DNA from: Terriglobia bacterium
GTDB taxonomy: Bacteria; Acidobacteriota; Terriglobia; Bryobacterales; Bryobacteraceae
Direction: 5' to 3'
Assembly (NCBI GenBank): GCA_020073445.1
Contig: JAIQFE010000006.1
Span: 1-64,000 of the forward strand
Length of the DNA stretch: 64,000 nucleotides
Made by a program: the position numbers and the translations under genes. Shown one piece after another: positions 1-64,000 of this stretch (its first letter is position 1; every line of letters begins with the position of its first letter). The notes under the pieces were generated by a model. That model searched no databases. It had not been told where the DNA came from and worked only from the letters and a program-made list of their open reading frames with translations.

Positions 1-182
1 CCTTCACTGCCGCGGCCTTCAACTTGTGGCGCATTCCAAAGCTCCGGGCCGCGGTGTGTTGAGCGGCGCTTCCGGGGCCCACTGAGAGGCCCGGTTGCCG
101 ACTGCGGGGGCGCCTCGCGACGCCTCCTTCTGCCGGTAACAGTGCTCCCTACGAAGTGCCAGTGGTGTTCCCGGACGCTATT
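1..182. other. Window edge, no gene recognised
   Basis: I see no convincing coding frame, RNA gene or repeat here. Read on the minus strand it should hold the rest of the patatin gene whose first 58 codons lie at 183-359, but the translation loses all resemblance to patatins at the stop codon. The sequence therefore looks like unrelated DNA joined to a broken gene. It may belong to an element that continues left of the window. Confidence 0.5.
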
Positions 183-359
183 TCAGCAAGCTCCTAGGCC
201 CGCGGCTAAACCGAGTGCAATGATGGCGCCTGTGCTTGTACCGCAGAATAAGTCGAATTGGTCGGAGCAACGTGCATTGAAATGATGCTCCAGTTCTTCA
301 AGATACGCAGCTGCCGTGAGGCCGAGATAGCCGCCGCCATCGATGCTCAGAATACGCAT
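183..359 (-). pseudogene. Truncated patatin-like phospholipase (CapV-type) N-terminus
   Basis: A 58-codon minus-strand frame runs from an ATG at 357-359 to a TGA at 183-185. It begins MRILSIDGGG and contains GTSTGAIIALG. These are the patatin oxyanion glycine loop (DGGG near residue 7) and the GxSxG nucleophile elbow (Ser about residue 42), spaced as in the intact phospholipase at 1984-2988. The frame stops straight after the nucleophile helix, so the catalytic Asp (DGG/DGA) and the rest of the fold are missing, whereas an intact member has over 300 residues. It points away from the CBASS pair. I read it as the remnant of a second cyclic-nucleotide-type effector. An expressed mini-protein is unlikely. 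Confidence 0.8.
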
Positions 360-1008
360 GTGTGAAATAGGAAAGACGTAGAGAAGTTCCTAAAATACCA
401 GACAGCAGGATTGTCTGCCGCTCACCCGCAGAGATCAAGGAGGAAGGCGGGGCGACTTATGCAGGGGCATCAGTTTAAGTTCCCAAACTTGACGCCATCT
501 TTCCCAGAATTGTGTCATGCAACCGGGCGGTTCCATGACAGGTAATTTCCTTCCGCGACTGCGCGGTTGCGGTTCGAGTGCTTGCTGGAGCAAGTCCTAG
601 GCCTGCTGGAGTCGAAGAAGTCGGCCGGAGCGATTCCGGTTCCCGGTCCACTGTCGACCGCTACGCTGAACCCGTCGGAAATCTGCATACAATTCGACAC
701 CGAACGGACATTAGCACTCGCGCAAGTCAAAGAAACAAAACGGGCCCAGGCGCACACGAAACCCTCAAATTCGCGTTTAGGAGATCCGTTTCAAAGGGTT
801 GGGTGGGCCGCTCCCGATGTCGAGTACAGAGCCCCCAAATCCGGCCCGAACTGGGAACGCATCAGGTGGAGACGTTTCCGAACCACTTGGTGAGCTCCTC
901 AAGTGAGGCCGACTTCTCGGGAGTAACTTCCCACAACGCCATTTATGCCCAAGTTCCGAATCGCCGACAATCCGCAAGAAGCGTTAGTCTTCACGACCGC
1001 GCGTCACA
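360..1008. other. Non-coding region upstream of CBASS genes
   Basis: 649 bases separate the broken patatin from the CD-NTase gene. Short open frames exist on both strands but none has a recognisable product or a good ribosome site. The right half carries copy 1 of the diverged direct repeat. Any promoter for the CBASS operon should be here, but I cannot point to a clear -35/-10 pair. Confidence 0.4.
631..937. repeat. Imperfect direct repeat flanking CBASS, copy 1
   Basis: Copy 1 shares with 3391-3637 an ordered series of blocks. The first is CGATTCCSGTT followed by GACCGCTAC. Then come GGAAATC, TACAAT, TCGCACTCGCG-type sequence and the exact run AAGTCAAAGAAAC (724-736). Further blocks are ACACRAAACCC, CAATTCG-type sequence, and a tail CGACTTC-CGGGAGT (917-932). 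Gaps of different length separate the blocks, so the copies are old and diverged. The pair brackets the CD-NTase and phospholipase genes. Confidence 0.6.
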
Positions 1009-1977
1009 ATGGATCGCGTGCCGTACCCTGCGTATCCAAGAGTATCTAGGTACAATTCGTACGAGACCATGCATTCACTTGAGACGCTGCTCGCAAACCG
1101 CGTGAGCTCGCTTCAGCGTTCACAGGAAGACAACGCAGAAGTGAACACGCACCTACGCGATATTGCTGTTTGGCTCAGGCGCGCGCCATTTAGTACCGGC
1201 ATGGCCGTATACACGCAAGGTTCGGTTCGGCTGGGCACCTCAATTTCGCCAGTCGCACGATCGGGATTCGATGCAGATCTTGTGTGCCAACTGCCGCGTT
1301 ACGCGTGGGAATCTTGTCCATCGGCGATGTTTGAGATGGTGGGAGGCCACCTACTGCAACTTCCTGGATTCCAAGGCGCAGTGAAGAGGAAGCGACGATG
1401 CTGGACCCTGGTGTACAGCCCCCGGTTTCACGTTGACGTAACTCCAGCGATCATTCACGAGAGATCGCCAGGGGAGGAGGTCTGGGTGTTTGACGGGCCT
1501 TCCCAAGACTGGCGGATCTCTAATCCAGTCGCTTATGCTTCTTGGTTTCAGGCGAAACAAAACTCTGCAATTTGCAGCTCGGCTGCGCCTCTCGTCGCCG
1601 CAGTTCAGCTTCTTAAGAGAAGGCGTGACTTGCTCTTCGACAGTCCGGATGCGCCTAACTCAATTGTGCTTACTACATTGGCTGCTTCCCTCTACTCGGG
1701 GGAGCAAACAATAGTTGCGACCTTGAGCAAGGTGATCCGCGGGATGTTAGCCGTTGCGGATGCCCTCGGCAGCCGCATGGCAGTTGCAAACCCAGTGAAT
1801 CCGTCAGAAGTGTTCTCTGAAAACTGGACTGGCAATGCCGCGGCTGCCAAGCTATTCTCTCGATACCTCAAAGATCTGCAAACCCGGCTTGCGCGCACAG
1901 AGATCACCAAGCATCAACACCGTGCTGCATGGCAATTGGATGAGCTTTTTGGGGCCAGGTGCGGCTCACTCAACTAA
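1009..1977 (+). CDS. CBASS cyclic oligonucleotide synthase (CD-NTase)
   Basis: This is a 322-residue CD-NTase. Enzymes of this family sense phage infection and make a cyclic di- or trinucleotide second messenger from NTPs. The polymerase-beta-type active site is intact: GSVRLGT at residues 71-77, FDADL with metal-binding Asp88 and Asp90, and the third acidic residue in FHVDVTP (Asp143). The C-terminal half is helical, as in the family. The stop is 6 bases before the phospholipase gene, so the two are surely co-transcribed. The start is uncertain: ATG 1009 has no clear ribosome site, and ATG 1069, 20 codons inside, is equally plausible. I see no Cap2/Cap3 ubiquitin-like genes or HORMA/TRIP13 genes, so the system fits type I CBASS. 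The nucleotide product cannot be told from the sequence. Confidence 0.9.
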   Translation: MDRVPYPAYPRVSRYNSYETMHSLETLLANRVSSLQRSQEDNAEVNTHLRDIAVWLRRAPFSTGMAVYTQGSVRLGTSISPVARSGFDADLVCQLPRYAWESCPSAMFEMVGGHLLQLPGFQGAVKRKRRCWTLVYSPRFHVDVTPAIIHERSPGEEVWVFDGPSQDWRISNPVAYASWFQAKQNSAICSSAAPLVAAVQLLKRRRDLLFDSPDAPNSIVLTTLAASLYSGEQTIVATLSKVIRGMLAVADALGSRMAVANPVNPSEVFSENWTGNAAAAKLFSRYLKDLQTRLARTEITKHQHRAAWQLDELFGARCGSLN

Positions 1978-1983
1978 CGAGCG

Positions 1984-2988
1984 ATGCCCAAGTTCAAGGT
2001 TCTTTGCCTAGATGGGGGTGGCATCAAGGGCACCTTCACTGCGGCGGTCCTCACAGGCCTGGAAGAGATGCTCGGGTCGCCGATCGTTCCATACTTTGAT
2101 CTTATTGTTGGAACCTCAACAGGAGGCATCATCGCCCTTGCTCTCGGGCTTGGACTTCGAGCTGAAGAAATACTGCACTTCTATGAGAAACACGGCCCCA
2201 CAATCTTTCCGAGTACGGGTGTTCACAGGCGCGCAGGACTATTCCTAAAAGGTCTCGTTCGACCTAAGCATTCCAGCGAGGTTCTCCGGGAGAGATTGGT
2301 CGAGGTGTTTCGGGACCGGAGACTTGGTGAGGCGGTCACGCGACTGGCGATCCCGTGCTTCGATTGCAATGCTGGGCGTATTCAAATGTTCAAAACCGCT
2401 CATCATGAGAGGTTCGTTCACGATTACAAAGTTGCTGTCGTCGATGTGGCGTTAGCAACCTCTGCTGCGCCAACATACTTTTCGGCGTTCAACACCGTCG
2501 ATGGGCAGAGCTTTCTTGATGGTGGCGTCTGGGCGAACTGTCCCGTCATGGTGGGGCTGCTTGAGGCGATGTATGTGCTCGATATTTCTTCGCCGGATAT
2601 ACATGTTCTAAGCGTCGGTACGACTGACGACCCATTTGATGTTTCTAAAATCAAACGAATCGGCGGACTACTTACCTGGGGAACTACTGCCGTGAGCTTG
2701 TTAATGCGGGCTCAAACCGACGCTGCAATATCTCAGGCTCAGCTCGTACTCGGCGACAGACTGCTGCGGGTCGACTCAGTCACTCGGCCAGGAAGGTTCA
2801 CCTTGGACGACTCCCGCCGAATTTCGGATCTCGTGGGCCTTGGCAAGTTTACAGCTAAGGACCGATTCGAAGTCGTGGCTGAGCGTTTCCTCGGGAGTAC
2901 CGTTACTCCCTTCCAACCGAACCATATACTTAGTCCCGCAAACCAAGTTCCCGAGGCGCTCAGAAATTACAAGTTCATGGGTCACTGA
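1984..2988 (+). CDS. capV: CBASS effector, patatin-like phospholipase CapV
   Basis: This 334-residue patatin is the expected effector of the preceding CD-NTase. When the cyclic nucleotide binds, CapV proteins degrade membrane phospholipids and kill the infected cell. The whole catalytic set is visible: the oxyanion loop DGGGIKG (residues 10-16), the nucleophile elbow GTSTGG (Ser45), and the catalytic Asp179 in FLDGGVWANCP. Length and spacing are normal for CapV, and there is no signal peptide or membrane segment. It starts 6 bases after the synthase stop, which indicates translational coupling. A similar but truncated patatin lies at 183-359. The cyclic-nucleotide specificity is unknown. Confidence 0.9.
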   Translation: MPKFKVLCLDGGGIKGTFTAAVLTGLEEMLGSPIVPYFDLIVGTSTGGIIALALGLGLRAEEILHFYEKHGPTIFPSTGVHRRAGLFLKGLVRPKHSSEVLRERLVEVFRDRRLGEAVTRLAIPCFDCNAGRIQMFKTAHHERFVHDYKVAVVDVALATSAAPTYFSAFNTVDGQSFLDGGVWANCPVMVGLLEAMYVLDISSPDIHVLSVGTTDDPFDVSKIKRIGGLLTWGTTAVSLLMRAQTDAAISQAQLVLGDRLLRVDSVTRPGRFTLDDSRRISDLVGLGKFTAKDRFEVVAERFLGSTVTPFQPNHILSPANQVPEALRNYKFMGH

Positions 2989-3756
2989 GATGGGACTCTT
3001 GGCCTCGTGAAGCAGTCGATTCGCCCCCAACCTGTCCGCCGGTGGATCACACGCTATCCCGAATTTGGCGAACCAGCAGTCGGGTTATGGGAAGTTGCAA
3101 CTCAGTCGGGTCGATAGATCGCAGGAAACGTCGTTCGTGGAACCCAAGCTCCAGACCATCAGGTGGCGGAATACTTCGTAATCAGCACCGCGAATTGGTG
3201 ATCTGAATCACATCCATTCTGGAGGGTCAGTGGGGACACTCGCCGGGAGTCAGTGGTGGAACACGATGTCATCTCGATGTCATCCGGTGCACTCACGTGC
3301 TGGTACCGGCTAGCAGCAGACGAATACGACGGAAACAGAATCAATCATTTGAGCCAGGGCGACATAGGGCGTCACGGCATACAACGCTTTCGATTCCCGT
3401 TAGCGGCCACAGCCGACCGCTACCGTGACCGCTACCAGATTGGAAATCCGCGTACAATCCGGTACTCGACGGACAGTCGCACTCGCGTAAGTCAAAGAAA
3501 CGACACGTGGCGGACCCGGGCGAACACAAAACCCCCCAATTCGGGTCCAGGAGGCTCGTTGGCCAAATCCACTCCGCGCACCGGACAAGGTTTCCAAGTC
3601 GTCGCTCAGGTGACGGCGACTTCACGGGAGTGATCGCCGAATTCCGTAAGGAGTTCTGTACGAATAGCCGACCATACAGACATTCCTCCAAGAGTGACGC
3701 ATTGCTCGCCAGTCGAATTATGACCGGGTACCGGTTCGGCGGCGAAACCGAATAGA
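2989..3756. other. Non-coding region downstream of CBASS
   Basis: 768 bases without a convincing gene. The possible small frames (for example 3253-3633 plus and 3341-3691 minus) have no recognisable motifs or ribosome sites and cross the diverged repeat copy 2. I see no clear rho-independent terminator directly after the phospholipase gene. Confidence 0.4.
3391..3637. repeat. Imperfect direct repeat flanking CBASS, copy 2
   Basis: Second copy of the diverged repeat at 631-937, in the same orientation. The strongest shared stretch is AAGTCAAAGAAAC (3489-3501) preceded by CACTCGCG. Shared blocks to either side are GACCGCTAC, GGAAATC, TACAAT, ACACAAAACCC, CAATTCGG and CGACTTCACGGGAGT. It starts about 400 bases after the phospholipase stop. 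Confidence 0.6.
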
Positions 3757-4716
3757 ATGGGACGAACTATGGAACGCTTTTCACTCTTGGGAGTCGCACT
3801 TCTCTGTTCCATCACTGTCAGCGCAGCGGACTGCAACCGCGCCTGCCTGAAAGATACGATGACGAAATATCTCGCCGCGCTTGTCGCCCATGATCCATCC
3901 AAAGCGCCGCTCGCGCCCAACCTCCGCTTCACGGAGGATTCCAAAGACCTCAAGGCCGGAGAAGGCCTCTGGAAATTGGCCACCAAACTCGGCGACTACC
4001 GTCAAGACTTCATCGATGTGAAGCAACAAGTCGTGCTCTCGCACGTCATCGTTGAAGAGAGCGGTAAGCCGGCGTTCTTCACAGCACGTCTCAAGATCTC
4101 AAAAGGCAAAATCACTGAGGCCGAAACCCTGGTCACCCATCCCACCGAACGAATGGCACCGCGTGCCGAGTTCATCACCCGTCCCGGCATGGAGCTCCCG
4201 CCCCCCACCGGCAAACAAAACAAGCGGGAAGACCTGATTCGCATCGCGGACTACTACCCCCGCGGCCTCACCGTCGGCGGCTTTGACAAAGTGGACGCAC
4301 CGTTCGCCCCCAACGCCTACCGCATCGAAAACGGCTCCGTCATGGCCGGAGAAGGCTGCGGACGCGGTACACCCAGCGGGCGGCCCACCACCCCTGCGCC
4401 GGGCGGCCAGCCTGCCGTCAGCCCCACCGCGCCGCAGGATATCGCCGGCTGCCGCAACATCAAAACCCAGCGCATCATCGAACACCCCGCCCTCACCAAA
4501 AGCCTCGCTGCCGTGGATGAAGAGCAAGGAACCGTCGTCTTCTGGATGAACTTCGGGGACACCGGCACCTACGGCCCCGGCAATGCCCTGGTCACCTTCG
4601 AAGCCTTCAAGGTCTTCGACAATCAAGTGCAGGTCGTACAGGCCTTCTTAAAGGTAATGCCCAAGGAAACCCAACGTGGCTGGGGAACCACGCGCAAGGG
4701 TGCGGAGAAGTACTAG
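3757..4716 (+). CDS. Secreted protein of unknown function
   Basis: About 319 residues. A hydrophobic signal peptide (SLLGVALLCSITVSAAD) is followed by a mature protein. The first part (residues about 25-150) reads like an NTF2/SnoaL-type helical-plus-sheet domain (CLKDTMTKYLAALVAHDPSK, then LRFTEDSKDLKAGEGLWK). A Pro/Gly/Thr-rich linker near residue 205-225 leads to a second, similar half. The NTF2-like reading is a guess from the pattern 'helix, AALVAHDP, LAPNLRFTEDS'. ATG 3769, preceded by GGGACG, may be the true start. The gene stands alone, and its codon use looks like the chromosome rather than the CBASS pair. Confidence 0.7.
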   Translation: MGRTMERFSLLGVALLCSITVSAADCNRACLKDTMTKYLAALVAHDPSKAPLAPNLRFTEDSKDLKAGEGLWKLATKLGDYRQDFIDVKQQVVLSHVIVEESGKPAFFTARLKISKGKITEAETLVTHPTERMAPRAEFITRPGMELPPPTGKQNKREDLIRIADYYPRGLTVGGFDKVDAPFAPNAYRIENGSVMAGEGCGRGTPSGRPTTPAPGGQPAVSPTAPQDIAGCRNIKTQRIIEHPALTKSLAAVDEEQGTVVFWMNFGDTGTYGPGNALVTFEAFKVFDNQVQVVQAFLKVMPKETQRGWGTTRKGAEKY

Positions 4717-5058
4717 CAGAATCGGGCTACCATTGCGGGGCGTTGCAAACGCCCCTATATCAATGCGCTGGAACACACAGCACCGGCCTTGGAACTCACG
4801 TCGACGTGCGGGGATACAACAAGATTTCACCTCCACCCCGCAAGGTCGGGGGCACGTAGCTTTCCGTGGAGAGTCGCCGACGTAGAACGATCAGCCTCGG
4901 GGCATCCCCACGGCCGAATCATGGGCAGCTCGGAAGAAGGCCTCGCCCAAGCTGAGCGACGCCAGCATTCTACGTACTGCCGGCCATCCGGACAAAGCCA
5001 TCACAAATTCCTGGAACCACTGAGAGGCGGTTTCCTGTGCTCAGGAGTGTTTGAGAGC
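4717..5058. other. Intergenic, nothing recognised
   Basis: 342 bases between convergent genes. I see no RNA gene, repeat array or plausible coding frame. A possible plus-strand frame from 4789 lacks a ribosome site and any familiar motif. Confidence 0.4.
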
Positions 5059-6000
5059 TTATCGTTCGCGGCAAAGTTGACTGATGGCTGCCAACTTTGC
5101 CGACGCCAAATCAATCGCAACCTGCCGATGAATATCAGGCACCGAATTACTCGCCCCACGCCAACGATCTATTGCTAGACGGAAGTAATGCTGAGCTTCG
5201 TCGTATCGTTCTTTCCTGTAACTTCCACCTTCGGTGAGTAACTCTGCGAAGGCAAGCGTTAACGCTGCTAGGTAGCGGTCGTCCGGGTCGAACTCAATCT
5301 CCGCCAGCCCAAGCCGTTCACGATAAATCGGCAGGTTGTCGTCGTACCAGTCCGCGTCGCGGTTCTCAAAGATGTACCCACCGACTTGATCCTCGAATTC
5401 CTTTCTCCAAAACCGTGACCGGCTTCGGTATTGACGAACTTGAATCCGGATGACATTTGCCATGCGTCGAACGGGCTCCGGCAGCTTTGGTTGCTTCAGA
5501 CGTTCTGCGTCGCGAGCTATTTGAGCATCCAATTCGGCGAATCGTTGATCTCGAGTTTCCGCAACACCAGTCTTTTGGGCTGAGCTACGCGAGACGGAAG
5601 GGCGAGGTTCTTCGTCCTCCCAGGACCGTCGCTTTCGCCCGCGATGACCCAGGAGCAAATGTTCGCGGAGCCTGGAGCAAGAGGATTCCAGGGCCAGCTG
5701 CGCAACACGGACACAAGCGTGCCAATTTGCTCCGCGTTCCCTACCAGAATCAAGTATGTAGGCTTCCTCCTCAGCCGTGACCGCTATCGTCGCACGCCAG
5801 GAGAAATCGGTTTTCCGAAGGTCCGTACCAACGCTGTGGCAGCGGGTGTCCCCCGTTAGGCGAATCTGTCGATGTTCCCCGGCGATCAGTTCTACTCTCT
5901 TCCGTCCTCTGCGTAGGATGCGCCCGTTCTGAACGCGGCGAACGGCCAAGTCACTCATCATCCGCCGTGCGACAGCGCTATAAATGGCTCGCTTCTCCAT
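5059..6000 (-). CDS. Hypothetical protein, probable island cargo
   Basis: 313 residues with no recognised family. The N-terminal third is basic (RRVQNGRILRRGRKR). The centre is a charged helical stretch (RFAELDAQIARDAERLKQPK). The C-terminal part (about 225-313) has a TPR-like helical look (YLAALTLAFAELLTEGG, then EAQHYFRLAIDRWRG). There is no signal peptide or membrane segment. An AGGCGG sequence sits upstream of ATG 6000. It is divergent from the HTH/excisionase/integrase cassette, so it may be cargo of that element. Its last codons contain one copy of an exact 18-bp repeat also found inside the excisionase gene. Confidence 0.55.
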   Translation of the reverse strand: MEKRAIYSAVARRMMSDLAVRRVQNGRILRRGRKRVELIAGEHRQIRLTGDTRCHSVGTDLRKTDFSWRATIAVTAEEEAYILDSGRERGANWHACVRVAQLALESSCSRLREHLLLGHRGRKRRSWEDEEPRPSVSRSSAQKTGVAETRDQRFAELDAQIARDAERLKQPKLPEPVRRMANVIRIQVRQYRSRSRFWRKEFEDQVGGYIFENRDADWYDDNLPIYRERLGLAEIEFDPDDRYLAALTLAFAELLTEGGSYRKERYDEAQHYFRLAIDRWRGASNSVPDIHRQVAIDLASAKLAAISQLCRER

Positions 6001-6052
6001 GTTGCCGCCTAAGCGTGCACGCCCACACCGACACCTAATATACAGAACAATT

Positions 6053-6082
6053 TTGACAAATCTTGTATCGAAGCGCTACTAC
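6053..6082 (+). promoter_or_regulatory. Candidate promoter of the HTH-excisionase-integrase cassette
   Basis: A perfect TTGACA at 6053-6058 is followed after 18 bases by TACTAC, a weak -10 match. This lies just before the HTH gene start at 6093. The leader would be very short. Confidence 0.3.
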
Positions 6083-6092
6083 AGTTGTTGTC

Positions 6093-6299
6093 ATGCGCAA
6101 CGACCTTCGGAAACAGCGATTGGAACTTCGCCTTTCTCAGAGTGCTCTAGCCAGATTGTCCAAGGTTCCACGTATTCGAATCTGCCTGCACGAATTGGGT
6201 GATCGACCTCTGAGCAACGTCGAACTCGGCCCGGTCCGGCTCGCTCTTCAAGCCGAAGTTGTGAGAATCAGGCGAGTTGCAGCCTCCTTGGCTGACTAA
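6093..6299 (+). CDS. Small XRE-type helix-turn-helix protein
   Basis: 68 residues from ATG 6093. The central stretch, LRLSQSALARLSKVPRIRI, fits the HTH_3/XRE pattern (helix LSQSALARLSKVP, then the recognition helix), followed by the usual GDRPLSNVELGPVRLALQAE tail. It is as short as many phage and island repressors. It lies one base before the excisionase-like gene, in the same direction, so it probably regulates or belongs to the integration cassette. The DNA target is unknown. Confidence 0.6.
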   Translation: MRNDLRKQRLELRLSQSALARLSKVPRIRICLHELGDRPLSNVELGPVRLALQAEVVRIRRVAASLAD

Positions 6300-6300
6300 C

Positions 6301-6552
6301 ATGGCAACCTCCGTTAAGCTTCAGCCTATTCGTCTTTCTGCTGAGCATGGTGAATACCTCACTCGCAGCGAAGCAGCCGATCGTTTGCGAGTCTCGAAGG
6401 CGCATCTTTCAAACCTCGTTCGCGGCAAAGTTGCGGGTATGCCTGGCCTACGATGTTGCCGCGTCGGCCGAAGAATGATCTTCAGGCTCTCATGGATAGA
6501 CGAATTCATTGAGGCAACTGCCAGCGGTGGGGTCAATGATGATAACATTTGA
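6301..6552 (+). CDS. Excisionase-family DNA-binding protein (HTH_17)
   Basis: 83 residues. YLTRSEAADRLRVSKAHLSN is the winged-HTH start typical of the MerR-like excisionase family, followed by GRRMIFRLSWIDEFIE, the usual C-terminal strand and helix. Small proteins of this kind act as recombination directionality factors or simple regulators beside tyrosine recombinases. The gene sits between the HTH gene and the integrase. The second copy of the exact 18-bp repeat (6416-6433) falls within its VRGKVAG codons. Confidence 0.75.
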   Translation: MATSVKLQPIRLSAEHGEYLTRSEAADRLRVSKAHLSNLVRGKVAGMPGLRCCRVGRRMIFRLSWIDEFIEATASGGVNDDNI

Positions 6553-6592
6553 CCCATGTCAGAATTCAACGCTCTACGCCCCAGAAGGAGAA

Positions 6593-7717
6593 ATGGTGCG
6601 CAAGAGATTTCGTTATCAGAATCCAACGCCGAAGATCATCTCGGTCGGAGGCGTCAACAAGTGGTACGTACAATATCGGAACGCCGAAGGCAAGAAAAGG
6701 AGCAAAACGCTAGGTCTGGAATCCAAAATGACCGCGAGTCAGTTACAAGCGGCTGTAAGCGCGATACTGGCTCCGATCAACGCTGGACTGACTCAGACCA
6801 GAACACGGTCATACACAATCGAAAACTATGTCGAAACGGTCTTCATTCCAGTCCAGAGGCGGGGCTGGAAGGGATCAAGTGCCATCACAGCGATCCAACA
6901 GATCCGGTTTCACCTTACCTCCGAACTTGGCAACAGGCCTCTGGAGAAGATTCAAAGGGAGGAGCTTCAGCTCTTGCTGGACCGGAAGGCGGAGTGCTTG
7001 TCGCAAAGCGTTGTCGGGCATCTACGATGGTTCCTCAACGCGATTTTCAAGCTGGCCGTTTCAGAGGGCATCGTACCGTTCAATCCGGCGGCGGAGCTAA
7101 TTGTACCGAAAAAGTGCAGGCCAGGGCGAGAATCACAGGTGCTCGCAAGCGAGCAAGTGGAGGCGTACTTCTCAGCCCTGGAACTCCGAGAGCTTGTTGC
7201 GGCGCGATTGGCCCTCATCGAAGGTATGCGGCCAGGAGAATTTCTCGCTAGGAAGTGGCCTGATATGCACCCAGAAGTTATTTGCATTCCGACAAGGGTG
7301 TACCGCGGGGAATTCGACACCCCTAAGAACGGGAAGGCAAGAGAAAGCGCTATGTCCGATGGGACGTGGCGTGCGCTTCTTGAATTGAGAAAGACTGCCT
7401 TAGATCCGAACGGATTTGTATTTGCATCCGAGGCTGGCGATACGCCGATTTCGCGGGACAACCTGTGGAGGCGGTATATGAAGCCGGCATTGGACAAGGT
7501 AGGTTTGGGGTGGGCGACCTTTCAAGTGTTGCGTAGAACGAACGCCAGCCTTTCCCATAAGGCCGGCGTGGATCCGAAGGTGTCTGCAGACCAACGGGGC
7601 CACGGACTTGGAGTAAGTATGGAGCACTATACGCAGTCTGATTCAAAACAGAAAAGGGAAGCTGTTCGGAAGCTCGAATCCGCGCTCATTCCCAAACCGA
7701 GGAAACGCTCAGCGTGA
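6593..7717 (+). CDS. Tyrosine recombinase / phage-type integrase
   Basis: 374 residues from ATG 6593, preceded by AGGAG. The N-terminal arm and SAM-like core-binding domain (about 75-180) lead into the catalytic domain. Arg of box I lies in EGMRPGEF, the beta-hairpin Lys in TPKNGKARES, box II is FQVLRRTNAS, then comes RGHGLGV and the nucleophile Tyr in MEHYTQSD. The first box II residue, normally His, is Gln, and LGH is RGH. Two ATGs at 6536 and 6539 with GGTGGGG upstream could give a longer N-terminus. I prefer MVRKRF as the start because it resembles related integrases. The 3' end faces the 3' end of a tRNA-Gly gene 69 bases away, as expected for an island integrase. Confidence 0.9.
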   Translation: MVRKRFRYQNPTPKIISVGGVNKWYVQYRNAEGKKRSKTLGLESKMTASQLQAAVSAILAPINAGLTQTRTRSYTIENYVETVFIPVQRRGWKGSSAITAIQQIRFHLTSELGNRPLEKIQREELQLLLDRKAECLSQSVVGHLRWFLNAIFKLAVSEGIVPFNPAAELIVPKKCRPGRESQVLASEQVEAYFSALELRELVAARLALIEGMRPGEFLARKWPDMHPEVICIPTRVYRGEFDTPKNGKARESAMSDGTWRALLELRKTALDPNGFVFASEAGDTPISRDNLWRRYMKPALDKVGLGWATFQVLRRTNASLSHKAGVDPKVSADQRGHGLGVSMEHYTQSDSKQKREAVRKLESALIPKPRKRSA

Positions 7718-7785
7718 AAGCCTGAAGCCTTAAAGGAGTATGGGAGTATTGTGAAGAACTCAGTGGGTCCCAAGTTATTGAAAAA

Positions 7786-7860
<75 letters not shown>

Positions 7861-7984
7861 CCTTTGGCAGACAGCCTTACGATTCAGGCCCCCAACGCGA
7901 CAGAGCCTGAAAACATCATTCTCGCACGACCGGAGTATATCACGCAGGTTAACGGCTGGATTCTTCGCCCGCATCAGGGACTCA

Positions 7985-8011
7985 ATACCGAACATTCACG
8001 TTCGGTATAGT
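7985..8011 (+). promoter_or_regulatory. Palindromic operator overlapping a -10 box
   Basis: A perfect 9-bp inverted repeat, ATACCGAAC/GTTCGGTAT, with a 6-base spacer (7985-8008) overlaps the -10-like TATAGT (8006-8011), about 50 bases before the zinc-ribbon gene. The half-sites CGAAC/GTTCG are those of Gram-positive-type LexA boxes, but the spacing is 6 rather than 4. It is probably a repressor operator; the repressor is unknown. Confidence 0.5.
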
Positions 8012-8058
8012 AGGGTAGCGTTTACGTCTGGTTTTTCATCTCGGAGATTTTAGTTCTT

Positions 8059-8544
8059 GTGACCAATCGATGTCCGTTCTGTACGAACTACGCCTATGCT
8101 GCGAGCGTCGGGGACGCTTACCAGCTGGATTGCCGTTATTGTGAAATTCAAATTGAGATTACGAAGCGGGCTTACTCGGCCCGGTGCCCCGATCCCGTCG
8201 GAGTGCTAGATTATATCCGGGAAAAACTCAAGGTGAGCACCAGGCCGCGAGTGGATATTGCGGACATGAAGCGCCGGCAATTGCCGCCCGAGCCGAGACA
8301 AGAGGAAGAGATGACCGCAAATGATAATGACGCATTGACGACAGCCGCCAAGGCGGTCGGAACCACGCTTGGAAAGCTTGCGGTAAAGACCGGCATGGTC
8401 ACGCCGCCCGCCGGACCCGTCAAGACGCGCAAAAAGGTCGCTGCCAAGAAAAAGGCGCCGGCCGCCAAGGCAGCACTCGGCGTTAAGAGGAAGGCTGCTC
8501 CTAAGAAATCCGTCAGAAAGCCCGCCTCCAAGAAGAAGGCGTAA
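8059..8544 (+). CDS. Zinc-ribbon protein with histone H1-like tail
   Basis: 161 residues from GTG 8059 (MTNRCPFCTNY). An N-terminal four-cysteine ribbon (CPFC near residue 5 and CRYC near residue 26) probably binds zinc. After an acidic linker (QEEEMTANDNDALTT), the last 60 residues are Lys/Ala/Pro-rich with AAKKKAPAAKAA-type repeats, as in histone H1-like and HU-tail proteins that bind DNA without sequence preference. The possible operator at 7985-8008 suggests regulation. A nucleoid or nucleic-acid-binding role is inferred from composition only. Confidence 0.7.
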   Translation: MTNRCPFCTNYAYAASVGDAYQLDCRYCEIQIEITKRAYSARCPDPVGVLDYIREKLKVSTRPRVDIADMKRRQLPPEPRQEEEMTANDNDALTTAAKAVGTTLGKLAVKTGMVTPPAGPVKTRKKVAAKKKAPAAKAALGVKRKAAPKKSVRKPASKKKA

Positions 8545-8556
8545 ACTGAAACGCGT

Positions 8557-8763
8557 TCAAGTCGACCGCGCGCGGTCGCGTGGCAGCGACGGATCAGAGG
8601 CGCGCGTCAGGTCATTCGGCTCCGGACTTGGTTGTTCTTGGATCCATTGGAGCCACGCGTCGGTCTTTTGGGTTGCCTCTTTCGCCGTAAGCCCGTAACG
8701 CTCTTGCAGCTGATTCAATAAGGTTTTACGCCATTCCTTCGAGATCCGCTTCCGGCGCATACG
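8557..8763 (-). CDS. Small CsbD-like hypothetical protein
   Basis: 68 residues from ATG 8763 (MRRKRISKEWRKTLL). The stretch LLNQLQERYGLTAKEATQKTDAWL resembles the C-terminal helix pair of CsbD-type stress proteins, in which 'QERYGI..EEAE..VD' is usual. The N-terminal CsbD motif is absent, so this is only a partial likeness. It is basic at the start and acidic at the end. Convergent with the zinc-ribbon gene, 12 bases apart. Confidence 0.45.
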   Translation of the reverse strand, partial: RMRRKRISKEWRKTLLNQLQERYGLTAKEATQKTDAWLQWIQEQPSPEPNDLTRASDPSLPRDRARST

Positions 8764-9024
8764 TCTCCTTGTCTTCCCTTCCGCCCGCCTGTGGCGCGTG
8801 ACCTGCATCGCCGACGCGCCGGGATCCCCTGTTTCGAACTCGCCTGAAACGTTGGCACTTCGCGATGCTCTCTTCGACGTGACAGCGCGAGGTCAATAAT
8901 AGTGCAAGCGCGATACCAGCTGTAACTCATTGATTCCGCGGGAGCACGCTGCGCCGGGAGTCCGATCCGCAACAACGCCGCCGGGTGAAGGATGCAAAAC
9001 TGAACACCCTTGCCGGTGAAGACG

Positions 9025-10875
9025 TTACGGGGCGGGGGACGCGGCATGCTTGACTTGCGCGACCGCCAAGCGCCGGAGCATCGAACGCTTCTTGAGGTGG
9101 TGAGCTTGCATGGCATGGAGGACGTGATCCAGAAAGCGGACGGCCTCCACGATGTGCTCGCCCTTGTTCAGCATGACGCATTCGGCGCCGACACCCATGG
9201 CTGCATCGGTGACCTCCGCACGCGACGGGATTCCCGTCTTGGCCAGCGTCTCGAGCACCTGTGTGGCCCAGATCACCGGAATGTGTGCGGCTTCGCTCAG
9301 CCACAGGATCTCTTCCTGGACTTCGGCCAGCCGCTCAAAGCCGATCTCAACCGCCAGATCGCCCCGCGCCACCATAATGCCGACGGGATGATGGCGCAGG
9401 GCAGCCAGCAGAATGAGCGGGAGCTGATCGAATCCCTGTCTGCTTTCGATCTTGAGGATGACTCCCAATCCACTCTTGCCGCGAGCCTCCAGTTCGTGCC
9501 TGAGCTCCAGAACATCTTCGGGCCGGTGGGCGAAGGACAGGCCGACGATATCGGCATGCTCGGCGATAAAATCGAGGTCGCGCCGGTCTTTCGCTGTTAT
9601 CGCGCCCATACCGAGATCGGTTTTCGGAAGATTGATGCCCTTGGCTGAGCCGAGCTTGGCTACTGAGCCGGGGTGCAGGATTTCGACCACTATATGACCC
9701 GGATGGACCTCCCGAATGCGGCCTTCGATTTTCCCGTCGTCGAAGAAGATGGGCTGTCCCGTTTGCGCGGTGGAGAAGACTTCGGGAAGCGTGCATGAGA
9801 TGTGCGGGAGATCGCGATGCTTCGCCAACAGGGCGTTTTCGTCCCTGGTCAGGATGAGCAGATCGCCGGCGTGAAGGCGAAGAGGCTCCTCGACAAATGG
9901 CAGCTCGCCGACGTGCCCAGTGGCGATTTTAGCGCCGTCGCGGAGCAGCGACAATGCTGCGCGGCTAAGGATGTAGGCGCCCTGTTCGCAGGTGCAGACG
10001 CAGGCGTGATCGCTCTTTTCGATCACAGCGAGTTCCCGCTTCTTCTTCTCACTATTCTTGACTCGAATGATGTCGCCGGGGCACGCGGCGCGCACCAGAG
10101 TCTCGGGCACCGGGAGCAGGGCGTCGACCGAGGGCAGGGAACCAGCATCGTAGTGCCTGGCCACCAGCGCGATACGCGCGGGAGCGATCACATCGCCGCG
10201 TGTATCCTTGCCGACCCGCCACCGGACCACGTGATGTCCGCGGTGGATAGGACCAGTTCGCAGCTTGGGACCGGCCAGATCCATCACCACTCGGCAGTGT
10301 TTGCCCGATTCCTGGTTGGCCCGGTGCATGTGAGCGATCATGCGCTCCCACTCGATCTCCGAATCGTGCGCGCAATTTACGCGCATAACGTCCATGCCCG
10401 CCTCGACCAGGTTTTTGACAAGTTCGTAGGACTGGGCGGCTTCCGATGGCATGGTGACCATGATTCGAACCGCGCGACCTACGGGAGCCGGACCCAGAAG
10501 ATGGTCCGCTTGCTCCGTCAGGGCAGCCGGCCCGCTGGTGAAGTCGACCGAGGGCGACTGCCGCGGTGAATCGAAACACGCTCCCGCGAGCGATTCCAGA
10601 ATGGCGATGACGGCCTCCAGTCCGGCGAGCACGCTCGATTCGCTGCGTCCCAGAGACGAGAGCCCGAGAGCGGCCAGCCGGGATTGCAGATCGCGCAAAT
10701 CTTGTTTGCGCAAAGCCAGATAGTGGAGGAAATTCTCCACGCTGCGGCGAGACTGCGGGCAGGCCTCGGCGATGGACGCTCCGAATTCCTGTTCCATGGC
10801 GAGGCAAGACTCTCGAAGCTCTTTGAGCTCGGCGAGCAGGCTACTGATGTGCGTTGAGCTCGTACGAACCGGCAT
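9025..10875 (-). CDS. Atypical pyruvate kinase with N-terminal extension
   Basis: 616 residues against about 470 in standard enzymes. Pyruvate kinase makes ATP and pyruvate from phosphoenolpyruvate in the last step of glycolysis. The catalytic domain keeps DLAGPKLRTG, DDGKIEGRI, INLPKTDLGMGAIT, the KIE motif (VILKIESRQGFD), MVARGDLAVEIG and ATQVLETLAKTGIPSRAEVTDAAMG. There are about 130 extra N-terminal residues that look helical and have no known domain. The chain ends soon after the barrel, so the C-terminal allosteric domain is missing. There is also an expanded segment in the B domain region. It is divergent from the Nramp-like gene. A housekeeping enzyme is probably encoded elsewhere, so this may be a specialised paralogue. 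Confidence 0.8.
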   Translation of the reverse strand: MPVRTSSTHISSLLAELKELRESCLAMEQEFGASIAEACPQSRRSVENFLHYLALRKQDLRDLQSRLAALGLSSLGRSESSVLAGLEAVIAILESLAGACFDSPRQSPSVDFTSGPAALTEQADHLLGPAPVGRAVRIMVTMPSEAAQSYELVKNLVEAGMDVMRVNCAHDSEIEWERMIAHMHRANQESGKHCRVVMDLAGPKLRTGPIHRGHHVVRWRVGKDTRGDVIAPARIALVARHYDAGSLPSVDALLPVPETLVRAACPGDIIRVKNSEKKKRELAVIEKSDHACVCTCEQGAYILSRAALSLLRDGAKIATGHVGELPFVEEPLRLHAGDLLILTRDENALLAKHRDLPHISCTLPEVFSTAQTGQPIFFDDGKIEGRIREVHPGHIVVEILHPGSVAKLGSAKGINLPKTDLGMGAITAKDRRDLDFIAEHADIVGLSFAHRPEDVLELRHELEARGKSGLGVILKIESRQGFDQLPLILLAALRHHPVGIMVARGDLAVEIGFERLAEVQEEILWLSEAAHIPVIWATQVLETLAKTGIPSRAEVTDAAMGVGAECVMLNKGEHIVEAVRFLDHVLHAMQAHHLKKRSMLRRLAVAQVKHAASPAP

Positions 10876-11077
10876 GCTTTGCAGGCTGCAAGTATCGGGC
10901 CTTATTACAGTTGTGTTATGTAACAGAAGATGAGGATGTTCTGCCGAGTCACGGAAATGAACTTCGCGCGAAATGGCGCAAGCAGCGAGCGACTACCAGC
11001 AGCTGTCCTCTTGGTTCATGTATGGTGATCCAATTGCATCCGCTTCTACTCCAAGACCGCAGCGAGAAGATTCCGGA

Positions 11078-12379
11078 ATGACCGTACCTTCGCAGAAGAA
11101 GAGGAAACAGAAACGCTACGCCACGCCCCGCACCTCTGAGGGGTTTTTCAGCGGCTTGGGACCTGGTCTGATCACCGGCGCCGCCGATGACGACCCCTCG
11201 GGTATCTCGACCTATTCGGTCACCGGCGCCGCCTTCGGATACGCTCCGCTGTGGACAGCCCTGTTCTCATTTCCGTTGATGACCGCCGTGCAGATGATGT
11301 GCGCGCGGCTGGGGATGGTCACAGGCCAGGGGCTGGCCAGCGTGATCCGTCACCGCTATTCGAAAGAGGTGCTGTGGGGCGCGTGCACGCTGCTGGTCAT
11401 CGCCAACACGGTCAACATCGGCGCCGATCTTGGCGGCATGGGGAAAGTGACCGAGATGGTGACCGGCATCAATGCCGTCTACTGGACACCGGTCTATGCG
11501 ATGGTCATCGCATCCTTCCTGATCTGGTCGAATTACAACACCGTCGCGCGGATCTTCAAATGGCTCACGCTGGTGCTGTTCTCCTATGTTGGCGCGGCAT
11601 TCCTCGCGAAGCCCGATTGGGCCGCCGTGGCTCGATTTACGTTCATCCCTCATCTCGAAATGTCGAGTGAGTATTGGGCCACGCTGGTGGGAATCTTCGG
11701 AACCACCCTTTCACCGTACTTGTTTTTCTGGCAGGCGTCGGAGGAGGTCGAGGAGGAGCGCAAAGAGGGACTGGTGAGCCTCAAGCAACGTCAGGGAACG
11801 ACCGATGCGGCGTTGAAGCAGTCCCGGAATGACGTAGTTACGGGAATGTTCTTCTCGAACCTGATCATGTACTTCATCATCCTGACCACCGCCGCCACGT
11901 TGCATGCGCATGGCAAGACTACCATTACGACCGCACAGGACGCCGCGGAGGCATTGCGTCCTCTGGCCGGAAAGGGAGCCTATTGGCTGTTCAGCCTGGG
12001 GTTGATCGGCGCGGGGATGCTCGGTGTTCCGGTGCTGGCTGGATCGAGCGCCTACGCGGTTGCGGAGGCAGCGAAGTGGCGCGGGTCGCTGGCCGATCGT
12101 CCCCGGCGATCTCGCAATTTCTACGCGGTCATCGTTGCAGGATTGGCGCTGGGCCTGGCTTTGAACTTCGCCGGATTCAACGCCGTGTCGATGTTGTTCT
12201 GGTCGGCCGTTCTGAACGGCGTGCTGGCGCCTCCCCTGATTGTCGTCGTTCTGCTGCTGACCAGCAGCCGTAAGGTGATGGGCGCGCGCGCGAACCCTCG
12301 ATGGCTCTCCACACTCGGCTGGATCACCGTATTCGTAATGACGGCTGCCACCGTAGCGATGTTCGCGACGTGGAAGTAA
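11078..12379 (+). CDS. Nramp-family divalent metal transporter, atypical
   Basis: 433 residues from ATG 11078, with an upstream in-frame ATG at 10973. It has about 11 membrane helices with the LeuT-like Nramp order. Helix 1 reads GLITGAADDDPSGIST where classical Mn/Fe transporters have the DPGN metal motif. Helix 6 reads GTTLSPYLFFW where they have A-x-x-MPHN, so the metal-binding Asn and Met are both replaced. This matches a broad bacterial Nramp-like branch whose substrate may be Mg2+ or Mn2+. Substrate and direction cannot be told from the sequence. The promoter region is shared with the pyruvate kinase gene. Confidence 0.8.
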   Translation: MTVPSQKKRKQKRYATPRTSEGFFSGLGPGLITGAADDDPSGISTYSVTGAAFGYAPLWTALFSFPLMTAVQMMCARLGMVTGQGLASVIRHRYSKEVLWGACTLLVIANTVNIGADLGGMGKVTEMVTGINAVYWTPVYAMVIASFLIWSNYNTVARIFKWLTLVLFSYVGAAFLAKPDWAAVARFTFIPHLEMSSEYWATLVGIFGTTLSPYLFFWQASEEVEEERKEGLVSLKQRQGTTDAALKQSRNDVVTGMFFSNLIMYFIILTTAATLHAHGKTTITTAQDAAEALRPLAGKGAYWLFSLGLIGAGMLGVPVLAGSSAYAVAEAAKWRGSLADRPRRSRNFYAVIVAGLALGLALNFAGFNAVSMLFWSAVLNGVLAPPLIVVVLLLTSSRKVMGARANPRWLSTLGWITVFVMTAATVAMFATWK

Positions 12380-12455
12380 GCGCGGATCGCGACGCGCCAC
12401 CCCTGGTTATACTTAAAACAGAGAGCAGGTTTTTTGTAACGAGAGAAAGGTCTCG

Positions 12456-12650
12456 ATGAGCTATTTCGCCCAAGTTCTGACCGGAGCCCAGATCGACAGT
12501 GTTTTGGTGGACTCGGAGGTGACCTACATTATGCTGACCAACGGGACGCAGATCACCATCCGAGGACTAGTTGTGGTGCAGCCGAAGCATACCAAAACTG
12601 CATCTTCAGGCGCTTCGGTTAACGGACTAAAGCCCGAGCGTCACTTTTGA
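12456..12650 (+). CDS. Small hypothetical protein
   Basis: 64 residues, starting at ATG 12456 after GAGAGAAAGG. The fold is likely all-beta (IDSVLVDSEVTYIMLTNGTQITIRGLVVVQP), with a Ser/Thr/Lys-rich tail. It ends by overlapping the convergent stress-type gene by 10 bases. The family is not recognised. Confidence 0.5.
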   Translation: MSYFAQVLTGAQIDSVLVDSEVTYIMLTNGTQITIRGLVVVQPKHTKTASSGASVNGLKPERHF

Positions 12651-13201
12651 TAGCGGGGCATCGGCTTATCCGCGTTCGCGTAATCGCCCTTGCTCTCAGA
12701 CGTCGACGAGATATCTTCCGCGCCGGTATCCTTCAGGATGATTTCCGCTTTGTCCTGCCACCTGGAGTCATCCGTGTGAACCGATAGCAGGATGTTTCCG
12801 CCCTTGATGCGGCCTTCGTACCGTTTGGCCTCGTACTCAGGAATTCCCAAGCCAACGAGTCCGCCGGTAATGCCACCCACCGCTCCGCCGACGCCCACCC
12901 CGGTCAAAGCCGCGATAATGGGACCGGCGGCGATGAGCGGACCTACTCCGGGAATGGCTAAAGCTCCGATGCCCGCGAGCCAGCCCAGCGCTCCCCCGAC
13001 CACGGCACCGGAGGTCGCACCGGTAGCCATGCCTTCAGGTGCTTTGGTGCCTTTCTCATGCGCAAAGTCTTTCGTTCCTACGTTTTCGGGGAGCAACACC
13101 GAGATATCGGTATTCCGAAACCCTTGCGCCTTCAATTCGTCGACTGCATTTTCGACCTGCCGTCGCGTTGTGTAAAGTCCGAAGACTGCTTTATTTGCCA
13201 T
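12641..13201 (-). CDS. General-stress-type protein with glycine-zipper segment
   Basis: 186 residues from ATG 13201, with AAGGAG at a good distance. The N-terminal domain (AVFGLYTTRRQVENAVDEL...DISVLLPEN) is the ferredoxin-like fold of GSP17M/YflT-like and DUF1269-like proteins. The middle (about 75-130) is a long Gly/Ala run with glycine-zipper spacing (GALGWLAGIGALAIPGVGPL) that could enter a membrane. The C-terminal part (GNILLSVHTDDSRWQDKAEI) completes the domain. Such proteins are usually stress-induced; the exact role is unknown. The small two-helix membrane gene follows upstream in the same direction. Confidence 0.65.
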   Translation of the reverse strand: MANKAVFGLYTTRRQVENAVDELKAQGFRNTDISVLLPENVGTKDFAHEKGTKAPEGMATGATSGAVVGGALGWLAGIGALAIPGVGPLIAAGPIIAALTGVGVGGAVGGITGGLVGLGIPEYEAKRYEGRIKGGNILLSVHTDDSRWQDKAEIILKDTGAEDISSTSESKGDYANADKPMPRYQK

Positions 13202-13290
13202 CGCGATTAAGCTCCTTCTGTCCAGGGGGCCTGATAGGCCCCCGGCATGGAGATCCAGGCCTCGAGCTTCCGTTACCGGCAAATTCTGCT

Positions 13291-13494
13291 TCAGTGCTGG
13301 GTTCTTCGAAAAACATACAGGAACACGGTAAGGCTCAGTGCCGCCAACGCGTAAATAAACGCGGGGAACAGCTTTACCAGCGGGATCAGGCCCTGCGCTA
13401 CGTCGATGATGTCGAACACGAAGTAGTAGATCAGCAGCGCCGCTGCGAGCAGTGTTCCGATAAAAGCGAAGGTCGCCGCGCTTTTGTTTGTCAT
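13291..13494 (-). CDS. Small two-helix membrane protein
   Basis: 67 residues with two hydrophobic segments, FAFIGTLLAAALLIYYFVFD and LFPAFIYALAALSLTVFLYV, followed by a basic RRTQH end. It looks like a short inner-membrane stress protein of the YtxH/DUF-type size class but has no motif I can name. It lies between the ADOP permease gene and the GSP-like gene, all on the minus strand. Confidence 0.6.
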   Translation of the reverse strand: MTNKSAATFAFIGTLLAAALLIYYFVFDIIDVAQGLIPLVKLFPAFIYALAALSLTVFLYVFRRTQH

Positions 13495-13536
13495 GGTTGC
13501 ACCCGATTAAGGGATACCCCAAGAGCGCATTCCGTT

Positions 13537-16248
13537 TCACTCGTGGCGCAGGGCGACCATCGGATCGATCTTCGAAGCGCGTCGCGCGGGGGCGTAGCCG
13601 GCGATAACTGCTGCGGCGATCAGCACCGCAACGGCGACGGTAATCGCAACAGGATCGTTCGGCTTCATCCCAAACAGGAACGATTCGACGAATTTCGACG
13701 TGCCGAGCGCCACCGGCAGGCCGATCCCGAGCCCGACGATCGACACCAGGAACACCTGCCGCAGCACCATCCAGATCACGCCGCCGCGTTCCGCGCCCAA
13801 AGCCATGCGGATGCCGATTTCATTCGTGCGCCGGGCGACGCTGTAGCTCATGGTGCCGTAGAGGCCCACGCAAGCGATCGCGAGTCCGAGGATCGCGAAC
13901 GCAGTACAAAGTCTGGCGAAAACGATCGCCTGGTTGATCGACCGGTCGATTTCTGCCGTTTGGGTTCTTACGTTGAATACGGGCACTCGCGTGTCTGCCT
14001 GGTGGACGATTTCGCGTACGGTGTTGACCAGTACGAGCGGGTCGCCCGCCGTGCGTAGCGCGTATACCATCTGGGCCGGCTGCGGGAACCCTTGGTCGTA
14101 CGGGAGATAGACCACCGGCGGGATGTCGCGCGTCAGGCTGCCATAGCGCGCGTCCTTTGTGACACCGACGATCTCCATCTCGCGCCGAACCGGCCCTGCG
14201 TTCAGCACGAGCCGTTGGCCCAACGGATTCTGATTGCCGAAATTCGCTTTGGCAAACAGCTCGTTGATCACGGCAACAGAGGGCGATCCGGGCCGGTCAC
14301 GTTCGTCGAAGTCACGCCCAGCGAGGATCGGAATTTGCATGGTCGTGAAGAACGAGGGTCCGACGGTCAAAATACGGTTGGCGGGATTAGGCTCGGCGCC
14401 CAGTACGCCTATGGGCTCTCCAGTTCCGGCTTCGATCAGGGAGGAATCGGAGAGACTTACACTGCGCACACCGGGAATCGCGCTGAAGCGTGTCCGCAAG
14501 TCGCCGTAGAAGGAGGCGATCTCGGGATCCTGATGGCCTGCCGAACGTGCGTTCAGCTGAAACAGCAGGATATTCTCGCGATTGAAGCCAAGATTAATCG
14601 ATTGCAGATTGGACAGCGTGCGTACGAAGAGTCCGGCCGCGACCAGCATCAGCAACGAGATGGCGATCTGACCCGCCACCAACGTTTGCCCCAGGTTTAT
14701 CCGCCAAAATGTGTGTGGAGTGCGCGGCTGACTGCCGCGGATCTCCTTAAGAGCCGGGATCACGTCCACACGCGTGGACTGCATCGCCGGAGCCAGGCCG
14801 AACAACACGCCCGTAAGAAGTGAGAGTGCCGCGGTCACTCCCAGGACGTGCCAGTTTAAGTCCGCACGCACCCTGAAATCCGACGCCCCGTTAGCCAGCA
14901 GCAGAGTAAGGAATCGGATGCCCCAGATCGCGAACGACAGTCCCAGGACTCCGCCCAATGATGCCAGCAGGACGCTCTCGGTCAGCAGTTGCCTCACGAT
15001 GCGAGCACGGCTGGCGCCCACGCTGAGCCGGAGGGCCATTTCGCGTTGTCGCGAGGCAGAGCGCGCCAGCAGAAGATTGGCGATATTGGCGCACGCGATC
15101 GCCAGAATCAATCCCACCAGAGTTAGCAATACATAAAGCGGCTTCGAATACCGCCGGCGAAGCGCATCCAGCCCGCCGCCACCTTCCTTGATCGCCAGCT
15201 CGGGAAGATCGGCGCGCTCCTGGTCATTGGTGGCGGTACTATCCACCCATTGGTGGAAGCGCCCAGCCCACGCCGCTTGGGCTTGCGCGATGCTGACTCC
15301 CGGACGCAGGCGCACCATCACCTCTGTCCAATAGACGTTCTGGTTGAGATACCACCCGCGGGTAGTCGCGCCCAGCAGGAGGTTGGCATGCATTGGCAGA
15401 TAGAAATCCGGTGCGATGCCGGGATTGACGCCAAAAAACTCGGGTGGGGCTACGCCCACCACGGTGAAGGGAATGTTGTTGATCAGAATAGATTGGCCGA
15501 TGGCTTGCGCTGCTCCGCCAAACCGGCTTTGGCTTAAGCCGTAGCTAAGAATCGCCACGGACTCCGCTCCCGCCCGGTCGTCGTCGGCAATAATCAGCCG
15601 GCCGGCCGCGGGGGGAACGCCCAGGCCACGGAAGAAGTCGCCGGATACGAATTCACCGTTCGCAACGTCCGCTTGTCCCTTGACATTCAGATTGAAGGGC
15701 GTGGGTTGGTAGTGAGCGAACACGCTCGCGAAGACCGAGTCGTCCTTTTGGAAAAGCTCGAAAGCTGCGTAGGGAAAAATACCGCTGACGTACCCCTTGC
15801 GAGGGTCGTTATAGCTACTGCCGGACCGCGTGTGGACTCCGTGCATGACGGAGATCGAATGAGGAGATTCTTCGTCACGAGCGTTGCTTTGCCAGGTCAT
15901 CATGACCAGAGCCTCAGGATCTTTGACCGGCAGCGACCGCAGCAGGATCGAGTCCATGAAACTGTAGATCGCCGTGTTGGCGCCGATGCCGAGCGCGAGC
16001 GATAGTGCTGCAAGCGCGGTGAACGACTTGTTCTTGGCCATCGTGCGCAGGGCGTATCGAAGGTCCTGCCCGAGTTGTTCCCACAGGGTCCACGTCCACA
16101 TGGCTCGGCTATCCTCCTTGAGTAACGTGACGTTGCCAAATTTAGGCCGGCCGGAAAGCTCGGCGTGATGCTGCATCTCCTCGTCAAGTTCCGCCTCGAA
16201 CTGGCGTTTCCGGAAGTAGTAAAGAAGCCGGCGTAAGAAGCTGTCCAT
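13537..16248 (-). CDS. ADOP-type ABC transporter permease (MacB/FtsX-like)
   Basis: 903 residues from ATG 16248, two bases after the PadR stop. It opens with the ADOP N-terminal helices (LLYYFRKRQFEAELDEEM) typical of acidobacteria. Then follow TM1 (LAALSLALGIGANTAIYS), a MacB periplasmic core, an FtsX block (LTLVGLILAIACANIANLLLARSASRQREMALR), a second periplasmic core, and the last FtsX block ending APARRASKIDPMVALRHE. Such permeases work with a MacB-type ATPase in efflux or lipoprotein/antibiotic-peptide handling; no ATPase gene lies beside it here. The PadR repressor directly upstream should control it. Confidence 0.9.
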   Translation of the reverse strand: MDSFLRRLLYYFRKRQFEAELDEEMQHHAELSGRPKFGNVTLLKEDSRAMWTWTLWEQLGQDLRYALRTMAKNKSFTALAALSLALGIGANTAIYSFMDSILLRSLPVKDPEALVMMTWQSNARDEESPHSISVMHGVHTRSGSSYNDPRKGYVSGIFPYAAFELFQKDDSVFASVFAHYQPTPFNLNVKGQADVANGEFVSGDFFRGLGVPPAAGRLIIADDDRAGAESVAILSYGLSQSRFGGAAQAIGQSILINNIPFTVVGVAPPEFFGVNPGIAPDFYLPMHANLLLGATTRGWYLNQNVYWTEVMVRLRPGVSIAQAQAAWAGRFHQWVDSTATNDQERADLPELAIKEGGGGLDALRRRYSKPLYVLLTLVGLILAIACANIANLLLARSASRQREMALRLSVGASRARIVRQLLTESVLLASLGGVLGLSFAIWGIRFLTLLLANGASDFRVRADLNWHVLGVTAALSLLTGVLFGLAPAMQSTRVDVIPALKEIRGSQPRTPHTFWRINLGQTLVAGQIAISLLMLVAAGLFVRTLSNLQSINLGFNRENILLFQLNARSAGHQDPEIASFYGDLRTRFSAIPGVRSVSLSDSSLIEAGTGEPIGVLGAEPNPANRILTVGPSFFTTMQIPILAGRDFDERDRPGSPSVAVINELFAKANFGNQNPLGQRLVLNAGPVRREMEIVGVTKDARYGSLTRDIPPVVYLPYDQGFPQPAQMVYALRTAGDPLVLVNTVREIVHQADTRVPVFNVRTQTAEIDRSINQAIVFARLCTAFAILGLAIACVGLYGTMSYSVARRTNEIGIRMALGAERGGVIWMVLRQVFLVSIVGLGIGLPVALGTSKFVESFLFGMKPNDPVAITVAVAVLIAAAVIAGYAPARRASKIDPMVALRHE

Positions 16249-16250
16249 GA

Positions 16251-16583
16251 TCAAGCGGGCTGGATCACCCGAGTAATGGCGGCCGTCACCTTCTCGAACT
16301 CCGCGAGTTCCGCCGCCAGTTGTTTCCGGCCCTTCGGCGTCAGGGAATAGAAACGCGCTCGCCGGTTGTTTTCCGATTGCTTCCACTCGCCGACCACCCA
16401 ACCCTTGATCAGCATTCGCTGCAGGGCCGGGTACAGCGAGCCCTCCTCCACCTGCAGTACTTCTTGCGAAATTTGCTGGATGTGTTGGGCGATGCCGTAG
16501 CCATGCATCGGGCCGATCCGGAGCAAGGTCCTCAGGATCAGCATGTACAACGTGCCGGGCGGGATCTCGGTTCTGGCTTCCAT
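16251..16583 (-). CDS. PadR-family transcriptional regulator
   Basis: 110 residues from ATG 16583. The PadR winged helix is clear: GTLYMLILRTLLRIGPMHGYGI, then EGSLYPALQRMLIKGWV and RRARFYSLTPKGRKQL. PadR proteins repress neighbouring transporter genes and release DNA when they bind a small ligand. The stop codon is two bases before the ADOP permease ATG, so they form one transcript. An AT-rich, imperfectly symmetric site at 16590-16608 lies immediately upstream and may be its operator. Confidence 0.9.
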   Translation of the reverse strand: MEARTEIPPGTLYMLILRTLLRIGPMHGYGIAQHIQQISQEVLQVEEGSLYPALQRMLIKGWVVGEWKQSENNRRARFYSLTPKGRKQLAAELAEFEKVTAAITRVIQPA

Positions 16584-16589
16584 AGGCAG

Positions 16590-16608
16590 ACTATACAACA
16601 GTTATACT
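16590..16608 (-). promoter_or_regulatory. Candidate PadR operator / -10 region
   Basis: On the minus strand this reads AGTATAACTGTTGTATAGT. It is a partly symmetric AT-rich block with TATAAC and TATAGT, both -10-like, ending 6 bases before the PadR start. Overlap of operator and promoter would give autoregulation. It is not the textbook ATGT-N8-ACAT PadR site. Confidence 0.4.
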
Positions 16609-16625
16609 AGGGAAGCAATCGAAGG

Positions 16626-17033
16626 TTACACGATTCTTCGTCCAACCAGTCTCAGAGACAACTTTACGGAGACATAGGTGAGGAGTAGAGCCAGGAGGAT
16701 CCAGCCCCAGCCGCCGACATTCGCAGCGCGCAGCAACCCGCCAAAGTCTGAGAGTCCAGTCCACAGGAACGTCCCGATGGCTGTCCAAATGGATGGACCA
16801 GATGCTTCGTGCAGGCGCGGTGATCCGGGCCGCATGAGCTCGGCGACGAACATTCCCACCAGAGACAAAATGCACAAGACCAGGCCGGGCAGGGCGCGCT
16901 TCCAAGGAAACGCGATCGGTGCAGGTGCCGAGGCTTCCCGTCGGACCGCATCCATGACGTTCCTCGTAAAGTTCGCTGACGGTACTATGCGTTGCTCCGC
17001 GGAAAACATGCGGTCCAATTCGTCATCCCTCAT
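16626..17033 (-). CDS. Membrane protein, probable anti-sigma factor
   Basis: 135 residues with a cytoplasmic N-terminus (MRDDELDRMFSAEQRIVPS) of the length of an anti-sigma domain. The first membrane helix is LPGLVLCILSLVGMFVAELM, with two more segments near residues 85 and 115. No zinc-finger HxxxCxxC motif is present, so it is not a classical ZAS protein. Its ATG overlaps the sigma factor stop by 4 bases (ATGA). Partner function is inferred from this coupling. Confidence 0.65.
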   Translation of the reverse strand: MRDDELDRMFSAEQRIVPSANFTRNVMDAVRREASAPAPIAFPWKRALPGLVLCILSLVGMFVAELMRPGSPRLHEASGPSIWTAIGTFLWTGLSDFGGLLRAANVGGWGWILLALLLTYVSVKLSLRLVGRRIV

Positions 17034-17569
17034 ACGCTCTCCTTTAGTTTGCCGCGCAGCAGTTCTCGCCCTCGAAACAAACGAGCCTTAAGCGTCCCCT
17101 CCGGCAGCCCCAGGCTCTGCGCCGCCGCGGGCACGTCCATTTCATGGAAGTAGAAAAGCATGAGTGCCTCGCGGTACTTCGGCGGAAGGGTGAAGACAGC
17201 CCGCCGGACCGACCGATCGCGCTCTTCAGCTTCCATCATGCCGTCCTCCGCGCGCGGATCCCCAGGCTCCGATACGTCATCGATAGACACGAAGCCGGCG
17301 GGGATTCGCCGCAACTCAGACCGATACAGATTGGTCGCGAGCGCAAACAGCCAGGTCGAAAACGCGGAATCCTTTCGCCACTGGCCAAGAGCCCGATACG
17401 CGCGCAAGAATGCCTCCTGAGCCAGATCCTCCGCGCGGCTTCGGTCCCGGCAGAACCGGTATGCCAGATTGACCAGGGGATTTTGCCAGCGCCGCACGAT
17501 ATTCTCGAAAGCATCCACGTTACCTGCCAGGACTTTCTCGACGTCGGCCTGGTCGTCGCTGGCGCTCAC
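17030..17569 (-). CDS. ECF RNA polymerase sigma factor (RpoE-like)
   Basis: 179 residues from GTG 17569, which has GGGGGAG at ideal distance; an in-frame TTG at 17596 is a poorer start. Region 2 is seen in NPLVNLAYRFCRDRSRAEDLAQEAFLRAYRAL and WLFALATNLYRSELRR. Region 4 is in LPPKYREALMLFYFHEMDVPAAAQSLGLPEGTLKARLFRGRELLRGKL. It directs RNA polymerase to a stress or envelope regulon. The overlapping membrane protein downstream is probably its inhibitor. The divergent gene at 17698 could be a target. Confidence 0.92.
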   Translation of the reverse strand: MSASDDQADVEKVLAGNVDAFENIVRRWQNPLVNLAYRFCRDRSRAEDLAQEAFLRAYRALGQWRKDSAFSTWLFALATNLYRSELRRIPAGFVSIDDVSEPGDPRAEDGMMEAEERDRSVRRAVFTLPPKYREALMLFYFHEMDVPAAAQSLGLPEGTLKARLFRGRELLRGKLKESV

Positions 17570-17697
17570 GCGTGCTCCCCCCGTAGGTCCGACCAATGCA
17601 GGCCACCGACGGTTGCATTTTCTCTATGGAATCAAGATTCTCTCAAAAAACGCAACCGGGGCCGATTTACGGGTGTCGTACTGTTCGGAGACGAATT

Positions 17698-18231
17698 ATG
17701 ATCGAAGATTTCGCACCAGCCTTAGCGTGGGGCATCGCGGCTATTGCTCTGTTTACCTTCCTGTCGGTCGCGGCTTGGACGTCTGCACGCCGGAAGGAAC
17801 GGGAGGCTTACTACAAGAGTGAGGCGATCAAAAGGATCGCAGAGATGCAGGGCGCTACGCCCGAGCCTGTCCTCCAGATTCTGCGCGAAACGATGGCGGC
17901 GTGGAAGGACCACCCCAGCCCGGCCAACATGGGCCCCTATCAGGCCAAAGCTTACTACCGGGCGGAAACAATCAAGAAAATCGCGGACATGCAGGGTGCC
18001 GGAGCGGATTCGGTCCTTACGGTTCTTCGCGAAGAAGAGAGGATCAGTGCGCGGCGCACTCGGGAGGGCTTGAAGCTGGGGGGGTTCATTACCGTAGCGG
18101 TGGGACTGGGGCTGATCATTTGCCTTCGGGCGATCGTGCCCGATATGCCGGTCTATCTGGTTGGATTCATCCCTGCACTCGTCGGGGTTGCGCTCCTCGC
18201 CTTTGGATACTCTTATTCGCCCAAGGATTGA
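17698..18231 (+). CDS. DUF6249-like membrane protein with internal duplication
   Basis: 177 residues from ATG 17698 after CGGAG. One membrane helix at the N-terminus (WGIAAIALFTFLSVAAW) and two near the C-terminus (GGFITVAVGLGLIICL, FIPALVGVALLAFGY) frame two copies of a repeat. AYYKSEAIKRIAEMQGA (about 35-51) and AYYRAETIKKIADMQGA (about 83-99) are each followed by a similar VLxxLRE segment. The double-helix C-terminus resembles DUF6249-type proteins found next to ECF sigma factors. It is divergent from the sigma factor operon, which suggests shared regulation. Confidence 0.65.
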   Translation: MIEDFAPALAWGIAAIALFTFLSVAAWTSARRKEREAYYKSEAIKRIAEMQGATPEPVLQILRETMAAWKDHPSPANMGPYQAKAYYRAETIKKIADMQGAGADSVLTVLREEERISARRTREGLKLGGFITVAVGLGLIICLRAIVPDMPVYLVGFIPALVGVALLAFGYSYSPKD

Positions 18232-18455
18232 ATTCGTTCATGGCCGGCGATTCGTAGAGAGAGAGCTTCCCGCAAATCGTCGCATGCCTGGCGGCAATAA
18301 TCCACTCGCAGGCGGGCTGCGCGGAAACCGTCCGGCTCAGCTTTCTGGATCATTTCCCCGGTGGCCAGGGCAGATGCTTCGATCGCGCTGGCATAAGCCT
18401 TCATCAGGTCATCCGTGCTGAGGTGGCTGAACTCCCACTCCACGTTGGTATGCAT
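18213..18455 (-). CDS. Small hypothetical helical protein
   Basis: 80 residues, all-helical in look (STDDLMKAYASAIEASALATGEMIQ, then RVDYCRQACDDLREALSLRI). No family recognised. It overlaps the end of the convergent membrane gene by 19 bases and follows the PilZ-like gene by 10 bases in the same direction, so those two are probably co-transcribed. Confidence 0.5.
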   Translation of the reverse strand: MHTNVEWEFSHLSTDDLMKAYASAIEASALATGEMIQKAEPDGFRAARLRVDYCRQACDDLREALSLRIAGHERIQSLGE

Positions 18456-18465
18456 AGTCCCGTCG

Positions 18466-18816
18466 CTATCGTGGAATCAATTCGTCCACGCGAATGAACA
18501 CCCGAAATTCTCCGTTCGGGCGCGGCGCGACGCGCCTGATCCGCCCAAAAACGATCCCGCACCGCATGTTAATCTTTGCCCAGACGCCAAGCGGCAGGCG
18601 TTGATCCATAGACAGCATCAAGCCTGTTTCCGACAGATCGGCGGCTCGCACGTCGTATTTCTGCCGGTCTGGACCTTCCAATACCCATGCCACCGCGGAT
18701 TCCTCATGGACCGGCAGTGCCACCTCGCCGGTCTCCACCGCGCGGTTGATCATAAACTCGTTAAAAGCGCCTGTTTCCACATCCATGCCCTTGAGGAAGT
18801 GCACGACCTCTTCCAC
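18466..18816 (-). CDS. PilZ-like domain protein
   Basis: 116 residues, starting at GTG 18816 or ATG 18786. The segment RAADLSETGLMLSMDQRLPLGVWAKIN matches the PilZ pattern D/NxSxxG followed by a beta barrel, and RQKYDVR upstream can serve as the arginine-bearing part. PilZ domains bind cyclic di-GMP. Here the RxxxR motif is not canonical, so binding is unsure. The protein is cytosolic and forms a pair with the small helical gene. Confidence 0.55.
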   Translation of the reverse strand: MEEVVHFLKGMDVETGAFNEFMINRAVETGEVALPVHEESAVAWVLEGPDRQKYDVRAADLSETGLMLSMDQRLPLGVWAKINMRCGIVFGRIRRVAPRPNGEFRVFIRVDELIPR

Positions 18817-18961
18817 ATGAGGTGGCTGATTCTAAAGGCTCTGGCCCATCCGGACTGTACAGTTTTGAAAGTCTTGTTTCAGGGCTGGACAAAGCCCGGA
18901 TACAGGAATGACTCGTATGGCCGTTGTCGTGCATCTTCTAAGGCGGGAGGCGCGACTGAGA

Positions 18962-20074
18962 ATGCGATCTCAAATTCGACTCGGCAAAGTCTTCGGCATC
19001 CAGATCGGTCTGCACTACAGCTGGTTCCTGATCGCCCTTCTAATCGTTTTCTCGTTAAATGCTCAGTTTCATCTAGCCAATCCAGCATGGTCTGTAGGGC
19101 TGGTCCTTGGTTTAGCCATCGCCACGGCGGTCCTGTTCTTTGTATGCCTGCTGTTGCATGAGCTGGCGCACTCCCTGGTCGCCAAAGCGCGCGGGATTCC
19201 AGTGCGCGAAATCACCCTGTTCGCGCTAGGCGGCGTATCGCAGATAGATGGGGAATCGACCGATGCGAAGACGGAATTCCAGATCGCCATCGTGGGACCG
19301 TTGACCAGCGCCGTGATCGGGCTACTCTGTTTCGGAGCAGTTTACGCCCTGCCCAAGGCAGTGACGCCCGGGATTGCCATGCTGACCTGGTTGGGATACA
19401 TCAACTTCGGCCTGGCCGCGTTCAATCTGGTCCCCGGGTATCCCCTGGACGGGGGCCGCATCCTGAGATCGGTGTTGTGGTGGAAATCCGGTGACGCAGA
19501 GCGCGCCACTCACAACGCTGCGGTCACCGGCCAGGTAGTCGGCGGACTGTTCGTAACCCTGGGAATCGTGCAGTTCTTCTTTGGGGCGAATGTTGGCGGC
19601 TTGTGGATCGCCTTCATTGGCTGGTTCTTGCTTCAGGCCGCTGGCGAAACTCGCCGGCAGGCCAGCCTCAAGCGAGCGTTTGAAAATGTGCGGGTGGGCG
19701 ATATCATGTCGCACGACTGCGCCACGGTGGACGGCCATCAGAGCGTCCAGGATCTGGTGGAGCGGCTCTTCAAAAGCGGCCGGCGTTGCTTTGTGGTGAT
19801 GGACGATGGGCATGTCGCGGGTTTGGTGACGCCCCAAGATATTCGCCAGGTGAGCCGTACTCAATGGCCTGTGACGCTGGTGGATGCTGTGATGCGGCCC
19901 CTGGAGGGGCTGCATGCCGTCGCGCCCGAGACTCCTCTGGGGAACGCCCTGCAGGTCATGGCTAAGGAGAATGTGAATCAGCTTCCGGTCATGTCCAACA
20001 GCCACCTGGACGGGGTGCTTTCCCGCGCGGAAGTCCTTAACTATTTGCAAACGCGGGCCGAACTGGAGCAATGA
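18962..20074 (+). CDS. Site-2-type metalloprotease (M50) with CBS domains
   Basis: 370 residues from ATG 18962 (MRSQIRLGKVFGIQIGLH), which has GGGAGG upstream; ATG 18908 would add 18 residues. The zinc motif HELAHS is in the third membrane helix, and the second motif, VPGYPLDGGR, supplies the Asp ligand. This is the intramembrane S2P/SpoIVFB layout. After about residue 240 come two CBS modules (VGDIMSHDCATVDGHQSV, then VDAVMRPLEGLHAV), which usually sense adenosine nucleotides. The substrate is unknown; anti-sigma factors are typical. Confidence 0.88.
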   Translation: MRSQIRLGKVFGIQIGLHYSWFLIALLIVFSLNAQFHLANPAWSVGLVLGLAIATAVLFFVCLLLHELAHSLVAKARGIPVREITLFALGGVSQIDGESTDAKTEFQIAIVGPLTSAVIGLLCFGAVYALPKAVTPGIAMLTWLGYINFGLAAFNLVPGYPLDGGRILRSVLWWKSGDAERATHNAAVTGQVVGGLFVTLGIVQFFFGANVGGLWIAFIGWFLLQAAGETRRQASLKRAFENVRVGDIMSHDCATVDGHQSVQDLVERLFKSGRRCFVVMDDGHVAGLVTPQDIRQVSRTQWPVTLVDAVMRPLEGLHAVAPETPLGNALQVMAKENVNQLPVMSNSHLDGVLSRAEVLNYLQTRAELEQ

Positions 20075-20156
20075 CAATGAGTTGCAAGAATGAAACCAAC
20101 CGGGCATGAGGCTCATCTAACTGATTAGAAGTGAGTTAGAATAAGAGTTTCCAGCC

Positions 20157-20429
20157 ATGCAGTGGCATATCATCAATCATCACGACTACATCGACGGACC
20201 GTTCGACAACTATGAGACGGCTTTGAGGGAAGCCTGCGCGCTCGGCAAGGAGACTCGCACCGAGCCCCGCGTCCGAAGGCGCGCAGAGAACTTCTTTGTT
20301 TACAAGGCTCCTTACGATCGCAAGGAGCACTGGCAGCCGGAATACTGGATCTGCACCAAGGAAGCCGCGATCGCCGAAGGTGTCCGTGAGGACATCTTTT
20401 CGCAGCCGCTTCTCGAAACTTGGCGATAA
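20157..20429 (+). CDS. Hypothetical protein, small
   Basis: 90 residues. WHIINHHDYIDGPFDNYETALREA at the start looks like a small alpha/beta fold, and the rest is charged with aromatic clusters (WQPEYWICTKEAA). No signal peptide, membrane helix or known family. It lies between the S2P protease and the cytochrome gene on the same strand, with its own leader. Confidence 0.5.
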   Translation: MQWHIINHHDYIDGPFDNYETALREACALGKETRTEPRVRRRAENFFVYKAPYDRKEHWQPEYWICTKEAAIAEGVREDIFSQPLLETWR

Positions 20430-20483
20430 GCCCTGGGCGCATAAGCCTGACCAGACGCAGACCAGACGTGGTTCAATAGCGGT

Positions 20484-20939
20484 ATGAGCAAACGTTCCGC
20501 GATTGCTGCCGCTGGGGCGATCGCGCTGTTTTGTGGCGTCTACGGCAGCATCGGCATGGGCCAGGACAAACAATCCAAGAAGCAAGCCGATGGTGCGGAT
20601 ACCGTCCGGCTTATCGATTCCATCCAAGGTCCGAACCTGTACAAGGCGTATTGTGCGGTTTGCCACGGATCAAAGGGCAAAGGCGACGGTCCCATGATGA
20701 TGTTCCTCAAAACGGCGCCCTCCGACTTAACTCGTATCTCCGCCAGGAACGGCGGAACGTTCCCGTTAGCCAGAATTCGCCGGGTCATTTCCGGGGAAGA
20801 GGCTCTTCCGGGGGGACACGGCACCCGGCAAATGCCCATCTGGGGGCCGATTTTTTCGCAGGTCGCCTGGGATCAGGATCTGGGACGGGTTCGCATCGAC
20901 AATCTGGCCCGGTATCTCGAGAGTCTCCAAGGCAAGTAA
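20484..20939 (+). CDS. Secreted c-type cytochrome
   Basis: 151 residues. A signal peptide (IAAAGAIALFCGVYGSIGMG) is followed by one cytochrome c domain. The haem-binding motif CAVCH sits in LYKAYCAVCHGSKGKGDGP, and the sixth ligand is probably Met in RQMPIWG. It transfers electrons outside the cytoplasmic membrane. The stop is 7 bases before the histone-deacetylase-like gene, so they may share a transcript, although no functional link is obvious. Confidence 0.88.
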   Translation: MSKRSAIAAAGAIALFCGVYGSIGMGQDKQSKKQADGADTVRLIDSIQGPNLYKAYCAVCHGSKGKGDGPMMMFLKTAPSDLTRISARNGGTFPLARIRRVISGEEALPGGHGTRQMPIWGPIFSQVAWDQDLGRVRIDNLARYLESLQGK

Positions 20940-20946
20940 GCATTCG

Positions 20947-21903
20947 ATGGGCAGCAGGACCGCATTACTGATCGATCCGGTCTTCAAGCTGCACGTTACC
21001 GGCCCTGGGCATCCCGAACGGCCGGAGCGTTACGATGCGCTGACGCGGGCGTTCGACCGGGCTGGGCTCACCAAGTCTCTGCTGCACGTGGCGACTCGTC
21101 CGGCTATCGAAGACGAAGTCGCGTTGGTCCACACCCGTCCTTACATCGAGACCGTCAAACGGGATGTCGCATCGGGTGCCAGGGAGCTGAGCACCGGTGA
21201 CACTACCATCAGTCCGAAGTCGCTCGAAGTCGCTTTGGATGCGGCGGGCGGCTTGATGAACTGCGTTGACGTGGTCTTCGAGAAAAAGGCCTCGAACGCG
21301 TTCTGCGCGGTCCGTCCTCCCGGGCATCACGCGCGTCCAAACCAGGGCATGGGATTCTGCATCTTCAACAACGTCGCGATCGCGGCGCGCTACGCCCGGC
21401 GCAAGTATGGAGTCGATCGGGTGCTGATCGCCGATTGGGACGTCCACCACGGCAACGGAACGCAGGATACGTTCTACAGCGACGGCTCGGTGTTCTTCTT
21501 CAGCACGCACCAGTCGCCCTGGTATCCCGGCACGGGAGACGTCCACGAAACCGGCGACGGCAAAGGAAAGGGCCGCATCATGAACTGCCCGTTTCCGGCG
21601 GGCGCGGGGCACAGCGAAATCCTGGGCGTGTTCCAGGACCGCCTGATGCATGCCGCGGATCTCTTTAAACCGGACCTGGTTCTGACCTCGGCGGGATTCG
21701 ACTCGCGTTTCGGCGATCCCCTGGGGCGCTTCACGCTTTCCGACCACGACTTCGCCGACCTGACGCGCGTGATGCTCGAAATCGCCGATAAACACGCCGG
21801 CGGACGGCTGGTTTCGGTGCTCGAAGGCGGTTACGATCTCGCGGGGTTGGCGTCGGCGGCCACCGCGCATGTGCAAGCGCTTGCTCAAAACAGCGCTGGC
21901 TGA
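20947..21903 (+). CDS. Histone deacetylase-like (AcuC/HDAC family) hydrolase
   Basis: 318 residues spanning the whole arginase/deacetylase fold. It keeps HPERPERYDAL, the active-site pair in RPPGHHARP, the zinc ligands in ADWDVHHGNGT (Asp, His) and in AGFDSRFGDPLG (Asp), and the tyrosine in EGGYDL. These enzymes remove acyl groups from lysine or polyamines using zinc. In bacteria, AcuC acts on acetylated acetyl-CoA synthetase and others act on polyamines. Which applies here cannot be seen. Confidence 0.9.
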   Translation: MGSRTALLIDPVFKLHVTGPGHPERPERYDALTRAFDRAGLTKSLLHVATRPAIEDEVALVHTRPYIETVKRDVASGARELSTGDTTISPKSLEVALDAAGGLMNCVDVVFEKKASNAFCAVRPPGHHARPNQGMGFCIFNNVAIAARYARRKYGVDRVLIADWDVHHGNGTQDTFYSDGSVFFFSTHQSPWYPGTGDVHETGDGKGKGRIMNCPFPAGAGHSEILGVFQDRLMHAADLFKPDLVLTSAGFDSRFGDPLGRFTLSDHDFADLTRVMLEIADKHAGGRLVSVLEGGYDLAGLASAATAHVQALAQNSAG

Positions 21904-22000
21904 AAACCACCATTTGGTTGGCAGCGACCAGGGTTGTTCATAGCGAACCAGCGTCTTTTCTGTGTTTTACGGTTGGTAGAAAACGTGCATTCTTGAAGGC

Positions 22001-22807
22001 ATGTTCTTCCGCAACGCAGTACTCGCAGCTGCAGTCACCGTGTCCGTCGCATGGGGTCAAGATAGTCAGCCGGCGGGGTGGCGACAAGCGGATAGTCAGC
22101 CGCCGCTTTCATCAGGCGATGCGCCTTCGCAGTTGACGCTTCCGGCCGGAACCTGGATCAGCGTGCGCGCCGATCAAGTTCTCTCCAGCGATCACAACCT
22201 GCCGGGTGACGAATTCTCCGCGACATTGGCCCAACCATTGGTCGCGAACGGATTTGTAGTGGCACGCCGCGGGCAGATTCTTTCCGGCCGGGTGACCGAT
22301 GCGGTCAAAGCGGGCCGTGTGAAAGGAACCTCGCGTCTGGCGCTGGAGCTAACCGAAGTCACTCTAGCGGACGGCGAGAATATCCCGGTCCGTACACAAT
22401 TGGTCCAATACTCCGGAGGCACGTCGAAGGGACGCGATGCTACGGCGATCGGCACAACCACCGGTATCGGCGCGGCGGTAGGCGCGGCAGCCGCCGGTGG
22501 AGCGGGCGCGGGAATCGGAGCCGGAGCAGGCGCCGCAGCTTCGGCCATCGGCGTTCTGCTTACGCGCGGACGCGCAACCGAGGTTTATCCGGAATCGCTG
22601 CTCACGTTCCGTACGACCGAGCCGATTACCATTTCGACCGACCGATCCCCGGTCGCGTTCGCGCCCGTGCGCCAGGAAGATTACGCTCCGGAGGCGCAAG
22701 CGCGTCCGAGGCTCGTCCGGCGGCCGGTATATCGCGGTTATCCCTATCCGTACCCGCCGTATCCCTATTTCGGAAGTGGAGTCGTTATCGTGGGACGACG
22801 GTTTTAG
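22001..22807 (+). CDS. Secreted glycine-zipper protein
   Basis: 268 residues with a signal peptide (MFFRNAVLAAAVTVSVAWG). A beta-rich part follows (LTLPAGTWISVRADQVLSS, ANGFVVARRGQILSGRVTDA), similar to the TrbI/VirB10-like beta domain. Next is an Ala/Gly run with GxxxG spacing (GIGAAVGAAAAGGAGAG, about 150-185), and the tail is Pro/Tyr/Arg-rich (YRGYPYPYPPYPYFGSG). It is probably an envelope protein. The tail-to-tail overlap with the molybdenum hydroxylase gene is 4 bases. Confidence 0.65.
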   Translation: MFFRNAVLAAAVTVSVAWGQDSQPAGWRQADSQPPLSSGDAPSQLTLPAGTWISVRADQVLSSDHNLPGDEFSATLAQPLVANGFVVARRGQILSGRVTDAVKAGRVKGTSRLALELTEVTLADGENIPVRTQLVQYSGGTSKGRDATAIGTTTGIGAAVGAAAAGGAGAGIGAGAGAAASAIGVLLTRGRATEVYPESLLTFRTTEPITISTDRSPVAFAPVRQEDYAPEAQARPRLVRRPVYRGYPYPYPPYPYFGSGVVIVGRRF

Positions 22808-25044
22808 GCCCGCGCGGCGAGCGCAGCCTTGATCCGCTCCGCCGTGAATGGGACTTGCCGGATGCGCGCGCCCGTGGCATCGAAGATCGCATTTGCGATA
22901 GCCGCGGCGACCAGAGTAATCGACGTTTCTCCCGCGCCCATCACTTCACCCTCGGTGCGATTGATCAACACCGCTTCGACCTTCGGAACTTCGAATCCCA
23001 TCGGCAAGCTGTGATAGGTTCGCCAATCGACCGAGGTGACCTTTTCGTGGTCCCAGGTCACTTCCTCTCCCAGGCAACGGCTCAAGCCTTGCAGAGCACC
23101 GCCTTCCACCTGGTTGCGCAGCCCGTCAGGATTCGAAATCGGGCCGACGTCGCTCGCCGCAACCAGCCGCTTCACGACGATCTTGCCGGTATCCTGATTC
23201 ACTTCGATCTCGGCGACGAGCGCCGTGTAGCCGTTGTCGCCTTCGTAGAGTACGCTAGCCGCGCCCCGTCCTGGGGCGATACCCGTTCTGCGATTCCCGG
23301 GCTTCGGGGACGGCCGCGTCTCCCAGTTCGCCGTCCTCGCGGCGGCGGATAGCACTTCTTTCAGGCGCGCGTCACGCAAATGCCGCAGACGATATTCCAC
23401 GGGATCGGCCTTCACCCGCGCGGCGAGCTCATCCATGAAAGACTCATGCGCGAACGTGTTCTGAAGCCTTGCCGGGGAACGCAGGGGTCCAGTCCAGAAG
23501 CGGGATTCAACCGCATGCGTCAGTACGCGGCCACTTTGCACGACGCCGGTGACGGCGGCGAAGTAGGACGGCACACCGTTGCTGTTGTTGTTGACTCGGG
23601 CGGGTGCGGGCCCAGCCGATCGAGGCGCGAAGTCCGCCGGCGGGAATCCCAGCAGCGAGCCTGTGATGATGTTCCCGGGCCGGTTTGTTCCCGGCCGGTT
23701 GCCCAAACCCGGCGACCACGACTCGTGATCCCAGGAGACGATGTTGCCCTGCGCGTCGACCGCGGCCCGTTGGTCGATCACATACGCGGGACCGTAATTC
23801 TCGAACGCCATCTCGTCCTTGCGCGTGAGCTGAACCCGCACGGGCTTCCCGACGGCCTGGGACAGGATTGCCGCGTCGTAAGTCACGGTATCGGCGCCGT
23901 TGACGCCGTAGCAGCCCGAGCCGCGGCGAAAGATCACGTGAACATTCTCGGGCTTCAAGCCCAGGATCATCGCCGAGGTGCTTTTCTGATACCAGACGGC
24001 TTGCGTAGCCGAGTAGATGGTGGCGCGGTCTCCTTGCACATCGGCCACGGCGCAGGAACTGCCCATCGATCCGTGCATCTGGTACGGATGCAGATACGTC
24101 GCTTTCATCACCGTCGCGGCGCCCGAAAGCTTGGCGTCCACATCGCCCGAATCCACCATGAGCGCGTCGCGCGCCGGCAGCTTGCGCAGCGAATCGTGGA
24201 AGGTCGCCTGATCGGGTAAGGGCGGCCCTGGGTTCCACGTCACCTTCAACTTGCCCGCGGCTTGGAGCGCCTGCCACGGCTTCTCGGCCACCACGCCGAT
24301 GAAATTCTTCTTGACGACCACCTTCACCACGCCCGGCATGCCTGTCACCGAGCTTTCGTCGACGCTTGCCACAGTGGCACCCACCGATGGCGGACGGACC
24401 ACGCGGCCGTGCAGCATGCCCGGCAGCCGCACGTTGTGGACGAACTCAAATTTCCCGGTAACGAGATCGGGAATATCGGGGCGGGGAATCGGCTTGCCCA
24501 GAACGGTCCACTGACTGGGGGATTTGCGTTTGGCCTTGGGATCGAGCGCGAGGCTGAATTTCTTGCCCTCGACGAGCTGGCCATAGGTCACGCGCTGCGA
24601 GCCGCTGCTGATGACGCCGTCGCTGGCCGTGAGCCGATCGACCGGCACGCCGAGTTTTTGCGACGCCATGCGGAACAGAGCCTCGCGCGCCGTGGCTCCC
24701 GCCTGCGCAAGATTGTCGGAATTGAAATTCGCCGGATGCGACTGGCTGCCGGAAGTATGCGCCTGGTCGGGTGTGAGCGCCGTGTCGCAGTAGATCAGCT
24801 TCACGCGGTTGAAGGGAACTGATAGCTCTTCGGCCACCAACTGCTGCTGCGCCGTTGAGATTCCCTGGCCGAGCTCTTCTTTGCCGCTGTAGGCGGTGAT
24901 GCTGCCGTCGGCCGCAATGGCGATCCAGGAATCGAGCTGATTGAGGGGCGGCGATCCTTGTAGCGGGCCTTGCGCGCGCAAGGCCCGGAATCCCACTAAC
25001 AGAACACCCGACGTTTTCAGAAAATCGCGGCGTGTCGCCTTCAT
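22804..25044 (-). CDS. Molybdenum hydroxylase large subunit (IorB-like)
   Basis: 746 residues from ATG 25044, sharing ATGA with the end of the small-subunit gene. The Tat signal is clear: TRRDFLKTSGVLLVG. The body matches the xanthine dehydrogenase/aldehyde oxidase family of the isoquinoline 1-oxidoreductase beta type: GKEELGQGISTAQQQLVAEEL, RRGSGCYGVNGADTVTYDAA, and near the end GAGETSITLVAAAI with the catalytic Glu. Such enzymes hydroxylate N-heterocycles or aldehydes at a molybdopterin cytosine dinucleotide. With the 2Fe-2S partner it forms a two-subunit, FAD-free periplasmic enzyme. The substrate is unknown. Confidence 0.9.
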   Translation of the reverse strand: MKATRRDFLKTSGVLLVGFRALRAQGPLQGSPPLNQLDSWIAIAADGSITAYSGKEELGQGISTAQQQLVAEELSVPFNRVKLIYCDTALTPDQAHTSGSQSHPANFNSDNLAQAGATAREALFRMASQKLGVPVDRLTASDGVISSGSQRVTYGQLVEGKKFSLALDPKAKRKSPSQWTVLGKPIPRPDIPDLVTGKFEFVHNVRLPGMLHGRVVRPPSVGATVASVDESSVTGMPGVVKVVVKKNFIGVVAEKPWQALQAAGKLKVTWNPGPPLPDQATFHDSLRKLPARDALMVDSGDVDAKLSGAATVMKATYLHPYQMHGSMGSSCAVADVQGDRATIYSATQAVWYQKSTSAMILGLKPENVHVIFRRGSGCYGVNGADTVTYDAAILSQAVGKPVRVQLTRKDEMAFENYGPAYVIDQRAAVDAQGNIVSWDHESWSPGLGNRPGTNRPGNIITGSLLGFPPADFAPRSAGPAPARVNNNSNGVPSYFAAVTGVVQSGRVLTHAVESRFWTGPLRSPARLQNTFAHESFMDELAARVKADPVEYRLRHLRDARLKEVLSAAARTANWETRPSPKPGNRRTGIAPGRGAASVLYEGDNGYTALVAEIEVNQDTGKIVVKRLVAASDVGPISNPDGLRNQVEGGALQGLSRCLGEEVTWDHEKVTSVDWRTYHSLPMGFEVPKVEAVLINRTEGEVMGAGETSITLVAAAIANAIFDATGARIRQVPFTAERIKAALAARA

Positions 25045-25505
25045 CGCGTCACCGCCTTCCCGTACTTCCCGATCGCCCGCAACATCCGGACGCTGGTAAA
25101 GCATCGGCACAGGACGCCCGACATGGCCTGCTGGATCTCGGCTTCCGTGGCCTTGGGGTTCTTGTCGAGGAACGCTTTGGCGGTCATGATCACGCCGTTC
25201 AAGCAAAAGCCGCACTGTGCGGCCTGCTCGTCGACGAAGGCCTGCTGGATGGGATGCGGTTTGTCGGGCGTGCCCAAGCCTTCAAGCGTGGTGATGTCGG
25301 ATCCTTCCACCGATTTGACCGTCGTCACGCAGGAGCGCACCGCCTGTCCCTTCACGATGACCGTGCACGCCCCGCATTGGCCGAGTCCGCAGCCGAACTT
25401 GGGACCGTTCAGTTGCAGATCGTCGCTGAGGGCGTAGAGCAGTGGCGTGGCTGGATCCAGGTCCAGGGTATGGGCCCGGCCATTGACCTTTAGAGTAATT
25501 GCCAT
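25041..25505 (-). CDS. Molybdenum hydroxylase 2Fe-2S subunit (IorA-like)
   Basis: 154 residues with two iron-sulphur clusters. The plant-ferredoxin type is FGCGLGQCGACTVIVKGQAVRSC. The C-terminal cluster uses CGFCLNGVIM and VLCRCFTSVRM. It carries electrons from the molybdenum site in the large subunit to an outside acceptor, probably a cytochrome. It is the first gene of the pair and overlaps the large subunit by 4 bases. It lacks its own signal peptide, so it would be exported with the Tat-tagged partner. Confidence 0.92.
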   Translation of the reverse strand: MAITLKVNGRAHTLDLDPATPLLYALSDDLQLNGPKFGCGLGQCGACTVIVKGQAVRSCVTTVKSVEGSDITTLEGLGTPDKPHPIQQAFVDEQAAQCGFCLNGVIMTAKAFLDKNPKATEAEIQQAMSGVLCRCFTSVRMLRAIGKYGKAVTR

Positions 25506-25538
25506 GTCGTCTACGATTTTAGACCTACACTAACAAGC

Positions 25539-25943
25539 ATGGTGGAAGTGGTCGCGGCAGTCATGATGCGCGAGGGCAAAATCCTCATCGGCCAGCGCAA
25601 GCGCACGGGCCGCCATCCGCTAAAGTGGGAATTTCCTGGAGGCAAAGTCGAGCCGGGTGAGGACCCTCGCGCGGCGCTGGCGCGCGAGTTACGCGAGGAA
25701 CTGAACGTGGATGCCCTGATCGGCGAAGAACTGGACTCCTACGAAGTCGGTTACGGAGACGGATTCCAGCTCATGCTGCGTTTCTTCCGCGTCACCGGGT
25801 TCCAGGGAGAACCCCGCAATCTGGATTTCGAGCAGATCGCGTGGGAGGTACCCGGGCGGCTCCCCGAGTATGACTTTCTCGAAGGAGACGTTTTGTTTAT
25901 TTCGAAGATGGGCCGCTGGTGGCGGCCGGCGGAGGCGGGATAA
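25539..25943 (+). CDS. mutT: MutT-like Nudix hydrolase (8-oxo-dGTPase)
   Basis: 134 residues. The Nudix box is complete: GGKVEPGEDPRAALARELRE followed by EELN. The strand WEFPGGK before it and the length are those of MutT/NudG-type pyrophosphohydrolases, which remove oxidised dGTP or related nucleotides before they enter DNA. It is divergent from the molybdenum hydroxylase genes. Its last 47 bases overlap the convergent metalloprotease gene. Confidence 0.9.
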   Translation: MVEVVAAVMMREGKILIGQRKRTGRHPLKWEFPGGKVEPGEDPRAALARELREELNVDALIGEELDSYEVGYGDGFQLMLRFFRVTGFQGEPRNLDFEQIAWEVPGRLPEYDFLEGDVLFISKMGRWWRPAEAG

Positions 25944-28596
25944 CGTAGAACGTGAATGGCGCGGAGACGCGCGTGCCCACCTGCACCGTCATGGACTGCT
26001 TTGCTCCATCCGGCAACACCGAGGCCAGCGTGAACTGGACCCTGGTCAGGTCCGAGACCAGGCCGAACTGGAGCACCGGATTGAGCGCGGTCGCGATATG
26101 ATCCACGCCACCGACGCTGATGTGCACGCTCGACGCGGCGACAGAAGCCGAGGAACCGGACAAGCCCGCGACATCCAGCATGATCACGTCACCAGGGGTT
26201 GCCGGATGGCTCGCGTCATCGTAGACCAGCTTGTTGGCATCACGCTGATCGTATGCGGCCTGGATCGCCGGAGGCTGCGCATCGATGTTAAACAAGATCG
26301 GCGCGATGGTATCGCCATTCGGTGAAATCAGCCGCAGGACCGTTGGACCCAGGGGCGTCGCACCCGGCACCACCGCGCGAATATTCGAGTTGGCGTCGAG
26401 AGCGAAATCTACTTTCACGTCGGCAATGGTGAGCGTCCAGCCTTGCAGATTGGCCGGCAACCCGGTGGCGGAGACGACGATGGTGCCTCCGGTGGGTATA
26501 CCGGGCAGGTTGGTCGCCAGATTGAGAACCGGCGCACGGAGGCTGATTTGCTGGGCCGCGTGCGGATGGATTTGCAACCCTGCGCTCAGCGCCACGGTTT
26601 GTACTCCCGTGGCGGCGGTTACGGTGACTAATCCCGGTGTGGCTCCACTGTTGATGGAAATATCCAAAAGGGCTTTGCCGGGGTTGACAATCCAGGTCCG
26701 GCGCACCGTGATGTCGCTGGATCCGAATCCGATCACGGTCTGACCATCCGCGAAGTTCGTGTTGAATCCGTCGACTTCGATCATGGTATCGGTGCCGGAG
26801 GCGACGGCCGCCGGAGTGATCGATAGGGACGGATTACCCGGTGACGAGTACGTGAACGTCGGCGGAGGCGCGGTGCCCATCGTCTGCATGGAGGTCTGCC
26901 CGTCGCTCGCCAGTGCTTCGAGCACAGCGACATGGCTCCCGATAGAGGGCGGCGCGGCGACGGTGAACGTTCCGTCGTCGTTCTTCTGGATGGAGGTGGC
27001 GGCGGCGCCGTCAAACAAGACCCGCGTATCCAGTCCCAGGTTATTGCCGTTCAACGTCACGGTGGCGTTGCCCAGCGCGTCGTTGGATCCGGAGACGGAA
27101 CTGATCGTCGGACCGGCTGTGGGCACCACCGTAAAGGCCGACGGCAGCACGTACAGATCGTCGGAGGTGGTGACCGCCAGAGCCACCGGCGTAGGTTGCG
27201 AGACCGGGTTGGCGTCCACGACGTTGTAAAGGTAGGCCGAGACAAAGTAGCCCAGGGTGTTCGGTTCGAGTTTCGCGGCAGGGCCGATGACGCTCAGGCT
27301 CATTCCCGGAGTGACGTTGGTGGTATTTGGCACTAACGTTCCGGGCGCGTCGAACACCATCCAGCCCCGGTATCCGGAAACCAGGGATGGAGCGTGAACA
27401 TACGCTTCCTGACCGGCCGGGCCCAGATAAGCGAGAACGTCCAGGTTGTAAATGCGGGGACCCGGGCGAGCGTCCACATCGAAGTTAACGTTCCCGGCGC
27501 TTGCTCCAGCTGTCACGGTCGTGATGGTCGCCTGCTGCCAATCGCGCGTGTGGGGGAAGAATTGTCCGGCGAATCCGGTGAAGGCGTCGAAGCTGCCGCC
27601 GGCGGAATCGGAAGGCGGATAGATAGCCGCAGGAGCGTTCTCGTCTTGCTGTGGCGGAGGCAGCGGCTGCGTATACACGTAATAGTCACCCGGCGGAATC
27701 CCGTCGATCCGATAGCTGCCGTCGGGGTTGCTCAGCGTGCCGATTGCCGTTCCGTTCACGGACAGCGCAGCCACGCTCGCCATGTTCACACCTTTGCCGT
27801 TGAGCAGAACCCGCCCCGTGATGCTTCCTGTGGAGGCTACGTACGACCCCGCCGGGTAGAGAATCGAAATGCCGGCGATATCGTCCGGCGCCAGCGGCCG
27901 CGCCTTGGTCGTCCCGCGCGTCGTGGCGGTGGACATGGTCGCGGAAACCGTGGAATGCTGCAGGCCCAGAGTGTGCCCGAATTCGTGAACGATCGTCAGG
28001 AAAAAAGTGTCCGAATAGCTGGCCTGGTGCTTGGCCGTCAGATCGCTGCGCAATTGCAGCTTGGAGCGCAGGATGGGAACAAAGCCGGGGCCTTTGGTCA
28101 GGTCGCCGATGTTGGCCGGCGTGGACGGGACGGTTTGCGCGAGCAGGCCCGGGGGCATGTTGTCGTCAAATACCACATCGATTCCGGGAGTCGCTTGGGG
28201 CGTCGCCCCAACGGTCTCGAACCCGCCGAAACGCAGACGGATATCGGAGGTTTTGACGCCGTTCCAGGTCTCGGCGGCGAGCCGGATCTGGCTCACCAGA
28301 GCGTCGTAGTTGTCGCCATCCACCAGCTTTCCGGGCGGCTGATCGGAAATGAAAAACGAAACGGTCTTATCCGTCAGCGCGCTCAGATCGAACTTCGCGG
28401 GATACGCCTGGAAGGGTCCGGTGCGTCCAGGGAAGTAAATCCAGTAGTAGTAAGCGGAGGAAACCGAGGAAAGCGAAACCAGCAACGCTGCCAGAATGGC
28501 AACTCGCGTTATTGCTTGGAGTCCGCTTCGCCGGGCTTGGAGTCCGCTTCGCCGGGCTTGGAGTCCGCTTCGCCGGGCTTGGAGTCCGCTCCGCAT
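25897..28596 (-). CDS. Secreted matrixin-type metalloprotease with IPT/TIG repeats
   Basis: 899 residues. A basic N-terminus of four near-identical RSGLQAR units precedes the signal helix (VAILAALLVSLSSVSSA). The zinc site HEFGHTLGLQHS (residues 204-215) and the preceding matrixin-like domain (about 50-250) indicate an M10/M57-like endopeptidase. A carboxypeptidase regulatory-like domain follows (TGSITGRVLLNGKGV...DGSYRIDGIPPGDYYVYTQP), then several IPT/TIG-type beta sandwiches (PTISSVSGSNDALGNATVTLNG, PSLSITPAAVASGTDTMIEVDG) to the end. It is probably cell-surface or extracellular. It starts 2 bases after the small secreted gene in the same operon. Confidence 0.82.
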   Translation of the reverse strand: MRSGLQARRSGLQARRSGLQARRSGLQAITRVAILAALLVSLSSVSSAYYYWIYFPGRTGPFQAYPAKFDLSALTDKTVSFFISDQPPGKLVDGDNYDALVSQIRLAAETWNGVKTSDIRLRFGGFETVGATPQATPGIDVVFDDNMPPGLLAQTVPSTPANIGDLTKGPGFVPILRSKLQLRSDLTAKHQASYSDTFFLTIVHEFGHTLGLQHSTVSATMSTATTRGTTKARPLAPDDIAGISILYPAGSYVASTGSITGRVLLNGKGVNMASVAALSVNGTAIGTLSNPDGSYRIDGIPPGDYYVYTQPLPPPQQDENAPAAIYPPSDSAGGSFDAFTGFAGQFFPHTRDWQQATITTVTAGASAGNVNFDVDARPGPRIYNLDVLAYLGPAGQEAYVHAPSLVSGYRGWMVFDAPGTLVPNTTNVTPGMSLSVIGPAAKLEPNTLGYFVSAYLYNVVDANPVSQPTPVALAVTTSDDLYVLPSAFTVVPTAGPTISSVSGSNDALGNATVTLNGNNLGLDTRVLFDGAAATSIQKNDDGTFTVAAPPSIGSHVAVLEALASDGQTSMQTMGTAPPPTFTYSSPGNPSLSITPAAVASGTDTMIEVDGFNTNFADGQTVIGFGSSDITVRRTWIVNPGKALLDISINSGATPGLVTVTAATGVQTVALSAGLQIHPHAAQQISLRAPVLNLATNLPGIPTGGTIVVSATGLPANLQGWTLTIADVKVDFALDANSNIRAVVPGATPLGPTVLRLISPNGDTIAPILFNIDAQPPAIQAAYDQRDANKLVYDDASHPATPGDVIMLDVAGLSGSSASVAASSVHISVGGVDHIATALNPVLQFGLVSDLTRVQFTLASVLPDGAKQSMTVQVGTRVSAPFTFYVIPPPPAATSGPSSK
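28515..28590. repeat. 21-bp tandem repeat (minisatellite) at a gene start
   Basis: Unit GGAGTCCGCTTCGCCGGGCTT is present in three complete identical copies from 28518, followed by a fourth copy of 10 bases before CCGCATG. Because the period is a multiple of three, the repeat is translated in frame as RSGLQAR units at the N-terminus of the metalloprotease. There are no spacers, so this is not a CRISPR array. Confidence 0.95.
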
Positions 28597-28598
28597 GT

Positions 28599-29195
28599 TT
28601 ATTTGGAGGCCTCCAATTTAGCGGACGCCAGCGCCTGCCGGACGCGCGACCGAAGATCCTGGAGCCGCATGCTCACAGCATGATCATCGACAGGAAGCCC
28701 CGATCGGTTGAGCATGAGCTCGGAGGCGGCAGGCCGCTGAACCACCGCGACACCACTACCGCCTCCCGAGCCCTCCTCCGAAACCTTGAACAATCCTTGG
28801 GAAAGCCCCATCAGCTGGGTCAAGCCGGAACGGCTGGTCCACAGGAACAGCACATACTCTTGCCCCGGCTTCAATTCCGGAGCTCCGGACACACTCTGGC
28901 GGATCCCATCCACCACCCCGCCGGGCACCGCGACTTCGGTGCTGGCCTGGCCGGACGACTTCCAGGTTTCGAGCACCTGGAGCTGGAAGTAGGTGTAAAT
29001 GTCGGCGCCGCGCGTCGCAGCGTGCGACCCGGTGACTCTGGCCCGGACGATAGCCGTCGACTTCTGGGCCATCTCATCGAGCGTGAGCTGTTCGAGCGTA
29101 GTGGCCCAGGCACCTGGGGCAAAGCTCGCGATAACGCCCAGGGTGAGCGCCATCATCGGGACGAAGCCGACGAGATGTGAGGTCCAAACACGCAT
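28599..29195 (-). CDS. Secreted protein of unknown function
   Basis: 198 residues. A signal peptide (HLVGFVPMMALTLGVIASFAPGAWA) is followed by a mature domain starting TTLEQLTLDEMAQKSTAIVRARV. It is beta-rich with PGQEYVLFLWTSRSGLTQLMGLSQG. This pattern recurs in acidobacterial secreted proteins next to matrixin-like proteases. Its stop is 2 bases before the protease start, so it may serve as a chaperone, inhibitor or partner, which is an inference from position only. Confidence 0.65.
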   Translation of the reverse strand: MRVWTSHLVGFVPMMALTLGVIASFAPGAWATTLEQLTLDEMAQKSTAIVRARVTGSHAATRGADIYTYFQLQVLETWKSSGQASTEVAVPGGVVDGIRQSVSGAPELKPGQEYVLFLWTSRSGLTQLMGLSQGLFKVSEEGSGGGSGVAVVQRPAASELMLNRSGLPVDDHAVSMRLQDLRSRVRQALASAKLEASK

Positions 29196-29355
29196 ACGGA
29201 CGAATTCCTGGGTCTGCTAGTGCATGTCAGCGCCCCAATCCGGGGCTCGATTAATCTCTGATAATGCGCGACTTAACCGGCAGCCAGCGGGCCATTTTGT
29301 GGACCTTGGACACGGGCTTGAGACAGAAGGGAACATTCCGGAGCAGCGGTGTCGC

Positions 29356-30936
29356 TCAATTGGTTACGAACCGCAGGATCTCGAACATCGGCCGGCCGTT
29401 CGAATCCGGAATGGTGCGGACCACTTCCCTGTGGTAGCCCAAGGAGAGGGCGGCGCGATCCAGCCGGGCGCCCACATCCGGAAATACCTCCTTCTCGCGA
29501 ACATGGTCCAGAATCAGCGCGCTGGGATCCCCGAGCATGTCTCGAATCTGGAGGAATTCTTTGGGGCTTGGGGACTCTGTCATCAGCGGGTCCTGAGCGA
29601 TTCGAAAATCCAGACGCCCTTGGTGGAGCAGATTCAGATTCTCGAAAATGCCCCAATCGATGACGTAGAGAGTTCGGTCGGCATACGTGTCCAGGCTGGC
29701 CGACAAGGGATTCAGCGCATCCGTCCAGATATCGCCCGTCCCATCGCGTTCGAACTGATACACGTACTGGTTCAGCACCAGTAGATTCATCGCGACCAGG
29801 ACGGTGGCGGCGGTCCAGGCGACGGGCCGCCAGGGCAGGGAAGCGAGCGCGATGGCCGCAAACAGGATCGGGAAGGGCCACAGCAAAACCACGTGATGAG
29901 CGGAGGTCCCCGCATCGTGCGTCAGGGCCATCAGCAGCCAGGCCACTGTCATGAAGACCAATGAGAATCGGGCCGCGCGATACTTCCACCACCACGGCGC
30001 GGCCAGGAGTAAGGCGCCAAAAACATAGTAGAAGCCGGTCGTCCGATGCGTGCCGGCGTGGTCGTGGATCCACGCAGCGGTGCGTCCCCGCAACGACTGC
30101 GGCGTCTTGGGATTCGTCTGCCAGTCCTCGCCGGTAAGGTAGCCGAAGAGCGAAGAGCCGTTGGCGGCATTCTCGACCTGGATCCACTTACGGGTGACGC
30201 TGCGCGGGTCCAGGTGTGCGTTCTCCGTCACCGTGGCGTTCCTGTGGGTGAGGTTATAGATCACTAGAGGCAGCGCGCCGCATAGAAAGGCCGCCGCGGC
30301 CACCCGCAGCGCTCGCGGGCTCCAGCAGCGCTTGATCTCCGGCAGAAATACCAGCACTCCTCCGGCGACGACTCCGCTCAGGGCCCAGACGAAGATCGCC
30401 TTGTTCCAGAGCGCCAAGCCAAAGCACAGAAACCCAGCCGCGAGGGTCCAAATCCTGCCCTGGGATGCGAAACGGTAGAGGAACCAGCAGCCAGTCACAA
30501 GGAATATATGTTCCAAAGCGACCGGTCCCCAGTCAAAAGTGTCGGTTAGCAGGAAAACGGGGTCGGTAGCCAGCAGAAGGACCCCGATGGCAGCCGCCCG
30601 GGCACCTGCGGACGCAGTTGCTAAGTGAAAGAAAACGAAGATTGTAATCGCACCCAGCAGCACCACCGGGAGCCGCAGAGTCCAGGGGTTGGAGCCGAAG
30701 ATCCGGAAGATCGGCCAGTACAGCACCGTTTTTAGGGAACCAACGTACGTCATCACCATCAAAGGAACATGGTGAGGGAGGAGGGGAAGACGTAAGTCCT
30801 TGTTAACGTGGGGAAAAAGGGGAGCGGAAAAAAGAGCCTCATCGGCCTGAATTCCCGCGTAAGGAATTATCAGGATCGCCAGCAGGAGGAACAGGCTGCA
30901 AGCGGCTAAACCGGCTCTGCTGGGTAGACGGTGCAT
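29356..30936 (-). CDS. Family-39 glycosyltransferase (ArnT/PMT-like), membrane
   Basis: 526 residues from ATG 30936, or a few more from GTG 30951. Early acidic motif QADEALFSAPLF follows helix 1, and ten or more membrane segments come after. This is the plan of GT39/GT83 enzymes that move sugars from polyprenyl phosphate to lipids or proteins outside the membrane. The C-terminal 100 residues form a soluble domain (LYVIDWGIFENLNLLHQGRLDF). The acceptor is unknown. There are no glycan genes next to it. Confidence 0.75.
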   Translation of the reverse strand: MHRLPSRAGLAACSLFLLLAILIIPYAGIQADEALFSAPLFPHVNKDLRLPLLPHHVPLMVMTYVGSLKTVLYWPIFRIFGSNPWTLRLPVVLLGAITIFVFFHLATASAGARAAAIGVLLLATDPVFLLTDTFDWGPVALEHIFLVTGCWFLYRFASQGRIWTLAAGFLCFGLALWNKAIFVWALSGVVAGGVLVFLPEIKRCWSPRALRVAAAAFLCGALPLVIYNLTHRNATVTENAHLDPRSVTRKWIQVENAANGSSLFGYLTGEDWQTNPKTPQSLRGRTAAWIHDHAGTHRTTGFYYVFGALLLAAPWWWKYRAARFSLVFMTVAWLLMALTHDAGTSAHHVVLLWPFPILFAAIALASLPWRPVAWTAATVLVAMNLLVLNQYVYQFERDGTGDIWTDALNPLSASLDTYADRTLYVIDWGIFENLNLLHQGRLDFRIAQDPLMTESPSPKEFLQIRDMLGDPSALILDHVREKEVFPDVGARLDRAALSLGYHREVVRTIPDSNGRPMFEILRFVTN

Positions 30937-30951
30937 GGTATCATCCGGCAC

Positions 30952-31180
30952 ATCCGGATTTTCGTATGAGACGTTTTCAGGATTACCAACACAGTATACG
31001 TCAGCCTATATCTGGAATAACTTACAGCTCGGACCGGATAGGGAAGATGCCGGCGCGCGGAACCCAAGGGTAATGTTTTGAGAGCAGTACTCCGATAAGA
31101 AAACTCATTGGTAGCCAAAGGTTAGCCGGGTTAGGCCCGGGGGCGGCAGGCGGTCGCGGATTGGTTGGTACTGAGATTGC
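30952..31180. other. Intergenic, nothing recognised
   Basis: First part of a gap of about 550 bases between the divergent glycosyltransferase and DksA-like genes. I see no gene or hairpin worth naming here. The second part carries a likely promoter and a candidate structured RNA. Confidence 0.4.
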
Positions 31181-31207
31181 TTGCAATTTGGAGAGCGGTG
31201 TGATAAT
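31181..31207 (+). promoter_or_regulatory. Candidate extended -10 promoter
   Basis: TGTGATAAT (31199-31207) is a good extended -10 box, with TTGCAA (31181-31186) as a -35-like element 15 bases before the hexamer. It would start a transcript near 31213, almost 290 bases before the DksA-type gene. Confidence 0.5.
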
Positions 31208-31212
31208 GTTCT

Positions 31213-31400
31213 TTGAAAGCTTAGTTGCTGGAAGCTTGAGGTTGGGCACCCACGGGGTTGTCGCCTCCTCGATGGGTCTCCACGTAGTGCCAGGCGCGGC
31301 TCTTTGCCGCTTGGCATACCCAAAGTTCCTTCTAGACAGTTGATTAGAAAGCGTGAACCTTTTTGGTTTACGTCACGTCTAATGGCTTAGCTGAAAGTGA
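31213..31400 (+). ncRNA. Candidate structured RNA (possibly 6S-like or long leader)
   Basis: Downstream of the promoter the sequence folds into nested stems. GGGT (31274-31277) pairs with ACCC (31318-31321), TGCCA (31288-31292) with TGGCA (31312-31316), and GCGGC (31296-31300) with GCCGC (31306-31310) around a TCTTT loop. A second hairpin, GTGAACC/GGTTTAC, lies near 31352-31370. The GGGCACCC block at 31244 recalls some 6S RNAs, but I cannot place it in a family. Ends are approximate. It could equally be a 5' leader of the DksA-type mRNA. Confidence 0.35.
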
Positions 31401-31496
31401 CACGAGCAAAAACTGAGACAGACGCGAAGTTAAGAGACGGTAAGAAAAATCAAAAAAAGATTACCGGAAGAGACAGGAGAGGAAGAGGGCAGAACA

Positions 31497-31880
31497 ATGA
31501 CGAAGAGTGAGTTGAACAAATTTAAACACGTGCTGGAGGCCAAGCAGGCAGAGCTGGTCCAACTGGTACGCAATCGTGACGGCATCGCTATCGAAAAGAG
31601 TCCCGATGCCCTGGATGAAGTGCAGCACGCCGCGGAGCGCGAGCTGGCGATCCGCAACCTGGACCGCGAGTCCAATCTGTTGCGGAACGTCCGCGCAGCC
31701 CTGCGCCGTATCGACGAGGGAAGCTTCGGCGTGTGCCTCCATTGCGAAGAGGACATCAGTCCGAAGCGCCTGGCGGCAGTGCCATGGACGGCCTTCTGCA
31801 TCCAGTGCCAGGAAATCGCCGACCGCAATCAGGGCGACAGCGCCGACAACCTCGACGAGCTGTTGGTTAACGCCGCCTAA
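31497..31880 (+). CDS. DksA/TraR-family zinc-finger protein
   Basis: 127 residues. An N-terminal coiled coil (LNKFKHVLEAKQAELVQLV, then ALDEVQHAAERELAI) and the C4 zinc finger (Cys80, Cys83, Cys101, Cys104: CLHCEEDIS...FCIQCQ) are the DksA/TraR plan. Such proteins enter the RNA polymerase secondary channel and adjust initiation, often with ppGpp. The DxxDxA tip motif of true DksA is not obvious (SPDALDE lies where it would be), so it is a DksA-like paralogue. A strong terminator hairpin follows at 31907. Confidence 0.85.
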   Translation: MTKSELNKFKHVLEAKQAELVQLVRNRDGIAIEKSPDALDEVQHAAERELAIRNLDRESNLLRNVRAALRRIDEGSFGVCLHCEEDISPKRLAAVPWTAFCIQCQEIADRNQGDSADNLDELLVNAA

Positions 31881-31906
31881 TCGGAGATCCCCATCCTTCT
31901 CTTGTG

Positions 31907-31956
31907 AGGGCGCGGTCCGCGAGCATCACTCGCAGGCTGCGCCCTTGTTGTTTTTA
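31907..31956 (+). terminator. Rho-independent-like terminator after DksA-like gene
   Basis: AGGGCGC (31907-31913) pairs with GCGCCCT (31939-31945) across an internal loop, and T-rich TGTTGTTTTT follows. It is 27 bases after the stop codon. Confidence 0.65.
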
Positions 31957-31960
31957 GCCG

Positions 31961-32003
31961 CTTCATGGCTGTCGCGGTTCGGTGTCGTCGATTCCGAACC
32001 GCG
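31961..32003. repeat. REP-like palindrome, diverged copy
   Basis: CTTCATGGCTGTCGCGGTTCGG followed by an 11-base loop and CCGAACCGCG (31973-31982 pairs with 31994-32003). The left arm matches the large palindrome at 35196-35267 (CATGACTGTCGCGGCTCGG) with two base changes, so they appear to be one family. Confidence 0.6.
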
Positions 32004-32030
32004 AGAGTTAACGAGCGGTCACGTATCAAC

Positions 32031-32126
32031 CCCTGCCCTCACGGGCAGGGCTAAAATATTACCGACCCGGCGCAACCTGCTTGGGCTAAATCGTCGGCGG
32101 GTCAAGCCCCGCCCGTGAGGGCGGGG
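32031..32126. repeat. Paired REP-like palindromes
   Basis: Two hairpins face each other: CCCTGCCC TCAC GGGCAGGG (32031-32050) and CCCCGCCC GTGA GGGCGGGG (32107-32126). Each is followed, on opposite strands, by GCTAAA or GCTTGA. This head-to-head layout is that of bacterial interspersed mosaic (BIME-like) elements. The right member lies inside the end of the pgeF reading frame. Confidence 0.75.
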
Positions 32127-32740
32127 GCGGTCACGCGGATGAAAGAAACCATCCGTCCGGCTCGATCGCGATCGCGGCGCCAGGAATAAAATTGCGCAGG
32201 GTGGCAAAAAGTGCAGCCTCCCACCAGTTCGATTCCGGTCGGCTGGACTCCTGCGGCGACCAGCTGATCCCGGTTTTCCACGGCCAAGTCGAGTTTCCCC
32301 GCTTGCGCCATTCCGAACTGCCGCGCCACTTCCAGGCCGACTTCGTAACAGCACTGGCCGATTCCGGGACCAATCGCTGCAAGAACATTCCCGGGCTCGG
32401 TTCCGAATTCGCTGCGCATTCGGGCGAGTGTCGTTGCGAGGATACCGGCGGCGGTCCCTCGCCAGCCGGCATGTACTGCGGCGACGGCGCGCGTGTCCCG
32501 GTCGACCAGCAGAATCGGAAAACAGTCCGCGGTGCGAACCGAGACGGCGATGCCCGGCGTCCGGGTCAGCAGCGCGTCTCCCTCACCGACGCAGCCCGGC
32601 TCATGTGCAACGAAGGCAACATCGGAGTGAATCTGTTTCACGCTCGCCATGCCGGTTTGAGCGGGATTAGACTGGCGGGTGCCGAAGCCGTGCTCCAGCC
32701 AATCGAAGTTTTCGAGCAGACTGGAAGTAAGAAAGCTCAC
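32102..32740 (-). CDS. pgeF: Peptidoglycan editing factor PgeF / YfiH (laccase-domain)
   Basis: 212 residues. KQIHSD, VRTADCFPILL, VHAGWRGTAAG and IGPGIGQCCYEVG are the four signature blocks of the YfiH/DUF152 family, including the zinc-binding His and Cys. PgeF corrects misincorporated serine in peptidoglycan precursors; related proteins act on purine nucleosides. The last 10 residues (VTAPALTGGA) are encoded by a REP-like palindrome, so the natural C-terminus may have been replaced. It overlaps zapA by 4 bases. Confidence 0.9.
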   Translation of the reverse strand: MSFLTSSLLENFDWLEHGFGTRQSNPAQTGMASVKQIHSDVAFVAHEPGCVGEGDALLTRTPGIAVSVRTADCFPILLVDRDTRAVAAVHAGWRGTAAGILATTLARMRSEFGTEPGNVLAAIGPGIGQCCYEVGLEVARQFGMAQAGKLDLAVENRDQLVAAGVQPTGIELVGGCTFCHPAQFYSWRRDRDRAGRMVSFIRVTAPALTGGA

Positions 32741-33033
32741 CGGATGGCTTTGTCTAACAGGACCGCGAACTCGCGGCTCTTCTCGCCGACCTGGCTTCGG
32801 AAATCGGACAGCTCCTGCTCCAGGCCGCGCACGCGATCGGCCAGATGGAGACAGGCCAGCACGGCCACGCTGCTTCCATCGACGTTGCCGGCCTGATGGG
32901 CAATATCGGTCATGAGCTGGTCGACCGAATGAGCCAGGGCTTCCACTTCTCCGGATTCGCCGCTGACCGCCAGAGTGTACGGCTGATTGTAAATGGTAAC
33001 GCGCACCGTCCTGCGCTCAGCTCCGGAATCCAT
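32737..33033 (-). CDS. zapA: Cell division protein ZapA
   Basis: 98 residues. RRTVRVTIYNQPYTLAVSGE is the N-terminal ZapA globular domain, followed by VEALAHSVDQLMTDIAHQAG and a C-terminal coiled coil (LHLADRVRGLEQELSDFRSQV). ZapA binds and bundles FtsZ at the division ring. It is in one transcript with the upstream ZapB-like gene (20-base gap) and with pgeF, which it overlaps by 4 bases. Confidence 0.88.
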   Translation of the reverse strand: MDSGAERRTVRVTIYNQPYTLAVSGESGEVEALAHSVDQLMTDIAHQAGNVDGSSVAVLACLHLADRVRGLEQELSDFRSQVGEKSREFAVLLDKAIR

Positions 33034-33053
33034 GCCGATGGTCTCCTTTCGGC

Positions 33054-33278
33054 TTACGATCCTCGAATCAGATCCATTTGCCCGACCAGTTTCTCGATAC
33101 GGATACGTGCCTGCTTACGCTGGCTGCGCAGATCGTCCAGTTCCTGGCGAAGTTGATGTGCGTCGGCTACCGCGGCGTCGCGCTCAGAGCGGAGTGTGGC
33201 CACCAGTTCCACGGTGCGGTGAATGCGCTCTTCCAAGCTTGAAAGAGCGTCGCTGGCAAGGGCGTCGTCGTTTTCCAT
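33054..33278 (-). CDS. ZapB-like coiled-coil protein
   Basis: 74 residues, almost wholly a coiled coil (LEERIHRTVELVATLRSERDAA, then LRQELDDLRSQRKQARIRIEKL). Its size and position right before zapA suggest the ZapB-type partner that joins ZapA at the septum, but coiled coils alone are weak evidence. Confidence 0.65.
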   Translation of the reverse strand: MENDDALASDALSSLEERIHRTVELVATLRSERDAAVADAHQLRQELDDLRSQRKQARIRIEKLVGQMDLIRGS

Positions 33279-33315
33279 AACTTAAATCCGACTTCTTTTT
33301 GGAACCCCGACTAGC

Positions 33316-33678
33316 TTACACCTTTTCGAGGGCGGCTTTAGCCTGGTTCACCAGCGCACTGAAAGCCGGTGCGTCATTCAGCGCCATGTCGGCCAGGATC
33401 TTGCGGTTCAGATCGACGCCGCCTTTCTTCAGCCCGTCCATGAAGCGGCTGTAGGAAATGTCCGCGGCGCGGCAGGCGGCCCCGATGCGCACGATCCACA
33501 GGGAGCGGAAATCGCGCTTCTTAAGGCGGCGTCCGACGTAGCCGTACTTCAGAGACTTTTCGACGGCCTCTTGGGCGGCGCGGTGCAGCTTACTCTTGGT
33601 TAGAAAGAAACCCTTGGCGAGGCCTAGGGTCTTGCTCCGGTTTGCCCGGCGCTTGGATCCACGTTTTACTCTGGGCAC
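33316..33678 (-). CDS. rplT: 50S ribosomal protein L20
   Basis: 120 residues from GTG 33678 with AAGGAG upstream. [22 protein letters not shown] and the later [26 protein letters not shown] are the standard L20 blocks. L20 is needed early in 50S assembly and represses its own operon in many bacteria. The 119-base gap to rpmI holds a small stem (TAGGC/GCCTA) that could serve in such control. Confidence 0.97.
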
Positions 33679-33797
33679 GTTTCTTCTCCTTATATTGGAA
33701 TTTCAAAGCGCGGCGGAACAGGCACGTGCGGCGCACTGTCCACTCGCGGGGGAGCTCGGGGTCGCCCCGTTAGAGCCCCACCTTAGGCAAGGTTCGC

Positions 33798-33992
33798 CTA
33801 GTACGGAATCATCCGCTTGATTTCCGGCGAGTTGGTGTCGTCCGCGATGGCGGATTGACCTAGCCGGCGCTTGCGTGAACGCGACTTCGAAGTCAGGATG
33901 TGGCGGGCAAATGCGTGCCGGCGTTTGACTTTGCCGGTTCCCGTCTTCTTGAACCTCTTGGCCGCACCTTTATGGGTCTTCAACTTCGGCAT
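33798..33992 (-). CDS. rpmI: 50S ribosomal protein L35
   Basis: 64 residues. [32 protein letters not shown] is the L35 signature. It is first of the ribosomal pair, and its start is less than 80 bases from a divergent amidohydrolase gene. infC, the usual upstream neighbour, is therefore absent here, so rpmI must have its own promoter in this short gap. Confidence 0.97.
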
Positions 33993-34036
33993 ATTAGCTG
34001 TCCTGGAAGATTATCGCCGAGGCGGCAATAAACTCT

Positions 34037-34064
34037 TTGCAGGATAGCACAACGCGTGTACAAT
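34037..34064 (+). promoter_or_regulatory. Candidate promoter giving a leaderless mRNA
   Basis: TTGCAG (34037-34042), 16 bases, then TACAAT (34059-34064) preceded by TG. The start site would fall at or next to ATG 34071, and no ribosome-binding site is present there. Confidence 0.4.
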
Positions 34065-34070
34065 ACCCAA

Positions 34071-35186
34071 ATGCGCGTCAGCTTGGCCCTGATAGGCGCA
34101 CTGCCCCTGTACGTTTGTGCATCGGCGGTGGTAGTGGAAAACGTTACGGTTGTCGATGTGGGCGCCGGTATAGTCCGGCCGCACCTGACGGCGGTAATTG
34201 AAGGGGAACGGATCGTTGCGGTTGGCCCGCAAGGCTCTCTCAAGGTTCCCTTGAATGCGCGCGTGGTGGATGGAACCGGGCGCTTTCTTTCGCCAGGCCT
34301 CTGGGACATGCAGGTTCAACTGCGCAATCCCGACCGGCAACTTCCTGCGTTCCTGGCGTTCGGCGTGACCGGCATCCGCGATCCTGGCGGCAACTACGAC
34401 CAGGCTGCGGAAACCCGCCTCGAAATCCAGAAGGGCAAGGCGATCGGGCCCCGCATCGTGGCGAGTGGTCCTGCTGTGGGTGGAAACCAGACGGCCCAAA
34501 CCGCGCGCCTCGCGTTCGACCGCCTATTTCAGGATTCTGTCGACTTCATCCAGGTTCTGCCGGACCTTTCCCGCGAAGCGTACCTCGCGGTGGCCGAGCA
34601 AGCGCGGCACTGGCGGCTGCGGCTCGATGGTGCGGTTCCCGCGGATGTTTCGCCGCTTGAAGCGGTGAACGCGCGGCAGGGAATCATCGAAGGCCTGTCT
34701 AACCTGGGCCCGCTCACCGATGACAGCGTGATCCGGTTTTTTGAGAAGTGCGCCATGTTCGGGACGCGAATCTCCCCGCTCCTGAGCCAAAACGCGGTTT
34801 CCACAAAGCTATACCAGCTCACTGCCCTTGCCAAGCAGTACAAGGTCGAGTTGCTGGCAGGGACCGGCAGCGCCGATCCGTACACGGCTTCTCGCGGGAA
34901 TCTTCAGAACGAATTGACGCAGCTGGTTGCGGCGGGCTTGTCGCCGAGGGAAGCCCTGGAGTCGGCCACCATCGCTCCCGCGCGCCTGCTTGGCTGGGAC
35001 CACGAGATGGGGTCGGTCGAAACCGGAAAGATCGCCGATTTGGTCCTGCTCGACGGAAATCCGCTGCAGGATATCGGCAATACGCGCCGCGTAGCCGGGG
35101 TGTTCGCGCAGGGCCGCTACTACTCGCGCCAGGATCTCGACGGGCTGCTGGCCGCGGGCCGCCAGATCGCGCAAGTCGTTCGCTAG
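34071..35186 (+). CDS. Secreted amidohydrolase-family protein, metal site degenerate
   Basis: 371 residues from ATG 34071, with a signal peptide ([17 protein letters not shown]). The frame follows the imidazolonepropionase/amidohydrolase fold: [24 protein letters not shown], and the C-terminal [36 protein letters not shown]. The metal-binding HxH after PGLWDM is replaced by Gln81 and Gln83 (DMQVQL). The mid-chain His-bearing segment is also altered ([10 protein letters not shown]). It is short for the family (about 430). It is therefore probably catalytically dead or works by another chemistry. GTG 34056 is a less likely start. Confidence 0.75.
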
Positions 35187-35195
35187 AAATTCTCA

Positions 35196-35267
35196 CAACA
35201 CCGCTCCATGACTGTCGCGGCTCGGAATCCAGCGTGTCCGAGCCGCGACAGTCATGGAGCGGTGTTG
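35196..35267. repeat. Perfect 31-bp palindrome, REP-like, doubling as terminator
   Basis: The left arm 35196-35226 (CAACACCGCTCCATGACTGT and so on) and right arm 35237-35267 pair perfectly with a 10-base loop. TTTTTCT follows on the plus strand. It sits between the convergent amidohydrolase and TonB receptor genes and could end transcription from both sides. The inner arm matches the palindrome at 31961-32003. Confidence 0.9.
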
Positions 35268-35275
35268 TTTTTCTC

Positions 35276-37348
35276 TTAGAACCGCGCCGTCAGTCCCACA
35301 CGAAGCGCGCGTGGCGATCCCGGGGAAATGTTCGTATTGCTGTCCGCGTTCAGATAATACTTCTTGTCGAGCAGATTCTCGAGATTCGCCTGCAGCCGCC
35401 ACTTCTCAGTTAGCGAGTAGAACACCGCGGCGTCCGCTCGCGTGTAACCCGGCAGCGTGACCGTGTTATCCACCGCGGCGAACATGTCCGACCGGTGCAG
35501 GATCCCCAAGCCAGCGCCCAGCCGGCGCGCGATCTGATAGTTGTTCCACAGCGAGAAAGTGTGGTGCGGGACCTGGCCGACCTGCTGCCCGGCTAGCGCG
35601 GCCGTGGTCGCATGGCTGATGAACGCATCTTGATATGCGTAGCCTCCGGCGATACTCCACGCATGGGTCAGGCTGCCGTTGATCCCGATCTCGAAGCCGT
35701 TGGTGCGCGTGCTCCCGGTCTGGATGATCCGGGTCGGATCGTTGGGATCGGTGGATCTGGTATTTTCACGGTTCAAACGAAACGCGGCGGTGGTCAGCGA
35801 GAGTCGCGGGCGAACGTCCCACTTCACGCCGCCTTCGTAGTTGTTGAACTTCTCCGGCTTCACCTGTTGCGTAATCGTGGTCAGCGACGAGAACTGATCG
35901 CCCGAGCTTGGCAGATACGAGATGCTATAGCTCCCGTAAAAGGAAACATTGCCGACCGGCTTCACTACAATGCCGGCGCGCGGGGATACCAGCTTGTCGA
36001 TGCGCTCCAGGTTCGTTCCCGAGCGATTATCGTGATACGCCAGGTCGAACCGATCGAAGCGCACTCCGCCGATCAGCTGCACGTACCGGGACAGCTCGAC
36101 CTGATCCTGTACGTAGCCGGCGGCGACAGTGGTGTTCAGATGATTGTTAGCGTCGGTCGCGCTCTGGCGAAATGTGGTGGGCGTGGTGATGGTCGGCGAC
36201 GACAGAGGAATCAGGATCGACGTCGATGTGTTGTTGAAGTATCCAGTGTTGCGGAAGTTGTCGGTCAACTGGCTGCCCACCTCGGCGCCGGCGAGCAGGG
36301 TGTGCTTGATCCTGCCGGTATGCGCTGTATAGATCACATCGGTCTGGTTGAAGAAGTTGAACCGCTGGGTGGCGTTGTTATAGGCGGTCAGCGTGTCCTG
36401 CGTTTTGTCGGCGCTCACCGTGCCCGGCACGAAGTTCTGATACCCGCGATCATAGCCGCCGAATGTCGTGCGGTTATGGATAGTCACGCGGCCCACCTGC
36501 TGCTGGACGTTGATCGAACCTAGATGGACGCTGGCGCGCACGTGGCTGACGTTGGGATTCCCGAAATACGTCGCGATCGGCACGTCCAAGGGCCTGCCTT
36601 GGAAGGACGGCACGCCACGATCGGCGGTCCGATCGTCACGGAAACGCTCGTAGCCGAACGTGATTCGCGTGTTCTTGGCGGGCTTTAGCGTGAGCGTCGG
36701 ATTGATTCCGTAACGCGTCAGGCCGACGTAGTTCCGGAAGCTCCCCGAATTATCGTACATGCCATTCAACCGGACCGCGACCTTGTCATTCAGCGGCTGG
36801 TTGAGATCGATGGCGAAACGCTTGTCGTCGTACATGCCGCCGGTCAGCGTAATTTCGCGCAACGGCATGAATTCCGCTTCTTTGGTGACCCGGTTGATCA
36901 CGCCGCCCCCGCCGCCACGCCCGAAGATCATGGCGTTGGGCCCTTTGAGAACCTCCACCCGGTCCAGGTTGTAGAGATCGCGGTAATACTGCACGTCGTC
37001 GCGAACGCCGTCCAGGAAGAAGTCCGCGGAAGTGCTTTGGCCGCGGATCACCACCTGGTCGCGATTGTTTTCGCCTTGAATCGCGGTGACGCCGGGCACG
37101 TAGCGCACCACGTCACCGACGCTCAACATCATCTGATCGCGAATCAGCTCCTGCGTCACCACGGTGACCGATTGCGGCACGTCGAGCAGGGGCGTCGGCG
37201 TCTTGGTTGCCGTAGCCGTGGAAGGCTCCGTATATCGAGGTCCCGCTGTCACGGTCACGGAGTAGCTCGGCGCGGTGGTCTGGGCCCCGGCGGGCAAAAT
37301 GAAGCAGATTAAGAGGATCCATCTCAGTTGCAAACCATTTGCATTCAT
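35276..37348 (-). CDS. TonB-dependent siderophore receptor
   Basis: 690 residues with a signal peptide (ILLICFILPAGAQT). The plug domain is typical: LLDVPQSVTVVTQELIRDQ, VVRYVPGVTAIQGENNRDQ, IRGQSTSADFFLDGVRDD, VEVLKGPNAMIFGRGGGGG. The beta barrel fills residues about 180-690 and ends with an aromatic residue (LRVGLTARF). It imports an iron-siderophore complex across the outer membrane using TonB energy, most like catecholate receptors of the FhuE/Fiu group. A 10-bp palindrome, AGTTGCAACT, at 37402-37411 lies upstream and could bind an iron regulator. Confidence 0.92.
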   Translation of the reverse strand: MNANGLQLRWILLICFILPAGAQTTAPSYSVTVTAGPRYTEPSTATATKTPTPLLDVPQSVTVVTQELIRDQMMLSVGDVVRYVPGVTAIQGENNRDQVVIRGQSTSADFFLDGVRDDVQYYRDLYNLDRVEVLKGPNAMIFGRGGGGGVINRVTKEAEFMPLREITLTGGMYDDKRFAIDLNQPLNDKVAVRLNGMYDNSGSFRNYVGLTRYGINPTLTLKPAKNTRITFGYERFRDDRTADRGVPSFQGRPLDVPIATYFGNPNVSHVRASVHLGSINVQQQVGRVTIHNRTTFGGYDRGYQNFVPGTVSADKTQDTLTAYNNATQRFNFFNQTDVIYTAHTGRIKHTLLAGAEVGSQLTDNFRNTGYFNNTSTSILIPLSSPTITTPTTFRQSATDANNHLNTTVAAGYVQDQVELSRYVQLIGGVRFDRFDLAYHDNRSGTNLERIDKLVSPRAGIVVKPVGNVSFYGSYSISYLPSSGDQFSSLTTITQQVKPEKFNNYEGGVKWDVRPRLSLTTAAFRLNRENTRSTDPNDPTRIIQTGSTRTNGFEIGINGSLTHAWSIAGGYAYQDAFISHATTAALAGQQVGQVPHHTFSLWNNYQIARRLGAGLGILHRSDMFAAVDNTVTLPGYTRADAAVFYSLTEKWRLQANLENLLDKKYYLNADSNTNISPGSPRALRVGLTARF

Positions 37349-37401
37349 GAATCGAAACTAACCTAGGAATGGCTTATTCTGCCAAGACTATTCAGCAAAT
37401 G

Positions 37402-37411
37402 AGTTGCAACT
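37402..37411. promoter_or_regulatory. Short palindrome upstream of the TonB receptor
   Basis: AGTTGCAACT is a perfect 10-bp palindrome about 55 bases before the receptor start, within an AT-richer patch. It does not match the Fur consensus well. A regulatory role is a guess. Confidence 0.25.
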
Positions 37412-37462
37412 GGAGTTGAACGGTGGATATAGGATCTGAACGGTCCTGATTGAAAAGTGGAC

Positions 37463-38209
37463 CTACAGCCGGTTCATGAGGCTGGCGGCGTAGCCGGCCC
37501 CGAAACCGTTATCGATATTGACCACGGTGACGTTGCTGGCGCAGCTGTTTAGCATCCCCAGAAGCGCGGCCAGGCCCTGGAAGCTTGCACCATAGCCGAC
37601 GCTGGTCGGCACGGCGATCACCGGCGCTGTTACCAGACCTCCGACCACGCTCGGCAGCGCGCCTTCCATTCCCGCGCACACGATCACCACGCGGGCTTCC
37701 GAGAGCCGCTCGCGATTCTGCATCACGCGATGGATTCCAGCGACGCCGATATCGTGGATGGCGATCACCTCGTTGCCCATCACTTCCGCGGTGACCTGGG
37801 CTTCCTCGGCAACAGGCAGGTCGCTGGTGCCGGCGCAGACCACGGCTATCTTTCCCTTGCCGCGCAGAGTCCGGTCGCGCCAGACGCGCACGGCGCCCGA
37901 GGCGGGGAAGTACTCGGCTTGGGGATGCTCGCTCTTCAGACGCTCGGCCGTGGACGCGTCGGTGCGCGTGACCAGAACGTTCTGGGCCTTGTCGAGCAGG
38001 CTGGCGACGATGGCGCTGATCTGGTCGGGAGTCTTGCCCTTACCGAAGACGACCTCCGGGATCCCGTGCCGCAGCGCGCGATGATGATCGACCTTGGCGA
38101 AGCCCAGGTCCTCGAAAGGCAGGTGGCGCATGCGTTCGATGGCCGCGTCCACGTCCACGGCTCCGGCGCGGACCTGTTCGAGCAAGCCGCGCAAATGATC
38201 CTGATCCAT
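37463..38209 (-). CDS. larB: LarB, nickel-pincer cofactor biosynthesis carboxylase
   Basis: 248 residues. The C-terminal part is the PurE-like domain: [53 protein letters not shown] and [17 protein letters not shown]. The N-terminal part is the LarB-specific helical region. LarB carboxylates and hydrolyses nicotinic acid adenine dinucleotide in the first step of nickel-pincer cofactor synthesis for lactate racemase-like enzymes. larC and larE are not nearby, so the pathway is scattered. Confidence 0.93.
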
Positions 38210-38257
38210 ACGAGTTCGAGTGTAGCGCGAGTTTGTAATATGATGACTCGGAGCTCA

Positions 38258-38632
38258 ATGCCGAGGAAGAAGATCGATTTCGACACCGTACGCAAAATTG
38301 CACTCGAGCTGCCGGAGGTAGAGGAGTCCACGGCACACGGCTCGCCGGCTATCAAAGTCCGCGGCAAACTGTTGACGTGTATGGCCGTCAACAAGTCCGC
38401 GGAGCCCGGCTCGCTGGGCATTCGCATCGATTTCGATCAGCGTGCGGAGCTGGTCGCAACTGCTCCGGATGTGTACTACTTCACCGATCATTATGCCGAT
38501 TATCCGATGGTGCTGGTGCGGCTGTCGAGAATCGACCCGGATGCTCTGCGGGACCTGCTACGGGCATCGTGGCGCTTCGTAACTGCGACAACGCCCGCGC
38601 GCAACCGCACCCTTCGAAAACCGAAGCGCTAG
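38258..38632 (+). CDS. MmcQ/YjbR-like DNA-binding-fold protein
   Basis: 124 residues from ATG 38258 after CGGAG. IDFDTVRKIALELPEVEEST starts the YjbR/CyaY-like fold, and GSPAIKVRGKLLTCMA and LVRLSRIDPDALRDLLRASW complete it. Its function is unknown, although related domains occur in DNA-binding or stress proteins. The last 4 bases overlap the convergent phosphodiesterase gene. Confidence 0.75.
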   Translation: MPRKKIDFDTVRKIALELPEVEESTAHGSPAIKVRGKLLTCMAVNKSAEPGSLGIRIDFDQRAELVATAPDVYYFTDHYADYPMVLVRLSRIDPDALRDLLRASWRFVTATTPARNRTLRKPKR

Positions 38633-40983
38633 CGCGGTTCCACGAGTTCTTTTATCACTGGGCCCGGCAGATCCGCCTCCGGCCGGCCCATCAAATTCAG
38701 GATGGTCGGGACGAAGCTCAGGCTGTCGTAAGGAGTCTCGACGCGCAGGCCTGCGGGAATGCCGGTATCTTTGCCGCCGGCGAACAGCAGCACCGAATGG
38801 GTCGATTGGCGCAAGAACGATCCGTGGTTGCCGCCGGGATTGAAGCCGCGCACGTTGAAATTCCAGTGGTCGTTGGCGAGCAAGAGCAGATCAGCGCGCC
38901 GCAGATTGCGCTTGCGCTCGCGGTAACGATCCCCCAAGTTGCGATCGTCGTCGCTGGTCGAAGGCGGGTCCAACAATTCCTCCGTCAGGCCGATGATGCC
39001 GTTCGAATAGCGCGTCTGGTGCACGGCTTCGAGCCACTCGCGCTCGTCATGCCATTGGCTGAGCCATTCTTCACGATGGGTTTCACGATCACCCGATGGA
39101 ATCTTGAGCTGCGGATCTTCGAGTAACTCCAGCGGCAATCCCGGCGTCCACGGAGCAGGCTCGAGATTCGAGTTCACCGGCTGGTAGCGGATTTCGCTAC
39201 CGCGGGTGAGAATCAGCGCCTGGTGCGCGTCGTCGCGCCAAACCAGAACCGCATTTCGATCGGGGATTCGTATCGCGATGAAGTCCACGGGCTTGGGCGC
39301 CAGCCCCGGCTGGACGTTATTGCGCGCCGAAATCGAGCGCAGCGCGGAGAAATAATCCAAGGTGTGGAAGCTGCGGTCCCAATCGAGCGAGCCATCCTCG
39401 GCGACGACGAGCCCGCCGGGTGCGCGCCCGGTGACGTAATGCCGCAGATCCCACATGGAATTTGCCGGTCCCAGCGACTTGGGCGGAATCAGTTCCGTCA
39501 TCTTGAACTTGCCGGGATCGAAGTCGGCCGGCTTGAGATCCAGCAGGCGCCAGAGAACCGCGACGTATTCCGAGTAAGCTTTGCGCTCGGCGCGCCATGC
39601 ATTCAAACGGACGATCTCGCGGCGGGCATCTTTGTCCAGGCCGCGGCTGAGCTGTTCCGGGGTCCATTTCTTCTTCTTGGGCTGCGCGTCCACCAGCTTT
39701 TGTTGGGCTTCGATGCGGGCGTCCAGTGCAGTGAGTTCCTCGGACAGATCGTCCACGTCGCGCCGCCACTCGGCGCGGACTTTGTCCAGTGTCGAAAACA
39801 GGGCGGATAGCGCGGCATTCCGCACGGGGCCCGGCAGGCGCTTCTGGATCAACTGGTCGAGAAGAATCTGGAGGACGTTGAAGGTGTTGTTCCGTAGGCC
39901 GATGCCGGCGCGCTCGTTGCCGTCCAAGTCCAGCATCACAGTGGGGTATTGGTCGGCCTGGCCTGCCAGATACTCCGAATCGGGGCTCGGCGTGATGACT
40001 TCAGAGACGAACGGATCCAGTCCCTTCAGCTTGAATTCGGTGAGCGGATGGCGGTTGGTGAGCACGTGATGGGCGCCGCCGGCGGGACTGTTGAACCAGT
40101 CCACCAGGCTGAATCCCTGGCTGAATATAGTCTCCGAGGTGTTCATGCCGTGATCGGAAACCAGCACCAGCGCCGTGTTCGCGGCCTGCGGGCTGGCGAC
40201 GATGGCGTTCCAGATCCGTCCCACCAGCGCATCTAAGTCTTCCAGGGCGTGCAGCTGGGAAACGCGATCGCCCGTGAGGTGCCCGAGATGATCGTATTCG
40301 CCGGTGAAGTAATCCAGATAGTGGACTTGCGGATCGTTGAGGCTGCTGATCAGATCGGCTTCGTTCTGGCGATACCAGGATCCCGCCCACGGGAGGCCGA
40401 TGTTCCACTCGTCCAGGAAATCCTTGGGAGAGCTCGCGCCGACGGCGCGTTTCAAGGCGGCCGGAAGCGAGCTCAGCCGCAGCCCTCGTTGCAGGAGCTG
40501 CGGGGATTGGAAGCGCTGCTGGTACGGAAAACGGTCGACCAGCAACGGCACGCCGGCTTCATCCATCAGCTCGGCGGCGGGCATGTCGACTTGCTTCGAA
40601 GCCGCATAGCTGAAATAGAACGGGAAGAAGTTCAGGTAGTCGTACGCCCGCAGCGTGTAACGGTCGTATTCGACGTTACCGCGGATCTGCAGATGGCGGC
40701 CGCTATCGAGCAGCGACCAGGAGGGCGCGGACAGGCTCAATCCGCGGACGTAGAAATTCTCCATCCAGACACCGTTCTGCGCGAACACGTGCTGGATCCA
40801 CGGCAGGCGGCTATGGCTGTCGCGGCCCGAGCCACTGGTCTCTTTTACGGACCTCTCCAGCAGATTCTCGGGCAGGCCATCGACTTTGAGGATGACGACG
40901 CGCTGGACTTTTGCTCTTGCGGTGGATAAATCCGCGGCGGAGACGAGCGCCGTCGACAGACACAGGAGCGCGATGGTCCGCAC
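38629..40983 (-). CDS. Secreted type I phosphodiesterase / alkaline-phosphatase-fold protein
   Basis: 784 residues with a signal peptide (TIALLCLSTALVSA). The alkaline phosphatase superfamily core is visible: VVILKVDGLPENLL (first metal Asp), a Ser/Thr nucleophile region in LSLSAPSWSLLDSGR, DYFTGEYDHLGH (metal Asp and His), and VLVSDHGMN (Asp, His). An inserted coiled-coil stretch (about 390-440) and a C-terminal domain (LFAGGKDTGIPAGLRVETPYDSLSFVPTILNLMGRPEADLPG) resemble nucleotide pyrophosphatase/phosphodiesterase proteins. Substrate unknown. The next gene upstream ends 3 bases before its start, so they are co-transcribed. Confidence 0.82.
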   Translation of the reverse strand: MRTIALLCLSTALVSAADLSTARAKVQRVVILKVDGLPENLLERSVKETSGSGRDSHSRLPWIQHVFAQNGVWMENFYVRGLSLSAPSWSLLDSGRHLQIRGNVEYDRYTLRAYDYLNFFPFYFSYAASKQVDMPAAELMDEAGVPLLVDRFPYQQRFQSPQLLQRGLRLSSLPAALKRAVGASSPKDFLDEWNIGLPWAGSWYRQNEADLISSLNDPQVHYLDYFTGEYDHLGHLTGDRVSQLHALEDLDALVGRIWNAIVASPQAANTALVLVSDHGMNTSETIFSQGFSLVDWFNSPAGGAHHVLTNRHPLTEFKLKGLDPFVSEVITPSPDSEYLAGQADQYPTVMLDLDGNERAGIGLRNNTFNVLQILLDQLIQKRLPGPVRNAALSALFSTLDKVRAEWRRDVDDLSEELTALDARIEAQQKLVDAQPKKKKWTPEQLSRGLDKDARREIVRLNAWRAERKAYSEYVAVLWRLLDLKPADFDPGKFKMTELIPPKSLGPANSMWDLRHYVTGRAPGGLVVAEDGSLDWDRSFHTLDYFSALRSISARNNVQPGLAPKPVDFIAIRIPDRNAVLVWRDDAHQALILTRGSEIRYQPVNSNLEPAPWTPGLPLELLEDPQLKIPSGDRETHREEWLSQWHDEREWLEAVHQTRYSNGIIGLTEELLDPPSTSDDDRNLGDRYRERKRNLRRADLLLLANDHWNFNVRGFNPGGNHGSFLRQSTHSVLLFAGGKDTGIPAGLRVETPYDSLSFVPTILNLMGRPEADLPGPVIKELVEPR

Positions 40984-40986
40984 CTG

Positions 40987-42786
40987 TTATTGTCCCGCCG
41001 CGACGCCGATGCTGGCGAGGGCACGCGCACACAGTTCCCGCGTTTCCGCGTCGCTGGTCTGCAGCATGAGCCGCGAAACCACTTCGACCGAGCGCGGGGG
41101 TATGCCGGTAACGATCAACTCATTCACAGCGCGGCGCACCTCGGCGATATTCCAGACCACGTCGGGCTGCGGGCTGGATTTAGCCACGGTCTCCAGGAAC
41201 CGGATCTGGCGTTCCGCGCGCCGCTCGCGGCCGACAGCCGCTGCCAGGCTGGTACTGTCCTGCAATTCGTGATGCGAATAGATGCCCAGGCTGAACCAGT
41301 TCGCTAGGTGCAAGCCCGTGCGCGCGGGCACGCCGTGACGTCGTGCGGCGATCTCCGCGTTGCGATCGTGGTCCAGGCGCGCAGGCAATCCATTGGGATC
41401 GGCGGCGTAACGCAACAAGGCCTCGTATTGACGTTCGGCGATCTGGGTCTCCTCGAACACGCTCTCATCCAGCGGATTCACACCCAGGATTTCCAGACGC
41501 CGTTGCAGCTCGGCCCGCAGCGCGGGGTCCATGGAGCCGTCGAGCGTCAGCCAGCGCCGCACCTGCGAGAAAGCTTTCAGGCGCGCCGAGCGATTGTTGG
41601 GATCGCCATGGCGCGAGCGCACGAAGTTCCAGGTCATGGACCCGGCGAGGTACGGCCAGTTTCCGAACTTGGAGACCCCCAGCACGCCGCTGACGGCGTC
41701 CCCAGTCGCCAGGCGCAGCATCTCGCGATTCTTGGGTTTGTGGGTGTCGCGAAAATCCACCAGCACCAGCGGGACTTTCGGATACTCCAGGGCGTAAAGC
41801 GCCAGAGGGATCAGTTCGCGTGAGGTCGCGCCGGGGGTGTCCGCGTCGACCGGCAGTCCCGACTCGTCGAAATACCGCTTTTCCGTGTACCCGGTCCAGT
41901 TCTTCAGGCGCGAATCGTCGAAAGGGTCGGCGATACCGAGAAAGCGGCCGTCCCACTTGCGTGGCTGGCCCTCGCTGGTGGTAACGTCTTCGCGCGCAAT
42001 CCACAGTAAAGCGTGCGTTCGGGAGCGGGCGAAGCCCAGCGGATCGAAATACAATCCGTTGGCTTCCGCGCGCTGGCGCAGCAGCTCCCAGTTGTGGCCG
42101 CGCGTCTCTTCGGTTTGGATCCGGTTCTTCAAATATGCTTCCGGGAGGCGCTCGGTTGTGACCAGCCCGCCCAGGGTCTTTCCCGCCAGCGACAGGCGAG
42201 CCTGCGTTTCGAGCAATTCCGGCTCGCTGAGCAGAGCCTCGCCGTCAGGGATCTCCTCCAGCTGCGAGATGGCGGTCAAACCCTCCATCAGGTTGACCTG
42301 CCGCTGATCGGCAAGATTTGCGCGATAGCGGCGCGTGGATGCGCGAATGAGCGCTCCGTTCGAGTCAATGGCCGCAGCCTGCACGATGGATTGCGTCAGC
42401 GCGTTCCACACCACCTTGCTGGTATTTCCCAGGTCGAGAATGGCGGCGGGCTTCCGGTCCGGGTTCTTTCCCAGGTCTGGCCGCCAGTAGAAGAAGGGAA
42501 CAAACGCCGCGGCATGTTGCAGCACGGTCGGCCGCGCGGAGGTGAGCACCCAGATGTACCGCAAACGGTCGTTATCCGGGTCGTTATCGCCCAAAGTGTC
42601 GCGCAGGACGCTGACCAAAGGGATATCGCCGGCGTGGTCGGGAAGGGAGCTGAAGATCGTCAGCAGTTCGGCGCCATTGGCCACCGCGTGGCGCTCCACA
42701 CGGAAATCGGGCGCACGAAAATCGGGGTTCGCGGCCCATGCGGCTACGGGTAAAATGACGGGGAAAATGAGCGCCGCCCAATGCAT
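40987..42786 (-). CDS. Secreted protein of unknown function
   Basis: 599 residues with a signal peptide (WAALIFPVILPVAAWA). It lacks membrane helices after that. The sequence alternates charged helices with aromatic-rich loops (AFVPFFYWRPDLGKN, LLWIAREDVTTSEGQPRKWD) and has a Ser/Leu-rich helical core. Nothing matches a family I know; similar large secreted proteins accompany phosphodiesterase-like genes in acidobacteria. It is first in a two-gene operon with the phosphodiesterase. Confidence 0.65.
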   Translation of the reverse strand: MHWAALIFPVILPVAAWAANPDFRAPDFRVERHAVANGAELLTIFSSLPDHAGDIPLVSVLRDTLGDNDPDNDRLRYIWVLTSARPTVLQHAAAFVPFFYWRPDLGKNPDRKPAAILDLGNTSKVVWNALTQSIVQAAAIDSNGALIRASTRRYRANLADQRQVNLMEGLTAISQLEEIPDGEALLSEPELLETQARLSLAGKTLGGLVTTERLPEAYLKNRIQTEETRGHNWELLRQRAEANGLYFDPLGFARSRTHALLWIAREDVTTSEGQPRKWDGRFLGIADPFDDSRLKNWTGYTEKRYFDESGLPVDADTPGATSRELIPLALYALEYPKVPLVLVDFRDTHKPKNREMLRLATGDAVSGVLGVSKFGNWPYLAGSMTWNFVRSRHGDPNNRSARLKAFSQVRRWLTLDGSMDPALRAELQRRLEILGVNPLDESVFEETQIAERQYEALLRYAADPNGLPARLDHDRNAEIAARRHGVPARTGLHLANWFSLGIYSHHELQDSTSLAAAVGRERRAERQIRFLETVAKSSPQPDVVWNIAEVRRAVNELIVTGIPPRSVEVVSRLMLQTSDAETRELCARALASIGVAAGQ

Positions 42787-42915
42787 GCCGACTCCTCTTC
42801 AGCACCCATGATACCAACGGGGGGTACCGGGCACGATACCCCCAAAAGCGTCATAGCAAACCCACCTCAGGGTTCTTGGACTAATGGTGGTACTACGGCA
42901 TACTAGGACCTCACT
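42787..42915. other. Divergent intergenic region with hairpin
   Basis: Contains the imperfect hairpin GGGGGTACC...GATACCCCC (about 42819-42843). It lies just upstream of the secreted protein gene on the minus strand and about 75 bases before the small plus-strand gene. Role unknown. Confidence 0.35.
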
Positions 42916-43179
42916 ATGACGGCATACGACGAATCCTACCCAAGCATTTGCGTAGAAGTTGGATTGACCTGTGAAGCATGCACGTCCAACACGGCGCGCG
43001 AGGTAGCGCGTGTTTGTAAGGGATTACGGGGAAAAATGGTCGGGCAGATGTTCGTCCAGATCTATCCGCACCCGGCTTGTTCGCCGATGCACGCCAATTT
43101 CGCGCAAGCTTATCGCGATGCCTCGCCTAAGGAAGTGCAGCGGGAGCTGTCGCCCGTCAGGATCGCGGCCGTCGCGTAG
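42916..43179 (+). CDS. Small hypothetical protein with paired cysteines
   Basis: 87 residues. Five Cys are present: one near residue 12, CEAC near 19-22, one near 34 and one near 55. VGLTCEACTSN in particular could bind metal. The rest is an alpha/beta stretch (MVGQMFVQIYPHPAC). No signal peptide. Family not recognised. Between divergent and convergent neighbours with no obvious link. Confidence 0.5.
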   Translation: MTAYDESYPSICVEVGLTCEACTSNTAREVARVCKGLRGKMVGQMFVQIYPHPACSPMHANFAQAYRDASPKEVQRELSPVRIAAVA

Positions 43180-43190
43180 GGATAGTCCGT

Positions 43191-43805
43191 TTACTTCTCA
43201 GCCTGCTCCGCCCAGCCTTTTTCCAGCATCCGCGAGTATTCGCCCGATGCGAAGATCTCGAACTCGAATCCCAGGTGTTCCGGATCTGCGAAGGGAATCT
43301 GGCCCAGGTGGCAGTGGAACATCTGGTCGGCATAGCGGTGGTAGTGGCGCAGAAAATCCGTGGAGAACATTTCCTGCGGAGGCATGTCCGCCAGAATGAC
43401 GTTCAGGCCCAATGCGCGCGAAAAGATCGACTTGTGGTTGGAGACGCCCCACCTCTTCAGCTTCGCGGCGACCTCGGCGGGCGGATTCTGCACCACGTAG
43501 GCGGCGAAACTCTGCGGCTGGAAGGACGATCCCTGCAACTCGGGGTAGCGGCTGACGTGTTCCATACACTGACCGACCCAGCGCAGGATGTCCTTGCCGA
43601 CATAAAACAGCATCCGGATTTCCTGATAGCGGCCTTCGAGCAGCGTTCGTTCCAGATCTTCCGGCGACTGCTGTCCTGAGGGCAGCAAGCCTTGCAGCAT
43701 CAGGCTGGCGCGCGAGCTTTCCACTACCTTGCCGGGTCCGGATTGGTCCGCAAACGGATGAAGAATCAGGGGCGGAAGCTTTTGGGCTGCTAGGGTGTTT
43801 TGCAT
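43191..43805 (-). CDS. Hypothetical cytosolic protein
   Basis: 204 residues from ATG 43805, with GAGG at good distance; ATG 43829 would add 8. It is helical with many aromatic/His pairs (FLRHYHRYADQMFHCHLGQIPF, LRWVGQCMEHVSRYPELQG). No motif or family recognised. It is downstream of the M28 peptidase gene in the same direction. Confidence 0.55.
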   Translation of the reverse strand: MQNTLAAQKLPPLILHPFADQSGPGKVVESSRASLMLQGLLPSGQQSPEDLERTLLEGRYQEIRMLFYVGKDILRWVGQCMEHVSRYPELQGSSFQPQSFAAYVVQNPPAEVAAKLKRWGVSNHKSIFSRALGLNVILADMPPQEMFSTDFLRHYHRYADQMFHCHLGQIPFADPEHLGFEFEIFASGEYSRMLEKGWAEQAEK

Positions 43806-43838
43806 GGCTGCCTCGTCTGGCAGCCCCATTATGTCGAA

Positions 43839-45650
43839 CTAACGACGCTCTGTGAGCAGTACTTTGGCCTCAATTGTCTGGGACCCGCGGAGTACCTTCA
43901 CTAGTACTAAATCACCAGGCTTGTGCGCTTGCAGGGCATAGGTGAAGTCGTACAAATTCCCGATGTCCTTGCCGTCGAACTCGATCAGAATGTCGCCCGC
44001 TTTCAGGCCGGCTTTGGCCGCGGGTGTACCGTCGCGCACGTCGGCGAAGCGGACGCCCTTGGGCGGTTCGTCGAAATCGGGGATGCTGCCGAAGTTGGGA
44101 CCGTAGCCGCCGCTACTGCTGCCCGAACTGATGGGAGCGGTCTTCTCTACCACGCGCTGGAACTTCGGACGTTCCGGGTCGTTCATCAGACGTGTGGCGA
44201 TTTGCGCGACGTACCCCAGCAGCTTGGCAGCGTCCGGGGCGTCGATCTTATCCCAGGTGTCGCTCGGCTTGTGATAATCGCCGTGCAGCCCGCTGAAGAA
44301 GAACAGCACGGGCACCTGCTTCACGGTGAAGGACATGTGATCGCTGCCGCCGTAGCCGGTGGCTTCCGAAAGATCGAGCTTGAACTCGGCGGGAGGTTTG
44401 ACGGACTCGACCAGCTTGTCGAGCGTGGAGCCGGTTCCCGAGCCGTTGACGTAAACCTTGCCGCCCCGGATCCTGCCGATCATGTCCATGTTGAGCATCG
44501 TCACGGCGTTTTCGAGCGGCAGCAACGGATGCCCTGTATAGTAATTGCTGCCCAGAAGTCCCAGTTCCTCGCCCGCATAGGTCATGAAGAGAATCCCGCG
44601 CTGCTGCTGGGGCTGCTTTGAAAAATAGCGGGCCAGTTCGATTACGCCCGCGGTGCCCGAGGCATTATCGTCGGCGCCCGGATGAATGGTGCCGATCTGC
44701 GCCGGCGCGAGCGAGTGCTCGTCGCCCAGGCCCAGGTGATCGTAATGCGCGCCGACGATCACGTACTCGGGAGTTTTCCCGGGAATGTAGCCTGCGACGT
44801 TGTGGACCGTCTTCATTTCGTGCTGGATGTCGAGCGTCAGGCTCATGGTGAGCTTGGTGAAAGGAAACGAGCGGGGCTTCAGGTCCTTATCGATGCCATC
44901 CAGGACTTCACGCAGATCGTGGCCTTCGCTCTTGAACCATGCCTCGGCAGTGGCCTGTTTCACCTGCACGAACAAGACGCCTGAATCGGTGGGTCCGGTG
45001 GCCTGGCCGAAGGGCTCGATCCGGTCCTCTTCCGGCATGTGGTGCGGATAGGCGTCGTTTACCAGGATCACGGCGCGGGCACCGTGCATTTTCGCGTTCA
45101 CGGCCTTGATGGCGAATGTCGAATGCTGGGTGAGCTCTTTGCCTTGGAACACGCTCTTCTCGTCGTCTTCTTGCGGCTCGTGGCGGATCAGCAGGACGAT
45201 TTTGTCCTTGACGTCGATGCCCGCGTAATCGTCATAGTGATATTCGTTGGCCGTGATTCCGTAGCCGACGAATACGACGGGAGCCGAAACGGTGCCGGAA
45301 GACGAAAAACTGAAGGGGATGAAGCCGTCGCGCAGCGGGAGCGTGGTGGTTTTGCCGGCGTCGGTGATATCGAGGCGATTCGTGGGGCCCATGCGAGCGC
45401 CTACGGTTGTCGTGAACGCCTGCTCATAGCCGCTGCCCGGCACAGGTTTGACGCCGAACGATTGGAATTGCGACGAGATGTAGCTGGCGGCCGTTTCGAG
45501 CTCGGCTGATCCGGTCGCGCGGCCTTTTAACTCGGGCGACGCGAGATATTTCACGTGCGCCAGGTACGCGTCGGGGCTGATGGTAGCGGGTGCCTGCGCC
45601 CACGCCGCGAGCGCGCATCCAGCCAGCGCTGCCATGGGGAATCGGCGCAT
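43839..45650 (-). CDS. Secreted M28-family aminopeptidase with PA and PDZ domains
   Basis: 603 residues with a signal peptide (AALAGCALAAWAQA). The zinc ligands are seen in VIVGAHYDHLG (His), PGADDNASGTAGVIELA (Asp), YAGEELGLLGSNYY (Glu), LNMDMIGR (Asp) and the later HGDYHKPSDTWDKI (His). A PA insert (about 130-250) precedes the peptidase part. The C-terminal 90 residues form a PDZ domain (VRFADVRDGTPAAKAGLKAGDILIEFDGKDI). It removes N-terminal amino acids from peptides outside the cytoplasmic membrane. Confidence 0.93.
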   Translation of the reverse strand: MRRFPMAALAGCALAAWAQAPATISPDAYLAHVKYLASPELKGRATGSAELETAASYISSQFQSFGVKPVPGSGYEQAFTTTVGARMGPTNRLDITDAGKTTTLPLRDGFIPFSFSSSGTVSAPVVFVGYGITANEYHYDDYAGIDVKDKIVLLIRHEPQEDDEKSVFQGKELTQHSTFAIKAVNAKMHGARAVILVNDAYPHHMPEEDRIEPFGQATGPTDSGVLFVQVKQATAEAWFKSEGHDLREVLDGIDKDLKPRSFPFTKLTMSLTLDIQHEMKTVHNVAGYIPGKTPEYVIVGAHYDHLGLGDEHSLAPAQIGTIHPGADDNASGTAGVIELARYFSKQPQQQRGILFMTYAGEELGLLGSNYYTGHPLLPLENAVTMLNMDMIGRIRGGKVYVNGSGTGSTLDKLVESVKPPAEFKLDLSEATGYGGSDHMSFTVKQVPVLFFFSGLHGDYHKPSDTWDKIDAPDAAKLLGYVAQIATRLMNDPERPKFQRVVEKTAPISSGSSSGGYGPNFGSIPDFDEPPKGVRFADVRDGTPAAKAGLKAGDILIEFDGKDIGNLYDFTYALQAHKPGDLVLVKVLRGSQTIEAKVLLTERR

Positions 45651-45657
45651 GGGTTTG

Positions 45658-46605
45658 TTACCTGCCGGCGATCTTCGGAATGTTGACCACGCAAGTTTCC
45701 TCGCACTTGGTGTCGTCTGCTTTCGTGGCGGCCTTGGCGGTGGTTTTCGCGGCCGCGGCCTGATGGTCGATCTCGAGCTGAACCAGCTGTTGCATGATCG
45801 GCCACTCGATCGCGCCCTCGAATTTGCGGCCGTTGATGTAGACCGTCGGTGTGGCAGACAGGCCGAGCGAGTGCGCCTCGGCGATATTCTGAGCGACCTC
45901 TTTGTCGGTGACCTTGCCGTCCACGCAGCGGCCCAGCTGGATGGAATCGACGCCGGCGGTTCCGGCCCAGGCCATCACCTTCGAATTCAGAGTTTCGGGA
46001 GTGACGCCTTCCTGATTCTCGTAGATCCAATCGTGGAACTTCCAGAAAGCCTGCGGATCCTGCTTGTAAATGCAGCGCCCTGTGTCAGAGGCCGCGCGGG
46101 CCCAGGGATGAATCGATTCCAGGGGGAAATCCTTGAAGTACACCTGCACCTTGTCCGGGAATTTCTGGACCAGGTTCTTGCGCATCACGTCGGCTTCGAC
46201 TTTGCACACGGGACACTGGAAATCTCCGTAGACCACGATGGTGACCGGCGCGCCGGGCTTTCCATAGCTGGGCTGGGCATCGAGCTTGATCTGGTCGATC
46301 GCCGCCTGGAACGGGCTCTTGGTGATATCGAAGACCTCGCCCTTGATAATGTTCTTGCCATTCTGCGAGATCAGGTAGTGCTCTTCCTTGGTCTGACCCT
46401 GATAGGAAAGGTGCACCGCGATTTCGGAGAATCCCGGCAAATAGGCCGAAGGCGTGGGATCGTCGATGCTGACGGAGACCTGGGGAATCCACAGCTCGGC
46501 GTGGCGCAGGTAGGCCTCGAGCGCGGGCTTATCGACATTCGCTTTTGTCTGCGCAAACGCCGGGAGAGCGGCAAGCGCCGCAAGCAGGAAGGTGGCAAGT
46601 TTCAT
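45658..46605 (-). CDS. Secreted DsbA-family thioredoxin-like protein
   Basis: 315 residues with a signal peptide (TFLLAALAALPAFAQT). The redox centre is CPVC in VVYGDFQCPVCKVEADVM, inside a DsbA/BdbD-type thioredoxin fold with the cis-proline loop SATPTVYINGRKF. An N-terminal beta domain (about 25-115) precedes it. The Ala/Lys-rich tail has two more Cys (CEETC). It probably forms or isomerises disulphides in exported proteins. The M28 peptidase starts 7 bases after its stop. Confidence 0.85.
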   Translation of the reverse strand: MKLATFLLAALAALPAFAQTKANVDKPALEAYLRHAELWIPQVSVSIDDPTPSAYLPGFSEIAVHLSYQGQTKEEHYLISQNGKNIIKGEVFDITKSPFQAAIDQIKLDAQPSYGKPGAPVTIVVYGDFQCPVCKVEADVMRKNLVQKFPDKVQVYFKDFPLESIHPWARAASDTGRCIYKQDPQAFWKFHDWIYENQEGVTPETLNSKVMAWAGTAGVDSIQLGRCVDGKVTDKEVAQNIAEAHSLGLSATPTVYINGRKFEGAIEWPIMQQLVQLEIDHQAAAAKTTAKAATKADDTKCEETCVVNIPKIAGR

Positions 46606-46664
46606 GGTTTGGACCTAGTTTTTATTGTCGCACTCTTACACAGACGTGCCACTATACTGGAGGT

Positions 46665-48101
46665 TTGTCCAAATACTGGCTGTTGCTTCCGCTGCTGCTG
46701 GTGTACCTGAGCAGCTTGGGGCGAGTGGGATTCCTGGGGCCGGACGAGCCGCGGTATGCCTCTATCGGCCGCGAAATGGCGCACTCCGGCGATTGGGTCA
46801 CGCCGCGACTGGACGGCTCTCCGTGGTTCGAAAAACCGCCGCTACTGTACTGGATGACGGGGGTGGGGCACAAGCTTCACATCTCCGATGAGTGGGCGGC
46901 CCGGCTGCCTGTGGCGCTCATCAGTCTCGTTTTCCTGTGGTTCTTTCATCGTACGCTGGCGCGCGAGTTTTCTTCCCGTGTAGCGCTGGCTGCCACCGGA
47001 ATCCTCGCTACCTCCGCAGGCTGGATTGCGTACAGTTTCGTTTCCGTCACCGATCTGCCGATGTCGGCCGCGCTGGGAGCCGCGACGCTCATCGGAGTCT
47101 TCGGCCCGAGCGCGATCCCCAGCCGGGCGCGTCAGACAGCGGTATTGGGAATCTGGGCGGGAGTGTTTCTCGGGTTGGCTGTCCTGGCCAAAGGATTCGT
47201 GCCGTTGGTGTTGATCGCACCGGTGCTGCTGATTGCCCGCCGCATGCGGCTGGCGATGCTTGTGACGGGCGCGGTGATCGCCGCGCCGTGGTACATCCTT
47301 TGTGAACTGCGCAACGGCCCCGTGTTCTGGAATGAGTTTTTCTGGAAACATCACGTGGACCGGTTCCTGCATCCGACGCTCGATCATCCGCAGCCGTGGT
47401 GGTTCTATCTGCCGGTGCTGCTGGCGGGACTGTTCCCGTGGACGCTGCTGGCGGGCCTGTTGCTGCGCCCCAAGACGTATCAGGACGATCGGATCCGGTT
47501 CCTGGTGCTGTGGCTGCTGGTTGCGCTGGTGTTTTTTTCCGCTGCGCAGAATAAGCTTCCGGGCTACGTGCTGCCGTTGATGCCGGTCCTGGCGATCGTT
47601 CTTGCGGTAGCGTTGGACAAGACTCCCGCGGCGGGTTGGTGGATTGGCGCGTGCGCGGTGTTGTTGATCGCCACTCCCGCGATCGCGGCCCTGTTGCCCG
47701 ACGCGCTTCCTTCCGGCGTCACCTCGACGCGTTTCCCCTTGGCCCGTCTCGCGCAAGGTTGGCCGTTCGCGCTGGCTGCCGCCGGCGTATTCTGGCTGGC
47801 CTGGTTGGCGAAAAACGAGCCGCGAAAGCGCGAGCAAGTGATGCTCGCGGCGGCATTGGCGACTCTGGCCGCGATCGGGTACTTCAAGTTCGCGTTGCTG
47901 CCGGTGCTCGATCAGCGATATTCGGTGCGGGGATTCGTGCACGCAAGTTCGGGCCAAATCCAGGAAGCGTGTCTGAAGGAGGTTCGGCGCGATTGGGTTT
48001 ACGGCTTGAACTACTACGCTGGCCGCCCGTTGCCGGCATGCGGCGAATCCGGCCTGCAAATTGCCGTGCGCGACGGGCAGTTAACGCTGAACCAGCGGTA
48101 G
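46665..48101 (+). CDS. Family-39 glycosyltransferase (ArnT-like)
   Basis: 478 residues. The best start is TTG 46665, because the first membrane helix (YWLLLPLLLVYLSSLG) begins just after it and no ATG fits. GPDEPRYASIGREM is the catalytic acidic motif after helix 1, and WVTPRLDGSPWFEKPPLLYW is the typical ArnT/PMT periplasmic block. About 12 membrane helices follow. It attaches a polyprenyl-linked sugar to lipid A-like or protein acceptors. It is divergent from the DsbA-like gene, with TATACT at 46653-46658 as a likely -10. The first DUF4159 gene follows after 4 bases. Confidence 0.83.
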   Translation: MSKYWLLLPLLLVYLSSLGRVGFLGPDEPRYASIGREMAHSGDWVTPRLDGSPWFEKPPLLYWMTGVGHKLHISDEWAARLPVALISLVFLWFFHRTLAREFSSRVALAATGILATSAGWIAYSFVSVTDLPMSAALGAATLIGVFGPSAIPSRARQTAVLGIWAGVFLGLAVLAKGFVPLVLIAPVLLIARRMRLAMLVTGAVIAAPWYILCELRNGPVFWNEFFWKHHVDRFLHPTLDHPQPWWFYLPVLLAGLFPWTLLAGLLLRPKTYQDDRIRFLVLWLLVALVFFSAAQNKLPGYVLPLMPVLAIVLAVALDKTPAAGWWIGACAVLLIATPAIAALLPDALPSGVTSTRFPLARLAQGWPFALAAAGVFWLAWLAKNEPRKREQVMLAAALATLAAIGYFKFALLPVLDQRYSVRGFVHASSGQIQEACLKEVRRDWVYGLNYYAGRPLPACGESGLQIAVRDGQLTLNQR

Positions 48102-48105
48102 ACCG

Positions 48106-48948
48106 ATGCTATTCTGGAGGCGCTTTAAGATTGTGCCGATGAGTCTGCGCGTTGCCCTGGTAATCGTCGTTCTGCTGTGCGGCTGGGGTTTTCTATTCGC
48201 GCAGAAACCCTGGCGGGAATATCCGGCCATCGAATACTCCGATTTCTTTATTCCTCCCGACTCGCGGGTTCCTCACGAATGGACGCGCGCACGCTTGAAA
48301 TATCCGGATGTTTTTGGAGGCGAGGATTTCGGTCCCTCCGCTTACTGGACCATGGATTATCCGCGCTCGGACCGCCACCTGCTTCCGGGCATCGCGCGGC
48401 TCACGCGTATCGACGCGCGATCGGTGGAACAGATCGTCGAGTTGGACGGCTCGGACGATATCTATAACTGGCCGTTCCTTTACGCCGTGGAAGTGGGTCA
48501 CTGGAGACTCCCCGAGATCCAGGCCAAACGGCTTCGCGATTATATCGACCGCGGGGGCTTTCTGATGGTCGACGATTTTCACGGCAACACGGAATGGTCG
48601 GTCTTCATGGACAGCCTGAGCAAAGTGTTTCCCGACCGCGGCGTTGAAGATCTGGCGGATTCCAATGAGATTTTCCACACTCTCTACGATCTGGAGCATC
48701 GCGTACAGATTCCGGGCGCCAACGCCTGGCAAAGCGGCGTGACTTACGAGCAGCCTGAGGACGGCGGGAGAGACCCGCACTGGCGCGCTGTTTACAACAA
48801 TAAGAACAGGGTGGTGGTCGCGATCTGCCACGACATGGACCTGGGCGACGCCTGGGAACACGCCGACGATGCCTGGTATTCGGAAGCTTTCACCGGACTG
48901 GCCTACCGGATCGCGATCAACTACATCGTGTACGATATGAGCCATTGA
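48106..48948 (+). CDS. DUF4159 protein, paralogue 1
   Basis: 280 residues. A membrane anchor/signal (LRVALVIVVLLCGWGFLFA) precedes a DUF4159 domain, a GATase-like alpha/beta fold. Conserved blocks are YPRSDRHLL, RLTRIDARSVEQIVELD, DIYNWPFLYAVEVGHW, YIDRGGFLMVDDFHG, IFHTLYDL, and ICHDMDLGDAW near the C-terminus. DUF4159 proteins occur with MoxR/vWA modules; their function is unknown. This copy is separated from paralogues 2 and 3 (56416 and 57313) by about 7.4 kb of other genes. It follows the glycosyltransferase by 4 bases. Confidence 0.85.
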   Translation: MLFWRRFKIVPMSLRVALVIVVLLCGWGFLFAQKPWREYPAIEYSDFFIPPDSRVPHEWTRARLKYPDVFGGEDFGPSAYWTMDYPRSDRHLLPGIARLTRIDARSVEQIVELDGSDDIYNWPFLYAVEVGHWRLPEIQAKRLRDYIDRGGFLMVDDFHGNTEWSVFMDSLSKVFPDRGVEDLADSNEIFHTLYDLEHRVQIPGANAWQSGVTYEQPEDGGRDPHWRAVYNNKNRVVVAICHDMDLGDAWEHADDAWYSEAFTGLAYRIAINYIVYDMSH

Positions 48949-49097
48949 CGCTCCCGGAACCCCGAGGGGGGATAGTTTCCGGATGCGCCGTCAGTCAGGA
49001 GTTAGTCTCAGCGGGCAGTTCGCTGCACAGCTCCGTGGACTCGCTGCATGAGGCCCCGGTCGACGCACGTTCAGGCTTAAACTTACAAAGGATCCCG

Positions 49098-50204
49098 ATG
49101 TCCTATCTTCGGCACGCCCTGACGCGTCATTCCTGGTGGATCGCCATGGTCTGGCTCGCAATTGGCATTATCTCGGCGACTCAGGTCGTTGTAGGCATGG
49201 CCGCCCTCGGGAGGCAGCTCAATTGGGTTTCCCTTTTCTTTACGACGGCCGCGGCATGGCTGATTTGGGTGGCTGCAACCCCGGCCATCCTGGCATTGAG
49301 CCGGCGGTTTCCTCTGAAGCGGGCAAGCGATTGGAGAAACGTCCCGGTGCATCTGGCTGCCGCACTGGCAATCAGCGTTGGGCGCATCGCCTGGTCCGCC
49401 GCGCTGGAATGGGCCATCAATCCGATTCAAGATCCGAACCCTTCGTATCGAACCATGTTCTTCACCATGGTTTACATGCAGTTCCATACTGGACTTATCT
49501 TTTATGGCGTCACCGTGGCGATCGACAATATCGTCGATTCCATCCGGCGCCTGGCTCGCGGCGAGGCGGAAGCGGCGCGGCTTGCCAGTGAGTTATCGAA
49601 GGCCCAGTTGGACGCCCTTCGCCGTCAGCTGGAGCCTCATTTTCTGTTCAATACCCTAAACGCAATCTCCGGGCTGGTCCGGGAACAACGAAACGACGAC
49701 GCCGTCGAAATGATCGCCGGGTTGAGCGACCTGCTGCGGCGCGTGCTGGACGATTCCGGCAGGCACCTGGTACCGCTGGCCGAAGAAGTCTCCTTCCTTG
49801 AAAGCTACATCGATCTGCAGTCGATGCGCCTTGGCGACCGGTTGAAGGTCACATTGGATGTGCCTCTCGAGCTTTACGGCTCTCTGGTCCCGCCGCTTGT
49901 CCTGCAGCCGATGGTGGAGAACGCGATCGTGCATGGGATCGGAAAACTCGTGGAAGGTGGAGAGATCCGCTTGACGGCGCGCGAGTCCGATGGAATGCTG
50001 TCGATCTACCTCTACAATGATGGTCCGGGACTCTCGCCGGCGATCCGGGATGGGGTCGGCGGCAACAGAACCGGCGTCGGACTGTCCAACACTCGCGGAC
50101 GGCTGGTCACGCTGTACGGAGCGGAAAGCAGCGTGGAGCTTCGGAACGGCGAGCCGGCGGGGGTTGAAACGATTATCAGAGTTCCTTACAGGACTGTTGC
50201 GTGA
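49098..50204 (+). CDS. LytS-type sensor histidine kinase
   Basis: 368 residues from ATG 49098 after AAGGATC. Four membrane helices in the first 160 residues (WWIAMVWLAIGIISATQVVV, WVSLFFTTAAAWLIWVAAT, and two more) lead to the His_kinase (PF06580) block LRRQLEPHFLFNTLNAISGL, whose His is the phosphorylation site. The ATPase part has QPMVENAIVHGIGKL and GVGLSNTRGRL. The stop overlaps the response regulator start by 4 bases (GTGA). The signal is unknown; no extracellular domain of size is present. Confidence 0.9.
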   Translation: MSYLRHALTRHSWWIAMVWLAIGIISATQVVVGMAALGRQLNWVSLFFTTAAAWLIWVAATPAILALSRRFPLKRASDWRNVPVHLAAALAISVGRIAWSAALEWAINPIQDPNPSYRTMFFTMVYMQFHTGLIFYGVTVAIDNIVDSIRRLARGEAEAARLASELSKAQLDALRRQLEPHFLFNTLNAISGLVREQRNDDAVEMIAGLSDLLRRVLDDSGRHLVPLAEEVSFLESYIDLQSMRLGDRLKVTLDVPLELYGSLVPPLVLQPMVENAIVHGIGKLVEGGEIRLTARESDGMLSIYLYNDGPGLSPAIRDGVGGNRTGVGLSNTRGRLVTLYGAESSVELRNGEPAGVETIIRVPYRTVA

Positions 50205-50974
50205 CTTCCCATTTGAGTACGCACAACGGCACGAACGGCCTGTGCGCTCCCATCGGCACAGTGGTCGTAGATGACGAGCCGCTGGCGCGTGCCAATATCG
50301 TGAACCTGCTGCGAACCGATCCGGAAATCCTGGTGCTGGGGGAATGCAGTTCGGGCACCGACGCGTCGAAGGTGGTGCGGGAACTGCGCCCGTCACTGTT
50401 GTTTCTAGACGTGCAGATGCCGGGCTGCGACGGGTTCGGCGTGCTGGAAGCGCTGGGAGCCGATGTGCCCCCGGCGGTGGTGTTCGTCACGGCCTATGAT
50501 CAGTACGCGTTGAAGGCCTTCGAGGCGGAAGCTCTCGACTACCTGCTCAAGCCATACGACAATGCGCGATTCTTCCGTGTGCTGTCGCGTGCAAAAGCGC
50601 TGCTGTCGCGGCGTCCCGCGGAACACCCCCGCTTCGAGCGAATTATGGTTCGAAGCGCCGGGCGCATTTCGTTCCTGCGCGCGGAAGAGATCGACTGGAT
50701 CGAAGCGGCGGATTACTATTCCTGTCTGCACGTCGGAGCGAGAACACACCTGCTGCGCCGCAGTATGGCGGAACTCGAGCGGGATCTGGAGCCGGAACGT
50801 TTCTGCCGCGTTCATCGATCGACTATCGTGAATCTGGCGCGGGTGCGCGATCTACGAAGCGATGCCAGCGGGGAATACGAAGTCGTGTTGCGGGATGACA
50901 CGAGGTTGAAGGTGAGCCGCGGATATCGCGAAAAACTGCAGACAGCGATTCAAGGGATAAGCAAAGGGGCGTAG
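50201..50974 (+). CDS. LytTR-family response regulator
   Basis: 257 residues from GTG 50201. The receiver domain (TVVVDDEPLARANIVNLLRT, LLFLDVQMPGCDGFG with the phospho-Asp, FVTAYDQYALKAFEAEALDYLLKPYD) is followed by a LytTR DNA-binding domain (IMVRSAGRISFLRAEEIDWIEAADYYSCLH, RFCRVHRSTIVNLARVRDL). It pairs with the LytS kinase in one transcript. The operon beginning at 51058 lies in the same direction and could be a target. Confidence 0.93.
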   Translation: MTSHLSTHNGTNGLCAPIGTVVVDDEPLARANIVNLLRTDPEILVLGECSSGTDASKVVRELRPSLLFLDVQMPGCDGFGVLEALGADVPPAVVFVTAYDQYALKAFEAEALDYLLKPYDNARFFRVLSRAKALLSRRPAEHPRFERIMVRSAGRISFLRAEEIDWIEAADYYSCLHVGARTHLLRRSMAELERDLEPERFCRVHRSTIVNLARVRDLRSDASGEYEVVLRDDTRLKVSRGYREKLQTAIQGISKGA

Positions 50975-51057
50975 GCGCCGCCATTCAGCGAATCCACGGA
51001 GCCATGCAGGGAACGGACTAGTCGCGCCGGGCATTCTTCCCGATACTGGGGACCACG

Positions 51058-51735
51058 ATGCCCAACATGGCGACAGCGATCCTGTTCATCTCGAGAATCA
51101 TAGAGCTGTCATTGCTAGCCGGATTCTCCGTGCCAGTATTTTCTCAAGCTCCCGCGATAGATCCGCTGCCCGATACTCCTCACCGGTTAGACCTCGCGGA
51201 GGAAAAACGAAGACTTCGGTGGGAGAGCGTGGGCGGTGGCGCAGTTCGCGCCGAATACAAAACCACTGCGGACGCGGCTGCACTCGCCAATGCCGAACCT
51301 GTGTTTGCTCCCAGGCCCGAGCCGTCCGGCGCAATTTCGGCGCAAAGGCTGCGACACCATCCGCCAAAAGCAGCACGAAAAACATTTGCCCGGGGAGTAA
51401 CCGCACAACGCGAGGGACGACGAGGCGAAGCCATTGAGCAATTCAACGCGGCCGTGAGTCTCGACCCTTTGTATGTGGAAGCGCGTGCGGAGCTGGGCGT
51501 ACTGTATGTGCGGACTGGGGAAATTTCGAAGGCTCTGGAGCAATTCGAGCTGGCGTCGGAACTGGAGCCGAACTCCAGCATGCTGCACTTTAATCGGGCC
51601 TGGGCGCTGCTGGTGCTCGGCAGGGCCGTGGAAGCCGAGCGCGAAGCCCGGCGTGTCCTCGCGCTTAAGCCTGAGGAGGCCGATGCGCACCGGCTAATCG
51701 GGTTGGCGCTAGCGGCGCAAGCTGCCGGGCAGTAA
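51058..51735 (+). CDS. Exported TPR protein
   Basis: 225 residues. A signal segment (IIELSLLAGFSVPVFSQA) is followed by a basic linker and about three TPR units from residue 120 (GRRGEAIEQFNAAVSLDPLY, TGEISKALEQFELASELEPN, LGRAVEAEREARRVLALKPE). TPRs mediate protein contacts. It is first of the exported-protein run up to 56041. The gap to the two-component system is 83 bases. Confidence 0.75.
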   Translation: MPNMATAILFISRIIELSLLAGFSVPVFSQAPAIDPLPDTPHRLDLAEEKRRLRWESVGGGAVRAEYKTTADAAALANAEPVFAPRPEPSGAISAQRLRHHPPKAARKTFARGVTAQREGRRGEAIEQFNAAVSLDPLYVEARAELGVLYVRTGEISKALEQFELASELEPNSSMLHFNRAWALLVLGRAVEAEREARRVLALKPEEADAHRLIGLALAAQAAGQ

Positions 51736-51780
51736 GAGGTGGCAAACATTCGAGCTGTACACGAACAGGAGGCACCAAAT

Positions 51781-52521
51781 ATGGCCATACGCAATGAAAT
51801 GCATCGCAGATTGATCCTGGCGGCTCTCCTCGCGGGAAGCTCGAGCGCGCTTCTGATCGCGCAAACGCCCGCATCCCCACCTGCCGCTCCGCCCGGGATC
51901 GCCACGAGAATACTGATGCAAGATTCTCTCGGCGATACACCCGAACCGAAAATGGTTCTATCCATTCTCAATGTAGCCGCAGGGGTCACAGCCCCGGCCC
52001 ATTCACACAAAGGAGTCGTCTTCGCCTACATCCTTCAGGGCGATATCGAGAATCAGGTCGAACCCGATCCTCCGATGGTCTACCACCCGGGCGACTTTTT
52101 CCACGAGCGCCCGATGCAGATCCATCGCCTCCTTCGGAACCTGAGCCAGACGGAACCGGCGAAGATCCTCATTTTCCAAAACACGGGCACGAATGCGGCC
52201 AGCGCCTTGATACAGGAGCCTCTGGCAAACATCGCGAATCAGGAGGTGACCGTAATGGCGTTGGTTGCCGCCCCTGGAGCGGCCCCTACGGGGGCGCACC
52301 AACACCCTGGGCCCGTGTTCGCGTACGTCCTTAAGGGAGAGATCGAGAGTCAGGTCGATCCAGAACCGGCAAAGATCTACCGCGCGGGCGATGCCTTCTA
52401 CGAGCCTCCCATGCATGCCCACCGGCTCTTCCGGAATCTGAGCAAAACGGAGCCAGCGGAGTTGCTCATTTTCCAAGTAGGCGAAGAAGGTCAGGCCCGT
52501 GCGATCGGTGTTCAGGAATAG
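51781..52521 (+). CDS. Secreted bicupin protein
   Basis: 246 residues from ATG 51781, with AGGAGG at good distance. A signal peptide (ILAALLAGSSSALLIA) precedes two cupin domains of about 100 residues. Each has the metal-binding H-x-H pattern and later His: PAHSHKGVVFAYILQGDIE then MQIHRLLRNLSQTEPAKIL; and GAHQHPGPVFAYVLKGEIE then MHAHRLFRNLSKTEPAELL. The domains are clearly duplicated. The reaction or ligand is unknown. It is followed 10 bases later by the DUF3179 gene, and a very similar bicupin comes after that. Confidence 0.82.
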   Translation: MAIRNEMHRRLILAALLAGSSSALLIAQTPASPPAAPPGIATRILMQDSLGDTPEPKMVLSILNVAAGVTAPAHSHKGVVFAYILQGDIENQVEPDPPMVYHPGDFFHERPMQIHRLLRNLSQTEPAKILIFQNTGTNAASALIQEPLANIANQEVTVMALVAAPGAAPTGAHQHPGPVFAYVLKGEIESQVDPEPAKIYRAGDAFYEPPMHAHRLFRNLSKTEPAELLIFQVGEEGQARAIGVQE

Positions 52522-52531
52522 GAGACAGCAA

Positions 52532-53569
52532 ATGAAAATACGAAACTGGCACATTGTCACCGCGTTAGTGCAGGCGGCTATCGCCTTACCTGCTTTTGCT
52601 CAGCGTCCCGACATGATGCCCTACGTATCGATTCTCGAGCCGCAATTTGTCCCGGCTGCGGAGGCCAGTCTCGTTGAGGAAGACGAGATTGTAATCGGTG
52701 TAGCCCGCGGCAAGGTAGCCAAGGCATACCCTGCAACGGACCTCGCCCAGCACGGTTCAGTGAATGACCAGATGCCGGACGGTCCGATCGAAGTCACCTG
52801 GTGCGGCGTCTGCAGTACAGGTGCGGTCTTTCGCGCTCAGCTCAAGGGGCGGCTTCTGCACTTCGACTACGACAGTATGGTGGGCGCCAACGAGGTTCAC
52901 AAGGATCGCGAGACCGGCAGCCGCTGGCAACAGTCCACTGGTGAAGCTATCTCCGGCCCCCTCAAAGGCAGCTTCCTGGAACTCTATCCCTTTGTCCGAA
53001 CCACATGGAAAGAGTGGCGCAGACGGTATCCCAGCACCGTGGTGCTGAAGCCCCTGCCTGGATACGACGAACGCATACCCGCCCTGAGGAAACTCCAGAA
53101 AGCCAACAGGGCGTCGAACGGCGAAGGAGAGGCGCCGAAGGCTGCGTTCGGCCACGACGATCGCTTGCGTCCGAAGGAAATGGTTGCCGGACTGCGGATC
53201 GGCACGGACGAAAAGGCGTTTCCCTTCGCGCAGCTGCGCATCGCGCGTGTGGTCAATGACCGCGTCGGCGGAGCGCCTGTGCTGGTGGTCCATCAGCCGT
53301 CATCCGATACCACGACTGCATTTGAAGCGCGAGCGAAGGGCAAGGTTCTCCAGTTTCAGGCAGTGGATGCGGATACTAGCTCCTTGACCGATCTCGAAAC
53401 ACACTCTTCCTGGAACGCGTACGGGCTTTGTCTCGAAGGACCGCTGAAGGGAACGCAGCTAAAAACGCTGATCCTCATGCCGGAGTTTTGGTTCGCGTGG
53501 TCGGAGTTTCACCCCGCAACCAAGGTCTTCATGGCAAGCAACACGCAGCCTTCTGAACAAAGGAAGTAA
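52532..53569 (+). CDS. Secreted DUF3179 protein
   Basis: 345 residues from ATG 52532 with AGGAGA. Signal peptide VTALVQAAIALPAFA. Two similar halves are seen. EIVIGVARGKVAKAYPATDL...PIEVTWCGVCSTGAVFRAQL has the DUF3179 Cys pair (WCGVCST). AVRIG-type sequence, KAFPFAQLRIARVVNDRVGGAPVLVVHQPSS...TAFEAR is the second, cysteine-free half. DUF3179 proteins are exported and of unknown function. The gene is set between the two bicupin genes with 2- and 10-base gaps, so it is one operon. Confidence 0.83.
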   Translation: MKIRNWHIVTALVQAAIALPAFAQRPDMMPYVSILEPQFVPAAEASLVEEDEIVIGVARGKVAKAYPATDLAQHGSVNDQMPDGPIEVTWCGVCSTGAVFRAQLKGRLLHFDYDSMVGANEVHKDRETGSRWQQSTGEAISGPLKGSFLELYPFVRTTWKEWRRRYPSTVVLKPLPGYDERIPALRKLQKANRASNGEGEAPKAAFGHDDRLRPKEMVAGLRIGTDEKAFPFAQLRIARVVNDRVGGAPVLVVHQPSSDTTTAFEARAKGKVLQFQAVDADTSSLTDLETHSSWNAYGLCLEGPLKGTQLKTLILMPEFWFAWSEFHPATKVFMASNTQPSEQRK

Positions 53570-53571
53570 GT

Positions 53572-54288
53572 ATGCAGAAGTCTCGAGTTGTTGCGAGTGT
53601 TCTGACCGCGGGGTTCGCCGCTGTTCTGGCAAGCAGGATCGCGGCGCAATCGGGAGCTGAGAAGCCACTGTGGGAAACCTTGATAAAAAAGCCTCTTCCC
53701 GAGGACTCCCAGCCGACCATCAGCGTCTTCAGCATCTCCGGTTCCTCGGCGCCGCCGGTTCAACCTCCCATTGGGGCCGGGCACACTCATGCTGGCCCGG
53801 TCTTCGTTTACATCCTGCAGGGCGAGATCGAGACCCAGGTCGAGCCAGACCCGCCGGCGATCTACAGGCCTGGCGAATTCTTCTACGAAGCTCCGATGCA
53901 CGTTCATCGGTTCCAGCGCAATCTGAGCAAGACCGAACCCGGCAGGGTGATCGTCTTTCAAGCGGGCAATACGGGACAGGCCAATCCAGCCGTGAAGTTG
54001 CTGCTTCAGGAACCTCTGCGAACCACCGTGAATCAGGAACTCAGTCTGCTCAGACTGACGCTTCCAGCCGGGGCTCTGTCTGGAACTCGCGATCACTCCG
54101 GTCCGGGTGTTGTCTACGTCCTCGAAGGGAAGGTCGAGGCCTCAGACGCAACCTATCGCGCTGGCGACTTGTTTCCTGAGCCGGCCAACCTGGCGGGGCT
54201 CACGTTCAAGAACGCGAGCAGTAGCAAGCCTGCAAAACTTCTCCTGTACCAAGTGAGCGACATGGGCGGGCCGGGCTCGGCTCGATGA
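53572..54288 (+). CDS. Secreted bicupin protein, second copy
   Basis: 238 residues, starting 2 bases after the DUF3179 stop. A signal peptide (VVASVLTAGFAAVLASRIAA) precedes cupin 1, which resembles both cupins of the earlier bicupin: GHTHAGPVFVYILQGEIETQ then MHVHRFQRNLSKTEPGRVI. Cupin 2 has lost two of the His (RDHSGPGVVYVLEGKVEAS, then no MxxH block), so it may not bind metal. This gene and 51781 arose by duplication. It is followed by the cytochrome-HhH gene. Confidence 0.8.
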   Translation: MQKSRVVASVLTAGFAAVLASRIAAQSGAEKPLWETLIKKPLPEDSQPTISVFSISGSSAPPVQPPIGAGHTHAGPVFVYILQGEIETQVEPDPPAIYRPGEFFYEAPMHVHRFQRNLSKTEPGRVIVFQAGNTGQANPAVKLLLQEPLRTTVNQELSLLRLTLPAGALSGTRDHSGPGVVYVLEGKVEASDATYRAGDLFPEPANLAGLTFKNASSSKPAKLLLYQVSDMGGPGSAR

Positions 54289-54301
54289 CGTGAGGATAAC
54301 C

Positions 54302-54778
54302 ATGAAGAGACGGATTGGGAATATTTTGACTCCGCTACTCCTGGCCGGAATTGTAGTGCTGGCTCTTGCTCAGACACCTCCGGCCGAGGTCCAGGGTCTG
54401 CCGGATGATAAGGGTCTTGCCACGTACGAGACGGTCTGCGGCGCGTGCCACGGCGCGGATATCGTGATCGGGTCGCACGGATCCAGGGCTAGCTGGGAAG
54501 ATACGGTGGACGCGATGAAAAGTCGCGGGGCGTTGGGTAGCGAGTCGGATTTCAAGACGGTCACCGATTATCTGACGAAGTATTTCGGGTTGTCGGTAAA
54601 CGTGAACAGAGCGACTCCGGCGGAACTGGAAACGGAATTGGGCTTGAAGAAAGCCGAGGTGGATGCGATCGTGGCGGCTCGAATGTCGGCGGAGATTCCG
54701 AATTTCGATGCACTGTCGAAGTTGCCGGGCGTCGATTCGAAGGCGCTCATCGCGCTGAAGCAGCGGTTGAAGTTCTGA
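54302..54778 (+). CDS. Cytochrome c - helix-hairpin-helix fusion protein
   Basis: 158 residues from ATG 54302 with GAGGA. Signal peptide (ILTPLLLAGIVVLALAQT), then a small cytochrome c domain with haem motif CGACH in YETVCGACHGADIVIG. The last 60 residues are a ComEA-like helix-hairpin-helix domain (VNVNRATPAELETELGLKKAEVDAIVAAR, then LSKLPGVDSKALIALKQRL), which in other proteins binds DNA. Joining a redox and a DNA-binding-type module outside the membrane is unusual. It is last of the tightly spaced cupin block. Confidence 0.85.
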   Translation: MKRRIGNILTPLLLAGIVVLALAQTPPAEVQGLPDDKGLATYETVCGACHGADIVIGSHGSRASWEDTVDAMKSRGALGSESDFKTVTDYLTKYFGLSVNVNRATPAELETELGLKKAEVDAIVAARMSAEIPNFDALSKLPGVDSKALIALKQRLKF

Positions 54779-54919
54779 AGGTTGTTCTCTTGTAGTGGCA
54801 TCGATTCAGCGCCATCTCCCACTGAAGCGGCCTAACTGTAAGAAAAATCGAGCCTACTCCCTTAGGATCTATACCTAACACTCCCGCCCGCCGATGGATA
54901 GGCGAGAGCGGAGGTTTCC

Positions 54920-56041
54920 ATGGTCCTGTCTCGTCATACAGTATCTCGATTTTCAGCAATGTTGCTGTCTCTGTGCGCCATCCCCTCGCTGGGATGGGCC
55001 GCGAAACCGTCCATCGATCCCAACACGCCTGAAGGAAGGCTGTTTGAGAAGATTCAAACGGAGGCTGATCTCACCAAGCGGATAGAGCTGCTGGAGCTCT
55101 TTCCGGAACTGTTTCCAACCTCTCCCGGAGTGGAATACGCTTACGCTGAGTTGCAGGCCCGGTATCATCAGGCCGGCAAGTTCGTCAAAGCCTTGGCTGC
55201 CGGCTCCAACCTGCTCATATCCAATCCCAACAATTTGGCAGCAGCCTGTTTGAACTGGCGCATCGCGGCGGACATGAAGGACGCCACGCTGACGGATGTC
55301 TGGATGAAGCAGGCGGGCTACGTCGCGGAGAAGGCGCTGAAGAACCCTGATCCGGAAATGAGCCAGGCCACGCGCGACTGCGGCGCCAGCGCCCGGCTGG
55401 CGAACGAAGCGGATGCTTATAAGGAAGCCGTCACCGCGAAGAATCCGGCGGATCGGATCAAGCTGCTGGAGGCGTTTCTGGTCAATCACCCTCAAACCAC
55501 GCACGCCGGCGACATCGAGGTCGCGGTGTTTCTGGCATATCGCGAGCAGGGTGACGCCGCGAAGGCTCTCGCCGCGGCCGAAAAACTGGTGGCGCACAAC
55601 GATACGCGCGAGGATGCCATGCTGCTGGTGGCCGAATCCTATTTCAAGGCCGGCAAGGATCCTAACGCCGTTGTGAGTCTGTCGAAGAAGGCGATCGATC
55701 GCGTGAACAAAAGTGAAAAGCCGGTGGGCCTCAGCGACGCCGATTGGGCCCGCAACAAGACCGCGGAACTGACTCAGGCGAATTACATGATCGGCTCCAT
55801 CAGCTTCCAGGCTGAAAAATGGGAAGCAGCCGACCAGGCGTTCCGCGCCGCGCTTCCTAATCTTACGGATCCTCGCTTCCGCGCCGAGGTGTTGAATTCG
55901 CTGGGCTGGGCCAATTACAAGCTGAAGAACGTCTCGGACTCAATCAAGTTCTATATCGATTGCACCAACATTCCGGGGCCGTTCCAGCAGGCTGCTTCGA
56001 AGACGCTCAACACGATCACGGCGGAATACCGGATTAAGTAG
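54920..56041 (+). CDS. Exported TPR-like repeat protein
   Basis: 373 residues from ATG 54920 with GGAGG. A signal peptide (SAMLLSLCAIPSLGWAA) is followed by helical repeats of TPR type over the whole length (EYAYAELQARYHQAGKFVKAL, EVAVFLAYREQGDAAKALAAAEKLV, AMLLVAESYFKAGKDPNAVVSLSKKAID, EVLNSLGWANYKLKNVSDSIKFY). There is no other domain. Its leader is 141 bases, so it may have a separate promoter. It ends the block between DUF4159 paralogues 1 and 2. Confidence 0.72.
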   Translation: MVLSRHTVSRFSAMLLSLCAIPSLGWAAKPSIDPNTPEGRLFEKIQTEADLTKRIELLELFPELFPTSPGVEYAYAELQARYHQAGKFVKALAAGSNLLISNPNNLAAACLNWRIAADMKDATLTDVWMKQAGYVAEKALKNPDPEMSQATRDCGASARLANEADAYKEAVTAKNPADRIKLLEAFLVNHPQTTHAGDIEVAVFLAYREQGDAAKALAAAEKLVAHNDTREDAMLLVAESYFKAGKDPNAVVSLSKKAIDRVNKSEKPVGLSDADWARNKTAELTQANYMIGSISFQAEKWEAADQAFRAALPNLTDPRFRAEVLNSLGWANYKLKNVSDSIKFYIDCTNIPGPFQQAASKTLNTITAEYRIK

Positions 56042-56415
56042 ACGGCCAGCGAGCACAGGCTGAAGGCCTGTGCCACCCGCTTGCCGGGGCCATCGCATCA
56101 TAGTAGACTCTGGGCGTGCGACGACTCTGGATTATCGCGATCGGGCCAGTTCTATGGGCCTATCGTGTCGGGGTCTTGGGCGAAAAATATCGTAATAACG
56201 CCGCCTGCGATGATTCCCCTGCGGAGTTCAGGCCCGGTGCAAGCCAGCTCGGTATTGCTCGGTTCCCTTGCTGCACGCGCAAATCCCTCAAGGGATTCAT
56301 TTCACGATTAAACAGGTCTCTCCCCGGGCGGATGCTGTGGCGCCCATGCCGCAAGTAATACCGCCTGCCCCCCCTTGCGATTCCCCTGCGCCGTCAGTCA
56401 CGAAATAACTTCAAC
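56042..56415. other. Intergenic with short imperfect repeats
   Basis: 374 bases. CGTAATAACGCCGCCTG...GATTCCCCTGCG near 56191-56223 and AGTAATACCGCCTG...GATTCCCCTGCG near 56355-56390 are imperfect direct repeats. TGCGCCGTCAGTCA at 56387-56400 also occurs once at 48984-48997. A possible 80-codon frame (56116-56358) has no ribosome site or motif, and I do not call it a gene. Confidence 0.4.
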
Positions 56416-57246
56416 ATGCTACTCTGGCGCCAGATGCGCCTGAGAACCGTCGTTATTGTCGCGGCAGTGGCAATATGCGGCTGCTGGGGCCTGCTCCACG
56501 CTCAGAAACCGTTCCGCGAATACGACACCGTTGAGGGACACGCCGAATCCGACATTCCTCCGGATGCCAACGTTCCGCATGAGTGGACTCGCGCGCGTCT
56601 CATGTATCCGGACTATACGGGCTTCCTATTGGGATATCGACGGCGCGGAAGCTGGACCATCGACTATCCGCGCTCCGACCGGCATCTGCTCTACGGCGTG
56701 AAGCGCCTCACTCGTATCGACAGCCGTTCGGTGGAACAGCCCGTCGCGCTCGACAATAGCGACGACATCTATAACTGGCCCATGATGTACGCAGTGGAAG
56801 TCGGGCATTGGCAGTTCAACCCCGAGCAAGCCGCGCAACTCCGGGAGTTCCTCGATCGCGGAGGATTCCTGATGGTGGACGATTTCCACGGCAGCGTCGA
56901 GTGGCGAGTATTCCTCGAAGGGATCAAGCAGGTGTATCCGGACCGGGAGATCGTCGATCTGCCCAAGGCCGAACCCATTTTTCACACCTTGTACGATCTG
57001 GACGACAAGTATCAGATTCCGGGCGCGCAGTACCTCCGTAGCGGCCGAACTTATGAACAGGACGGGTATCAAGCGGAGTGGAAGGGTATCTACGATGACA
57101 AGGGGCGCGTCGTGGTCGCCATCTGCCACAACATGGATCTGGGGGACGCCTGGGAGTGGTCCGATGAGCCGGAATACCCGGCCGAGTTGGCCAACATGGC
57201 TTACCGCATCGCGATGAATTACTTCGTCTACGATCTCTCACACTGA
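56416..57246 (+). CDS. DUF4159 protein, paralogue 2
   Basis: 276 residues. The anchor (TVVIVAAVAICGCWGLLHA) and DUF4159 domain match the copy at 48106 almost block for block: YPRSDRHLLYGVKRLTRID, DIYNWPMMYAVEVGHW, FLDRGGFLMVDDFHG, VYPDREIVDLPKAEPIFHTL, ICHNMDLGDAWEWSD. It is the most similar to paralogue 1 in its anchor motif. The next copy begins 66 bases later. Function unknown; secreted or membrane-anchored with its domain outside. Confidence 0.87.
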   Translation: MLLWRQMRLRTVVIVAAVAICGCWGLLHAQKPFREYDTVEGHAESDIPPDANVPHEWTRARLMYPDYTGFLLGYRRRGSWTIDYPRSDRHLLYGVKRLTRIDSRSVEQPVALDNSDDIYNWPMMYAVEVGHWQFNPEQAAQLREFLDRGGFLMVDDFHGSVEWRVFLEGIKQVYPDREIVDLPKAEPIFHTLYDLDDKYQIPGAQYLRSGRTYEQDGYQAEWKGIYDDKGRVVVAICHNMDLGDAWEWSDEPEYPAELANMAYRIAMNYFVYDLSH

Positions 57247-57312
57247 GTGCTATTTAGACCTGCCGGGCAGTGTTTCAATCGTGTGCTATCCTTAAGTCCG
57301 GCTAAGACTTTC

Positions 57313-58128
57313 ATGCGCCTGCGCGCGGCGGTTTTCCTCATTTTGGGCGGCCTCGGGACCTGGGGTATCTTACACGCCCAGAAGCCCTTTCTCTCTTACG
57401 AAAGCACCGAGGAACACGCTGAAGCCGCACTGCCTCCCGATTGGGAACGGCAGGCGGAATGGACCCGCGGACGGCTGAAATACACCAGTTCGACCTGGGA
57501 GCATCCTAACGGGCAGAATACCGGCCGATACGGCTGGCGCACCGACTATCCCTTAGGGGATCGGCACACCTTACAGGGATTGATGCGTCTAACCCGCGTG
57601 GATGCCAAGTCGGTGGAGCAAGTGGTGGAGCTCGACAACAGCAGCGACATTTATAACTGGCCGTTCCTGTACGGAGTGGAGGTCGGGCACTGGAGTTTGA
57701 ACGACGAGGAAGCCGACCAGCTGCGTGACTATCTCCTGCGCGGCGGCTTCTTCATGACCGACGATTTTCATGGCACCCAGGAATGGGATGTCTTCATGGA
57801 AGGCATGCGGAAAGTCTTTCCGCGCCGTCCGGTGACGGACATCGATAACAAAGACGAGATCTTCCACGTCATATACGATATAGACCAGCGCTCACGCATC
57901 CCGGGGGCGCAGTTCATCTACAGCGGCATCCCTTGGGAATTCGATGGTTTTGAGCCAAAGTTCCGTGCGATCTACGACGACAAAGGACGTATCATGGTCG
58001 GGATCTGTCATAACGTGGACATGGGGGACGCCATCGAATGGTCCGACGACCCCAGGTATCCGGAAAATTATGCATCTCTGGCGTATCGAGTGTCGGCGAA
58101 CTACGTCATGTATGATCTGACACACTGA
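57313..58128 (+). CDS. DUF4159 protein, paralogue 3
   Basis: 271 residues from ATG 57313. It has the same anchor (LRAAVFLILGGLGTWGILHA) and DUF4159 domain (YPLGDRHTLQGLMRLTRVDAK, DIYNWPFLYGVEVGHW, YLLRGGFFMTDDFHG, ICHNVDMGDAIEWSD). It differs more from copies 1 and 2 in the second half. The vWA gene starts 28 bases after its stop, so it is probably the first gene of the vWA-to-MoxR module. Confidence 0.87.
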   Translation: MRLRAAVFLILGGLGTWGILHAQKPFLSYESTEEHAEAALPPDWERQAEWTRGRLKYTSSTWEHPNGQNTGRYGWRTDYPLGDRHTLQGLMRLTRVDAKSVEQVVELDNSSDIYNWPFLYGVEVGHWSLNDEEADQLRDYLLRGGFFMTDDFHGTQEWDVFMEGMRKVFPRRPVTDIDNKDEIFHVIYDIDQRSRIPGAQFIYSGIPWEFDGFEPKFRAIYDDKGRIMVGICHNVDMGDAIEWSDDPRYPENYASLAYRVSANYVMYDLTH

Positions 58129-58156
58129 TTGGAAATGCTGAGAGCCCACACCCTAC

Positions 58157-60457
58157 ATGTTCGAGTTTCTCTTTAAGTATCCGCTCTCGATCTATCGCCA
58201 AGGGACGTTTATCTTCCTGGCCGGATGGCCGCTTTGGCTCATGGGCCTGGGCATCCTGGCGGCTGCCGGCGTACTCGGCTTCCTGATCTGGCGGCAGACT
58301 TCGGGATCGGCGCGCATGGGCGTTGTCCGGCAGGGTTCCGTCTGGATCTTGCAGACGGCGCTGGCTGCTTTACTCTTCTTCCTTCTGTGGCATCCGGCGC
58401 TCAGCGTGTCGGCCCTGAAGCCGCAGCAGAACATCGTGGCGGTGGTGATCGACGATTCCACCAGCATGACCACGAACGATGAAAACAGCACGCGCAAGGA
58501 AGCCGCGGAGAAAGTTCTGAATGGCGGATTGCTGAAAGCGCTGCAGGAGAAGTTTCAGGTCCGGCTATACAAGATGAGCGACCACGCCGAGCGGATCGAC
58601 AAGCTGGAGCAACTGACCGCGGGCGCTACCGCTACCCATATCGGCGAAAGCTTGAAGCAGGTGGCGGCCGACGCTTCGAGTCTTCCCATCGGTGCGATGA
58701 TCCTGCTGAGCGATGGCGCCGACAATACCGGCGGCGTCGATCTCGAAACGTTGTCTGAGATTCGCCGCCAGCGGATTCCGGTTCACACCATCGGGCTGGG
58801 CCGCGAAACCATGAGCCACGACGTCGAAATCAGCAACGTGGACGTGGCGGCGCGGGCACTGCCGGAATCGCGCCTGGGTGCGACGGTCAGCTTCCACCAG
58901 CACGGCTACACCGGGCAGAAGGCCAAGATCATCCTTAAGGAAGGGTCCAAGGTCGTTGCCAGCCAGGATGTGACGCTGAAGGCCGAGGGGACCGAACAGG
59001 TGGAGACGGTTCTGTTTAACGCAGGCGACGCCGGTGTGAAGACGCTCGAAGCAGCCATTGAGCCGTTCCCGAACGAAGAGAACGCTCGCAACAATCGCGT
59101 GACGCGGCTGGTCAACGTCGATCCGCGCAAGCCGCGCATCCTGTATCTGGAAGGCGAGCCCCGATGGGAGTTCAAGTTCCTCAAGCGCGCGGTGGAGGAC
59201 GATAAAACGCTGGACGTCGCCAGCATCTTGCGGACCGCGCCCAACAAGCTCTATCGGCAGGGCGTGTGCCGGCCGGGCGATACGGCTCATCCTCAGGTCA
59301 ACGGCAAGTGCAATGAGATGGAGGACGGTTTTCCCAGCAAGATCGAAGATCTGTTCGCCTTCGACGGCCTGATCTTCGGCAGCGTGGATGCCCCGTACCT
59401 CACCAAGAACCAGCAGGACATGGTGAAGCAGTTCGTCGATCGCCGCGGTGGCGGAGTCTTGTTCCTGGGCGGAAAGGATTCGTTGTCGGACGGGGGCTGG
59501 GCCAAGTCGGCTGCCGCCGACATTCTGCCGACGACGCTGCCCGACCGCAAGAATACATATTCCTTTGTGGGCGCCGATGTCGAGCTGACACCCGCGGGCC
59601 AGGACAGCCTGATCACGCGCATCGAAGAAGATCCCGCCAAGAACGTGGAGCGATGGAAGAAGCTGCCCTACATCCGGACGTTCCAGGATCCGGGCGATCC
59701 CAAGCTGGGCGCGGTGGTACTGGCGAACTTTGTTCCGCACGAAGGCGGCGGTGTGAAGCGTCCTCTGCTGGTGACCATGAATTACGGGCGCGGCCGCTCG
59801 GCGATCTTCGCCACGGGCGGAAGCTGGCGCTGGCAGATGCTCCAGCCGCTGGCCGACATGTCGCATGAGATGTTCTACCGACAGTTGCTGCGATGGGTGG
59901 TAGGCGATACGCCGCGGCACATCACAGGCTCGACTCCCAAGAGCCTGCTGGCCGATGAATCGCATGTCAAGCTGCGGGCCGAGGTTCGCGATAAGACTTA
60001 TCTGCCGGCTTCCGACGCGATCGTCGAAGCGCACATCACCGGCGAAGGCGCGCAGCAGGAAACGGTCAACATGGTTCCCGAGCCTTTGGAGCAGGGGGTG
60101 TATGGTGCCGATTGGACCGCTCCCCAGGCCGGTTCTTATATTGTCGAAGTAGTGGCGAAGCGCGGCACTGAGGAGATCGGCAGAGACACGTTTACGTTCC
60201 GCCGGGAGGACGGTATCGCCGAAAACTTCCATGTGGAGCAGAATCGCGAGCTGCTGGAAAAACTTTCCGCCGAGACGGGCGGATCTTATTACAAGCCTGC
60301 TGACGCTCAGAAGCTGGGCAAGGACATCAACTATTCGCAGGCCGGGATCACGGTGCGCGAAACGCGCGATCTGTGGGACATGCCGGCGATCTTCCTGTTG
60401 TTCCTCGGGATTCGCGCGGGAGAGTGGCTGCTGCGCCGCCGCTGGGGTGTCATATGA
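58157..60457 (+). CDS. Membrane vWA-domain protein with GATase-like segment (Bat-like)
   Basis: 766 residues. Two membrane helices (WLMGLGILAAAGVLGFLIW, SVWILQTALAALLFFLLWHP) precede a von Willebrand A domain whose MIDAS motif is VVIDDSTSMT, with LLSDGADNTGG as the later metal segment. A beta domain follows (about 230-310). The next part (PRILYLEGEPRWEFKFLKRAVEDD, then GGGVLFLGGKDSLSDGGW) is the GATase1-like fold common in this family. A last helix is near residue 745 (MPAIFLLFLGIRAGEWLLRR). It resembles large BatA/BatB-type proteins of MoxR-vWA modules, with unknown substrate. It overlaps the caspase-like gene by 4 bases. Confidence 0.85.
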   Translation: MFEFLFKYPLSIYRQGTFIFLAGWPLWLMGLGILAAAGVLGFLIWRQTSGSARMGVVRQGSVWILQTALAALLFFLLWHPALSVSALKPQQNIVAVVIDDSTSMTTNDENSTRKEAAEKVLNGGLLKALQEKFQVRLYKMSDHAERIDKLEQLTAGATATHIGESLKQVAADASSLPIGAMILLSDGADNTGGVDLETLSEIRRQRIPVHTIGLGRETMSHDVEISNVDVAARALPESRLGATVSFHQHGYTGQKAKIILKEGSKVVASQDVTLKAEGTEQVETVLFNAGDAGVKTLEAAIEPFPNEENARNNRVTRLVNVDPRKPRILYLEGEPRWEFKFLKRAVEDDKTLDVASILRTAPNKLYRQGVCRPGDTAHPQVNGKCNEMEDGFPSKIEDLFAFDGLIFGSVDAPYLTKNQQDMVKQFVDRRGGGVLFLGGKDSLSDGGWAKSAAADILPTTLPDRKNTYSFVGADVELTPAGQDSLITRIEEDPAKNVERWKKLPYIRTFQDPGDPKLGAVVLANFVPHEGGGVKRPLLVTMNYGRGRSAIFATGGSWRWQMLQPLADMSHEMFYRQLLRWVVGDTPRHITGSTPKSLLADESHVKLRAEVRDKTYLPASDAIVEAHITGEGAQQETVNMVPEPLEQGVYGADWTAPQAGSYIVEVVAKRGTEEIGRDTFTFRREDGIAENFHVEQNRELLEKLSAETGGSYYKPADAQKLGKDINYSQAGITVRETRDLWDMPAIFLLFLGIRAGEWLLRRRWGVI

Positions 60458-61377
60458 CGCATATCAAGATTTTGGGTTTGCTGGCTCTGGCCGCCGTGTC
60501 GTTGCGGGCCGATAGCTATTTCCTCACCGTCGCGGGCTTGGGCGGAGAGGACCAATACGACCAGCGCTTCACCGGCTGGGCTTCGGATCTGACCAAGCTG
60601 CTCAAAGCTGAGCCCGGCGCCAAAGTCGACACGTTGTCCGGCAAGGAAGCGACCAAAGCCAATATCGAAGCGAAACTACGCGCGCTGTCGACCACCAAAA
60701 CCGACGATTCTTTCGTCTTGGTGCTGATCGGCCACGGAACCTACGACGACCTGGATTACAAGTTCAACATTCCGGGCCCCGATATATCCGCCAGCGAACT
60801 GGCGGGACTCCTGGACAAGATTCCAGCGAAGCAGGTAGTTGTGAACGCCACCAGCGCCAGCGGCGGGTCGTTAACCGCGCTGCAGAAGCCCAAGCGCGTG
60901 GTGATCACCGCCACCAAGACCGGTACCGAGAAGAACGCCACCGTTTTCGCGCGCTTCTTTATCGAAGCGCTGCGCGATCCGGCCGCGGACACGGACAAGA
61001 ATCAGTCCATTTCGGTGCTCGAAGCGTTCCGCTATGCCGAAGAGAAGACCGGAAAATACTTCGAGACTCAGAAGCGCCTGGCCACCGAGCACGCCTTGAT
61101 CGAGGACCTGGGAAAAGGCGAAGGCGTGAAGGCGCCGTCGGCGGAGAACGGCGAGGGACTGATCGCGAACCGCCAGGTGCTGCTGCACCTGGGATCGGTT
61201 GCGTCCATCGTCAACGATCCGGAGAAGCAGAAGCTGCTCAAGCGCAAGGATGAACTCGAAACCCAGATCGACGAGCTGAAATATCGCAAGGCGGCGGTTC
61301 CGCAGCGCGAGTATCAGCAGCAGATGCGCCAGTTGCTGCTGGATCTGGCGACCGTGCAAGAAGGTCTGGATAAATGA
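60454..61377 (+). CDS. Secreted caspase-like (C13/C14 fold) protein, nucleophile lost
   Basis: 307 residues from ATG 60454, with signal peptide (ILGLLALAAVSLRA). The alpha/beta core of the caspase-haemoglobinase fold is visible: YFLTVAGLGGEDQYDQRF, SFVLVLIGHGTYDD with the His (94), and QVVVNATSASGGSLTAL. In that last block the strand and turn should present Cys (as DACxSG), but it has Ala/Thr/Ser. A coiled-coil tail follows (KLLKRKDELETQIDELKYRK). It probably lacks peptidase activity unless Ser serves. It overlaps the neighbours on both sides by 4 bases. Confidence 0.72.
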   Translation: MTHIKILGLLALAAVSLRADSYFLTVAGLGGEDQYDQRFTGWASDLTKLLKAEPGAKVDTLSGKEATKANIEAKLRALSTTKTDDSFVLVLIGHGTYDDLDYKFNIPGPDISASELAGLLDKIPAKQVVVNATSASGGSLTALQKPKRVVITATKTGTEKNATVFARFFIEALRDPAADTDKNQSISVLEAFRYAEEKTGKYFETQKRLATEHALIEDLGKGEGVKAPSAENGEGLIANRQVLLHLGSVASIVNDPEKQKLLKRKDELETQIDELKYRKAAVPQREYQQQMRQLLLDLATVQEGLDK

Positions 61378-63656
61378 AGTCGCAAACAGCCAGATTGCAA
61401 ACCATCCTGTTTGGGGCCGCTGTCCTCGCAGTGGGCTTTTTCCTCGCACGGCAGGGTGGTTTGTTCCGGCCCAAGCCGGTTTCCGCGCAAACGCCGGCTC
61501 AGGTAATCCAGTGCGAGACGCTCCGGAGGCACGGCGATCCGGGCACGAAAGCCTGCTACCAGAAGCTGTCGACTTCGAACGATCTGGCGATCAAGGCCGA
61601 GGGCCTGTGGGGATTGCGGGATTATACGAACGCGAATGAAGTGTTCGTCGCAGCCGCCAAAGCCCGTCCCAAGGACGCGAACCTGAAAGTTCGCTGGGGC
61701 CGGATGTTCATGGAGTATTCGCAGCCCGGCGACGCCCAGGACTTGTTCCAGGAAGCCTTGAAAATCGACGAGAATAACGCGCCGGCTCTGTATGGGATGG
61801 CGCTGTTAGCGACCGATATCTTCGCCGGCGACGCGTCGGGGCTCGCTGAAAAAGCGCTGAAGGCGGATCCGAAAATGTACCAGGCGCGCGAGCTGCTGGC
61901 TCGCATTGCGCTGGAAGACAACCATCCGGAGAAGGCGGTCGAGGAAGCCAAGAAGGCGCTCGATATGTCGGGCGAAGCATTGGACGCGCTGTCCATATTG
62001 GCTACCGTCGAGTGGCTGGATGACAAGCCCGGCAAGGAGTGGATCGACCGCGTTTTCAAAATCAATCCGACGTACGGCGAAGCCTACTCCGTAGCGGGGC
62101 ACTTCTTCGTGATCAATCGCCGCTATGACGAAGGCATCCAGTATTACCGCAAGGCCCTGGAGATCAAGCCGGACCTGTGGGAAGCCCGCGCGGAGCTGGG
62201 CGTGAACCTGATGCGTTTCGGCCAGAACGCGGAAGCCCGGCAGAATCTGGAAGCGTGCTTCAACGCCAACTACTCTTCGCCGCTGGTCCGCAATACGCTC
62301 AAGTTGCTGGACAGCATCGATAAGAACGTCGAAACCTTCACCACGCCCACGACGGTCCTGAAGCTGGACAAAAAAGAAGGCGCGCTGCTGCGGCCTTACT
62401 TCCAGGACGAGCTGGATCGCGCGATGGCGACGTACGAGAAGAAGTACAAGTTCAAGATCACGCAGCCGGTGCAGCTGGAAGTTTATCCCAACCATCCTGA
62501 CTTCGAAGTCCGCACCATGGGCTTGCCGGGACTCGGAGCCTTAGGCGTGACCTTCGGCAAGTACGTCGCGATGGATTCGCCCAGCGGGCGTCCGCCGGGG
62601 CAGTTCCATTGGGCCAGCACGCTGTGGCACGAATTCAGCCACGTGTACGTGCTCTCCATCACGAATCATCGCGTGCCGCGCTGGTTCACCGAAGGATTGG
62701 CGGTGTATGAAGAGACCGCGGCCTCGGGTTCGCCGGACTGGGGGGATCGCCTGGATCCGCCGTCGATCATGGCGATGAAGGACAAGAAGCTGCTGGGCAT
62801 CGCCGATCTGGACCGTGGCTTCATTCATCCTACGTATCCGGAGCAAGTGATCGTGTCGTATTTCCAGGGCGGGCAGGTGATCACGTTCATCGCCGAGAAG
62901 TGGGGCTACGACAAAGTTCTATCGATGATCCACGCTTTTGGCGACAAGAAGGACACGGTCGAGGTAATCGAGCAGGAACTGAAGCTGAAGCCCGAAGAGT
63001 TCGACGCGCAGTTCTTCCCGTGGATCGAGGCCAAATACAAAAAGCAGATAGACGGTTTCGAGAATTGGCAGAAGGAGATCAAACTGGTCTCGCAGGCTGC
63101 CAAGGAAAAACAGTGGGATGAGGTGATTAAGAAGGGCACGGCCATTCGCGATATCTATCCCGACTTTGTCGAAACCGGGAACGTGTACGAGTTTCTGGCG
63201 CAGGCCTATCTCGCCAAGGAAGACAAGGCCAACGCAATGGCCGCGCTGGAAAAATATTCGAGCGTTGGCGGCCGCAGTCCGGGGGCGTTGAAGCAGCTAT
63301 CGGACATGCAGAGCGAAGCAGGTAAGAAGCGCGAAGCCGCGGCGACGCTGGAGCGGCTGAACCTGATTTATCTGGAAGACGAGGGTGCGCACCAACGGCT
63401 CGGGAAGCTCTACATGGAGCTGAAGAATCCGAACGGTGCGATTCGCGAGTATCAGGCGCAGCTGGCGGCTGGAACGGTCGACGCGGCGGGCGCGCAATTC
63501 GGGCTCGCGCAGGCTTATCAGGCAGCCAACCGGCCGGAAGAAGCGCTGGACGCGGTGTACGCCGCGCTGGAAGTGGCGCCGGGATTCAAGCCGGCCCAAG
63601 CATTGCTGCGGGAATTGAACGCCAAGAAATCGAACACACAGACCAATCCAAAGTGA
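61374..63656 (+). CDS. TPR protein with gluzincin-type peptidase domain
   Basis: 760 residues. An N-terminal signal/anchor (TILFGAAVLAVGFFLARQGG) is followed by TPR repeats (about 60-310). Then comes an M1/M61-like zinc peptidase segment with HEFSHVYVLS (residues 419-423 for HEFSH) and the downstream Glu in RWFTEGLAVYEE. More TPRs follow to the C-terminus (EYQAQLAAGTVDAAGAQFGLAQ, NRPEEALDAVYAALEV). The gap to the moxR gene is 30 bases. It is presumably a peptidase or scaffold of the vWA/MoxR module; activity is plausible because the zinc ligands are intact. Confidence 0.82.
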   Translation: MKSQTARLQTILFGAAVLAVGFFLARQGGLFRPKPVSAQTPAQVIQCETLRRHGDPGTKACYQKLSTSNDLAIKAEGLWGLRDYTNANEVFVAAAKARPKDANLKVRWGRMFMEYSQPGDAQDLFQEALKIDENNAPALYGMALLATDIFAGDASGLAEKALKADPKMYQARELLARIALEDNHPEKAVEEAKKALDMSGEALDALSILATVEWLDDKPGKEWIDRVFKINPTYGEAYSVAGHFFVINRRYDEGIQYYRKALEIKPDLWEARAELGVNLMRFGQNAEARQNLEACFNANYSSPLVRNTLKLLDSIDKNVETFTTPTTVLKLDKKEGALLRPYFQDELDRAMATYEKKYKFKITQPVQLEVYPNHPDFEVRTMGLPGLGALGVTFGKYVAMDSPSGRPPGQFHWASTLWHEFSHVYVLSITNHRVPRWFTEGLAVYEETAASGSPDWGDRLDPPSIMAMKDKKLLGIADLDRGFIHPTYPEQVIVSYFQGGQVITFIAEKWGYDKVLSMIHAFGDKKDTVEVIEQELKLKPEEFDAQFFPWIEAKYKKQIDGFENWQKEIKLVSQAAKEKQWDEVIKKGTAIRDIYPDFVETGNVYEFLAQAYLAKEDKANAMAALEKYSSVGGRSPGALKQLSDMQSEAGKKREAAATLERLNLIYLEDEGAHQRLGKLYMELKNPNGAIREYQAQLAAGTVDAAGAQFGLAQAYQAANRPEEALDAVYAALEVAPGFKPAQALLRELNAKKSNTQTNPK

Positions 63657-63686
63657 TCCGGAAAGTGAAACAATAGACCAACCATA

Positions 63687-64000
63687 ATGTCGACTACTAC
63701 AACTCAAACCCTCGACGCGAGCCAGCTACAAGAGAAGCTCGCACGCTTCCGCCAAGTGCGGGAAGCCATTGTCAAACAGATTCATAACGTCATCATCGGC
63801 CAGGACGAAGTCATCGAGCAGGTGCTGATCGCGCTGTGCGTAGGTGGCCACTGCCTGATCACCGGATTGCCGGGAACCGCCAAGACGCTGCTGGTGCGAA
63901 CCATCGGCCAGATTCTCGGTCTGGAGTTCAAGCGCATCCAGTTCACGCCCGACCTGATGCCGTCCGATATCACGGGAACCGACATTATCGAAGAAGATCC
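63687..64000 (+). CDS. MoxR-family AAA ATPase (partial, cut by window end)
   Basis: The first 104 residues are visible from ATG 63687. [47 protein letters not shown] holds the MoxR start and the Walker [27 protein letters not shown] is the next MoxR signature. MoxR ATPases act as chaperones for vWA proteins in metal or complex assembly, and this one ends the vWA/caspase-like/TPR-peptidase module. The remaining two thirds lie outside the window. Confidence 0.93.

Follow-up and report, generated by a model that had tools for sequence, protein, structure and literature searches.

Near the left end of the stretch of DNA analysed here (the window), which covers the leading 64 kb of a contig of 197,947 bases in genome G000 (6.58 Mb, 95.8% complete, 102 contigs), two genes stand head to tail: a compact CD-NTase and a patatin-like phospholipase of the CapV type. 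The host is a soil acidobacterium; G005, a genome of the same genus, has a CD-NTase identical to that of the Bryobacterales MAG palsa_187. An initial annotation had taken the adjoining reading frames at 1009-1977 and 1984-2988, both on the forward strand and separated by 6 bases, for a minimal CBASS operon, and a CD-NTase gene directly beside an effector gene is indeed the arrangement of type I CBASS. The frame proposed for the first gene is there, but its start codon was probably placed too early: the true start is probably at 1069, because the orthologue described below (genome G618) begins at the corresponding codon. The features of the region are collected in Table 1.

Table 1. Features of the CBASS pair and its surroundings, in window coordinates.
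Feature	Position	Strand	Remarks
Left copy of the direct repeat flanking the pair	631..783	+	74% to 3391-3553
Compact CD-NTase	1069..1977	+	302 aa; 322 aa if started at 1009
CD-NTase GS	1219-1224	+	motif position
CD-NTase DxD Asp codons	1270-1272, 1276-1278	+	motif position
CD-NTase third Asp	1435-1437	+	motif position
CD-NTase lid Asn152 / Tyr156	1522-1524 / 1534-1536	+	alignment with VcCdnG, numbering from PMC12804361
Intergenic gap	1978..1983	+	6 bp
CBASS patatin-like phospholipase (CapV type)	1984..2988	+	334 aa
Patatin oxyanion motif DGGGIKG	2011-2031	+	motif positions
Patatin nucleophile Ser45 in GTSTG	2110-2124	+	motif positions
Patatin Asp179 in DGG	2518-2520	+	motif positions
Right copy of the repeat	3391..3553	+	with left arm ~3247-3390 resembles a recombination site
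Excisionase-like HTH_17 protein	6277..6552	+	Pfam HTH_17 2.8e-7; TIGR01764 3.6e-5, below cut-off
Tyrosine recombinase (integrase)	6509..7717	+	Pfam Phage_integrase 6.2e-10
tRNA-Gly(ccc)	7786-7860	-	beside integrase

The region looks like a genomic island, since to the right of the pair a tyrosine recombinase lies beside a tRNA-Gly(ccc) gene. The only copy of the tRNA-Gly attachment repeat in the window is the tRNA itself, and as the contig begins at window position 1, the island may lack its left end. Third-position GC is 0.56-0.58 in the pair and 0.60 in the integrase, 0.71-0.76 in four window genes of chromosomal type and 0.73 in the open reading frame at 3757-4716 (+, 319 aa); neither this frame nor that at 5059-6000 (-, 313 aa) has a Pfam, PADLOC or NCBIfam match at E 0.001. 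Rfam finds only tRNA in the window, and promoter and terminator scans of 600-3400 stay at chance level. The repeat around the pair is a dispersed element with the make-up of a recombination site, namely a left arm, a core of about TTCGATTCCCGTTAGCG and a right arm. Further copies in G000 lie at C68:6277-6565, C91:172712-172839 and C79:42342-42500; both arms are found in the copies at window 3391 and on C68, the right arm only at window 631 and on C91, and the left arm and core only on C79. The pair is thus flanked by two right-arm copies, 2.76 kb apart, and the copies may mark a mobile cassette. Judged by eye, the left-arm copy on C79 has as neighbours (locus L016, 4860-9780) frames resembling a Fic protein, an Argonaute of the PIWI type and a protein whose N-terminus looks TIR-like, in the manner of the short pAgo type, together with a tyrosine recombinase-like frame (10039-10803); the two-armed copy on C68 lies beside serine and tyrosine recombinase-like frames (locus L014, 8119-11070).

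Both proteins match CBASS families. The first matches Pfam SMODS (3.5e-11) and DncV-like_NTFase (5.6e-8), both above cut-off, and the PADLOC oligonucleotide cyclase (1e-64). Two NCBIfam cyclase models also match it but do not reach their cut-offs (cGAS, 61.2 of 150 bits; CBASS_cyclase_b, 30.2 of 200), as might be expected of a protein that is short and divergent. The second matches Pfam patatin (1e-27), the PADLOC phospholipase effector (9.9e-104) and the curated NCBIfam CBASS_lipase (NF041079; 273.5 bits against a cut-off of 200), and it carries the GXSXG, DGG and GGG motifs of the CapV phospholipases; it matches the PDB patatin 9wn1 (7.7e-45), and its solved relatives are 9wn1/9kh6/9kh7 and CapV. 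The complete catalytic set announced for this protein is in place (DGGG, GTSTG, DGG), with the oxyanion motif, the nucleophile Ser45 and Asp179 in the roles usual for the family. The initial annotation had named what would speak against it, a first protein among tRNA or kanamycin nucleotidyltransferases and a patatin among lipases from outside CBASS neighbourhoods. In fact, the first groups with CD-NTases by PADLOC, trees, Foldseek and profile searches, and the second with patatins of CBASS operons by NCBIfam CBASS_lipase and trees.

The cyclase active site is likewise complete, as had been proposed: the GS, DxD and D motifs are all present, and G51 S52, D68, D70, D123, K183 and S198 are invariant across a 39-protein alignment headed by the window protein. 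Lysine 183 and serine 198 presumably hold the donor triphosphate. An AlphaFold2 model of the 302-residue protein, built on this alignment, reaches pLDDT 90.8 and pTM 0.90, residues 298-302 being the sole segment under pLDDT 50. Foldseek places the S. marcescens CdnG-E2 complex on top (TM 0.79-0.81 by query length), followed by BdCdnG and then CdnB and CdnD; the top entries are 8yjy, 8hsb and 7ljn, and 9woo is absent among the 50 matches listed. With the 39-row profile, 9woo, 8hsb and 7ljn lead (8.6e-96 to 5.9e-50) and DncV entries follow at 2.9e-11 and weaker, while the window sequence alone also puts VcCdnG, SmCdnG and BdCdnG first. The solved relatives of the cyclase are VcCdnG (9woo, so named in PMC12804361), SmCdnG and B. 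diazoefficiens CdnG. By sequence and by modelled fold its nearest clade is CdnG, an assignment made by similarity.

The lid points the same way. VcCdnG has G56 S57, D73 D75 D135 and the lid pair N194/Y198 (PMC12804361), with which N152/Y156 of the window protein align. The same paper states that the N/Y lid predominates in clade G, that clade G with this lid makes 3'2'-cGAMP, and that the ligand of CapV is 3'3'-cGAMP. From the N/Y lid and the clade G report we predict that the window cyclase makes a cGAMP, most likely 3'2'-cGAMP; the isomer used by the pair is uncertain because the CapV ligand and the clade G product differ. In the 39-protein alignment the compact cyclase also lacks some 20-30 residues ahead of the PLQ helix, along with a near-invariant lysine before this helix (residue 172 is Ala in the window protein and likewise in G618). 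This loss is not simply part of the loss of the E2, since L029, an AGS-C relative without E2, retains the stretch.

What sets the pair apart is what it appears to do without. No ubiquitin-like partner was found beside it, in keeping with the initial annotation: homologues of E2, Cap2 and Cap3 were not found (Cap2 and Cap3 by single-sequence searches of the window region), and a general Pfam scan finds no HORMA or TRIP13 domain in the pair or the next four frames. The cyclase stops where the tail of its relatives would start, and the two compact proteins end in ...GSLN / ...GSIN, with no terminal Gly or Ala. The operon has neither the E2-like gene nor the C-terminal conjugation tail, ending near Gly/Ala, that define type II-short CBASS; in E2-bearing relatives of this arrangement, a CD-NTase tail followed by an E2-like gene takes up the place of the 6-bp gap in the window. 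Searching window 1-9500 and L165 6001-13000 by tblastn with E2s and tails gave nothing convincing (best E2 at E 0.001, in two pieces within window 3294-3588, a stretch that overlaps the repeat and no gene; best tail at E 0.011), nor did scanning the six frames of window 1-9500 and of the whole of L165 with the E2 profile (best E 0.59). A frameshift or remnant as the explanation for the missing tail and E2 was rejected because these tblastn and six-frame scans gave no convincing match.

To place this architecture, we compared 108 distinct CD-NTases drawn from a set of 119 loci. This set comprises the window itself, 10 relative loci, 6 of 20 listed plasmid matches (118 records matched), 80 genome contig loci (the best 80 of 464 relatives), 5 viral contigs and 17 loci of the order. 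Nine loci with an identical protein were dropped, as were two without a match at E 1e-8 (L013, L023). The classing profiles were built from four members per E2 class and two AGS-C domains, a match counted anywhere in the locus (flanks of 1.5 to 7 kb), and the tail patterns are our own, picked after inspecting the protein ends. In this sample, its genome contig loci being the best 80 of 464, a short E2 accompanies 54 of the 108 CD-NTases, 50 of these with a C-terminal [FYWN][YFHWA]G tail; a long E2 accompanies 29, of which 27 end in a PW tail; and 19 carry an AGS-C domain, L163 having a short E2 match in addition. The short-E2 loci lacking the G tail are L079 (...HRDFGDK), L139 (...HRDFGDHNA), L163 and L099, where the E2 match is 83 aa long and the C-terminal end odd. 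At least one of an E2-like gene or an AGS-C domain is found with 100 of the 108 (again with the best 80 of 464 contig loci), and the 8 with neither are the window protein, its G618 counterpart (L148), L124, L128, L028, L158, L160 and the fragment L164; the flanks of L158, L160 and L164 were examined over only ~1.5 kb or less. Apart from L164, the other six measure 358 aa or more, and at 302 aa the two compact proteins are the shortest complete CD-NTases of those compared, the best 80 of 464 included.

Loci L011 (G060), L012 (G005, same genus) and the plasmid locus L027 all have the order cyclase (369-389 aa), small frame (144-155 aa), patatin. Among such small frames, PADLOC recognises all three that were scanned (L027, L102, L074) as E2, and likewise all four that were scanned of a second class, 224-253 aa long (L071, L119, L110, L089), whereas Pfam returns only a sub-threshold SEC-C match over six frames of both classes. 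The two E2 classes seem paired with the two tail types, the long E2 with the PW tail and the short E2 with the G tail. A Cohnella locus (L066, 3887-7776) holds two different related CD-NTases, with a G tail and a KPW tail, both E2 classes and a patatin. On the Gloeothece plasmid NC_011732 (L172), the gene after a CBASS-type phospholipase that shares 46% identity with the window's encodes a nucleotide kinase domain and is not annotated as a CD-NTase.

The compact pair is not unique to the window. CD-NTase matches at E 0.001 or better occur in 21 of 257 genomes of the order, the window's own included, and in a single one, G618 (9.5 Mb in 2 contigs, from a different genus of the family), does the match (64%) run to the very end of the protein. 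There, a CD-NTase of 302 aa (195/302 identical, 65%) precedes a patatin of 334 aa (264/334 identical, 79%), with gene order, lengths and ends as in the window and an intergenic gap of 2 bp. The likeness in DNA is confined to the two genes (1106-2990 against 8611-10491) and the flanks compared differ, so the pair seems to be mobile as a unit. Differences by codon position number 76, 68 and 157 in the cyclase (third position, 157/301) and 56, 33 and 180 in the patatin (180/269); lying mostly in third positions, they indicate purifying selection on both genes. By NG86/YN00, dN is 0.264/0.269 and dS 1.65/1.52 for the cyclase, and dN 0.136/0.139 and dS 2.02/1.65 for the patatin, ratios that are rough because dS is near saturation. 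Decay was rejected on the evidence of the G618 pair and this pattern of differences. A class-wide scan of 399 genomes returned the same two genomes only at E 1e-40 or better. No further member turned up in genome contigs scanned with the single window CD-NTase (in the scan with A1, G618 is not named among the best 80 of 464) or in viral contigs scanned with both compact proteins; phage records gave a single, distant CD-NTase (28.8%), and among the 257 genomes of the order no further patatin exceeds 53%.

The trees speak to where such a pair might come from. In a first CD-NTase tree of 94 rows, the window protein belongs to a supported set of 34 (100/98), where each of its 33 companions has E2, and its end branch is the longest, 2.28 against a median of 0.35. 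A second tree of 71 rows added G618 and 6 rows and left out 30 that were long or near-identical (26 of them without short E2); in it the window protein and that of G618 group together (100/100), and their common stem has a length of 2.05. Unrooted, this stem joins between a 29-row clade in which all have E2 (98/94) and a clade that is mixed, with E2 in its first branches; the forks at this point are weak (87/68, 81/21). Placing the compact cyclases as sister to L074 and L155 was rejected (p-AU 0.002), and placing them in a clade with L012, L074, L152, L153 and L155 is borderline (p-AU 0.065). In the patatin tree (46 rows; 18 of a first tree dropped, 6 added), the two compact patatins have as neighbours (96/83) those of L074, L149 and L155, each encoded in an E2 operon. 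Since L155 is a partial protein and L074 nearly the same as L149, these sisters amount to two sources, G511 and G573, both of the same family and with patatins 52-53% identical to the window's. One common nearest relative (L074/L155) for both genes holds for the patatin and is rejected for the cyclase, which may thus have a different history from its partner. The sister relation of the compact patatin to E2-operon patatins suggests a reduction from type II-short to type I, a point that the cyclase tree does not settle.

We think it likely, at a probability of about 0.7, that the locus encodes a two-gene type I CBASS, a clade G-like cyclase with a patatin, proposed to be activated by a phage ligand and reduced from a type II-short system. 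As read from sequence, the genes are intact, adjacent and selected, and the cyclase site with its N/Y lid and the patatin motif set are complete. A phage-derived ligand would touch the cyclase core directly and switch it on, with no tail, E2, AGS-C or other visible partner involved. The activated enzyme would join ATP and GTP into cyclic GMP-AMP (3'2'-cGAMP most likely, 3'3'-cGAMP next), which would activate the patatin, probably by assembly, and the active patatin would degrade membrane phospholipids until the infected cell dies. The pair would derive from a cyclase - E2 - patatin operon that lost its E2 gene as well as the cyclase tail on which the E2 would act, fast change in the cyclase accompanying the reduction. 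Against this reading count the very long stem of the compact cyclases, the rejected sister relation to the L074/L155 cyclases, the lost stretch and lysine before the PLQ helix, the mismatch between CapV ligand and clade G product, and the occurrence of the pair in only two of the genomes scanned. More specifically, that a clade G-like lineage has dispensed with its conjugation apparatus in full, losing both tail and E2, and became a self-sufficient sensor with a phospholipase, is a proposal that we would put at a little under even odds.

The compact cyclase could instead be an old type I lineage that never had tail or E2 and later recruited its patatin from an E2 operon, a tentative alternative that we hold somewhat less probable. 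It concerns history only and is compatible with the mechanism just described. Its own long stem, which carries the midpoint root, and the rejected sister relation of the cyclase to L074/L155 would suit it; the unrooted stem joins between the 29-row all-E2 clade and the clade with E2 first branches, which argues against it within the limits of the weak forks (87/68, 81/21) and of the 30 left-out rows, 26 without short E2, as do the sister relation of the patatin to E2-operon patatins and the E2-like gene or AGS-C domain found with 100 of the 108 sampled CD-NTases (the best 80 of 464 contig loci among them).

Conjugation machinery acting in trans, by which a distant enzyme would conjugate or regulate the short cyclase, would be invisible from the operon, yet the genomes make it improbable. 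The short E2 profile finds nothing genome-wide in the two compact genomes (0/2, G000 and G618) and matches all three E2-operon control genomes (3/3). With the long E2 profile, which also rings in 6 of 14 control genomes and gives matches of good length in G222 and G300, the sole match in each of the compact genomes covers 25-26 of 241 profile positions, falls on the same profile stretch as a short match in G089 and in G000 has a stop codon inside; absence of a gene from G000 is not quite proven, as the assembly is 95.8% complete in 102 contigs. The ends ...GSLN and ...GSIN, with no terminal Gly or Ala, also speak against it. Still less credible is a decaying relic, in which a deletion joined a broken cyclase to the patatin. 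The protein is the shortest complete CD-NTase of those compared (best 80 of 464 included), has the longest end branch and lies close to the contig end beside an integrase, but its ends and lengths are shared by G618, differences concentrate in third positions, all catalytic residues are kept and the predicted fold is confident and complete, so that the G618 pair largely refutes this reading. The chance that the first protein is an unrelated nucleotidyltransferase of tRNA or antibiotic type, with the lipase as a fortuitous neighbour, is negligible given the Pfam, PADLOC, NCBIfam, Foldseek and profile matches and the conservation of the pair in G618.

The proposed two-gene CBASS resembles several known systems without coinciding with any. 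With type II-short CBASS (the S. marcescens CdnG-E2 of 8yjy/8hsb and the operons of G005, G060, G511 and G573) it shares cyclase family and active site, and with those four operons also the patatin effector and the phylum, but it lacks the E2 gene and the C-terminal tail, and in its cyclase the stretch that leads to the PLQ helix is shorter. VcCdnG-Cap5 (9WOO) has the nearest clade G cyclase by sequence, with GS/DxD/D and the N/Y lid in common, but its effector is the SAVED-HNH nuclease Cap5 instead of a phospholipase and its cyclase has 396 aa against 302. In DncV-CapV the effector is also a patatin phospholipase of the CBASS family, whereas the window cyclase resembles clade G more closely than DncV, and Cap2/Cap3 were not found nearby by single-sequence searches. 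An AGS-C CD-NTase of another Bryobacterales genome (L084/L150) also stands beside a patatin with no E2 found, but that cyclase has a C-terminal AGS-C domain that the window cyclase lacks.

The link between tail and conjugation is already known from PMC10097602 and PMC11153139. According to PMC10097602, cyclases whose operons include Cap2 and Cap3 conserve the C-terminal Gly/Ala, and those of minimal operons do not; deleting it abolished cGAMP production upon T4 infection, and P1 was inhibited without Cap2. PMC11153139 describes conserved tails in type II and proposes cyclase-cyclase conjugation for type II-short. In an untargeted search of the open-licence literature we met with no paper on a compact, clade G-like cyclase that lacks the tail and is paired with a patatin.

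Thus, the system is an ordinary, known kind of defence in an unusually reduced, compact form, its function being inferred from what is known of the family. The part worth testing is the compact cyclase and its mode of activation: a natural, selected relative without tail or E2 makes it possible to test directly what a catalytic core achieves by itself, and the pairing of a clade G-like cyclase with a phospholipase raises the question of which cGAMP isomer the patatin reads. If the conjugation apparatus was indeed shed, we would have here a natural tail-less cyclase whose core alone must sense phage, and it would run counter to the view that conjugation or a C-terminal sensor domain is indispensable to cyclases of this family.
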